Positions 1 to 32,542 of a stretch of DNA of 32,542 nucleotides are shown in pieces; the stretch's first letter is position 1; every line of letters begins with the position of its first letter. The DNA comes from Candidatus Agathobaculum pullistercoris (GTDB lineage Bacteria; Bacillota; Clostridia; Oscillospirales; Butyricicoccaceae), in contig DXFS01000059.1 in the NCBI GenBank assembly GCA_019114345.1, positions 1 to 32,542 of the forward strand, in the 5' to 3' direction. The position numbers and the translations under genes are program-made. The notes beneath the pieces are model-generated. The model was not told the origin of the DNA. It worked only from the letters and a program-made list of their open reading frames with translations, and made no database searches.

Positions 1-195
1 TGCGGCGGCTGCCGCCTGACGGTCGGCGGCGAGACCAAGTTCGCCTGTGTCGACGGCCCGGACTTTGACGGCCATCTGGTCGATTTCGACGAGGCCATCA
101 GCCGCAGCAAAATGTACAAGGCGGAGGAAGCAGTCAGCATGGAGCGTCACGCGGACTGCAACCTGATGAAGAAGGGGGAGACTGCAAATGCCTAA
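1..195 (+). CDS. nfnA: NfnA C-terminal fragment (ferredoxin-NADP+ reductase, [2Fe-2S] subunit)
   Basis: This is an open frame from the first base to TAA at 193-195, and the 5' part lies outside the window. The 64 residues begin with a CGGC motif followed by R-L-T-V-G-G-E-T-K and then C-V-D-G-P. This is the cysteine cluster that binds the [2Fe-2S] centre in the C-terminal part of NfnA/SudB and dihydroorotate dehydrogenase electron-transfer subunits. In the Nfn complex this subunit carries FAD and exchanges electrons with NADH. The stop overlaps the start of the next gene by 8 bp (188-195), which indicates translational coupling, and the partner subunit follows as expected. The family call is firm; the exact name rests on only the last 64 residues plus the neighbour. 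Confidence 0.82.
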   Translation, partial: CGGCRLTVGGETKFACVDGPDFDGHLVDFDEAISRSKMYKAEEAVSMERHADCNLMKKGETANA

Positions 196-1585
196 CATGG
201 ATCCGAAAAAGACCCCTGCGGTCGAGCAGGACCCGGTTGTCCGCAGCGGCAACTTCAAGGAAGTCAGCGCGGGCTACACGACCTATGAGATGGCAAGGGG
301 CGAGGCCGAGCGCTGCCTGAACTGCAAGAACATGCCCTGCGTTTTCGGCTGCCCGGTGGGTGTGCAGATCCCGTCCTTTATCCAGAAGATCAAGGAGGGC
401 GACATGGCGGGCGCGCACGCGATTCTCAAGTCCACCAGCAACCTGCCCGCGATCTGCGGTCGTGTGTGCCCGCAGGAAAGCCAGTGTGAGTGCAAATGCG
501 TACGCGGCATCAAGGGCGAGTCAGTCGGCATAGGCCGCCTCGAGCGCTTTGTCGCGGACTGGGGCATGCAGCACGCAGATGAGCTGCCGAAAGCGGAAGC
601 CGTCGCGCTGAACGGCAAAAAGGTCGCCGTGGTCGGCTCCGGACCGGCCGGTCTGACCTGCGCAGGCGACCTTACCAAGCTCGGCTATCAGGTCACGATC
701 TTTGAAGCCCTGCATACCCCGGGCGGCGTGCTGGTATACGGCATCCCGGAGTTCCGTCTGCCCAAGGCGCTTGTGCGGCAGGAGATCGCGACCGTCGAGG
801 CGCTGGGCGTGGAGATCCGCACCAATTCGGTCATCGGCCGCATGGAGACCGTGGACGAGCTGCTCGGGGAATACGACGCGGTATTTGTCGGCTCGGGTGC
901 AGGCCTGCCCAACTTCCAGAAGATTCCGGGCGAGAATTTGAACGGTGTTTACTCGGCCAACGAGTTTTTGACCCGCATCAACCTGATGAAAGCCTATACC
1001 TTCCCGGAGGCGGATACGCCGGTGCGCGTGGGCAAACGCGCGGCCGTCATCGGCGGCGGCAACGTGGCCATGGACGCGGCACGCTGCGCCAAGCGTCTGG
1101 GCGCGGAGGAAGTTTACATCGTCTACCGCCGCAGTGAAAAGGAAATGCCCGCCCGCGTGGAGGAGGTTCACCACGCTAAAGAGGAGGGTATCATCTTCAA
1201 GATGCTGTGCAACCCGGTACAGATTGAGGGCGACGAGAACGGCTGCGTCAAGCGCATGCAGTGCATTGAGATGGAACTGGGCGAGCCGGACGCTTCCGGA
1301 CGCCGCCGTCCGGTGCCCAAGCCGGGCAGCGAGTTCGAGATCGACGTGGATACCGTGGTCGTTGCCATCGGCAACAGCCCGAACCCGCTCATCAAGAGCA
1401 CCACGCCGGGGCTCGAAGCCCAGAAATGGGGCGGTATCATCGCGGACGAGGACGGCCGCACCTCCAAGAAGGGCGTTTACGCGGGCGGCGATGCGGTCAC
1501 CGGCGCGGCGACCGTGATCCTTGCGATGGGCGCAGGCAAAAAAGCGGCCGCCGCGATCCATGCGGATCTGTCCGGAGAAGAATAA
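188..1585 (+). CDS. nfnB: NfnB, NADPH-dependent bifurcating transhydrogenase subunit (GltD-like)
   Basis: This 465-residue protein is an FAD and Fe-S oxidoreductase of the glutamate synthase small subunit family. Cysteines C43, C46, C51 and C55 (pattern CxxCxxxxCxxxC) and a second group around residues 92-108 (ICGRVCP, then CECKC) bind two [4Fe-4S] clusters. An FAD-binding GSGPAG loop lies near residue 149 and an NADPH-binding GGGNVAMDAA loop near residue 287. With NfnA it would form the cytosolic complex that couples reduced ferredoxin and NADH to reduction of two NADP+, a standard route to NADPH in anaerobes. An SD (AAGGGGGAG) sits 7 nt before ATG 188, inside the end of nfnA. A solo GltD or SudA is the alternative, but no glutamate synthase large subunit is next to it. 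Confidence 0.88.
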   Translation: MPNMDPKKTPAVEQDPVVRSGNFKEVSAGYTTYEMARGEAERCLNCKNMPCVFGCPVGVQIPSFIQKIKEGDMAGAHAILKSTSNLPAICGRVCPQESQCECKCVRGIKGESVGIGRLERFVADWGMQHADELPKAEAVALNGKKVAVVGSGPAGLTCAGDLTKLGYQVTIFEALHTPGGVLVYGIPEFRLPKALVRQEIATVEALGVEIRTNSVIGRMETVDELLGEYDAVFVGSGAGLPNFQKIPGENLNGVYSANEFLTRINLMKAYTFPEADTPVRVGKRAAVIGGGNVAMDAARCAKRLGAEEVYIVYRRSEKEMPARVEEVHHAKEEGIIFKMLCNPVQIEGDENGCVKRMQCIEMELGEPDASGRRRPVPKPGSEFEIDVDTVVVAIGNSPNPLIKSTTPGLEAQKWGGIIADEDGRTSKKGVYAGGDAVTGAATVILAMGAGKKAAAAIHADLSGEE

Positions 1586-1623
1586 TCTGAGAGGCCGGAT
1601 TGCTGCCGACAGTAATCTGGACC

Positions 1624-1664
1624 AATGCGGCGCCCATATCGAAATAAGGGCGCCGCATTTTACA
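1624..1664 (+). terminator. Intrinsic terminator after nfnAB
   Basis: A perfect 12-bp stem (1624-1635 with 1648-1659) built on GCGGCGCCC encloses a 12-nt loop and runs into a short T tract. It separates nfnAB from moaC. Confidence 0.7.
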
Positions 1665-1688
1665 TGACAGCCGGGATGGGAAACAGAC

Positions 1689-1718
1689 TTGACAGGAACG
1701 GCCGAAGGGTGGTTTAAT
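1689..1718 (+). promoter_or_regulatory. Sigma-A promoter for moaC
   Basis: A consensus -35 TTGACA at 1689-1694 is followed after 18 bp by TTTAAT at 1713-1718. The moaC start codon is 37 bp downstream. This gives moaC its own promoter after the nfnB terminator. Confidence 0.6.
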
Positions 1719-1754
1719 ATGGCATGAGAAACCACGGAAATGAGGATATGCCCT

Positions 1755-2228
1755 ATGGAACTGACCCATCTGGACGAAAACGGAGCGGCACGTATGGTGG
1801 ATGTAGGGGACAAGCAGATGACTCGCAGGGCTGCAACAGCGCAGGCTGTTGTGACGATGCAGCCGGATACACTGGAAAAGATCGTGGGCAATAATATGCC
1901 CAAGGGGGATGTGTTTGCCTGCGCGCGGATCGCGGGCATCATGGCGGCCAAGCGGACGAGCGAGCTGATCCCGATGTGCCATCCGCTGCCGATCGACAGC
2001 GTGGAGGTGGAGCTGGTTCCGCTTCCGCCGGACCGGGTGAAGATCACCAGCACACTGCGCTGCACCTACCGGACTGGCGTTGAGATGGAGGCGCTGACCG
2101 CAGCGTCGGTCGCTGCGCTGACTGTTTATGATATGTGTAAGGCGGTCGACCGCGGTATGCGTATCGACGAGGTTATGCTGCTCCATAAGGAAGGCGGGAA
2201 ATCCGGGGTATACGACCGCCTGAAGTGA
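1755..2228 (+). CDS. moaC: Cyclic pyranopterin monophosphate synthase MoaC
   Basis: This 157-residue protein matches MoaC over its full length (E. coli MoaC is about 161 residues). It opens with the typical T-H-L-D-E-N-G-x-A-R-M-V-D-V block, carries the active-site stretch [15 protein letters not shown] near residues 59-73, and has [22 protein letters not shown]-like helices near residues 113-134. With MoaA it converts GTP-derived 3',8-cH2GTP to cPMP, the first intermediate of molybdenum cofactor, in the cytosol. ATG 1755 is chosen over ATG 1740 because GAGGA at 1742-1746 is a well-spaced SD and the product then starts like the family. No other molybdopterin gene is nearby, so its partners must be elsewhere. 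Confidence 0.93.
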
Positions 2229-2231
2229 CAG

Positions 2232-2277
2232 AAAAACACAGGCTGCCGGACAATTTGCCCGGCAGCCTGTGTTTTTT
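2232..2277. terminator. Bidirectional terminator between moaC and the UroD-like gene
   Basis: Two 18-bp arms (2232-2249 and 2259-2276), AAAAACACAGGCTGCCGG and its complement, flank a 9-nt loop. There are A and T runs on either side, so the hairpin can serve both converging genes. Confidence 0.88.
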
Positions 2278-2283
2278 CATTTA

Positions 2284-3558
2284 TCAGCCGAAGTGCTTCT
2301 CATTGTAATCATGCACCGCTTTAAACGCTGCCCAGATGTTCTCCGGGCGGGTGTCGCCGACGATGTTATGGATGGTGTTGAACACATAGCCGCCGCCCTC
2401 GAACAGGATGGGCAGGCGCTCGGTCACCTCGGCCGCGACCTCCTCGGGCGTGCCCTGCGGCAGGGTCGCCTGCGTGTCCACGCCGCCGCCCCAGAATACC
2501 AGCTTGTCGCCGTACTTGTCCTTGAGCTGCTTGGCGTCCATGCCCGCAGCGGACAGCTGCACCGGGTTGACGATGTCCAGCCCCATCTCGATGAAGTCGT
2601 TCAGCAACGGCTCGATCGCGCCGCAGGTGTGCATATAGGTCTTCCAGCTGGTGTTCTTGTGGATCCAGTCGCACACACGGGTGTAATAGGGCTTGTACAG
2701 CTGGCGGAACATTTCGTTGGACATGAACGGCGCGTTCTGCGTGCCGAAGTCCGTGCCCGAGATCCAGCAGATCTGGATGTTGTCTCCGCACGCCTGCTTG
2801 TAGATCTCGAGGTTCTTGAGCATGAACTCGGTCTGCATCTCGAACACTTCCATCACATATTCCGGATACAGCGCCTGCGCCATGACCCACTCGTCAAACT
2901 TGCGGATGCCCTTGGGGTGCTTTTCAAACGGCGCCGGGATCGCGCCCGGGTCGCCGAAGCCCGCGCCCGCGAGGTTGCCGATGACGCAGTAGTCGGTCTC
3001 GGTAAACAGGCGCTTGGATTCCTTTTCATAGTACAGCGCGGTCTCATCAGACATGACCGAGAAGAAGTTCTTGAAATCCTCGCGCGGGGTCAGGTTGTCC
3101 TCGTCCACCTCGGGCGCGCGGTCGATGATGTCGAAGAAGTAGCCGCCCGCCGGCATGTGGATGGACGGGGGCGCGGTGCGGTCACCCTGCGGGTACATCT
3201 CGATGCTGCCGTCCGGCCTCACGTCCCACTCGTTGCCCGCATTGACCATGCACTTGGTGCCGTCCGGCATGGTGAATTCCTTTTTCTTGCCTGTGTATGG
3301 CACGCCGAGGCTGTCCCCGGGATGGTTCATGCCGATTACGTCCGACTTCATCACCTGCCGCAGATCCTCGTCTACCACGCCGAGCATCTGCACGATCTCG
3401 AACACGTCCAGATCTTTTTCGGGCAGGCCCAGATAATCGCGCAGACGCTTTAAGGCGCACACGCTGATGCCGGTCTGGCCGGTCGCACCGAAATCGATCG
3501 GGATCCGGTCGGGCTGCTGGTGGTTGATGGCGGCAAGTACTCTTTCTCTCGATGTCAT
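2284..3558 (-). CDS. UroD-family zinc methyltransferase (MtaA/CmuA-like), substrate unknown
   Basis: This 424-residue protein begins T-S-R-E-R-V-L-A-A-I-N-H-Q-Q-P-D-R-I-P, the hallmark opening of the uroporphyrinogen decarboxylase superfamily branch that contains corrinoid- and thiol-dependent methyltransferases. An HTCG motif at H310-C312 matches the zinc-binding H-x-C of MtaA. The third ligand, a Cys in MtaA, is apparently replaced by His in TIHNI (about residue 397). True UroD is shorter and sits with haem genes, so methyl transfer is more likely (inference). The start is placed at 3558 because GGAGGGA precedes it by about 7 nt; the longer frame to 3591 has no SD. No corrinoid protein or methyltransferase partner is adjacent. 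The gene is divergent from the lipoprotein gene at 4251. Confidence 0.78.
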   Translation of the reverse strand: MTSRERVLAAINHQQPDRIPIDFGATGQTGISVCALKRLRDYLGLPEKDLDVFEIVQMLGVVDEDLRQVMKSDVIGMNHPGDSLGVPYTGKKKEFTMPDGTKCMVNAGNEWDVRPDGSIEMYPQGDRTAPPSIHMPAGGYFFDIIDRAPEVDEDNLTPREDFKNFFSVMSDETALYYEKESKRLFTETDYCVIGNLAGAGFGDPGAIPAPFEKHPKGIRKFDEWVMAQALYPEYVMEVFEMQTEFMLKNLEIYKQACGDNIQICWISGTDFGTQNAPFMSNEMFRQLYKPYYTRVCDWIHKNTSWKTYMHTCGAIEPLLNDFIEMGLDIVNPVQLSAAGMDAKQLKDKYGDKLVFWGGGVDTQATLPQGTPEEVAAEVTERLPILFEGGGYVFNTIHNIVGDTRPENIWAAFKAVHDYNEKHFG

Positions 3559-3609
3559 GCTGGTTCCCTCCGTTTTGCCGGCGCGCAGCACCGGATTGAT
3601 GATGGCTTC

Positions 3610-3638
3610 ATTATAGCGGCAGCATTCCCGGATTGGAA
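3610..3638 (-). promoter_or_regulatory. Candidate promoter for the UroD-like gene
   Basis: On the minus strand a perfect TATAAT (3615-3610) lies 17 bp from a weak -35, TTCCAA (3638-3633). The weak -35 and the repeat arm just upstream (3645-3676) suggest regulator-dependent expression (inference). Confidence 0.5.
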
Positions 3639-3644
3639 CAGGCT

Positions 3645-3676
3645 TTCTTGCGCATTATTTGCGATTTTTTGCTGTA
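3645..3676 (+). repeat. Inverted repeat arm A with three phased TTGC repeats
   Basis: This 32-bp segment recurs in inverted orientation at 3965-3996: 20 bp (3657-3676) match perfectly, then 5 differ, then 7 match. Inside the arm TTGCG, TTGCG and TTGCT start at 3648, 3659 and 3669, that is 11 and 10 bp apart, about one helical turn each. It lies directly upstream of the weak -35 of the UroD-like gene. The arrangement resembles a tandem-repeat operator more than a transposon end, though a small mobile element is not excluded. Confidence 0.6.
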
Positions 3677-3964
3677 GAAGAAAAACGGGATAAGGAAGAA
3701 CGAGCATATCAGGCGTTGGGATTGCTTTGGGAAAAAAGAAATCCAATCCAATATGGCACCTTTAGTATCCTGTGGCTGAACTTGGCATTGTGATTTTTGC
3801 GGCAGGTGGAACAGCCTTGCAACTCAGCAGCAGCGGAGTGCGAAATAGATGGCAGCGGTGCGGCTTTGTTTCACTTGTGGGTTTTACAGGAGTGGAAAAT
3901 TTTTGTGCAGGTTGTGAAATAAGCAATGCGGAAAAATGCGCAAAATTGCTAATACGGTGGATTT
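3677..3964. other. A/T-richer intergenic stretch without a supported gene
   Basis: This is the core of the gap between the UroD-like gene and the lipoprotein gene (3559-4250). Base composition is visibly lower in GC than in the flanks. A 160-codon open frame crosses it (3772-4254), but it lacks an SD and a recognisable domain and runs into the SD region of the next gene, so I do not call it. Apart from the two repeat arms I see nothing else in the gap. Confidence 0.5.
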
Positions 3965-3996
3965 TACAGCAAAAAATCGCAAATCAACAGCAAGAA
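3965..3996 (-). repeat. Inverted repeat arm B with three phased TTGC repeats
   Basis: This is the inverted copy of 3645-3676. On the plus strand it shows AGCAA, CGCAA and AGCAA starting at 3968, 3978 and 3989, again 10 and 11 bp apart. It lies about 255 bp upstream of the lipoprotein start. Keeping the phased repeats while the 5 bp between matching blocks changed favours a protein-binding site (inference). Confidence 0.6.
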
Positions 3997-4250
3997 CGGT
4001 TATTTCTTTATGTTGGCCAAAAAGTTATGATAAAAGCACAATCAATGTCTGGTTCGGCGGATCAGCCCCCTGAAATGGACAATAAATGTGCTGTATCATA
4101 CCTGAATAATATGAGTTGGCGATGTGCAGAAGAGAACCGTTATATGGACGGAAAAAACGCAGCACGCTTGCCGGCTCTGTTTATGAGGCAGGCAGCCGGA
4201 TACCTGTGGGAGCATCAGCCGGAGAAAGACAAAAAGAGAGGAGAAGAAGT

Positions 4251-5261
4251 ATGAAAAAGAGGGCAATTGCAATGCTGCTTGCTGGTGCGTTGTGTGCATC
4301 CATGGCTGGCTGCTCGTCCACCGGAGACACTGGCGGTGGAGATACGGCTGCTTCGGGTGAGTCAAAATACCATGTAAGCATCATCCTCAAAACAACGGCG
4401 GCCGAATACTGGAAGTTTGTGCAGGCAGGAGCAGAAGCTTATGCGGAAGAGCATCCGGATGAGGTCGCGGTAGAGGTCAAGGGGCCCCCGTCCGAAACCT
4501 CTTTCCAGGATCAGCTGAACATGATCCAGACCGATCTAAGCGATGTAAGCTATGACGGCTACATTATTTCGCCTCTGCAGCAGGATATGGTCGCCAATCT
4601 GATCCAGGATACCGAGAAACCCGTCATTGCATTGGACACAAATATCGAATCAGACAAGGTAGTCACTTTTGTCGGCACGGGTAACGAGGAAGCCGCAAAA
4701 CAGGGAGCGATTGCCGCTGTCGGGGCAGCCAAGGAAGCTGGCTGGACTGAAATCCAGTGTATCGAGATTGCAGGTGTGCAGGGTGACAGCACCAATACTG
4801 CCCGCATGAACGGCTATAAGGCTGGTATCGAGGAAGCGGGCGGCGACTTCCTGGAAGACGAAGTGCAGTACGCGGAAGCAACTGCAACCCGCGCAGTGGA
4901 CGCGATGAATGGTATTATTTCCCGTTATCCGGACGGCATTGCAATCATCTGCGCCAATAACGATGATATGGCGATTGCAGCGGCAAAAGCTGCCCGCGAT
5001 TCGGGAAATCAGGCGTACGCGAATACGATTTTCCTCGGCTTTAACGGTGACCGCGCAGCCTGCGAGGCGATCCTCGCCGATGAGCTGACTATGTCGATCG
5101 CGCAGATGGCGTATGAGATGGGTTATAAGTCTGTTGAGGCGATGGTTCAGACACTGGATGGCGAACAGGTAGAGCCCAACATTGACTCCGGCTCGGAAGT
5201 CATTACAATCGATAATGCACAGGAGCGCCTGGACACGCTTGACGAGCAGCTGGGCAGCTGA
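4251..5261 (+). CDS. Sugar-type ABC transporter substrate-binding lipoprotein (Peripla_BP_4/RbsB-like)
   Basis: This 336-residue protein has a lipoprotein signal peptide: K-K-R near the start, a hydrophobic core, and the lipobox MAGC ending at Cys21, followed by a Ser/Gly/Thr-rich linker. The mature part begins Y-H-V-S-I-I-L-K-T and contains YDGYIISPLQ, KPVIALDTNI and AIICANNDDMA, typical of ribose/galactose-type periplasmic binding proteins (periplasmic-binding type 1 fold). It would sit anchored outside the membrane and deliver a sugar or sugar-like ligand to a permease. The SD (GAGAGGAG) is 7 nt before ATG 4251; longer upstream starts lack one. No ATPase or permease gene accompanies it: a terminator follows and the next gene is on the other strand. 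The ligand cannot be told from the sequence. Confidence 0.87.
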   Translation: MKKRAIAMLLAGALCASMAGCSSTGDTGGGDTAASGESKYHVSIILKTTAAEYWKFVQAGAEAYAEEHPDEVAVEVKGPPSETSFQDQLNMIQTDLSDVSYDGYIISPLQQDMVANLIQDTEKPVIALDTNIESDKVVTFVGTGNEEAAKQGAIAAVGAAKEAGWTEIQCIEIAGVQGDSTNTARMNGYKAGIEEAGGDFLEDEVQYAEATATRAVDAMNGIISRYPDGIAIICANNDDMAIAAAKAARDSGNQAYANTIFLGFNGDRAACEAILADELTMSIAQMAYEMGYKSVEAMVQTLDGEQVEPNIDSGSEVITIDNAQERLDTLDEQLGS

Positions 5262-5442
5262 GGCACAATATCAGATAAATATGCCGCTGTGTTGCGTGTA
5301 TACCGATCTCCAGCATGCAGGGCAGGCCGAAAGGAATAACATAGTTTGCTTGTGAGGTGTTCTCTCTCCTGCGTCTGCGAGTAGGTAATTGTTTGCCTGG
5401 CTTGCTGCCGGTATGCCGGCACAGCCGGACGGGTCAATGCAA

Positions 5443-5480
5443 AAAAGCACCTCTTGCCATTTTGGGCAAGAGGTGCTTTT
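5443..5480. terminator. Bidirectional terminator between lipoprotein gene and deoR
   Basis: The perfect 16-bp arms AAAAGCACCTCTTGCC (5443-5458) and GGCAAGAGGTGCTTTT (5465-5480) are separated by 6 nt. The A run before and T run after allow it to act in both directions. The rest of the 5262-5532 gap shows no supported gene. Confidence 0.9.
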
Positions 5481-5532
5481 ATTCGACAGAGAACCGTTAT
5501 AACGGATAGATTGACGGGAATGATGCTTATTT

Positions 5533-6285
5533 TTACAGAACCTGCTTGTCCCGCAAGCGGCAGGCCGCTGCAACCTCGTCGGGGAGTCCATCGTCCGACA
5601 CAATGCCGTCGATATCTTCGAGCGAAGCAAAGGTGAATGTGCTTGTCAAGCCGACCTTTCCGGCATCCATCAGCACATAGCTGTGTTCCGCCTGCGCGAT
5701 GACCGCGCGCTTGAGCTGTGCTTCCTCCTCCATGCCGCAGGAGAAACCGCTTTTTTCTGCGTAGCTTGTGGTGCCGATCAACGCAAGATCGAAGTTCACC
5801 TGCCCGATGAACTGCATGGGATGAACGCCGTACAGGCTTTGGCTGTACCGGTTGAGAAAACCGCCGGGCAAAAATACCCGCGCTTTGGTCAGCCTGAGCA
5901 GCTCGCCGGCACAGGACAGGCTGCCCGTAAATATTTGATAGCGTTCGTCCGGAATCAGACGGGCAAGCGCGGTCGCAGTACTGCCGGAGTCCAGATAGAT
6001 GGTCATATCCGGCCGCAGCAGGTCAAGCGCCTTACGCGCGATCTGTGCCTTTTCAGGCGCAGCGCGCAGGCTGCGGCGCAGCAGGAAGTCGTCCGTACCG
6101 ACGACGACCTCGACTGACTTAGCCCCCCCGTGTACGCGTACCAGACGGCGCTCCTCGTCGAGCGCCTTGAGGTCGATGCGCAGGGTCATTTCGGACACCT
6201 CCGGGAACGCCGCCTTGAGCTGGGCAAAGCTCACCGTGCCCAGCCGGTTGACAAATTCCACGATCTTCTGGCGGCGTTCCTGCAT
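5533..6285 (-). CDS. DeoR-family transcriptional regulator of the hexitol operon
   Basis: This 250-residue protein has the normal length of DeoR-type repressors. An N-terminal winged helix (R-R-Q-K-I-V-E-F-V, then VSEMTLRIDLKALDEE, about residues 4-55) is followed by a DeoRC sugar-phosphate sensor domain with YLDSGSTATALARLIP (about residues 98-113) and D-L-A-L-I-G-T-T-S. DeoR repressors of sugar operons usually sense a phosphorylated sugar; the fructose-operon members respond to fructose-1-phosphate, which would fit the adjacent PfkB kinase (inference). ATG 6285 is preceded by GAGAGGAAG; the longer frame has no SD. It is the third gene of the operon, 38 bp after the dehydrogenase. A candidate operator lies upstream of the operon at 8663-8677. 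Confidence 0.86.
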   Translation of the reverse strand: MQERRQKIVEFVNRLGTVSFAQLKAAFPEVSEMTLRIDLKALDEERRLVRVHGGAKSVEVVVGTDDFLLRRSLRAAPEKAQIARKALDLLRPDMTIYLDSGSTATALARLIPDERYQIFTGSLSCAGELLRLTKARVFLPGGFLNRYSQSLYGVHPMQFIGQVNFDLALIGTTSYAEKSGFSCGMEEEAQLKRAVIAQAEHSYVLMDAGKVGLTSTFTFASLEDIDGIVSDDGLPDEVAAACRLRDKQVL

Positions 6286-6323
6286 GAAGGTATCTTCCTC
6301 TCTCTTCTTTGTTGATGGATGAA

Positions 6324-7589
6324 TTATTCGGTTTCCACCCAGTTTGCGAGCAGATATTCCTCTGCCTCCGGGCACCACAGGCCGTTGTGCGCATCCACAA
6401 TATCGGCCAGTGCAGTAAAGCGTGCGTCTTCCGCACCCTTGGCGCGGAAATCCGCGATCGCAGTCAGCGGCATGGTGATGTGGGTGTAGATCAGCTTTTT
6501 GCCGCCCGGGATCTTGGGCAGGTTGAGCGTGGTTTCCGCTGCGGCATCCAGGCCGCCGATGTGGGTGACCATGACCGACGGGTCGATGCGGCCCGCAGCG
6601 GTCAGTTCGAGCGACTCGATCATATCAGCCGTGTTGCCGCCGGTCGTGCCGATGACATGGGTGGAGTTGTAGTGTACGTCGTAGAAATTCAGCTTGGCGG
6701 AGAACTTCGGGTCGGTCGGGCCGGCGAAGAAATTCAGGCAACCGTCGCGGCCGAGCACGTCGCTCGACAGTTCAACGACCTGCGCCACCGGCGCATAGCA
6801 GAACACATCATCAAAGCCGGTGCCGCCGGTCAGGGCGCGCAGTTCGGCGGCCGGATCTGCCATGTCCGCGGTGTTGACAAAGTGCAGCTCAATGCCGTCC
6901 TTGGCTGCCTCCTCGACCGGGAACAGCTGCGCAGCACGCGCAAGGCGCTCAGCGTTGATATCGGTCACGACCACGAGCGAGGGGCGCACGTCGCGGTGCA
7001 GCGCATAGGTCAGCGCGCCGAGGCCCATCGGGCCTGCTGCGGCGAGCAGCGCGAGCTTGCCGCCTTTGCGGATGCCCATTTCGTGCTCATACACGCCCAT
7101 GCGGGTGTGGAAGCAGGCGTTGAACGCGCCGATGCTGCAGCTCATCGGCTCAGCGAGGGATGCTTCGTAATACGCCTTGCCCTTGTATTCGAGCAGGCAG
7201 CCCAGCTCCATGACCTCAGCCGGGATGATGCAGTAGGTCGCGTCGCCGCCGAAGAATTCATACGAGTAGCCGGGCGACCACATGGTGCCCTTGTAGTTGA
7301 GCGCGGGCTGCAGGGTGAACTTCATGCCGGGCTTGAACTTGTCCGCATGCTTTGCGCCGACCTTGACAATATCGCCCGCAAACTCATGGCCCATGATGGC
7401 CGGGTGGTCGGCGATGTCCTCGTGGACACGCTTGTGCTTGGTGCCGAGGATCGCGCACTTGTAGGTAGACATGCAGATGCTGTCGGACACGACCTTGACC
7501 AGAATCTCATCGTCTTTGATCTCGGGCAGTTCGAATTCGTCCAGACGAAGGTCGTTGGCTGCATGCAGACGGACGGCTTTTGCTTTCAT
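6324..7589 (-). CDS. SorE-like zinc-binding alcohol dehydrogenase (hexitol-phosphate dehydrogenase candidate)
   Basis: This 421-residue protein is a medium-chain dehydrogenase/reductase. It has D-S-I-C-M-S-T-Y-K near residue 40, the GHEFAGDIVKVG block, Y-S-Y-E-F-F-G-G-D-A-T-Y-C-I-I-P, E-P-M-S-C as a catalytic-site segment, and a Rossmann core AAAGPMGLGAL. The overall look is that of L-sorbose-1-phosphate reductase (SorE). The four-cysteine structural-zinc lobe of classical alcohol dehydrogenases is not visible between the GHE block and GGDATY. SorE interconverts L-sorbose-1-P and D-glucitol-6-P. With the mannitol PTS nearby and no mtlD in the window, oxidation of mannitol-1-P is a plausible role (inference). 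ATG 7589 follows an AAGGAG SD by 9 nt. It is the second gene of the pfkB-dehydrogenase-deoR operon. Confidence 0.8.
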   Translation of the reverse strand: MKAKAVRLHAANDLRLDEFELPEIKDDEILVKVVSDSICMSTYKCAILGTKHKRVHEDIADHPAIMGHEFAGDIVKVGAKHADKFKPGMKFTLQPALNYKGTMWSPGYSYEFFGGDATYCIIPAEVMELGCLLEYKGKAYYEASLAEPMSCSIGAFNACFHTRMGVYEHEMGIRKGGKLALLAAAGPMGLGALTYALHRDVRPSLVVVTDINAERLARAAQLFPVEEAAKDGIELHFVNTADMADPAAELRALTGGTGFDDVFCYAPVAQVVELSSDVLGRDGCLNFFAGPTDPKFSAKLNFYDVHYNSTHVIGTTGGNTADMIESLELTAAGRIDPSVMVTHIGGLDAAAETTLNLPKIPGGKKLIYTHITMPLTAIADFRAKGAEDARFTALADIVDAHNGLWCPEAEEYLLANWVETE

Positions 7590-7642
7590 AATAAAACGCT
7601 CCTTCTTATCGCGCAATATGTGGATGGCCGTGATTCCGGCCG

Positions 7643-8572
7643 TTAAATCTGATGGAATACAACGCGCGGCAGCAGCTCATCAACTGCGCTGCGCTCTGCG
7701 GCCTGCGAACCACTGCACATGACGTTGGCTGCGCTCGTAGCGACCGCCAGACGGACGGTTTCCTCTTCGCTCATGCCCTGTTCGGCGGCATAGGCGAGTG
7801 CGGCGACCATGCTGTCGCCCGCGCCGACCGTGCTGCCGACAGGCACCTTGAGGCCCTCAGCGCGGTACGCTCCATCCTTGCTGACAAACAGCGCTCCGTC
7901 TCCGCCCATAGACACGACCACGCGTTCCACGCCGCCCGCAATTATCTCGCGCGCTGCGGCGAGCAGGTCGTCCGCGGTCTCGAGCGTACGTCCGGTCAGG
8001 CGGGACAGCTCGTGGTTGTTGGGCTTGGCCAGATAGGGCTTTGCCGCAAGGCCGTGCGAAAGAGGCTCGCCGTCCGCGTCCAGGAACACGCGCGCTCCCG
8101 CTTCGCGGCAGGCGGCCGTCCAGACACCATAGGTGTCTGCCGATGCGCCCTTCGGCAGGCTGCCGGACAACACCACAATGTCGCCAGACCGGATGGACTG
8201 CGTGAGCGCCGCAAGCATGCCGTCCAGCGTTTCCTGCGTGACCGTCAGGCCGGGTTCGTTTAAGTCGGTGTTGGTATGCCTTACCGGGTCGATGACCTTG
8301 AGGTTCGTACGGGTCTCGCCCTCGACGAAGGTGAACTTGCAGGCGATGCCAAGCGCGTCCATCGCGTCCGCAATGCGGCGGCCGGTCGCGCCGCCGAGCA
8401 GGCCGACCGCCGTGCTGGCGCCGCCCAGCTTGGCGATCACCTTGGAGACGTTCAGACCCTTGCCGCCCGGATCGGTGCGCATTTTGGTGATGCGGCCCAC
8501 CGCATCGATGGAAAAGTCCGGGATCTCCACGGTTTTATCCAGTGCGGGATTAAGTGTTACTGTGATGATCAC
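7643..8572 (-). CDS. PfkB-family hexose-phosphate kinase (1-phosphofructokinase type)
   Basis: This 309-residue protein begins I-I-T-V-T-L-N-P-A-L-D-K-T, the characteristic start of the 1-phosphofructokinase/tagatose-6-phosphate kinase group. It carries DPGGKGLNVSKVIAKLGG (about residues 34-51) and the C-terminal ribokinase signature VGAGDSMVAAL, whose Asp is the catalytic base. It would phosphorylate fructose-1-P, or possibly tagatose-6-P or fructose-6-P, to the bisphosphate. The start is GTG 8572, not an ATG: AGGAGG lies 7 nt upstream and the product then begins as in the family; the longer frame to 8749 runs through the promoter region. It is the first gene of the operon with the dehydrogenase and DeoR regulator. 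Sequence alone does not settle the substrate. Confidence 0.85.
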   Translation of the reverse strand: MIITVTLNPALDKTVEIPDFSIDAVGRITKMRTDPGGKGLNVSKVIAKLGGASTAVGLLGGATGRRIADAMDALGIACKFTFVEGETRTNLKVIDPVRHTNTDLNEPGLTVTQETLDGMLAALTQSIRSGDIVVLSGSLPKGASADTYGVWTAACREAGARVFLDADGEPLSHGLAAKPYLAKPNNHELSRLTGRTLETADDLLAAAREIIAGGVERVVVSMGGDGALFVSKDGAYRAEGLKVPVGSTVGAGDSMVAALAYAAEQGMSEEETVRLAVATSAANVMCSGSQAAERSAVDELLPRVVFHQI

Positions 8573-8662
8573 AACATTACCTCCTGCTGGTGCGGCGGAC
8601 TGCGCCCACCGCTGATATTCAAAACGAAAGCCTGTAATTATAATAACAACAATTAACTTTGA

Positions 8663-8677
8663 TTTCAACTGTTGAAA
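8663..8677. promoter_or_regulatory. Candidate operator upstream of the pfkB operon
   Basis: A perfect inverted repeat, TTTCAAC-T-GTTGAAA, lies 91 bp before the pfkB start in an A/T-rich promoter region that also has a TATAAT-like box and repeated TTGTTG words. It is a natural candidate site for the DeoR regulator encoded by the same operon (inference). Confidence 0.5.
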
Positions 8678-8710
8678 CAACAATTTTTTGCTTTTGTTTT
8701 TATCCAAAAT

Positions 8711-8741
8711 ATACAAAACCGCCGGAAGTGATTTCCGACGG
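8711..8741 (-). terminator. Terminator after mtlR
   Basis: On the minus strand CCGTCGGAA pairs with TTCCGGCGG (one G-U pair) around a 5-nt loop and is followed by TTTT. It lies 26 bp past the mtlR stop, so mtlR and the pfkB operon are separate transcription units. Confidence 0.7.
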
Positions 8742-8767
8742 GTCTGCAATGATAAATGTATGGTTTT

Positions 8768-10795
8768 TCATTCTCCGGCCAGCTCACGGCGGAACCGCAG
8801 GCTGAGGTCTGTTTCCAAAAGCCGGACTGCCTGGTCGCGCTCTCCGGCGCGCAGGCTCTCGATCAGCGCCGGGCGGTCGATCAGCACGGCGCTGACCTCC
8901 TGCATGACGCGCTGCCAGACCGGTTCCGGACGGTCCGGCGCAAGCATGACCACCGCGCCGAGGATTTCGCGCCCGTTCTCTGTGACCGGATAGGGCAGGC
9001 GGAGGTAGCCCAAACAGCAGCTGTCTACCGCGCTGGTCTTGCAGTGAAGCAGGTGCGCGCGCAGGGGCGGGATATAGGTATCGCCCAGCGCCTCGCGCCG
9101 CGCGAGCGCGGTCTCGATCTCACGCAGCTGCTGCGGGGATCGGGAAAACAGCCGTGCGGCTGCATGGAGCACTTCCCCCCGCGTGCGGGGCGCCGGGATA
9201 TCATCGATTGCCATCGTGTCCAGCAGCCCGACCAGGCAGGCGCTGAGCGCGTCTGCATAGCGCAGGTCGGCGGGCTGCGGCATGGGCTGCACTGCGGCGG
9301 ATGCCTGTTCGCGGAAGGTCTCGGCCGCGCTTTGCAGCAGAATACGGTCTTTTTCCTGCAAGACCGCACTGACTACCACATGTGGGAAGTCTGCAGACAG
9401 CGGTACAGTGGAAATAATCAGCCCAATGCCTTCTCCGCGCAAGGCATCTGTGTCCAGTCCGCGCAGCGGACACATGCGTTCGACCGCAATATCCGGAAAC
9501 TCCCGGTCAAGCTGACTGGTCAGAAAGCGGCTGGTCGCCATGCCCATCGGGCATACGACTACCGCACGCAGGCGGCGGCGCGTCTGCGCGCATTTTTCAA
9601 GCACCGCGCCAAAGTGCATGGCGAGGAAGCCGGCTTCTTCATCCGGGATCGGCGGTATCCGGAGCGTATGCGATGTTTGGTCACACACGCGGCGTACCGC
9701 CGCCCAGAGTTCGGCATATTGGGTGCGCACGGCTTCAAGCTGCGGATTTTCGATGCGTTCTCCGCGTTCCATACGAAGCAGCATGGGGCGCAGATGGGCG
9801 CACAGATCGGTGCGGAAAGTGGAAAAACCGGTCAGTTCCACGCCGGTTTCCCGTTCCATCCCGCGGATGAGCAAAGCGGCGAGCTGGCTGATGCGCAGCT
9901 CTTCCGGATCGTCCCAGTCCTGCTCTCCCAACGCCGCGTGCAGGTAGTGGTCGAGATAGGCAGCTTCGCCTGCGGGCAGGCGCATACCCAGCGCTCCTTC
10001 GAGCGAGATCTGCAGTGCGGCAGCATCGCGCCCGGCTTTTCCGCGCGGGCCATCGGCTTTCAGGCGGCCGCTGCGTATCTGCCCCGCAAGCAGGGTCAGA
10101 TGCAGTACAAGCGAGATAAAAGCGCTGTCGCTGAATACAAACCGCCCGCTGCGCTCAAATCCCTGCAGCACGCGGGCAATCGCCTGCATATCTTTCCGGT
10201 CAAGCAGGCCGAGCGTCGAACCATCCGGCTGGCTTTCAATGAACTGTCCCCAATCCAGCTGGGTCAGCTGTGGGCGCAGGCGGATCCCCATGGCACGGCG
10301 CAGGTTTTCCGGCGGGCCTTCCAGCCAGACGCCCACGCCTGTGCGCCGTTTGACTGTTACCCCGCGTGCGAGCAGCCATTCGCCGGCCGCATTCAGGTCG
10401 TTTGCAAGTGTGTGCTCGGAGATGTCCAGCTTTTCCGCCAGCCACTGGGTCTTGACTGGCTCGCCCGCCGCAAACAGCAGGGCAAGCAAGCGGTCGATGC
10501 GCTCGTTTTTGGACAGTACTGTGCTGCTGCCATCCAGAAGTGTGCGCAGGACAGCACGGCGCTCCTCGTCTTCATCCAGCCGCACGCCTTGTCCCGGGCT
10601 GCGGACAAAGCGGAATCCTGCCGCTTCAAGCCATTTTTCCATGCCGGGCATTTCGCGCATGACCGTGCGGCGGCTTACGCCGATGCTTTCCCCCAAGGCT
10701 GCCGCCGTCAGCCACACCGGAGGCAGGTCGGCCAGTTTGCGGATCAGCCTTCGCCCGTTATCGGTCAATATGGGTAAACGGTTTTGCCGCTCCAC
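8768..10795 (-). CDS. mtlR: MtlR-type PRD-containing transcriptional activator with EIIB-like and EIIA-like domains
   Basis: This 675-residue protein has the modular layout of Gram-positive MtlR. Two N-terminal helix-turn-helix units come first (one with LGESIGVSRRTVMREM, a second with L-A-E-K-L-D-I-S-E-H-T-L-A-N-D-L). Two PTS regulation domains follow in about residues 180-400, then an EIIB-like domain with VVCPMGMATSRFL, then a C-terminal EIIA-like domain with H-L-L-H-C-K-T-S-A-V. Phosphorylation of the PRDs and of the EIIA and EIIB residues by the PTS normally tunes DNA binding. The start is GTG 10795 because AGGAGGG lies 6 nt upstream; ATG 10813 would place that SD inside the coding region. 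It is divergent from the mannitol PTS gene, its expected target. B. subtilis MtlR has a similar size. Confidence 0.85.
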   Translation of the reverse strand: MERQNRLPILTDNGRRLIRKLADLPPVWLTAAALGESIGVSRRTVMREMPGMEKWLEAAGFRFVRSPGQGVRLDEDEERRAVLRTLLDGSSTVLSKNERIDRLLALLFAAGEPVKTQWLAEKLDISEHTLANDLNAAGEWLLARGVTVKRRTGVGVWLEGPPENLRRAMGIRLRPQLTQLDWGQFIESQPDGSTLGLLDRKDMQAIARVLQGFERSGRFVFSDSAFISLVLHLTLLAGQIRSGRLKADGPRGKAGRDAAALQISLEGALGMRLPAGEAAYLDHYLHAALGEQDWDDPEELRISQLAALLIRGMERETGVELTGFSTFRTDLCAHLRPMLLRMERGERIENPQLEAVRTQYAELWAAVRRVCDQTSHTLRIPPIPDEEAGFLAMHFGAVLEKCAQTRRRLRAVVVCPMGMATSRFLTSQLDREFPDIAVERMCPLRGLDTDALRGEGIGLIISTVPLSADFPHVVVSAVLQEKDRILLQSAAETFREQASAAVQPMPQPADLRYADALSACLVGLLDTMAIDDIPAPRTRGEVLHAAARLFSRSPQQLREIETALARREALGDTYIPPLRAHLLHCKTSAVDSCCLGYLRLPYPVTENGREILGAVVMLAPDRPEPVWQRVMQEVSAVLIDRPALIESLRAGERDQAVRLLETDLSLRFRRELAGE

Positions 10796-10838
10796 CGCAT
10801 ACCCTCCTTTCATCCCTTTTTCCCCACAAGTTAAAACT

Positions 10839-10848
10839 ATTATAGCAC
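10839..10848 (-). promoter_or_regulatory. Extended -10 promoter of mtlR
   Basis: The minus strand reads TGCTATAAT (a TG-N-TATAAT extended -10; TATAAT at 10844-10839), about 45 bp before the mtlR start. No good -35 is seen, as is common with extended -10 elements. Confidence 0.55.
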
Positions 10849-11058
10849 AGTGGAACGGAAAAAGATATATGAACCTGTTCCAGTGAAGCTGCGGCAAATT
10901 TGCCCATCAGGGATGGTGCCAAATCTGCTACAGGAAAGCGGATAAGGCAGAAACGATTGGACAAATAGATCAAATGCAGCGGTAGAAAATTGGCGGATTT
11001 GGATAAAGCGCCGCGGGTTGGCACTGAACCGGCGGGACAATGATGCCATAACTATTGC

Positions 11059-11088
11059 TTGCCCGCACGGGGGAGCAGACTATACAAT
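11059..11088 (+). promoter_or_regulatory. Candidate promoter of the mannitol PTS gene
   Basis: TTGCCC (11059-11064) and TACAAT (11083-11088) are spaced by 18 bp, leaving a leader of about 85 nt before the start codon. It sits in the 384-bp divergent region shared with mtlR, which contains no supported gene. Confidence 0.45.
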
Positions 11089-11179
11089 AAAGACACAAAA
11101 CGAAAGCCACGGCGCTTGTGAAAGCCTGAAACAAGCCGCTAACCACGAAGAGAGAAAGAAAAAAGGAGTTGCTGTTCGT

Positions 11180-13063
11180 ATGAAAAATGCGATTGCCAGA
11201 TTTGGCAAATTCCTCAGCGCCATGGTCATGCCGAATATCGGCGCTTTTATCGCCTGGGGCTTTATCACGGCTCTGTTTATCGACACCGGCTGGATCCCGA
11301 ATGCGGATCTGGCATCCATCCAGCCGTTTATGCTCACCTTCCTGCTGCCTGTGCTGATCGCGGCGCAGGGCGACAAGATGGTCGGCGGCGACCGTGGACG
11401 CGTCATGGGTGCAATCGCAGTCATGGGCTGCATCGCGGGCGTTAACGGAACGGAAGGCCAGCCGATGCTGATGGGCGCGATGATCATGGGCCCGCTCGCG
11501 GGCTGGGTCATCAAAAAGTTTGACCAGGCCATGGAGGGCCGTATGCCGGCCGGCTTTGAAATGCTGATCAACAATTTCTCGGTCGGCATTTTCGGCATGG
11601 TCCTTGCCATCATTGGCTATTATGCGATCGGCCCGATCATGAGCGCGATCCTGAGCGTGCTGTCCGCCGGCGTTGCGTTCCTGGTGAACCACAGCCTGCT
11701 GCCGCTGGTTTCCGTGTTCCTCGAGCCGGCCAAGGTATTGTTCCTCAATAATGCGATCAACCACGGCGTGTTCACGCCGATCGGCGCGGAGCAGGTCGCT
11801 GAGGCGGGCAAGTCGATCATGTACATGCTCGAGACAAACCCCGGCCCCGGCCTGGGCGTGCTGCTGGCCTACATGTTCTTCTCCAAGGACCGCACGACCC
11901 GCGGTTCGGCACCCGGCGCGATCATCATCCATTTCTTCGGCGGCATCCATGAGATCTATTTCCCGTACATCCTGATGAACCCGGTTGTCATCATTGCGCC
12001 GATCGTCGGCAACGCCTGCGCGATCCTGTTTTTCTCCATCATGAACGCCGGTCTGAACGGCCCGGCGGCACCCGGCTCGATCATCGCATTTATCATGATG
12101 TCCCCGCGCGACAGTATCATCGTGAGCATCATCGGCGTGGTGATTGCGGCAGCAGTATCGTTCGTGATCGCGTCGCCCATCGTCAAGATGGCAGGCGCCA
12201 AAAACCTTGAGGACGCACAGGGCAAGATGCAGCAGATGAAGGCCGAGGCCAAGGGCACGGCAGTGCCTGCAGCAAGCGCTCCGGTAGCGGACGGCGGCGC
12301 GGTCAAGAAGGTCATCTTCGCGTGCGACGCGGGCATGGGCTCATCCGCCATGGGCGCGACCAAGTTCCGCAACCGCATCAAGGCCGAGCGGCCCGACCTG
12401 ATCGTCACCAACACCAGCGTAGACAACATCCCGGCGGATGCGGACGTTGTTGTCTGCCAGCAGGTGCTGGCTGACCGGGCACGTGCCAGTGCGCCGCAGG
12501 CGCATCTGGTTGCGATCGGCAACTTCCTGGCTGACCCCGGACTGGATGAGCTGTACCACTCGCTGACCGCACAGAAGCCCGCGGACGCACCGCAGGCTGC
12601 CGCGGATGAGCCTGCTGCTGCAGAGGAGAAAAAGCGTACTACGATCAATGCGGACTGCATCAAGCTCGGTCTTCAGCCAGTCTCCAAGGAGAAGGCAATC
12701 CGTGCGGCCGGACGTCTGCTGGTCGAGCAGGGATGTGTGGATGAGTCTTATATTGATGCGATGCTGGAGCGCGAGAAGCTGGTTACTACTTATATGGGAA
12801 TGGGCATTGCCATCCCGCACGGCACGACCGAGCAGAAGGCGCGTGTCAAGAAGTCCGGCATCGTTATGCTGCAGTACCCCGAAGGAGTGGACTTTGGGGA
12901 GGAAAAGGCGCAGCTGGTGTTCGGTATCGCCGGTGTAGGCGACGAGCACCTCGACCTGCTGAGCAATATCTGCACGGCGCTCGAGGACGAGGAGGTTCTG
13001 AACAACCTCAAGACCACAAAGGATGTATCCTATGTGCTCAAGTGCTTGGAATTCCATGACTGA
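11180..13063 (+). CDS. mtlA: Mannitol-specific PTS transporter, fused EIICBA
   Basis: This 627-residue membrane protein closely follows E. coli MtlA (637 residues). The EIIC part has several membrane segments and the GIHEIYFPYILMNP motif with Glu258, matching the mannitol-binding Glu257 of E. coli. A Lys/Ala-rich linker near residues 345-375 leads to EIIB with FACDAGMGSSAMGA (Cys382). A second Ala/Pro/Glu-rich linker near residues 470-490 leads to EIIA with GIAIPHGT (His547). All three phosphotransfer sites are present, so it can take mannitol in as mannitol-1-phosphate without a separate MtlF. The SD AAAAGGAG lies 11 nt before ATG 11180, a slightly long spacing. It is monocistronic, ended by a strong terminator, with no mtlD after it. 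Confidence 0.95.
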   Translation: MKNAIARFGKFLSAMVMPNIGAFIAWGFITALFIDTGWIPNADLASIQPFMLTFLLPVLIAAQGDKMVGGDRGRVMGAIAVMGCIAGVNGTEGQPMLMGAMIMGPLAGWVIKKFDQAMEGRMPAGFEMLINNFSVGIFGMVLAIIGYYAIGPIMSAILSVLSAGVAFLVNHSLLPLVSVFLEPAKVLFLNNAINHGVFTPIGAEQVAEAGKSIMYMLETNPGPGLGVLLAYMFFSKDRTTRGSAPGAIIIHFFGGIHEIYFPYILMNPVVIIAPIVGNACAILFFSIMNAGLNGPAAPGSIIAFIMMSPRDSIIVSIIGVVIAAAVSFVIASPIVKMAGAKNLEDAQGKMQQMKAEAKGTAVPAASAPVADGGAVKKVIFACDAGMGSSAMGATKFRNRIKAERPDLIVTNTSVDNIPADADVVVCQQVLADRARASAPQAHLVAIGNFLADPGLDELYHSLTAQKPADAPQAAADEPAAAEEKKRTTINADCIKLGLQPVSKEKAIRAAGRLLVEQGCVDESYIDAMLEREKLVTTYMGMGIAIPHGTTEQKARVKKSGIVMLQYPEGVDFGEEKAQLVFGIAGVGDEHLDLLSNICTALEDEEVLNNLKTTKDVSYVLKCLEFHD

Positions 13064-13088
13064 GACAGATTGAAGAAAAGGTGAAAAG

Positions 13089-13127
13089 AGGCCCAGGGTC
13101 CGGACAATCGTTCGGACCCTGGGCCTT
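13089..13127. terminator. Bidirectional terminator between mtlA and ktrA
   Basis: AGGCCCAGGGTCCG (13089-13102) pairs with its complement ending at 13126 around a short loop, with A residues before and T residues after. It serves the converging mtlA and ktrA. Confidence 0.85.
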
Positions 13128-13147
13128 TCGTGCAGGAAAACAGGGGA

Positions 13148-13819
13148 TTATTCCTGAATATCATTTTCAAAGCGGCCGATCTTATCAGCCTTGCCGATCA
13201 CGGCAACGATATCGCCGGCCTGGAAGCGGAATTCCGGCGAGAAGTCTACCTTGGTCTGGTGGTCGCGCTCGATGGCGATGATGTTGATGCCGTACCTGCG
13301 GCGAACATCAGACTCGATCACGTTTTTGCCTTCCAGGAAACCGCCGACCTGGATGCGGCGGACCTCTACCTGATCGTCAAGGGAGATATAGTCCAGCAGA
13401 TTGCCCGAGATCATGCGCTTGCCAATGCGCACCGCCATATCGGATTCAGGATATACAACCGACGCGCCCAGATGCTTGAGCACTTCGCCGTGCTCCCGGC
13501 TGTTTGCTTTGGAAATGACGTGCGGCACGCCCATTTTAATGACCATCATCGTGGTGAGAACACTCACATCCACCTTTTCGCCGATGCAGATGGTTACCGT
13601 CTGGCAGTTTTGGATACCGGTTTCCTCCAGTGATTCCTCGCTGAGCGTTTCAATAACAAAAGCGAAATCAGTATACTTGCGCACGGCCTTGACTTTGGCC
13701 TCATCCTTGTCCACTGCAATGACTTCCTTGCCGGCCTCTGCAAGCGTCTGCACCAACGCGGTGCCGAACCGTCCCAGTCCGATAACACCGAACGATGTGG
13801 GGAAATGTTGCTTTTTCAT
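13148..13819 (-). CDS. ktrA: KtrA/TrkA-type potassium uptake regulatory subunit (RCK)
   Basis: This 223-residue cytosolic protein is a full RCK unit. The N-terminal Rossmann domain has GVIGLGRFGTAL (about residues 11-22) and V-I-A-V-D-K-D, the nucleotide-binding motif with an acidic ribose-binding residue. RCK_C follows at about residues 140-215. It forms the ring that gates KtrB in response to nucleotides, and in many Firmicutes its C-terminal domain also binds c-di-AMP. ATG 13819 is preceded by GAGGT at a normal distance; a TTG start at 13837 is possible but less likely. It lies 10 bp after ktrB in the same operon. A single RCK unit, not a tandem one, indicates Ktr rather than Proteobacterial TrkA. 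Confidence 0.9.
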   Translation of the reverse strand: MKKQHFPTSFGVIGLGRFGTALVQTLAEAGKEVIAVDKDEAKVKAVRKYTDFAFVIETLSEESLEETGIQNCQTVTICIGEKVDVSVLTTMMVIKMGVPHVISKANSREHGEVLKHLGASVVYPESDMAVRIGKRMISGNLLDYISLDDQVEVRRIQVGGFLEGKNVIESDVRRRYGINIIAIERDHQTKVDFSPEFRFQAGDIVAVIGKADKIGRFENDIQE

Positions 13820-13829
13820 AGCGGTTACC

Positions 13830-15134
13830 TCATCCAATCATAATCTGTTCTTCTGTATAATGCGCGCTCGGATCCGGACGGTTGATCCAGATCGAGAGCA
13901 GTGTAAATGCTCCCAGCCTGCCGGTGTACATGGTTAAAATAATGATCAGTTTGCTCAGCACACCCAGATCAGGCGTGATGCCGGTCGAGAGCCCAACCGT
14001 ACCGAAAGCGGAAACAACCTCAAACACAAGCTGGATAAAATCATACTCCGGCTCAAGAATGCACAGCAGGAAAGTGCCGATGCATACAACGAGTACGGAC
14101 AGCAGTGCAATCACAGAAGATTTGCGCAGCACTTCGTCCGGCAGGGTGCGGTGGAACGCGCCTGCGCGCCGCTTGGAGATCACGGTCCGGACCTCCTGCA
14201 TCAGGGCAAAAAAGGTAGTGGTCTTGATACCGCCGCCGGTCGAACCGGGGGAAGCGCCGATGAACATCAGGATAATCAGCACAAACAGTCCGGCGTTTGT
14301 AAACGACCCGATCGAATAGGTGGAAAATCCCGCAGTTCGCGCAGACACACTGTGAAAAAATGCGCCCAGCCAACTGATCTCCTCCGTTGCTTTGAGCAGA
14401 AGCGTACCGATCAAAAGCAGGACTCCGGTCGTTGTCAGAACGACCTTGGAGTGAAGGGTCAGTTTGCGGAACGAACGGCAGCGGTTGATATCCAGAATAA
14501 CAAGAAAGCCCAGACCGCCAAAGATGATCAGACCGCAGGTGGTCAGGTTGAGCAGGATGTCGGTCTGGTAGGGGATCAGGTTGCGCAGGCCGCCCAGAAT
14601 ATCAAAGCCCGAATTGTTGAATGCGGCAATGGAGTGGAAAATACTGATCCAGAGCGCCTGACCGAACGGGTAATCCTGTGCGAACGAGATAAAGCTGAGC
14701 ACAACACCCGCTCCTTCAAAGCACAGCGTCATGATCAAAATGGCTTTGACCAGCCGGACCATACCGCTGAACCCGTCCACATTGAGCGCTTCCTTGACCA
14801 GAAGGCGGCTTTTGATGCTGACGCGGCCGCCCGCGGCGAGGATGAGGCCCACGCCAACCGAAGACACGCCCAGACCGCCCACCTGGATCAGCCCGGCCAC
14901 CACGGCCTGACCAAAGGCGGTGAAATGATCGGCCGTGTCGATCGCGATCAAACCGGTAACGCAGACTGCACTGGTCGAGGTGAACAGCGCGTCGATCGGG
15001 GTTACTTCCGCGCCGGGCCGGATTGAGGCGGGCAGAAGAAGCAGCCCGGCACCGATCAGGATGACGAGCGCGAAACCCAATGCGATCAGCCGCCCGGGCG
15101 GCTGCCGCTCGATAAAGTTGTCGAAGTGTGACAT
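13830..15134 (-). CDS. ktrB: KtrB/TrkH-type potassium uptake membrane subunit
   Basis: This 434-residue membrane protein has the four membrane-pore-membrane repeats of the SKT family. The four filter segments are visible: SAVCVTGLIAID, FNNSGFD, ARTAGFSTYS and FGTVGLSTGI, each with its key glycine. It takes up K+ (often with Na+) together with KtrA. The start is placed at ATG 15134 (S-H-F-D-N-F-I-E-R-Q-P-P-G), where the homologous protein begins. No SD is near this ATG; the only good one (15187-15180) is 45 nt upstream, with a 34-nt hairpin between them. A GTG at 15278 would add 48 residues with no membrane or domain content and no SD. ktrA follows 10 bp after the stop. Confidence 0.88.
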   Translation of the reverse strand: MSHFDNFIERQPPGRLIALGFALVILIGAGLLLLPASIRPGAEVTPIDALFTSTSAVCVTGLIAIDTADHFTAFGQAVVAGLIQVGGLGVSSVGVGLILAAGGRVSIKSRLLVKEALNVDGFSGMVRLVKAILIMTLCFEGAGVVLSFISFAQDYPFGQALWISIFHSIAAFNNSGFDILGGLRNLIPYQTDILLNLTTCGLIIFGGLGFLVILDINRCRSFRKLTLHSKVVLTTTGVLLLIGTLLLKATEEISWLGAFFHSVSARTAGFSTYSIGSFTNAGLFVLIILMFIGASPGSTGGGIKTTTFFALMQEVRTVISKRRAGAFHRTLPDEVLRKSSVIALLSVLVVCIGTFLLCILEPEYDFIQLVFEVVSAFGTVGLSTGITPDLGVLSKLIIILTMYTGRLGAFTLLSIWINRPDPSAHYTEEQIMIG

Positions 15135-15247
15135 GATGATGCTGGAAACAGACGCCGCAAGGCGGAAGCCTGTTTCCGACCTCCTTTGTATGCTGCCGCC
15201 TGACGGCAGATGTATTGATGCAGGAACCGAATAAGGAAAATGCGCAA
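15086..15247 (-). CDS. Possible upstream ORF overlapping the ktrB start (53 codons)
   Basis: AGGAGG at 15257-15252 lies 4 nt before TTG 15247, which opens a 53-residue frame that crosses the ktrB leader hairpin and ends 49 nt inside ktrB in another frame. The peptide is basic and has no recognised domain. Its translation would unfold the leader hairpin. It may be a regulatory leader peptide or chance; the short SD spacing and TTG start keep confidence low. Confidence 0.25.
   Translation of the reverse strand: MRIFLIRFLHQYICRQAAAYKGGRKQASALRRLFPASSCHTSTTLSSGSRPGG
15144..15177 (-). promoter_or_regulatory. Hairpin between the SD and start codon of ktrB
   Basis: On the transcript the 8-nt arms GGAAACAG (15177-15170) and CTGTTTCC (15151-15144) pair perfectly and enclose a second small GC stem (CGCC/GGCG). 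AAAGGAGG (15187-15180) lies 2 nt before the hairpin and the ATG 9 nt after it. Removing the 34-nt hairpin leaves an 11-nt SD-to-start spacing; the linear distance is 45 nt. Confidence 0.6.
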
Positions 15248-15318
15248 CTGTCCTCCTGTATGGCAGGGCATCACGCACACGGCGCAGAGATTTGATACCG
15301 GTTCTCTAAACAGAATAT

Positions 15319-15347
15319 ACCATAGCATCAAAGTATGCGGCAGTCAA
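15319..15347 (-). promoter_or_regulatory. Promoter of the ktrBA operon
   Basis: Minus-strand TTGACT (15347-15342) and TATGGT (15324-15319) are spaced by 17 bp. They imply a leader of roughly 180 nt before ktrB, which carries two stem-loops and a possible upstream ORF. Confidence 0.55.
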
Positions 15348-15480
15348 TAGCGTTTTTTGAATTAAAACGTTAATGATGCGTTAATGAATGCGGAGATGAG
15401 GTTAAAAAAGCATAAATCAGTTGGAATAGGATCAAATATTGTAAACTTCATCTGATTTGGACTGCCCGCAGGATGGCAGC

Positions 15481-15509
15481 TTGACAAGGGTTTTGTTCTG
15501 GAGTATAAT
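15481..15509 (+). promoter_or_regulatory. Consensus sigma-A promoter for the cytidylate-kinase-like gene
   Basis: TTGACA (15481-15486), a 17-bp spacer and TATAAT (15504-15509) form a textbook strong promoter. The leader to the start codon is about 70 nt. Upstream to 15348 I see nothing else. Confidence 0.88.
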
Positions 15510-15587
15510 ACATTTGGTCTGATATCGGACTTAATGCGATGTGGGATGGAAAGACACGAGCATGCTATTGTCGAGGGAGGAAAGTTT

Positions 15588-16208
15588 ATGCCGCAGATTA
15601 TCACAGTCAGCCGGGAGTTTGGCAGCGGCGGCAGGGAATTGGGCAAACGCCTGTCCGACCTTCTGGGATTTGCCTACTATGACCGGGAGATTTTGGAAGA
15701 ACTGGCCCGTCAGACCGGGACAAGCGAACAGTATGCGGAAAAACTGCTTGGGCGGGGGATGCCTGCGGGATTTTCGCTGCATTTCGGGCGGAGCTTTACC
15801 AGCTATTCGCCGGTCACGCAGCAAGCGGTCAAACTGTTGGTGGCAGAGCGCAGGATCATCCGCGCTCTGGCTGAACAGGGCGACTGCATCATTGTGGGCC
15901 GCGGCGCGAACGCAGTGCTCGCAGATTTCCGCCCGTTCAGCCTGTTCGTTTACGCGGACATGCCTGCAAAGCTGGCGCGCTGCCGCGCACGCGCCTCGGA
16001 GGGCGAGCATCTGACCGACCGGGAGCTGGAAAAGCGCATCCGGCAGGTGGATATGGCGCGCGCCGGCGTGCATGGGATGGTGTCCGGCCTGCACTGGGGC
16101 GACAAGGCTGGATACCATCTGTGTATTAATACCAGTGGTATGGAAATAAAATGTGCAGCCCCGCATGTGGCAGCGTATGCCACGCAGTGGCTGCGCGGGC
16201 AAGGCTGA
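15588..16208 (+). CDS. Cytidylate kinase-like family protein
   Basis: This 206-residue protein begins P-Q-I-I-T-V-S-R-E-F-G-S-G-G-R-E-L-G, the P-loop of the cytidylate kinase-like family (the Cytidylate_kin2 type, in which GSGGRELG takes the place of a classical Walker A). Further blocks are CIIVGRGANAVLADF (about residues 103-117), F-V-Y-A-D and an arginine-rich lid. The family is widespread in Clostridia and Bacteroidetes. It differs from Cmk proper and its substrate is not established, so NMP kinase activity is only inferred. ATG 15588 follows GGGAGGAAAG at a good distance; the longer frame from 15534 has no SD. The strong promoter at 15481 drives it and probably the MATE gene 42 bp downstream. 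Confidence 0.85.
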   Translation: MPQIITVSREFGSGGRELGKRLSDLLGFAYYDREILEELARQTGTSEQYAEKLLGRGMPAGFSLHFGRSFTSYSPVTQQAVKLLVAERRIIRALAEQGDCIIVGRGANAVLADFRPFSLFVYADMPAKLARCRARASEGEHLTDRELEKRIRQVDMARAGVHGMVSGLHWGDKAGYHLCINTSGMEIKCAAPHVAAYATQWLRGQG

Positions 16209-16250
16209 TATACCTGCCTTGCAGTAACCTGAAAGAGAGGATAGGTTTTT

Positions 16251-17591
16251 ATGAACTCGGCGACCTTGTTTTCCAGGACCGCCCCGATCAAGCTTTTTTT
16301 TATCGCCTCAATTCCCGGGGCAATCAGTATGCTGGCCTCAGCATTGTATCAGACGATTGACGGTGTATTTGTCGGCCAGTATCTGGGCGCTACCGCCTTT
16401 GCGGCAATCAATCTGGCGATGCCGTTTGTAATTATTAACTTTTCGCTGGCCGACCTGATCGGCTTTGGCTCGTCGGTGCCGATCGCGATCAACTTGGGGC
16501 GCGGGGAGGAACGTGAGGCCAGCAATATTTTCACCTGCGCCTGTCTGATGATCGTTGGGACAGGCGTTGCGATTGGTGCATTTTTATATGCGGCCGCGCC
16601 GCTGCTTATCCAGCTGATGGGTGCGGAAGGTGAATTTGCGTCGCTCGCCGTGCAGTATATCCGGGTGTATGCGATCGGATCGCCCGTGACCACGATCGTG
16701 TTTGCCATGGACAATTTCCTGCGCATCTGCGGGTATATCCGGGGCAGCATGCTGCTCAATATCCTGATGAGCGTGCTGAGTGCGGCATTGGAATTCCTGT
16801 TCCTCGGCGTGCTCGGCTGGGGGATCTGGGCGGCGGCGCTGGCCACCTGTACAGGCATGGTGGTTTGTGCATTGCTGGCGCTGATCCCGTTTTTCCGGGG
16901 CCGGGCGCTGCTTCATTTCCGCCGGCCGCAGTTCCGCGCCGCAACGGTACGGCAGATCGTGGCCTGCGGCAGTCCCAATTTTCTAAACAACATCGCGGGA
17001 CGCATCACGTCCATCCTGCTCAACTTTATCTTGGTGCGGCTGGGCGGCGAGACCGCGGTCTCGGTCTACGGCGTTCTGATGTATGCGGACGGTTTCATCC
17101 AGCCGCTGCTCTACGGCATGTGCGACTCGCTCCAGCCCGCAGTAGGTTATAACTGGGGCGCCGGCAAGTTTTCCCGTGTGCGTGCGATCGAAAAATGCTG
17201 CTTTGCGGCAAGCGCTGTAGTATCGCTGCTGGCGGCAGCGGTGATTGTGCTGTTTCCGGCACCGATCACCAGCCTGTTCATGCCGGAGGCGCAGGGCGCG
17301 GTCCTGACGATGTCGGTTGGCGCGCTGCAGCTGTTCAGCATCACCTACGTCACGCGCTGGTTTTCGTTTGCCACCCAAAGCTATATGCTCGCTATCGAAA
17401 AACCGTTTTCCGCATCGCTGATTTCGGTTTCGACGGCGCTCGTGTTCCCGGCGCTGCTGGTAGCTGCGCTCTGGCCGCTTGGTCTGACCGGCATTTGGCT
17501 GAATTTTGCAGGTACTGCATTGCTCGCAGCCGCGCTTTCCGCAGCCGTGCTGGTAAAGCAGCGGCGGGAACTGTATCAGTCTGACCGGTAA
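16251..17591 (+). CDS. MATE-family efflux transporter
   Basis: This 446-residue protein is very hydrophobic with about 12 membrane helices in two similar halves. It opens with A-P-I-K-L-F-F-I-A-S-I-P-G-A-I-S-M-L, has Y-Q-T-I-D-G-V-F-V-G-Q-Y-L-G in the first half, and Q-P-A-V-G-Y-N-W-G-A-G in the second, the usual MATE signature. MATE proteins export cationic drugs or metabolites using Na+ or H+ gradients; the substrate here is unknown. The SD AGAGAGGAT precedes ATG 16251. It follows the cytidylate-kinase-like gene by 42 bp with no terminator between, so the two are probably one transcript ended by the hairpin at 17601. Confidence 0.9.
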   Translation: MNSATLFSRTAPIKLFFIASIPGAISMLASALYQTIDGVFVGQYLGATAFAAINLAMPFVIINFSLADLIGFGSSVPIAINLGRGEEREASNIFTCACLMIVGTGVAIGAFLYAAAPLLIQLMGAEGEFASLAVQYIRVYAIGSPVTTIVFAMDNFLRICGYIRGSMLLNILMSVLSAALEFLFLGVLGWGIWAAALATCTGMVVCALLALIPFFRGRALLHFRRPQFRAATVRQIVACGSPNFLNNIAGRITSILLNFILVRLGGETAVSVYGVLMYADGFIQPLLYGMCDSLQPAVGYNWGAGKFSRVRAIEKCCFAASAVVSLLAAAVIVLFPAPITSLFMPEAQGAVLTMSVGALQLFSITYVTRWFSFATQSYMLAIEKPFSASLISVSTALVFPALLVAALWPLGLTGIWLNFAGTALLAAALSAAVLVKQRRELYQSDR

Positions 17592-17600
17592 ATAAAAATA

Positions 17601-17626
17601 AAAAGGCTGCCTCAGGCAGCCTTTTT
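17601..17626. terminator. Bidirectional terminator between the MATE gene and cysK
   Basis: AAAAGGCTGCC and its complement GGCAGCCTTTT flank a 3-nt loop, with A-rich sequence before and T residues after. Confidence 0.92.
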
Positions 17627-17651
17627 AATATTCAGATACAAAAAAGAGGGA

Positions 17652-18584
17652 TTATTCTTCGCCGAACAGCGGGGTGGAGAAGTATCGTTCTGCAGTGTCC
17701 GGCAGCACAGTGACGACCGTCTTGCCGGGGCCGAGCTTTTTCGCCAGCTGGATCGCAGCGGCGACGTTCGTGCCGCTCGAAATGCCGCACATCAGGCCCT
17801 CAAGCCGCGCCAGATCCTTGGAGGTCCGTATCGCCTCGTCATCGGTGACGACGTACAGATGGTTATAAATATCCTTGTTCAGGTTTTTCGGGATGATGCC
17901 GTCGCCGATGCCCATCTGCAGATGGGTGCCGATCGAGCCGCCTGACAGGATGGCAGCATTTTCCGGCTCGACCGCCCAGATCTCGATCTGCGGGTTCTGC
18001 GCCTTGAGCACCTCGCCAATGCCGCTGATCGTACCGCCCGTGCCGAAGCCCGAACAGAAGCCGTCGATCGGGCCGCCGACCTGCTCAAGGATCTCGGTGG
18101 CCGTGTGGTGGCGGTGCACTGCGGGATTGGCTGGGTTGTCGAACTGGCCGGGGACAAAGACATTGGGGTCGTTTGCCGCCATTTCGTCCGCAATGCGCTG
18201 GCATTCGGCGATGCAGTCGCCGATGTTGCCAGCGTCATGCACCAGGATAACCTCCGCGCCATAGTGCTGCACCAGCTTGCGGCGCTCCTCGGAAACCGAG
18301 TCCGGCATGATGATCTTGACCGTGTAGCCTTTGACAGCACCGCACAGCGCAAGGCCGATGCCCTGGTTGCCGCTGGTCGGCTCAACAATAATGGTATCCG
18401 GATGCAGCAGGCCGCGGCGCTCTGCGTCCTCGAGCATATTGAGCGCGGTGCGCGTCTTGATCGAGCCGCCGACATTGAGCCCTTCAAACTTGACCAGTAC
18501 GTCGGCGCAATCCGCCGGGACCATACGGTTCAGACGGACCATCGGCGTATGGCCGACCGCTTCCAGGATATTGCTGTATACCAT
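17652..18584 (-). CDS. cysK: Cysteine synthase family protein (CysK-like)
   Basis: This 310-residue fold-type II PLP enzyme makes cysteine from O-acetylserine and sulfide, or a related beta-replacement product. The PLP lysine is in GGSIKTR (Lys43). The phosphate-binding loop is GTGGTISG, and GISSG and DTAERYFST are near the C terminus. The substrate loop reads EPTSGNQG (Gln74), whereas classical CysK has TSGNTG. The change is in the loop that contacts the amino-acid substrate, so the acceptor or donor could differ from E. coli CysK (inference). ATG 18584 follows GAGAGGAAG by 8 nt. It is monocistronic, with an extended -10 promoter upstream and a terminator downstream. No cysE is nearby. Confidence 0.85.
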   Translation of the reverse strand: MVYSNILEAVGHTPMVRLNRMVPADCADVLVKFEGLNVGGSIKTRTALNMLEDAERRGLLHPDTIIVEPTSGNQGIGLALCGAVKGYTVKIIMPDSVSEERRKLVQHYGAEVILVHDAGNIGDCIAECQRIADEMAANDPNVFVPGQFDNPANPAVHRHHTATEILEQVGGPIDGFCSGFGTGGTISGIGEVLKAQNPQIEIWAVEPENAAILSGGSIGTHLQMGIGDGIIPKNLNKDIYNHLYVVTDDEAIRTSKDLARLEGLMCGISSGTNVAAAIQLAKKLGPGKTVVTVLPDTAERYFSTPLFGEE

Positions 18585-18617
18585 GAAATATCTTCCTCTC
18601 AAACGTGTCTATTTTAC

Positions 18618-18626
18618 ATTATAACA
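18618..18626 (-). promoter_or_regulatory. Extended -10 promoter of cysK
   Basis: The minus strand reads TGTTATAAT (TATAAT at 18623-18618), 33 bp before the cysK start. A -35 is not evident. Confidence 0.55.
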
Positions 18627-18718
18627 CAACTTGTTGCATAAGCATAGAACGGATTGACCAAATCGTATCAATCTGCGCGCCTTTTTTTGGAGTTTATGCA
18701 GGAAGGGGATGTGATGTG

Positions 18719-19201
18719 ATGCAGAGCAGGCAGACAGCAGACGAAAGAAAGCATCTGCGGACGGAGCGAGGCCGCGCGCAGATCCGATACATTGTGATCC
18801 ACGGCGCGGCAGACGGCCGGCTGGCGGCAGGCACCTCAGTGCATTACATCGTTTTGGGAGACCGAACACAGCAGCAGATGCGGGAACAGGAAACCGCATG
18901 GCACTGCGGCACGCGTGGGGTTTATTATCATCCATACTGCCGCAACGGAAACAGCATCGGTGTGGCGCTGTGCAGCCGGGTGCGGGGCGGACGGGAGACT
19001 TTCATGCCGGACACCGTGTACCATGCACAGGCACTGGTGCGCATGCTGATGGAGCGGTACGGCATCCCGGCAGAAAATGTGCTGCGGCACTATGATGTGA
19101 CGCACAGGACCTGTCCGGTACCGTTTGTGGAGCACGCCGCGTCGTGGACGGCGTTTTGCGTCGGGCTGGCCGGGACAAAAGCAAAAGCCGGAAGCGGTTA
19201 G
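18719..19201 (+). CDS. Small N-acetylmuramoyl-L-alanine amidase (Amidase_2/PGRP fold)
   Basis: This 160-residue protein is a bare amidase domain. It has R-Y-I-V-I-H (first zinc His) near residue 25, S-V-H-Y-I-V, A-W-H-C-G, N-S-I-G-V-A-L-C, and VLRHYDVTHRTCPVPF near the C terminus, with the second zinc His and the zinc Cys. The family cleaves the bond between muramic acid and the stem peptide. There is no signal peptide and no cell-wall-binding repeat, which is the layout of phage endolysins or of enzymes released by holin or lysis; no phage gene is nearby. ATG 18719 is in frame after AGGAAGGGG; GTG 18716 is an alternative. Its stop overlaps the convergent membrane-protein gene by 4 bp. Confidence 0.82.
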   Translation: MQSRQTADERKHLRTERGRAQIRYIVIHGAADGRLAAGTSVHYIVLGDRTQQQMREQETAWHCGTRGVYYHPYCRNGNSIGVALCSRVRGGRETFMPDTVYHAQALVRMLMERYGIPAENVLRHYDVTHRTCPVPFVEHAASWTAFCVGLAGTKAKAGSG

Positions 19202-19671
19202 CTTCCGGCGGTATGATCGGATTTCGCAAACAGGCCGAATACGGCAAACAGCAGCGGCGGGAGCAGCGGGAGCAGATACGAGGCAGCGCCCGGCGGCGCC
19301 AAGCCCAGCCGCACAGTCACCAGCGATACAGGGGTGCTGAAATAGGAAAACGGCCAGAGCGTGAAAATATATGTGACGTATGGGGTTATGCCCTGCATAG
19401 CGAGCAACGCTTCGAGCCCATCGGCCAGCAGGATGATTGCGTCCAGCAGCAGGGCGGACAGCAGGAGCGTTTTGCAGGACAGCCCGCGCATGAAAAACCA
19501 TCCTGCAGATACAAACAGCAGCAGCGGCAGCGCAAGCGCATAAAAATCGCTGAATACGAATGAATCCGCTCCCAAAAGCAGGGCGATCACCAGCTGGAAA
19601 GCGGCGGTTGCGAAGCCGCATGCAAAGGTGCATCCCGGCCCGCGCAGCAGAGGCTTTTTGAAAAATGCCAT
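19198..19671 (-). CDS. Hypothetical integral membrane protein
   Basis: I do not recognise this 157-residue protein. It begins A-F-F-K-K-P-L-L-R-G-P-G and has about five hydrophobic segments, near residues 12-32, 36-56, 62-82, 92-114 and 128-150. These are separated by short polar turns, with few charged residues apart from the basic N terminus (inside) and K-S-D-H at the C terminus. ATG 19671 follows AAAGGTGGG at a short distance. It lies 62 bp after the M20 peptidase gene on the same strand, so it may be the last gene of the Crp/Fnr-peptidase transcript. The stop overlaps the convergent amidase gene by 4 bp. Confidence 0.65.
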   Translation of the reverse strand: MAFFKKPLLRGPGCTFACGFATAAFQLVIALLLGADSFVFSDFYALALPLLLFVSAGWFFMRGLSCKTLLLSALLLDAIILLADGLEALLAMQGITPYVTYIFTLWPFSYFSTPVSLVTVRLGLAPPGAASYLLPLLPPLLFAVFGLFAKSDHTAGS

Positions 19672-19733
19672 CGTATCCCACCTTTCTGCACCCAGTATAG
19701 CATGGGAGCAGGCGGGGCACAAGGTGCGCCGCG

Positions 19734-21098
19734 TTATTTTGCCAGCTCGTACATGGCCGCCGCGATGATCTCCGCGTTTTGCAGCAGGCGTTCGACCAGC
19801 ATATATTCATCCGGCTGGTGCTCGCGCACCTCGTCGCCCGGGAAGATCGGGCCGAACGCGACAAGGTTCGGCATGGACTTGGCATAGGTCCCGCCGCCGA
19901 TCGACTTGGGCACGGCCTTTTCTCCAGTCGCAGCTTCATACACGGCGCACAGCTTGCGGATCAGCTCGCTTTCGGGCGGGAGGTAGAGCGCCGCGTCGTG
20001 GTGCATGCCGGTTTCGGCAAAGCCGCCGAGTGTGAATGCGCGCGTCATGCGGGGGTAGACCTCGTCATAGGTTTTGGTGACCGGGTAGCGGATAGAGAAA
20101 GTGAGCGACAGGGTTTCGTCCGCAAAGGCGGCGGTGCCGAGATTGACCGTCAGCTCGCCCGAGACCTCGTCCCGCATGGCAAGGCCGAGCGACTCGCCCC
20201 GCGTCTCCATGCCGATGCGTCCGGCGAGAAAGGCCATGCACTCAGCCAGTTCGCCCTCGAGCGGGAGCTGCGCCAGCGCCAGCGCCAGCCGCCCGAGGGC
20301 GTTTTCACCCTGCTCGGGGGTGGAGCCGTGCGCAGAAACGCCCTGCGCCTCCACACGGATGCCGCCCTTGATGGGCGTTACCGTGATCTTTTCTCCCGTG
20401 ATGCGGCCCGCCGCATCCGCAGGGCACTGCAGCTCTGCTACTGCATAAGCCGGAACCACGTTGGATGCCGTGCCGCCTTCAAGGCGCGTCAGCCGGTAGA
20501 CGCCGGTCTGGTGCAGGCGGCGGGCAAAGGTGCCGTTCAGGATGCCTTTTTCGCCGTTGATGACCGGATATTCGCCGTCCGGCGTGAAGCCCATGACCGG
20601 CTTTTCGCCGCCGTGTTCACGGTACCACGCCATATCCCCGCAGCCAGTCTCCTCGTTCGTGCCGAACAGGATACGGATGCGCCGCGCAGGTATAAATCCC
20701 GCGGCCTTAAGCGCGGCCAGCGCGTAGATTGCGGCAACTACCGGGCCTTTGTCATCCATTGCGCCGCGGCCGTAGATACGGCCGTTTTTGACCTCGCCGG
20801 AAAACGGTTCCGCTTCGCTCCAGCCGTCGCCCGCGGGTACGACGTCCAGATGGCCGAGGACGGCGATCATCTCTTCGCCCTCGCCATATTCGCACCAGCC
20901 GATCCGGTGATCCATATTGCCGGTGCGGAAGCCTAGCCTTTCACACAGCGCGAGCGTTTCCCGCAGGCACCGCGCGACCTCGCGGCCGTACGGAGCACCG
21001 TCCTCGGGCGTACCCTCGACGCTCGGGATGCGGATGAGCGCGGCGAGGCTTTCGATGAGTTCGTCCGCATGAGCGCGGAGATAGGGTTTGCAGTCCAT
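19734..21098 (-). CDS. pepV: M20 family dipeptidase (PepV/Sapep-like)
   Basis: This 454-residue cytosolic metallopeptidase has the expected length for PepV. Zinc and catalytic motifs are in order: LGHLDVVPAG (His and Asp, about residues 81-90), GRGAMDDKGP (bridging Asp), GTNEETGCGD (the catalytic and ligand Glu pair), GFTPDGEYPV (Asp ligand) and EHQPDEY (C-terminal His ligand). A lid domain lies in about residues 190-340. It hydrolyses dipeptides, completing breakdown of imported peptides. The SD AAGGAGGA is 7 nt before ATG 21098. It starts 12 bp after the Crp/Fnr-type regulator, with which it is almost certainly co-transcribed. The family is certain; the pepV symbol follows closest resemblance. 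Confidence 0.9.
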   Translation of the reverse strand: MDCKPYLRAHADELIESLAALIRIPSVEGTPEDGAPYGREVARCLRETLALCERLGFRTGNMDHRIGWCEYGEGEEMIAVLGHLDVVPAGDGWSEAEPFSGEVKNGRIYGRGAMDDKGPVVAAIYALAALKAAGFIPARRIRILFGTNEETGCGDMAWYREHGGEKPVMGFTPDGEYPVINGEKGILNGTFARRLHQTGVYRLTRLEGGTASNVVPAYAVAELQCPADAAGRITGEKITVTPIKGGIRVEAQGVSAHGSTPEQGENALGRLALALAQLPLEGELAECMAFLAGRIGMETRGESLGLAMRDEVSGELTVNLGTAAFADETLSLTFSIRYPVTKTYDEVYPRMTRAFTLGGFAETGMHHDAALYLPPESELIRKLCAVYEAATGEKAVPKSIGGGTYAKSMPNLVAFGPIFPGDEVREHQPDEYMLVERLLQNAEIIAAAMYELAK

Positions 21099-21110
21099 TG
21101 TAAATCCTCC

Positions 21111-21800
21111 TTAATCGGTTGCTGTATTATGCTCTATATCACTGTTTTCGCTACAGTGCAGTACAAAATGGTTTTTGCGAAAAGAGATCAGCCCGTCCCG
21201 CTGCATTTTGCCCAGCTCGGCCGATAATGCGCTGCGGTCGGCATTCAGGTAATCCGCCAGCTGCTGCCGGTCGAACGGGATGTCGAACGCATCGCTGCCG
21301 CACTGCACCGCCTGCGCGGACAGGTAGGACAGCAGCCGCCCGCGCAGCGATTTGGGCGACGTGTGGAATATTTTGCGCGTCAGGGTCAGGTTTTTGCGCA
21401 CAGTCACGTCCAGCAGGTTTCGGAGAAGGACGGCATGGGCGGCGCCCTGCGCCGGGGCGAGCAGCCTCTCTGCGGGCAGGAACAGCACTTCGCTCGGCTC
21501 TGCTGCGACCGCGCTGACCATCATTGGCGTGCCGGGTATACAGGCGTAGGTCTCTGCAAATACTGCGCCCGGCGGGATGCGGTCCAGAATGGTGCGGTTG
21601 CCCCAGGCGTCGCCGCGCTCGATGGTTACGCTGCCGGACAGCACCACGCACAGCGCATGCGCCATATCCCCCATGTGGTAGATCGGCTGGCCCTTGGCAT
21701 AGTGCTTTTGAAAGGCGTGCAGCGTGTCCAGCAGAGTGGGCAGCTGTTTTGGTGGGATGCCGTGGAGCAGGCGGCAGCCCGACAGGTTTGAAAGGTCCAT
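21111..21800 (-). CDS. Crp/Fnr-family transcriptional regulator
   Basis: This 229-residue protein has an N-terminal cyclic-nucleotide-binding-like beta barrel (about residues 10-125, with I-Y-H-M-G-D-M-A-H-A-L-C-V-V-L-S-G-S-V). A long dimerisation helix follows, then a C-terminal winged helix with DRQQLADYLNADRSALSAEL as recognition region (about residues 175-195). The four-cysteine cluster of FNR is absent and the typical cAMP contact residues are not evident, so the signal is unknown. In Clostridia this type often stands beside the ferredoxin-like gene found here and is linked to redox or nitrosative stress (inference from family knowledge). AGGAGGA precedes ATG 21800. It heads the operon with the dipeptidase and is divergent from the ferredoxin-like gene. 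Confidence 0.88.
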   Translation of the reverse strand: MDLSNLSGCRLLHGIPPKQLPTLLDTLHAFQKHYAKGQPIYHMGDMAHALCVVLSGSVTIERGDAWGNRTILDRIPPGAVFAETYACIPGTPMMVSAVAAEPSEVLFLPAERLLAPAQGAAHAVLLRNLLDVTVRKNLTLTRKIFHTSPKSLRGRLLSYLSAQAVQCGSDAFDIPFDRQQLADYLNADRSALSAELGKMQRDGLISFRKNHFVLHCSENSDIEHNTATD

Positions 21801-21815
21801 ATTTCCTCCTGGTTT

Positions 21816-21829
21816 GTTGTTATAACAAC
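21816..21829. promoter_or_regulatory. Palindromic operator between crp/fnr-like and ferredoxin-like genes
   Basis: GTTGTTATAACAAC is a perfect 14-bp palindrome in the 91-bp divergent intergenic region. Its size and symmetry suit a Crp/Fnr dimer. It lies 25 bp upstream of a possible ferredoxin-gene -10 (TATAGT at 21847-21852, or the overlapping TAACAT), which is where an activator would bind, and could also repress the regulator gene. Confidence 0.55.
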
Positions 21830-21891
21830 GTACAGTCCGCTTTCAGTATAGTAACATAAAACCACAAAGTCAATACACGGAGGAAACAGTC

Positions 21892-22605
21892 ATGATCCGC
21901 AAAATTATAGAAATCAATGAAGAAAAATGCAACGGCTGCGGACTGTGCGCGTCTGCGTGCCATGAAGGCGCGATCGGCATGGTAAACGGTAAAGCAAAGC
22001 TGCTGCGCGACGATTACTGCGACGGCTTGGGCAACTGCCTGCCGGTCTGCCCGACCGGCGCGATCACCTTTGTCGAGCGCGAGGCCGCAGCCTATGACGA
22101 GGCGGCGGTGCAGGCCAACACGCGCGCCAGGGAGCAGGCAGCGCAGCAGCCGCAGTCGGCCTGCGGCTGTCCGGGCAGCCAGGCGAAAACACTGCGGTCT
22201 GCGCCGTCCGTCCAGCCGGTGACAGCGGCTCCGGCGGTCTCGCAGCTGCGGCAGTGGCCGGTGCAGATCAAACTTGTGCCGGTGAACGCGCCTTACTTTG
22301 ACGGCGCGCATCTGCTGGTAGCAGCGGATTGCACAGCGTATGCATACGCAGGCTTCCATGAGGATTTTATCCGGAATAAGATTACGCTGATCGGCTGTCC
22401 CAAGCTGGACGAGGGCGATTACAGCGAAAAGCTGACCGAGATCATCCGGCAAAACAATATCAAAAGCGTAACAGTCGTGCGCATGGAGGTGCCCTGCTGC
22501 GGCGGCATTGAGCACGCGGTGCGCACTGCCTTGCAAAACAGCGGCAAATTCCTGCCGTGGCAGGTGGTCGTCATTTCTACCAGCGGCGAGCGTCTGCCCG
22601 GCTGA
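21892..22605 (+). CDS. 4Fe-4S ferredoxin-domain protein with cysteine-rich C-terminal domain
   Basis: This 237-residue protein has an N-terminal double-cluster ferredoxin domain. CNGCGLCASAC with a further CHEG (about residues 12-23) and CDGLGNCLPVCPTGA (about residues 43-57) can hold two [4Fe-4S] clusters. A variable Ala/Gln-rich linker containing CGCPGS follows (about residues 70-120). The C-terminal domain has conserved-looking cysteines in AADCTAYAYAG, IGCPKLD and VPCCGGIEHA. It probably carries or senses electrons in the cytosol. The pairing with a divergent Crp/Fnr regulator is common in Clostridia; no hydroxylamine reductase (hcp) is present here. The SD GGAGGAAAC precedes ATG 21892. 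The function of the C-terminal domain is unknown to me. Confidence 0.83.
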   Translation: MIRKIIEINEEKCNGCGLCASACHEGAIGMVNGKAKLLRDDYCDGLGNCLPVCPTGAITFVEREAAAYDEAAVQANTRAREQAAQQPQSACGCPGSQAKTLRSAPSVQPVTAAPAVSQLRQWPVQIKLVPVNAPYFDGAHLLVAADCTAYAYAGFHEDFIRNKITLIGCPKLDEGDYSEKLTEIIRQNNIKSVTVVRMEVPCCGGIEHAVRTALQNSGKFLPWQVVVISTSGERLPG

Positions 22606-22621
22606 GGGGCATCATTCCGTT

Positions 22622-22652
22622 CCGGAGCAGCCTGGATTTCAGGCTGCTCCGG
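22622..22652 (+). terminator. Terminator-like hairpin after the ferredoxin-like gene
   Basis: A perfect 13-bp stem (CCGGAGCAGCCTG with its complement) has a 5-nt loop 16 bp after the stop. The T tract is interrupted (TGTTAATGTTT). Confidence 0.7.
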
Positions 22653-22765
22653 TGTTAATGTTTGTCGAAAACCTTGTAAAATCATAGGATTTATAAATTA
22701 ACAGTACAGAAAGTAGTATATTGTTGGATTTAACAAAGGTTTGATATGGTGTTGGGAAATGATTT

Positions 22766-22781
22766 GTTACATTTGTGTAAC
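22766..22781. promoter_or_regulatory. Palindromic operator upstream of the small-protein locus
   Basis: GTTACA-TTTG-TGTAAC is a perfect inverted repeat ending 16 bp before the -35 of the promoter at 22798. Its half-site length and spacing fit a Crp/Fnr-type activator site, and such a regulator is encoded 1 kb away (inference). Confidence 0.5.
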
Positions 22782-22797
22782 TTTACAGGAATTTCAT

Positions 22798-22825
22798 TTG
22801 ATTTTTCTGCATAATATGTTATACT
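22798..22825 (+). promoter_or_regulatory. Strong promoter of the small-protein locus
   Basis: TTGATT (22798-22803), a 16-bp spacer and TATACT (22820-22825) are preceded by TG at the extended -10 position. A consensus SD, AAAGGAGG, follows at 22845-22852. Confidence 0.7.
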
Positions 22826-22862
22826 AATGCATAGAGTAATATGTAAAGGAGGTACATGGACA

Positions 22863-22955
22863 ATGAGAAAGATCAGAATTCCCCAGAAGCCCGACCGGCC
22901 AGATATCGACGATCTGATTTTCGGCGATGATCATGAGACGCAAAGCGATAAGTAA
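22863..22955 (+). CDS. Small protein of 30 residues, unknown
   Basis: ATG 22863 lies 10 nt after a perfect SD (AAAGGAGG) and behind a strong promoter. The frame encodes M-R-K-I-R-I-P-Q-K-P-D-R-P-D-I-D-D-L and then I-F-G-D-D-H-E-T-Q-S-D-K: a basic N-terminal third, then an acidic part. No domain is recognised. ATG 22856, 4 nt from the SD, opens a competing 23-residue frame, but its Arg-rich product looks less natural. Two further frames overlap it downstream (22927-23025 and 22988-23098). The promoter and SD make expression likely; which frame is the product is uncertain. Confidence 0.5.
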   Translation: MRKIRIPQKPDRPDIDDLIFGDDHETQSDK

Positions 22956-23025
22956 ACTGCTTACCGATTTGTCCACGCTGGCCGCGCATGCTGAACGGAA
23001 TTGCCGCCGCGTGGTTTTTTTATAA
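22927..23025 (+). CDS. Possible small ORF (32 residues) overlapping the previous one
   Basis: ATG 22927 opens a frame M-I-M-R-R-K-A-I-S-K-L-L-T-D-L-S and continues to TAA at 23025. It would be a basic amphipathic helix. It starts inside the 30-residue ORF in another frame and has no SD of its own, so it could only be expressed by coupling, or it may be the continuation of a frameshifted gene. Confidence 0.25.
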   Translation: MIMRRKAISKLLTDLSTLAAHAERNCRRVVFL

Positions 23026-23098
23026 CTATTTCCCGAAAAATAAAAAATCAAAGGGGAGCGCTATTCCGGATATGAACATGCGTCTCATGGAAAAGTAA
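22988..23098 (+). CDS. Possible small ORF (36 residues) with hydrophobic start
   Basis: ATG 22988 encodes M-L-N-G-I-A-A-A-W-F-F-Y-N-Y-F-P followed by a Lys-rich tail and N-M-R-L-M-E-K, ending at the base of the terminator. There is no SD. The short hydrophobic part followed by lysines could insert in a membrane. The fact that it ends exactly at the terminator is the main reason to list it. Confidence 0.25.
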   Translation: MLNGIAAAWFFYNYFPKNKKSKGSAIPDMNMRLMEK

Positions 23099-23134
23099 CG
23101 CCCGAAACGGTTTACCGTTTCGGGCGTGTTTTTT
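23098..23134. terminator. Bidirectional terminator after the small-protein locus and xre gene
   Basis: ACGCCCGAAACGG (23098-23110) and its complement (23115-23127) flank a TTTA loop and are followed by seven T residues. It abuts the end of the convergent Xre/TPR gene. Confidence 0.92.
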
Positions 23135-24228
23135 TATGCATCCGCAGGAATTGTGGCGCGCAGGCGGTCGAGCGCGGCTTGGAAGCGCGGCTCACTGCGC
23201 AGCGCTGCATAGCTCTCGTCCTCCTCGAGCGAGCGCAGGGTCAGCCGCTGGGCTGCAGCGATTTCACGCGGGGAGGGGACAGCGGTCTGTACCCCGGCAA
23301 AGAAGGGGTTATCGCGGTAGTCGAGCGTATAGGCAAGACGGGCGTCGATGTAACGGTCGAGCGCGTCGAGCGCCGCGGCGGTGTCGCCCTGATCGAGCGC
23401 AAGCATCAGGCGCAGCATTTCGCCGTTTGAGCGGTCCAGCCCGAACAGCGTGTCCACGGCGGTGTAAGCGTTAATTAGAGCTGCTGCTTCTTCAAAACGG
23501 TGCTGACGCCGCGCCACAGTGGACAGGCTCATCAGCGCACCGGATACGTCGATGACACGGGAGAGCAGGCTGCGGCGTGCAAGCTGTTCAGCTTTATCCA
23601 GTTCCCCCTGCGCAAGGTACAGGTTGAGCCGCAGCACGTCCGGGTCGACGACCTGTTTTGCCGGCAGCGCCTCGATCAGCTGCTCCGCCTCCTCGTAGCG
23701 CCCGAGCATGGTGAGCGTATTGATGCTCAGCATCTGGGCGCTCAGCTTTTCGCGCACATCGGTGCATTCGCGTTCCCCCTGCTCGAACAGCTGGAGGCAC
23801 CGCTCGCTGATCTTCTCCGCCGTCTGCCCGGTATCATCCGCCTGAAGAAGGGCGGAGGCGAGGTAATGATAATACAGGCCGCCCGCGACCAGCTTGAACG
23901 CGCCGCTTGTGGGGTATTCGCGCAGCACTTCCTCGAGTGCATCCCGGCCCGCAGCAAAGCCCTGGCCGTCGAATATTTCCCGCAGATGCGCTGTGATTTT
24001 TTTGAGTTCTTCGTCGGTCGGCGCGGCGCGGAAGCCGAGCAGCGCGTCCACGGTCAGGCCCAGCGCCCGGGCGAGCGGGGAAAGCAGCGTGATATCCGGA
24101 TAGCTGGCATTTGTCTCCCATTTGCTGACCGCGGCGGCAGACACGCCGAGCAGATCGGCGAGCGCCTCCTGCGTCAGGTTTTTCGCGCGCCGCGCCTGCG
24201 CGACGGTGGTTCCAATTTGCAGTGACAT
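23134..24228 (-). CDS. Xre-family regulator with TPR-like C-terminal region
   Basis: This 364-residue protein starts with a HTH_3 domain (about residues 7-62): V-A-Q-A-R-R-A-K-N-L-T-Q-E-A-L-A-D-L-L-G, then VSAAAVSKWETNASYPDI. The remainder is alpha-helical with repeats that look like TPR units, for example TMLGRYEEAEQLIEALP and A-Q-G-E-L-D-K-A-E-Q-L-A-R. Such proteins resemble regulators that read a small peptide or protein partner through the TPR domain. The basic small ORFs just beyond its terminator are a conceivable partner, but this is speculation. ATG 24228 follows an AAAGGATGGG SD. A palindrome at 24255 lies between promoter and start, suggesting autoregulation. Confidence 0.85.
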   Translation of the reverse strand: MSLQIGTTVAQARRAKNLTQEALADLLGVSAAAVSKWETNASYPDITLLSPLARALGLTVDALLGFRAAPTDEELKKITAHLREIFDGQGFAAGRDALEEVLREYPTSGAFKLVAGGLYYHYLASALLQADDTGQTAEKISERCLQLFEQGERECTDVREKLSAQMLSINTLTMLGRYEEAEQLIEALPAKQVVDPDVLRLNLYLAQGELDKAEQLARRSLLSRVIDVSGALMSLSTVARRQHRFEEAAALINAYTAVDTLFGLDRSNGEMLRLMLALDQGDTAAALDALDRYIDARLAYTLDYRDNPFFAGVQTAVPSPREIAAAQRLTLRSLEEDESYAALRSEPRFQAALDRLRATIPADA

Positions 24229-24254
24229 AGCATCCCATCCTTTATTTTGGTATG

Positions 24255-24268
24255 CAAAAGGCCTTTTG
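24255..24268. promoter_or_regulatory. Palindromic operator candidate of the Xre/TPR gene
   Basis: CAAAAGGCCTTTTG is a perfect 14-bp palindrome between a TATGAT -10 box (minus strand, near 24280) and the SD of the gene at 24228. Such a position fits repression of the gene by its own product. Confidence 0.5.
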
Positions 24269-24352
24269 TGCCCTTATCATACCATGCCGTGCGCAGCCGC
24301 ACAATGGAGGCAAAGTTTAACCAATGGTTGCAAAAATCAACCAGCAGTTGAT

Positions 24353-24811
24353 TTACAGCCGCAGCCCCTTTACATCCTTGATACGCGCAAGGATGATATG
24401 GGTTTTGACGCTCATTGCCCCTTCCAGACAATCGATCTCCTCGCGGATGAACCGTTCGAGTTCATCCTGCGAGGCGGCGACCGCATGCACGTGCAGGCAG
24501 CAGGCCCCGCTCATGCGGTAGATCTGCGTCACGGTGTCGCTTTGGTACAGCCGGTCGATCACAGCGTTCAGCGCAGCGGGCACGGTCTCGATCTCGAAAT
24601 AGCAGGAGACCGCGCCGCTGATCTTCTGTGGATTGATGATAGTGGTGTATTCCTCAATGATGCCCTTCTTTTCCAGCGCGTCGATCCGGCTTTTGACCGC
24701 GACGCGCGACAGGCCGACCAGCTCCCCGATCTCGGAATAGGAATAGCGGGCGTTCCGGGTCAGCAGTTTGAGGATTTTCTGATCCAGTTCATCCAGACAG
24801 TCCAGATACAT
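24353..24811 (-). CDS. Lrp/AsnC-family transcriptional regulator
   Basis: This 152-residue protein has the canonical Lrp layout. The N-terminal helix-turn-helix (L-D-E-L-D-Q-K-I-L-K-L-L, then YSEIGELVGLSRVAVKSRID, about residues 6-50) is followed by a linker with G-I-I-E-E-Y-T-T-I-I-N and an alpha/beta RAM domain (about residues 68-145) that binds an amino acid or related ligand. Such regulators form octamers and control amino-acid metabolism or export. ATG 24811 follows AAGGAGA by 7 nt. It is divergent from the MATE exporter at 24966, which is the likeliest target along with itself (inference from layout). Confidence 0.9.
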   Translation of the reverse strand: MYLDCLDELDQKILKLLTRNARYSYSEIGELVGLSRVAVKSRIDALEKKGIIEEYTTIINPQKISGAVSCYFEIETVPAALNAVIDRLYQSDTVTQIYRMSGACCLHVHAVAASQDELERFIREEIDCLEGAMSVKTHIILARIKDVKGLRL

Positions 24812-24850
24812 AGGGGTTCTCCTTCCGCTGAAGTAAGTTGATATGATTTC

Positions 24851-24859
24851 ATTATATCA
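24851..24859 (-). promoter_or_regulatory. Extended -10 promoter of the lrp-like gene
   Basis: The minus strand reads TGATATAAT (TATAAT at 24856-24851), 40 bp before the start codon. Confidence 0.55.
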
Positions 24860-24888
24860 CAACGGTAAGCACAATAGGAAATATAATA

Positions 24889-24917
24889 TTGACGTTTTGA
24901 AAATTTATTGCTACTAT
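24889..24917 (+). promoter_or_regulatory. Promoter of the second MATE gene
   Basis: TTGACG (24889-24894), a 17-bp spacer and TACTAT (24912-24917) lie in the 154-bp region shared with the lrp-like gene. Confidence 0.6.
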
Positions 24918-24965
24918 ATAATTGCATTAAGAAGGAAAATTATTTCAAAAAAGAAGGGATGACGG

Positions 24966-26309
24966 GTGGAAGGCGATTTGACAGAGGGCAGCATCACCGG
25001 GAGGCTGCTGCGGTTTGCCTTGCCGTTGATGGCGGGCAACCTGTTACAGCAATTATATAATGTAGCGGATACGCTGATCGTGGGGCGCTTCCTCGGCGCG
25101 GATGCGCTGGCGGCAGTCGGGTCGGCATACTCCCTGATGACCTTCCTGACCTCGATCCTGCTCGGCCTGTGCATGGGCAGCAGCGCTTATTTTTCCATCC
25201 AGTTCGGCCGGCGGGACGATGAGCGGATGAAAAACGGCTTCTTTCTGTCTTTTGTGCTGATCGGTGCAGTGGCGCTCGCGCTGACAGCGGCATCCTTCGT
25301 CCTTCTGGACTGGATCATCCGCGCATTGCAGGCGCCGACGGAGGTTGCCCCGCTGATGCATGACTATCTGTTTTACATCTTTTTCGGCATCATCGCCACG
25401 TTCCTGTATAATTTTTTCGCCAACCTGCTGCGCTCGGTCGGCAATTCGGTCACGCCGCTGGTATTCCTCGGCATATCGGCGGTGCTCAACATCGTGCTCG
25501 ACCTGGTGTTCGTGCTGGTATTTCGCTGGGGTGTGGCGGGCGCAGCGGTTGCAACCGTGATCGCGCAGTATGTCTCGGGCGTAGGGCTCATGCTGTACTA
25601 TCTGCTTCTCTTCCCGGCGCTGCGGGTCGCGCGGCAGCATATACGGTGGGATGGCCGGGCGGTATGTGAGATTGCAGGTTTGTCTGTGCTGACCTGCGTG
25701 CAGCAGTCGGTGATGAATCTCGGCATCCTGATGGTGCAGGGGCTGGTCAACAGCTTCGGCACGGCGGTCATGGCTGCATTTGCAGCGGCAGTCAAGATCG
25801 ACTCCTTCGCCTATATGCCGGTGCAGGACTTCGGCAACGCATTTTCCACCTTTATTGCGCAGAATTACGGCGCAGGCAAAGCCGACCGCATCCGCCGTGG
25901 CATCCGGAGCGCGGCGGTGTGTGCGGTCGTGTTCTGCATCGCGGTCGGGCTGGCGGTGTGCGTGTTTGCCGCGCCGCTCATGGGGCTGTTCGTCCAGCCG
26001 GAGGAGACCGGGATCATCGCGATCGGTGTGGGCTACCTGCGCATCGAGGCCGCCTGCTATACGGGGATCGGCCTGCTGTTCCTGCTGTACGGGCTGTACC
26101 GCGCGGTGAACCGGCCGGGCATGTCGGTGGTGCTGACCGTGATCTCGCTGGGTACGCGTGTGCTGCTGGCGCACCTGTTGAGCGCCGTGCCTGCCATCGG
26201 CGTAACCGGCATCTGGGTATCCGTCCCGATCGGCTGGGCGCTGGCGGATCTTACAGGCGCGCTGTATTACCGGAAAAAGCGGCGCAAGCTGCTGCCGGAA
26301 TCCCAATAA
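24966..26309 (+). CDS. MATE-family efflux transporter
   Basis: This 447-residue protein has about 12 membrane helices. It begins with L-T-E-G-S-I-T-G-R-L-L-R-F-A-L-P-L-M-A-G-N-L-L-Q-Q-L-Y-N, then V-A-D-T-L-I-V-G-R-F-L-G; F-I-A-Q-N-Y-G-A-G in the second half is the paired MATE motif. It is only distantly similar to the MATE protein at 16251, so this is not a recent duplication. Start is GTG 24966 after AAGGGA; ATG 24959 is out of frame. The divergent Lrp-type regulator suggests that the exported substrate may be an amino acid or related metabolite (inference). A terminator follows directly. Confidence 0.9.
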   Translation: MEGDLTEGSITGRLLRFALPLMAGNLLQQLYNVADTLIVGRFLGADALAAVGSAYSLMTFLTSILLGLCMGSSAYFSIQFGRRDDERMKNGFFLSFVLIGAVALALTAASFVLLDWIIRALQAPTEVAPLMHDYLFYIFFGIIATFLYNFFANLLRSVGNSVTPLVFLGISAVLNIVLDLVFVLVFRWGVAGAAVATVIAQYVSGVGLMLYYLLLFPALRVARQHIRWDGRAVCEIAGLSVLTCVQQSVMNLGILMVQGLVNSFGTAVMAAFAAAVKIDSFAYMPVQDFGNAFSTFIAQNYGAGKADRIRRGIRSAAVCAVVFCIAVGLAVCVFAAPLMGLFVQPEETGIIAIGVGYLRIEAACYTGIGLLFLLYGLYRAVNRPGMSVVLTVISLGTRVLLAHLLSAVPAIGVTGIWVSVPIGWALADLTGALYYRKKRRKLLPESQ

Positions 26310-26312
26310 GAC

Positions 26313-26344
26313 ACACCCCGCGAGCCGCAGGGCCCGCGGGGTGT
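26313..26344. terminator. Bidirectional terminator between the MATE gene and tcdA
   Basis: ACACCCCGCG (26313-26322) pairs with CGCGGGGTGT (26335-26344) around a 12-nt GC-rich loop in the 47-bp gap of two convergent genes. No T tract follows. Confidence 0.7.
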
Positions 26345-26356
26345 CTGTGTATGGAG

Positions 26357-27067
26357 TTACCGTACGCCGGTCAGGTCTTTGATACACTCCCCGGCGAGGA
26401 TCATGCCCGCCACCGGCGGCACAAAGGATACACTGCCCGGGACAGAGCGGCCTGCCGTGCCCTTCTGCTCGTCCGAGGGCAGGGGGGTGCGCGGCTCCTC
26501 CTTCGAGTAGACGACCTTGAGGCGCCGGATGCGGCGCTTTTTGCACTCCAGCCGGATGACGCGCGCGAGCGGGCAGACCGAAGTTTTGTAGATATCTGCG
26601 ACCTCAAAACGCGTGGGATCGAGCTTGTTGCCTGTGCCCATTGAACAGATGAGCGGCACGCCCAGCCGGTCGCATTCGGTGATCAGGTGCAGCTTGGCAG
26701 TCACGGTATCGATCGCGTCGATCACGTAGTCGAACTGCGACAGGTCAAGCGAGGCATCCGGTGTGTAAAACATCTGGAGCGGATGCACGGTGCAGCGCGG
26801 GTTGATGTCCGCGATACGGCTGCGCATCACCTCGACCTTGGGCTGCCCGGTGGTGGAGGCGAGCGCGATCAGCTGGCGGTTGCGGTTGGTGAGCGCCACT
26901 TCGTCGTTGTCGACCAGTGTCAGTTCGCCCACGCCCGCGCGGGCGAGCGCCTCACAGGCGAACGAGCCGACCCCGCCCACGCCGAATACGGCAACATGCG
27001 ATGCGGCGAGCTTTTCTATGGCTTCTGCGCCGAGCAGCAGCTCTGCGCGGGAGAATTCATGCAGCAT
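26357..27067 (-). CDS. tcdA: tRNA threonylcarbamoyladenosine dehydratase (TcdA/CsdL), ThiF/E1 family
   Basis: This 236-residue protein starts with F-S-R-A-E-L-L-L-G-A-E-A, typical of TcdA. It has the ATP-binding VFGVGGVGSFACEALAR (about residues 28-44), V-D-N-D-E-V, T-N-R-N-R-Q and DYVIDAIDTVTAK. The C-terminal M-G-T-G-N-K-L-D-P segment and S-F-V-P-P-V-A-G are as in E. coli TcdA. It converts t6A37 to the cyclic form ct6A in tRNAs reading ANN codons, in the cytosol, using ATP. Length is slightly shorter than E. coli TcdA (268). GAGGTG precedes ATG 27067, and an extended -10 (TGTTATACT) lies near 27099-27107. It is divergent from the Ig-like membrane protein gene. Confidence 0.9.
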   Translation of the reverse strand: MLHEFSRAELLLGAEAIEKLAASHVAVFGVGGVGSFACEALARAGVGELTLVDNDEVALTNRNRQLIALASTTGQPKVEVMRSRIADINPRCTVHPLQMFYTPDASLDLSQFDYVIDAIDTVTAKLHLITECDRLGVPLICSMGTGNKLDPTRFEVADIYKTSVCPLARVIRLECKKRRIRRLKVVYSKEEPRTPLPSDEQKGTAGRSVPGSVSFVPPVAGMILAGECIKDLTGVR

Positions 27068-27228
27068 GGGAACACCTCGCAGAAAAGATGATGGGAACAG
27101 TATAACATGAAACGGGGATGCAGGACAAGCGCAGGTGACAATTTGGAAAAAACGGGAACAAACGCATGGACAGCGCGGTCTTATAGTAAGATGGGGTCAT
27201 AGCAGGGATCGGCAGAGGAGGTGCCAAA

Positions 27229-27726
27229 ATGGCGGACAGGAAAAAACGCATCGGTATCATCGTTGGGATCGTGGTGGTCGTGCTGCTGTTATGCGCGCTT
27301 TACTGGCAGGTCAACCGGTTTAAGCTCGCGCCCTCGCTGTATGAGGATGCAGAGGTCATGCAGGGCGTGACCGTTCAGGTCGAGACCGACGAAGAAAGCA
27401 ACAAAATCACCTATGTGCTGCAAAATCACACCACAGAAGAGGTGGATTACGATGGCATTCCTGCATTGGAGTACCGCGACGGACAGTCGTGGCAGGAGGT
27501 GATGACCAAACTGGGAAACCGCCGGTTTGACGGGGGCAGAACGGCGATCGGCTATTTTATCGCGCCAATGGGTACGGTGAGCGGTGAAGTAGATCTGGAA
27601 AGCCTGCCGCGCCTGAAGGACGGCACCTACCGGCTGGTTTTCCCGGGCGTGTGGGAGAATGATCCCGTGATATGCAGCGAACCCTTTCAGTGGGGAACGC
27701 AGATCACGGAAAATACAACGGCGTAG
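27229..27726 (+). CDS. Membrane-anchored extracellular protein with Ig-like fold, unknown function
   Basis: This 165-residue protein has a single N-terminal anchor: D-R-K-K-R, then IGIIVGIVVVVLLLCALYW (about residues 8-26). The rest is outside the cell. The outer domain is mostly beta-strand, with V-T-V-Q-V-E-T, K-I-T-Y-V-L-Q-N-H-T-T-E-E-V and L-K-D-G-T-Y-R-L-V-F. This alternation resembles the small Ig-like domains found in clostridial surface proteins. No lipobox or sortase motif is present. GGAGGTGCC precedes ATG 27229. It is a single gene, followed by a terminator hairpin at 27782. I cannot assign a role. Confidence 0.75.
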   Translation: MADRKKRIGIIVGIVVVVLLLCALYWQVNRFKLAPSLYEDAEVMQGVTVQVETDEESNKITYVLQNHTTEEVDYDGIPALEYRDGQSWQEVMTKLGNRRFDGGRTAIGYFIAPMGTVSGEVDLESLPRLKDGTYRLVFPGVWENDPVICSEPFQWGTQITENTTA

Positions 27727-27781
27727 TGATAAAAGAGCAAGCGCGCTGCGGTTGCCGGCAGCCTGCCGGGTCGCACGGGCT

Positions 27782-27808
27782 GCAAAACAGTCCACCGGAC
27801 TGTTTTGC
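27782..27808 (+). terminator. Terminator after the Ig-like protein gene
   Basis: GCAAAACAGTCC (27782-27793) and its complement (27797-27808) form a perfect stem with a 3-nt loop; the T run lies in the 3' arm. Confidence 0.75.
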
Positions 27809-27848
27809 TTCACGCCCATTTGAGCCTTGTGTCCATTACCAAAAACAA

Positions 27849-27872
27849 AAGCCTGTCCTTTCGGACAGGCTT
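27849..27872 (-). terminator. Terminator of the tRNA transcript
   Basis: AAGCCTGTCC and its complement form a 10-bp stem with a 4-nt loop, immediately downstream (minus strand) of tRNA-Gly and followed by TTTTGTTTTTGG. The A/T flanks would also let it work on the plus strand. Confidence 0.8.
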
Positions 27873-27879
27873 GTGTTTT

Positions 27880-27955
27880 TGGAGCGGCTGACGAGGCTCG
27901 AACTCGCTACCTCCACCTTGGCAAGGTGGCGCTCTACCAGATGAGCTACAGCCGC
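27880..27955 (-). tRNA. tRNA-Gly (GCC)
   Basis: This 76-nt tRNA has CCA encoded. The acceptor stem pairs GCGGCTG with CAGCCGC and the discriminator base is T. The anticodon loop CTTGCCAAG gives anticodon GCC. The T-arm carries GTTCGAGCC. It is the second gene of a two-tRNA transcript, 200 bp after tRNA-Phe. Confidence 0.93.
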
Positions 27956-27961
27956 ATATTA

Positions 27962-27982
27962 TGGTGCCTCCGGGCGGAATCG
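27962..27982 (-). repeat. Partial copy of the tRNA-Phe 3' end (21 bp)
   Basis: These 21 bp are identical to 28156-28176, the 3' end of tRNA-Phe from the T-loop through CCA, in the same orientation. The copy lies 6 bp before tRNA-Gly. The 173-bp segment between the copies is full of hairpins, so the pair looks like the duplicated target of an inserted or excised element. Confidence 0.8.
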
Positions 27983-28153
27983 CTTTTCTGCGGAAAAGCC
28001 ACGGCGGTTAAAATATGCCACCGGCATATTTTCAAGAACCGCCTGCTCTCATTGCATTGCCGCACAGCGGCAGGAAATGGTCAGAGGGCTACGGCCTCGA
28101 TTCCTCACGTTAGCAAAAGGATTTTGATTAGCGCCGTATGGCGCTAATCAAAA
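27982..28153. repeat. Hairpin-rich spacer element between tRNA-Phe and tRNA-Gly
   Basis: There are four stem-loops in 172 bp: 27982-27999 (7-bp stem, TGCG loop), 28003-28043 (17 bp in two stacked blocks with a CAAG bulge), 28058-28072 (6 bp) and 28122-28153 (14 bp perfect, GTAT loop). The last can end tRNA-Phe transcription on the minus strand. No ORF is supported. The density of stems suggests a REP- or MITE-like element or a structured RNA processing region. Confidence 0.6.
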
Positions 28154-28155
28154 GC

Positions 28156-28231
28156 TGGTGCCTCCGGGCGGAATCGAACCACCGACACGGGGATTTTCAG
28201 TCCCCTGCTCTACCGACTGAGCTACAGAGGC
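28156..28231 (-). tRNA. tRNA-Phe (GAA)
   Basis: This 76-nt tRNA has CCA encoded. The acceptor stem pairs GCCTCTG with CGGAGGC and the discriminator base is A. The anticodon loop CTGAAAA between GGGGA and TCCCC gives anticodon GAA. The T-arm carries GGTTCGATTCC. A strong promoter lies just upstream on the minus strand. Confidence 0.95.
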
Positions 28232-28248
28232 ATTTGCGACGCTTGTAT

Positions 28249-28277
28249 AGTATAGTCGATTTGCGGCGAAAAGTCAA
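28249..28277 (-). promoter_or_regulatory. Promoter of the tRNA-Phe/tRNA-Gly transcript
   Basis: Minus-strand TTGACT (28277-28272), 17 bp and TATACT (28254-28249) place the start about 10 bp before tRNA-Phe. Confidence 0.8.
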
Positions 28278-28324
28278 CAGCTTTTTTCCCGGACACCAAG
28301 AGCGCCAGGAAGCCGGGCGCGCGC

Positions 28325-28353
28325 TTGCGTGTCCGTCCCGGGCATGGTATGAT
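28325..28353 (+). promoter_or_regulatory. Promoter of addBA
   Basis: TTGCGT (28325-28330), a 17-bp spacer and TATGAT (28348-28353) give a start about 20 bp before the addB start codon. Confidence 0.55.
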
Positions 28354-28379
28354 AAAAGCCAACGAGAGGGGAGACCACC

Positions 28380-31300
28380 ATGCGAATCTGGACCGGCCGC
28401 GCAGGCAGCGGCAAGACAACTGCAATCTTACAGGAGATCGCTGCTTTGTGCGCGCGGGATGAGGGGCGGCAGATCCTGCTCGTGCCCGAGCTCAACTCGC
28501 ACCAGATGGAGCGACACCTTGCCGCCGCAACCGGAAATCACGGCGCGCGCACGGCGGAGGTGCTGACATTTTCGCGTCTGGCCGACCGCGTGTTCTCCGA
28601 GGTAGGCGGGCTGGCGCAGCAGATGCTCACCCCGGCGGGACAGCTGCTGACCCTGCAGGAGGCCGCGCGCCGCGTGCAGGGCGGCCTTTCCGCGTGGGAG
28701 GGGCTGGCGGACAAACCGGAGCTGCTCCGCGAAGCGCTGCGGCTGGTGGATGAGTGCAAGACCTGTGCAGTTGCACCGGAAGCGTTGTTTGCCGCGTCCG
28801 AGGAGTGTGAGGATGCGGCACTTGCCGCCAAGCTGGGCGACCTGGCGCAGCTGCTGACCGCCTACGAGCGCCTGTGCGACGAATCCCTGCCCGACCCGCG
28901 CGACCGGCTGACCCATCTGCGCGACCGGCTGGCGGACAGCCATGTGCTGGACGGTGCGGCGGTCTATCTGGACGGCTTCCTCGGCTTTACGCCGCAGGAG
29001 CTCGCGGTTGTGGATGCGATGCTGGCCGCGGGCGTGCCGCTCGCGGCAGCCGTTACCTGCGATATGGCGTACCCCGAAATCTTCGTCACCGGCTGCAAGA
29101 CGGTCAAGACCCTGACCCGCATGGCAAAGCGCCACAACAGGACTGCCGAGCAGATCGACCTCGGCGCGGGCAGGATCGCGCGCCCGGCGGGTCTGGCGGC
29201 GATCGAGCAGGAAAGCCTGCTGCCCGTGCGCACCGTGCACGAGGACGCGCGCGGCGTGCGCCTGTATGCGGCGGCGTCGCCCTTTGACGAGTGCGAGCAT
29301 GCGGCGGCGTACATCCGCCGCAAGGTGCGCGACGAGGGCGCGCGCTACCGTGATTTTGTGGTCTGCGCACGCGATATTGAGCCCTACACCGCCTTTCTGG
29401 CCATGGCGATGGCGCGGTACGACGTGCCGGTGTTCCTCGCGGAAAAGCCCGATCTGCTCTCCCGCCCGCCGATGGCGCTGGTCACGGGTGCGCTCGAGGC
29501 GGCGCAGTCCTATTTCAAATACGAAGACCTGTTCGGGTGTCTCAAGACCGGGCTGACCAGCCTGACGCGCGACGAGGTGGACAAGCTGGAAAACTATGTG
29601 CTGACCTGGAACATCCGCGGCGGCGCGTGGGAGCGCGGCTGGACCGAGCATCCGGACGGCTACGGCCTGCCGTTTGACGACCGCTCCCGCGCGCAGCTCA
29701 CTGAACTGAACGAGCTGCGCGCGCGGGCGATCGCGCCGTTCTCCGCCCTGCGCGAAGCGCTGAAAGGTGAGAACCCTGCATCCGACTGCGTGCGCGCGCT
29801 GTACGGTTTTCTGCTTGCTGTAGATGCGCCGGGACGCATGTCCGCGCGTGCCGCGGCGCACGAGGCTGCGGGACGTTTGCAGCTTGCGGACGAATACCGC
29901 CAGCTGTGGGAGATCCTGGTCTCCGCAATGGAGCAGTTTGCGTGGGTGTGCGGGGACACGCCGCTCACCGCCGAGCGGTTCGCGCAGCTGTTCCGGCTGG
30001 TGCTGGGCGAGTACGACGTGGGCACCATCCCGGTCTCGCTCGACCGCGTGACCTGCGGCAATATCGAGCGCGCGTGCCTGGAAAACGCGAAATACGTCAT
30101 CCTGCTCGGGGTCAACGACGGGCTGATCCCCAAAGCGCCGTCTCCTGCGTCGCTGCTCAGCGACATGGATCGCGACAAGCTGGACGCGCTCGGCGTGGAA
30201 CTCAAAGCCTACGGCGCGGAGCGCCTGCTCATGGAGCAGGAGACGCTGTACCGCGCCCTCGCCTGCCCGACGGACGAGCTGCTGCTCTCGTGGCACCTGA
30301 CCGATGCGTCCGGCGGGGAGACGCGGCCATCGTATTTTGTCGGAACGGTGCAGGATCTGCTGCCCGGCGTGCCATTCTCTGCCCACCAGACCGAGACCGT
30401 GCGCGACCGTTTGCAGGCTGAACGCCCGGCGGTCGAACTCGCGTGCGCCTATCTGTCCGGCGACCGGACGGCAGCCGTGCGCGCGGCGTATGACTATTAT
30501 AAAGACGACGAGCGCGTTCATAACGCTGCTGCCCAGAAACGCGGGCGCGGCCCGCTGGTGAGCCCGCACACGATCGACGGGCTGTACGGCAAGAGCCTGA
30601 ACCTGACCGCTTCGCGCGTGGATACCTTCTATTCCTGCCGGTTTGCGTTCTTCATGCAGTACGGGCTGAAAGCAAAGCCGCGCAAGGCAGCGCGGTTTGA
30701 CGCGCTCGAGACCGGCACGTTCATCCACTATGTGCTCGAGCATGCGCTGGACGCGCTTGGCAAGCTGGAGGGCGGCGCGGCTGCGGCGGATGGGCAGACC
30801 GTGAAGCGCGTCTGCCGCGCGGCGGTGCGGCAGTATGTGCAGGAGGAGCTCGGCGGGCTGGAAACCAAGACCGCGCGCTTCCGCTATCTGTTCCAGCGGC
30901 TCGTGCGCACGGTCGAGCAGATTCTGGACAACGTGCTCGAAGAGCTGCGCGTGTCGGACTTCGCGCCCATCGACTATGAGGTGGACTTTTCGCGCGGCGG
31001 CGATCTGTCGCCGGTCGAGTGCGTGGACGGCGACCTGTCGGTGTCCCTGTCCGGCAAGGTGGACCGCGTGGACGGCTACATCAAAAACGGACGGCTGTAC
31101 CTGCGTGTGATGGACTACAAGAGCGGCAAAAAGTCGTTCTCGCTTTCGGACATCTGGTATGGGCTGAACATGCAGCTCATCATCTATCTGTATGCTCTCC
31201 AGCAGGAGGGGCTGGACCGCTACCGGCAGCGGATCGAGGCGGAACTCAACGAGATCGTGCCCGCGGGCGTGCTGTACGTCCCGGTGCGGGACGAGCTGCC

Positions 31301-31745
31301 CGACGCGCCGCGGGACATCGACGAGGACGCCCTGCGCGCGATGCGCGACAAGGCGCTGCGCCGCAGCGGCCTGCTCAGTGACGACATGGAGCTGCTCGAG
31401 GCCATGGAGCACGGGCTTGAGGGCGACGGGCGGTTCATACCGGTCACGATCAAGACCAAAAAGGGCGAGGACGAGCCGACGCTCGCAGCGAAGTCCGCAG
31501 TGGCCGATCTCGCAAAATTCGGGCGGCTTGCACGCTACACGCACGAAAAGCTGCTCGAGATGGGACGCGAGCTGCGAGACGGCAGTGTGACCGCTGACCC
31601 GTGCAAAAAGGACAAAAACTCGAGCTATTGCGACTGGTGCGAGTTCCGCGCGGCCTGCCGGTTTGACGAGACGGCGGGCGACAAGGCGCGGTGGCTGAGG
31701 CACTTATCAGATGAGGATTTCTGGCAGCAGGTAGGAGGTGAGTGA
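28380..31745 (+). CDS. addB: AddB, helicase-nuclease subunit with Fe-S cluster
   Basis: This 1121-residue protein has the expected size for AddB (B. subtilis about 1166). WTGRAGSGKT at residues 4-13 is the P-loop of the degenerate helicase part. The C-terminal nuclease domain has GTFIHYVLEHAL, GKVDRVDGY and LRVMDYKSGKKSF, the RecB-family PD-(D/E)xK core. One cysteine in FYSCRFAFF (about residue 757) and three in YCDWCEFRAACRFD (about residues 1082-1093) make the four-Cys [4Fe-4S] staple. With AddA it resects double-strand breaks and loads RecA after a Chi-like site. GAGGGGAGA precedes ATG 28380. addA starts 1 bp after the stop region, so the two are coupled. Confidence 0.96.
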   Translation: MRIWTGRAGSGKTTAILQEIAALCARDEGRQILLVPELNSHQMERHLAAATGNHGARTAEVLTFSRLADRVFSEVGGLAQQMLTPAGQLLTLQEAARRVQGGLSAWEGLADKPELLREALRLVDECKTCAVAPEALFAASEECEDAALAAKLGDLAQLLTAYERLCDESLPDPRDRLTHLRDRLADSHVLDGAAVYLDGFLGFTPQELAVVDAMLAAGVPLAAAVTCDMAYPEIFVTGCKTVKTLTRMAKRHNRTAEQIDLGAGRIARPAGLAAIEQESLLPVRTVHEDARGVRLYAAASPFDECEHAAAYIRRKVRDEGARYRDFVVCARDIEPYTAFLAMAMARYDVPVFLAEKPDLLSRPPMALVTGALEAAQSYFKYEDLFGCLKTGLTSLTRDEVDKLENYVLTWNIRGGAWERGWTEHPDGYGLPFDDRSRAQLTELNELRARAIAPFSALREALKGENPASDCVRALYGFLLAVDAPGRMSARAAAHEAAGRLQLADEYRQLWEILVSAMEQFAWVCGDTPLTAERFAQLFRLVLGEYDVGTIPVSLDRVTCGNIERACLENAKYVILLGVNDGLIPKAPSPASLLSDMDRDKLDALGVELKAYGAERLLMEQETLYRALACPTDELLLSWHLTDASGGETRPSYFVGTVQDLLPGVPFSAHQTETVRDRLQAERPAVELACAYLSGDRTAAVRAAYDYYKDDERVHNAAAQKRGRGPLVSPHTIDGLYGKSLNLTASRVDTFYSCRFAFFMQYGLKAKPRKAARFDALETGTFIHYVLEHALDALGKLEGGAAAADGQTVKRVCRAAVRQYVQEELGGLETKTARFRYLFQRLVRTVEQILDNVLEELRVSDFAPIDYEVDFSRGGDLSPVECVDGDLSVSLSGKVDRVDGYIKNGRLYLRVMDYKSGKKSFSLSDIWYGLNMQLIIYLYALQQEGLDRYRQRIEAELNEIVPAGVLYVPVRDELPDAPRDIDEDALRAMRDKALRRSGLLSDDMELLEAMEHGLEGDGRFIPVTIKTKKGEDEPTLAAKSAVADLAKFGRLARYTHEKLLEMGRELRDGSVTADPCKKDKNSSYCDWCEFRAACRFDETAGDKARWLRHLSDEDFWQQVGGE

Positions 31746-31746
31746 C

Positions 31747-32542
31747 GTGCCGCAGTGGACCAAAGATCAGGAAACCGCGATCCACAACCGGGGCGGTGCG
31801 CTGCTCGTTTCGGCAGCAGCCGGCTCGGGCAAGACCGCGGTGCTGGTCGAGCGCGTGCTGACGCGACTGACCGACCCGGATGACCCGGTGGACATCGACC
31901 GTCTGCTGCTGGTGACCTTCACCAACGCGGCGGCGGCCGAGATGCGCGAGCGCATCGGCCGCGCGCTGGGCGAAGCGGTGGCGAAGAACCCGCGCGACAC
32001 GCGCCTGCGCCGCCAGCTGTTCCTGGTGCACCGCGCGAAGATCACGACCGTGCATGCGCTTTGCCTGTCGCTCGCGCGCGAGCAGGCGGCGGCGCTCGGC
32101 ATCGCGCCCGATTTCCGCCTGATGGACGAAAATGAGGGCAAGATCCTGCGCGCCGAGGTGATCGAGGAGGTGCTCGACACGGCGTATGAGCGCGGGGACG
32201 AGGGCTTTTTTGCGCTCTGCGACTTGCTGACCGCCGGGCGCGACGACAAAAAGCTCGGCGAGGTCATCCTCAGCACCTACGAAAAGATACAGGCGCATCC
32301 CGACCCGCGCGCCTTCCTCGCGGATGTGCGCGAGGGGCTGTACGCCCGCGGCATGGACACGCCGCACGGACGCGTGCTGCTTGCGCAGGCGCGCGCAGCG
32401 GCAGAGCACGGCGCGGCATTCCTGCGCACGGCGGTGGACGAGGTGACCGGCATCGACGAGCTGGCGGACGCTTACCTGCCCGCGCTGACGAGCGACCTCA
32501 ATCAGGCCGAGCGCCTGCTGGACGCGTTGCACGGCGGGGACT
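31747..32542 (+). CDS. addA: AddA N-terminal fragment (UvrD-like helicase/nuclease)
   Basis: The frame opens with GTG 31747 after an AGGAGG-type SD inside the end of addB and runs off the right edge of the window (265 complete codons of an expected 1200 or so). It begins P-Q-W-T-K-D-Q-E-T-A-I and has the Walker A SAAAGSGKTAVLVER, then LLVTFTNAAAAEMRERI (motif Ia) and ITTVHALCLSLAREQ, the usual start of superfamily 1A helicases of the AddA type. It is the 3'-5' motor subunit with its own nuclease domain (not in the window), partner of AddB. The start lies 1 bp after the addB stop. Confidence 0.95.
   Translation, partial: MPQWTKDQETAIHNRGGALLVSAAAGSGKTAVLVERVLTRLTDPDDPVDIDRLLLVTFTNAAAAEMRERIGRALGEAVAKNPRDTRLRRQLFLVHRAKITTVHALCLSLAREQAAALGIAPDFRLMDENEGKILRAEVIEEVLDTAYERGDEGFFALCDLLTAGRDDKKLGEVILSTYEKIQAHPDPRAFLADVREGLYARGMDTPHGRVLLAQARAAAEHGAAFLRTAVDEVTGIDELADAYLPALTSDLNQAERLLDALHGGD

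Follow-up and report, generated by a model that had tools for sequence, protein, structure and literature searches.

The window that we analyzed is the 32,542-nt contig DXFS01000059.1 of Candidatus Agathobaculum pullistercoris (GCA_019114345.1), and the island described here occupies positions 5533–13063. All five genes of the mannitol island proposed in a preliminary description are present and intact in this interval. The plus strand carries mtlA (11180–13063), which encodes a mannitol PTS EIICBA with Pfam matches to the EIIC, IIB, and IIA domains. Divergent from it on the minus strand is the gene for an MtlR-type PRD regulator (8768–10813; PF00874, 58.9 bits), whose EIIA-like tail scored 24.4 bits, below the cutoff of 27. 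Also on the minus strand are a pfkB gene with a GTG start, encoding a FruK-type 1-phosphofructokinase (7643–8572), a gene for a YggP-type zinc dehydrogenase (6324–7589; PF08240 and PF00107, ADH_N/ADH_zinc_N), and a gene for a DeoR-family regulator (5533–6285; PF00455, 134.7 bits, and PF08220), which closes the pfkB-yggP-deoR set.

About 90 bases before pfkB lies a perfect palindrome, TTTCAAC-W-GTTGAAA (8663–8677), which occurs once in the window and is a candidate operator of the DeoR protein. Its exact core was found at 6 of 81 loci (the best 80 of 574 relatives plus the window). With up to two mismatches it was found before pfkB or yggP at 22 of the best 80 of 574 loci, the other 58 having none. 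The gap between mtlR and mtlA was also searched for inverted repeats, without a convincing candidate.

The transporter scored 757.7 bits against PRK15083 (mannitol IICBA; cutoff 589), which places it among the mannitol-type EIIs. Against TIGR00851 it scored 463.6 bits, about 5 below the cutoff of 468.4, and its IIC domain is 55% identical to that of E. coli MtlA. The motif residues are Cys382 (IIB), His547 (IIA), and Glu258 (IIC), the first two of which we take to be phosphoryl carriers and the third the motif glutamate of IIC. The EII is intact, as had been claimed, but it has two phosphoryl carriers rather than three phosphotransfer residues.

Dehydrogenases at mannitol-type EII loci

The dehydrogenase had been described as SorE-like, which is correct at the family level, but its nearest relative is YggP: it is 57% identical to E. 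coli YggP and 47–49% identical to annotated SorE proteins. In a tree of the dehydrogenases, 37 MtlA-linked rows share one side of a branch with 98% SH-aLRT support, and three SorE rows cluster across it. The side with the MtlA-linked rows also holds L146, which comes from another context, and GatD, a distant outgroup too long to place. As the window enzyme lies on the YggP side of the tree and adjoins a mannitol-type EII, we assigned it to the YggP subfamily. SorE and the window protein belong to the same MDR family, share the same zinc-ligand columns, and, by analogy, probably act at the same position. Unlike the island enzyme, SorE is encoded beside a mannose-type EII; a Pfam scan found no such EII among the island genes. 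In the SorE stretches of Klebsiella and Lactiplantibacillus there is also a short-chain dehydrogenase, and no gene is annotated as a fructose-1-P kinase. Cys39, His68, Glu69, and Glu147 of the window enzyme align with C38, H59, E60, and E144 of GatD, which we take to be zinc ligands, and are likely to be zinc ligands themselves. Among 51 genomes of the class sample, 45 encode YggP/SorE relatives away from MtlA, and a single activity need not hold for the whole family. An AlphaFold2 model of the dehydrogenase (12 closely related rows) reached a mean pLDDT of 50 and was discarded. What looked like a YggP fusion in one genome (G107) proved to be just a long GC-rich frame.

The claim that the island lacks mtlD was borne out genome-wide within the MAG, which is 77% complete: its sole PF08125 protein is a UxuB/YdfI-like oxidoreductase and adjoins a protein that we read as UxuA. 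In ten close relatives (G001–G010) we found no MtlD, only UxuB/UxaB/YdfI-type proteins. We compared all 60 PF08125 matches with E. coli MtlD, UxuB, UxaB, and YdfI. Among 50 dehydrogenase-bearing genomes, a subset of those behind the best 80 of 574 relatives' loci, 22 had no PF08125 protein and 45 had no MtlD-like one; the MtlD-like proteins of the other 5 lie away from the island. The 80 loci (all at least 80% identical, from 79 assemblies, with L063 and L068 in the same one) are the best of the 574, and in none of them did we find MtlD within 8 kb of YggP. On the question raised at the outset, whether the island genes stay together in relatives, MtlA, DeoR, and PfkB lie within 8 kb of the dehydrogenase at 73, 75, and 63 of the 80 loci, respectively.

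Among 44 EII loci in a phylum-wide sample, 34 had MtlD, 9 had YggP, 1 had neither, and none had both. The EII loci of the class sample comprised 9 with MtlD, 4 with YggP, and 2 with a short-chain dehydrogenase alone, again none with both. At L155, two EIIs share a single MtlD. In three genomes estimated to be 100% complete (G080, G114, and G214), YggP holds the slot of MtlD in mtlA-mtlR-IIA-X, and no PF08125 protein was found. A tree of the EIIs, which takes in 20 of the 80 loci, rejects one clade of YggP-linked EIIs (p-AU 9e-71); YggP-linked and MtlD-linked EIIs interleave, with at least three forced changes. The rejection of a single origin indicates that the EIIs have swapped partner enzymes repeatedly. 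YggP appears to replace MtlD at mannitol-type EII loci, a view that is well supported by these sequence comparisons, and the swap recurs in many gut bacteria and in the cmt/ygg operon of E. coli. With the classical mtlA-mtlR-IIA-mtlD operon the island has in common its type of transporter and, as far as the window is concerned, an MtlR of the PRD type; in several relatives the dehydrogenase also occupies the slot that it has in that operon. Where no family scan is reported, the cluster names behind this comparison were given by visual inspection. The island differs in having an unrelated zinc dehydrogenase in place of MtlD (a long-chain dehydrogenase, PF08125), and 1-phosphofructokinase and DeoR are additional.

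The proposed route and its alternatives

SorE interconverts glucitol-6-P and L-sorbose-1-P by oxidation next to the phosphate (PMC12817954). The preliminary description extended this chemistry to mannitol, and its stereochemical argument is sound: counted from the phosphate, the first three carbons of mannitol-1-P match those of glucitol-6-P, and mannitol-1-P oxidized beside its phosphate becomes D-fructose-1-P. We propose that D-mannitol would become mannitol-1-P on import by MtlA, that YggP would use NAD+ to oxidize the phosphate-adjacent carbon in the manner of SorE, yielding D-fructose-1-P, and that the FruK-type kinase would convert this to fructose-1,6-bisphosphate (FBP). Control would be exerted by MtlR and the DeoR-type repressor, which may sense fructose-1-P and bind the 8663–8677 palindrome. 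To this reading as a whole (a mannitol operon with YggP for MtlD, a fructose-1-P route, and MtlR/DeoR control) we assign a probability of roughly 0.6. The position of the gene, the enzyme family, and the stereochemistry point to a mannitol-1-phosphate 2-dehydrogenase activity of YggP; we infer the substrate, the oxidized position and product, the use of NAD+, and the owner and effector of the operator. In a search of mostly open-access literature, judged by titles and the openings of abstracts, we found no report of the conversion of mannitol-1-P to fructose-1-P or of the function of YggP. In Haloarcula hispanica, mannitol carbon likewise passes through fructose-1-P to FBP by way of a 1-phosphofructokinase, but free mannitol is taken up and converted to fructose, ketohexokinase acts, and there is no mannitol-1-P step (PMC11519228).

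The assignment of the kinase as a 1-phosphofructokinase-type PfkB is supported by its TIGR03828 score (342.5 bits, above the equivalog cutoff of 292), and its best sequence match of solved structure is the fructose 1-phosphate kinase 2abq. It stays below the equivalog cutoff for tagatose-6-phosphate kinase (LacC; 167.2 bits, cutoff 409.55) and also falls short of PfkB-II (159.6 bits, cutoff 353). Nine linked kinases, eight beside YggP and one beside MtlD, exceed the 1-phosphofructokinase cutoff as the window kinase does, and the LacC and PfkB-II models, where they match the linked kinases, score under their own cutoffs. In the phylum sample, 5 of the 9 YggP loci have a 1-phosphofructokinase nearby, against none of the 34 MtlD loci (Fisher p = 1.3e-4, kinship ignored); tree-independent pairs number three, too few for significance, so this p value overstates the evidence. 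The class sample gave 1 of 4 and 1 of 9 (p = 1), and L158 is an MtlD locus that carries FruK. The test leaves out the window and L136, whose IIC is cut at a contig end. The comparison supports a link between YggP loci and 1-phosphofructokinase.

The main rival, which we consider unlikely, is that YggP replaces MtlD but oxidizes C5 to give fructose-6-P, with the kinase incidental or acting on fructose-6-P. Oxidation of the far carbon is the reaction of MtlD itself (PMC11519228), and GatD, a distant zinc relative, carries the name 5-dehydrogenase. A nearby kinase is missing at 17 of the best 80 of 574 relatives' loci and at 4 of the 9 YggP loci of the phylum sample. Of 23 genomes whose island has no FruK beside it (leaving out the L050 genome, which has the 17th kinase-less locus), 22 encode one at another site, above the class rate of 85/196. 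FruK is likewise present in all 7 class-sample genomes with MtlD and MtlA, and we rejected its presence in the genome as a discriminator between YggP and MtlD. The window genome encodes two further FruK-like kinases slightly below the cutoff. A PF00365 phosphofructokinase is retained in 19 of 19 genomes checked, the window's included, which excludes a genome devoid of 6-phosphofructokinase; the suggestion that the pathway skips this enzyme stands as a bypass for mannitol only. Against oxidation at C5 stand the action of SorE, the nearest characterized relative, beside the phosphate, the scores of the nine linked kinases, their linkage in the phylum sample, and the FBPases of five YggP operons described below.

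It is distinctly less probable that the substrate handled by the EII and YggP is a polyol other than mannitol, such as glucitol, from which YggP would make L-sorbose-1-P. The pair of compounds linked by SorE (PMC12817954) and the narrowly missed TIGR00851 cutoff would fit such a substrate, and Faecalitalea cylindroides carries the island yet is listed as mannitol-negative. However, Holdemanella biformis is listed as mannitol-positive and sorbitol-negative, and its genome carries the island but yields no match to PF08125. The interleaving of the EIIs, the IIC identity to MtlA, and the PRK15083 score far above its cutoff also favor mannitol, and a linked fructose-1-P kinase would be unsuited to L-sorbose-1-P. 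It is very improbable that mtlD is missing only because the MAG is incomplete, with YggP belonging elsewhere: MtlD-like proteins do occur in 5 of 50 related genomes, but the ten close relatives, the three genomes estimated as complete, and the 80 loci all argue against it.

The cmt/ygg operon of E. coli

The fructose-1-P route, if it exists, may extend to the E. coli operon cmtB-cmtA-yggP-yggF-fumE-yggC, which, like the island, pairs a YggP-type protein with a mannitol-type EII; in the operon, YggP directly follows the EII. In the EII tree, CmtA groups among mixed lineages. Unlike in the island, none of the annotated genes of the operon encodes a PfkB-type kinase (YggC, NF006742, is kinase-like and has no Pfam match), and the MtlR-domain protein FumE/YggD stands where the island has PRD-MtlR and DeoR. 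Five YggP operons, a thin basis, contain FBPases, which belong to two unrelated families: PF03320 in E. coli (YggF) and PF06874 in L014, L015, L017, and L029. Neither type was found in the MtlD loci or the remaining YggP loci that we screened.

According to PMC11157272, fructose-1-P, the ligand of the global regulator Cra, had been documented in E. coli as arising from imported fructose alone, and the same study reports FruK acting in reverse as a further source. YggP could be an additional source. We tentatively suggest, with the balance somewhat against it, a second, widespread mannitol pathway via fructose-1-P that includes cmtBA-yggPF, in which YggP would supply the Cra inducer independently of fructose and YggF would convert FBP to fructose-6-P.

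Diets commonly contain the polyol mannitol, and mtlD is the usual marker in the annotation of mannitol pathways. If fructose-1-P is the product of YggP, mannitol use may extend to gut Bacillota that seem to be incapable of it, a known transporter would have changed its partner enzyme repeatedly, and the cmt/ygg operon, whose role is unproven, would gain a testable function. The DNA of that operon is near-universal in E. coli: 5,338 of 5,426 genomes retain 80% or more of the length of cmtBA-yggP, a count made at the level of DNA rather than reading frames.

Gene content of the island and its dehydrogenase

The five genes of the island (5533–13063) are intact and lie on contig 24 of a 2.06 Mb MAG that is 77% complete: deoR, the zinc dehydrogenase gene, pfkB, and mtlR share the minus strand, and mtlA is on the plus strand. 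Family scans returned a mannitol-type EIICBA, a PRD regulator, a DeoR regulator, a PfkB kinase, and an ADH-type dehydrogenase; the kinase passed the 1-phosphofructokinase cut-off and failed those for LacC and PfkB-II. The preliminary description had named the transporter, both regulators, and a 1-phosphofructokinase-type PfkB, and the scans concur. EIICBA contains its phosphoryl-carrying residues, Cys382 and His547, and Glu258 of the IIC domain. The neighboring genes (2284–5261 and 13148–15278), seemingly unrelated to the island, resemble those for an MtaA/UroD-like methyltransferase, an RbsB-like binding protein, and TrkA/TrkH-like potassium uptake.

The dehydrogenase reached the cut-off of none of its listed NCBIfam models. 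Its top sequence matches among solved structures were sorbitol dehydrogenases (E = 5e-14), with GatD far lower (E = 6e-4), and in a plasmid collection it matched E. coli YggP (57%), a Photobacterium protein (56%), and annotated SorE proteins (47–49%). The earlier label "SorE-like" thus holds as a statement of relationship, but the closer relative is YggP. In a 75-row tree, made by a quick method and containing several long branches, a 98%-supported branch separated all 37 MtlA-linked dehydrogenases, including YggP, from the three SorE rows; the YggP side also held L146, a locus of different context, and the outgroup GatD, on a branch so long that its placement is unreliable. The zinc ligands of the catalytic site line up with their GatD counterparts. 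Lys43, His51, Lys52 (numbered without the first Met), and similar basic residues are common to YggP and SorE and may hold the phosphate.

In L146 (1768–8579), the YggP gene has as its neighbors a type I phosphodiesterase (PF01663) and an apparent ABC importer (solute-binding protein PF13416), and this system perhaps scavenges a polyol phosphate from a phosphodiester. In eight Clostridia loci (L141, L142, L144, L147, L151, L237, L244, and L246), YggP/SorE relatives share a stretch with DeoR and a dehydrogenase E1 (PF00676) whose partners look like E2/E3, frequently alongside a short-chain dehydrogenase and without a mannitol EII.

MtlD and YggP at mannitol transporter loci

The proposed lack of mtlD was upheld by a genome-wide search of the 77% complete MAG, in which the sole Mannitol_dh_C (PF08125) protein found was a 532-aa UxuB/YdfI-like oxidoreductase. 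Among 50 genomes with relatives of the dehydrogenase, 28 had a PF08125 protein and 22 had none; when each of the 60 matches was set against E. coli MtlD, UxuB, UxaB, and YdfI, proteins nearer MtlD occurred in only five genomes (G016, G030, G032, G035, and G037). None were found in ten relatives with the same kind of locus (G001–G010), and the absence of mtlD is thus unlikely to stem from the incomplete MAG. The MtlD-like proteins of the five genomes are about 400 aa long and encoded away from the island, as adjacent diverged pairs (L097, L102, L110, and L116) or singly (L096 and L098).

In the best 80 of 574 related loci, MtlA was found within 8 kb of the dehydrogenase in 73, DeoR in 75, PfkB in 63 (56 in the same direction), MtlR in 9, and MtlD in none. 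Five of the seven loci without nearby MtlA are cut off by a contig end, and all six genomes concerned (L063 and L068 share an assembly) encode MtlA elsewhere; in G006 and G007 this MtlA is merely 48–49% identical, with neither dehydrogenase beside it. A gene for PTS enzyme I (ptsI) was located within or close to the operon in 19 clustered loci (e.g., L014, L019, L023, L026, and L137), comprising 18 YggP loci and one MtlD locus (L158).

We also counted dehydrogenases from the transporter side. A class sample of 196 genomes had a mannitol EII in 14, our own included; a phylum sample of 398 had one in 43, at 46 places, or 44 loci once our own and G114 (counted in the class set) were removed. The 44 loci carried MtlD (34), YggP (9), or neither (1, L234), and never both. 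The 15 class-sample EIIs with a IIC domain had MtlD (9), YggP (4), or only a short-chain dehydrogenase (2), and a further locus, L136, has YggP and a cut-off IIC. Three genomes estimated to be 100% complete (G080, G114, and G214), in which a PF08125 search gave no match, have the order mtlA-mtlR-IIA-yggP, whereas others have mtlA-mtlR-IIA-mtlD. On an 83-row EII tree, the YggP label requires five changes, at least three of them forced by well supported branches, and a single clade of YggP-linked EIIs was rejected (p-AU 9e-71); E. coli CmtA clusters with four MtlD-linked EIIs. The dehydrogenase partner has therefore changed repeatedly, an argument that mannitol remained the transported substrate. 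YggP has very probably replaced MtlD. A third type of locus with a mannitol-type EII lacks both MtlD and YggP and has a short-chain dehydrogenase (L138, 2194–5432; L161, 4603–8000).

Phenotypes provide weak evidence, one case for and one against mannitol use by the island, because the table in PMC6538751, as seen, does not name strains: it scores Holdemanella biformis positive for mannitol and negative for sorbitol, and Faecalitalea cylindroides negative for mannitol. Genomes of both species have the island and gave no match in a PF08125 search.

Fructose-1-phosphate as the probable product

Three lines of evidence point to fructose-1-P. The first is chemical. SorE reduces L-sorbose-1-P to glucitol-6-P (excerpt of PMC12817954), and therefore works beside the phosphate. 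Counted from the phosphate end, mannitol-1-P equals glucitol-6-P over three carbons, and its oxidation beside the phosphate gives D-fructose-1-P, as the preliminary stereochemical argument had predicted. The second is kinase linkage: in the phylum sample, a 1-phosphofructokinase was nearby at 5/9 YggP loci versus 0/34 MtlD loci (Fisher p = 1.3e-4, kinship not removed). The class sample alone showed no effect (1/4 versus 1/9, p = 1), and pooling gave 6/13 versus 1/43 (p = 3.3e-4, kinship again not removed); independent pairs on the tree were too few to reach significance. Eight kinases beside YggP and the single one beside an MtlD locus (L158) passed TIGR03828. The third is the presence in five YggP operons of FBPases of two unrelated families (PF03320, YggF, in E. 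coli; PF06874 in L014, L015, L017, and L029), which fits entry of carbon as FBP; among 180 loci screened, neither type occurred in MtlD loci or the remaining YggP loci.

Against fructose-1-P, no kinase is nearby in 17 of the best 80 of 574 loci. FruK over the cut-off is encoded elsewhere in 22 of 23 genomes without a nearby kinase, a set drawn from 16 of these 17 loci plus seven YggP operons of the two samples, compared with a class rate of 85/196. The remaining genome shows a partial match at the edge of a contig. FruK also occurs in each of the class sample's seven MtlD-MtlA genomes. The YggP route would be a variant of the PTS mannitol pathway, and we put the joint probability that YggP replaces MtlD and forms fructose-1-P at roughly 60%.

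Regulation and the E. coli cmt/ygg operon

A perfect palindrome, TTTCAACAGTTGAAA, lies about 90 bases before pfkB and is a candidate operator. Its exact core occurs in six loci, the window included. Of the other 80 loci, 22 have it before pfkB or yggP when up to two mismatches are allowed, a level at which matches also turn up elsewhere by chance, and 58 lack it there; some loci that have it lack MtlR. We take it as a putative DeoR operator in the window's relatives, and fructose-1-P, as first suggested from the window, may be the effector.

In E. coli K-12, yggP adjoins a mannitol-type EII in cmtB-cmtA-yggP-yggF-fumE-yggC (L128, 3977–9331). This operon combines YggP and a mannitol EII with a GlpX-type FBPase (PF03320), and it also encodes an MtlR-domain protein, FumE/YggD (PF05068), and the kinase-like YggC. 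At the DNA level, irrespective of reading frames, 5,338 of 5,426 E. coli genomes retain 80% or more of the length of cmtBA-yggP, and IS1 lies within it in two of five listed records. A crp mutant has a weaker cmtB promoter (excerpt of PMC3105977). If YggP makes fructose-1-P, the adjacent FBPase makes sense, and E. coli would gain a source of this Cra ligand beyond fructose import and FruK running in reverse, the two given in PMC11157272.
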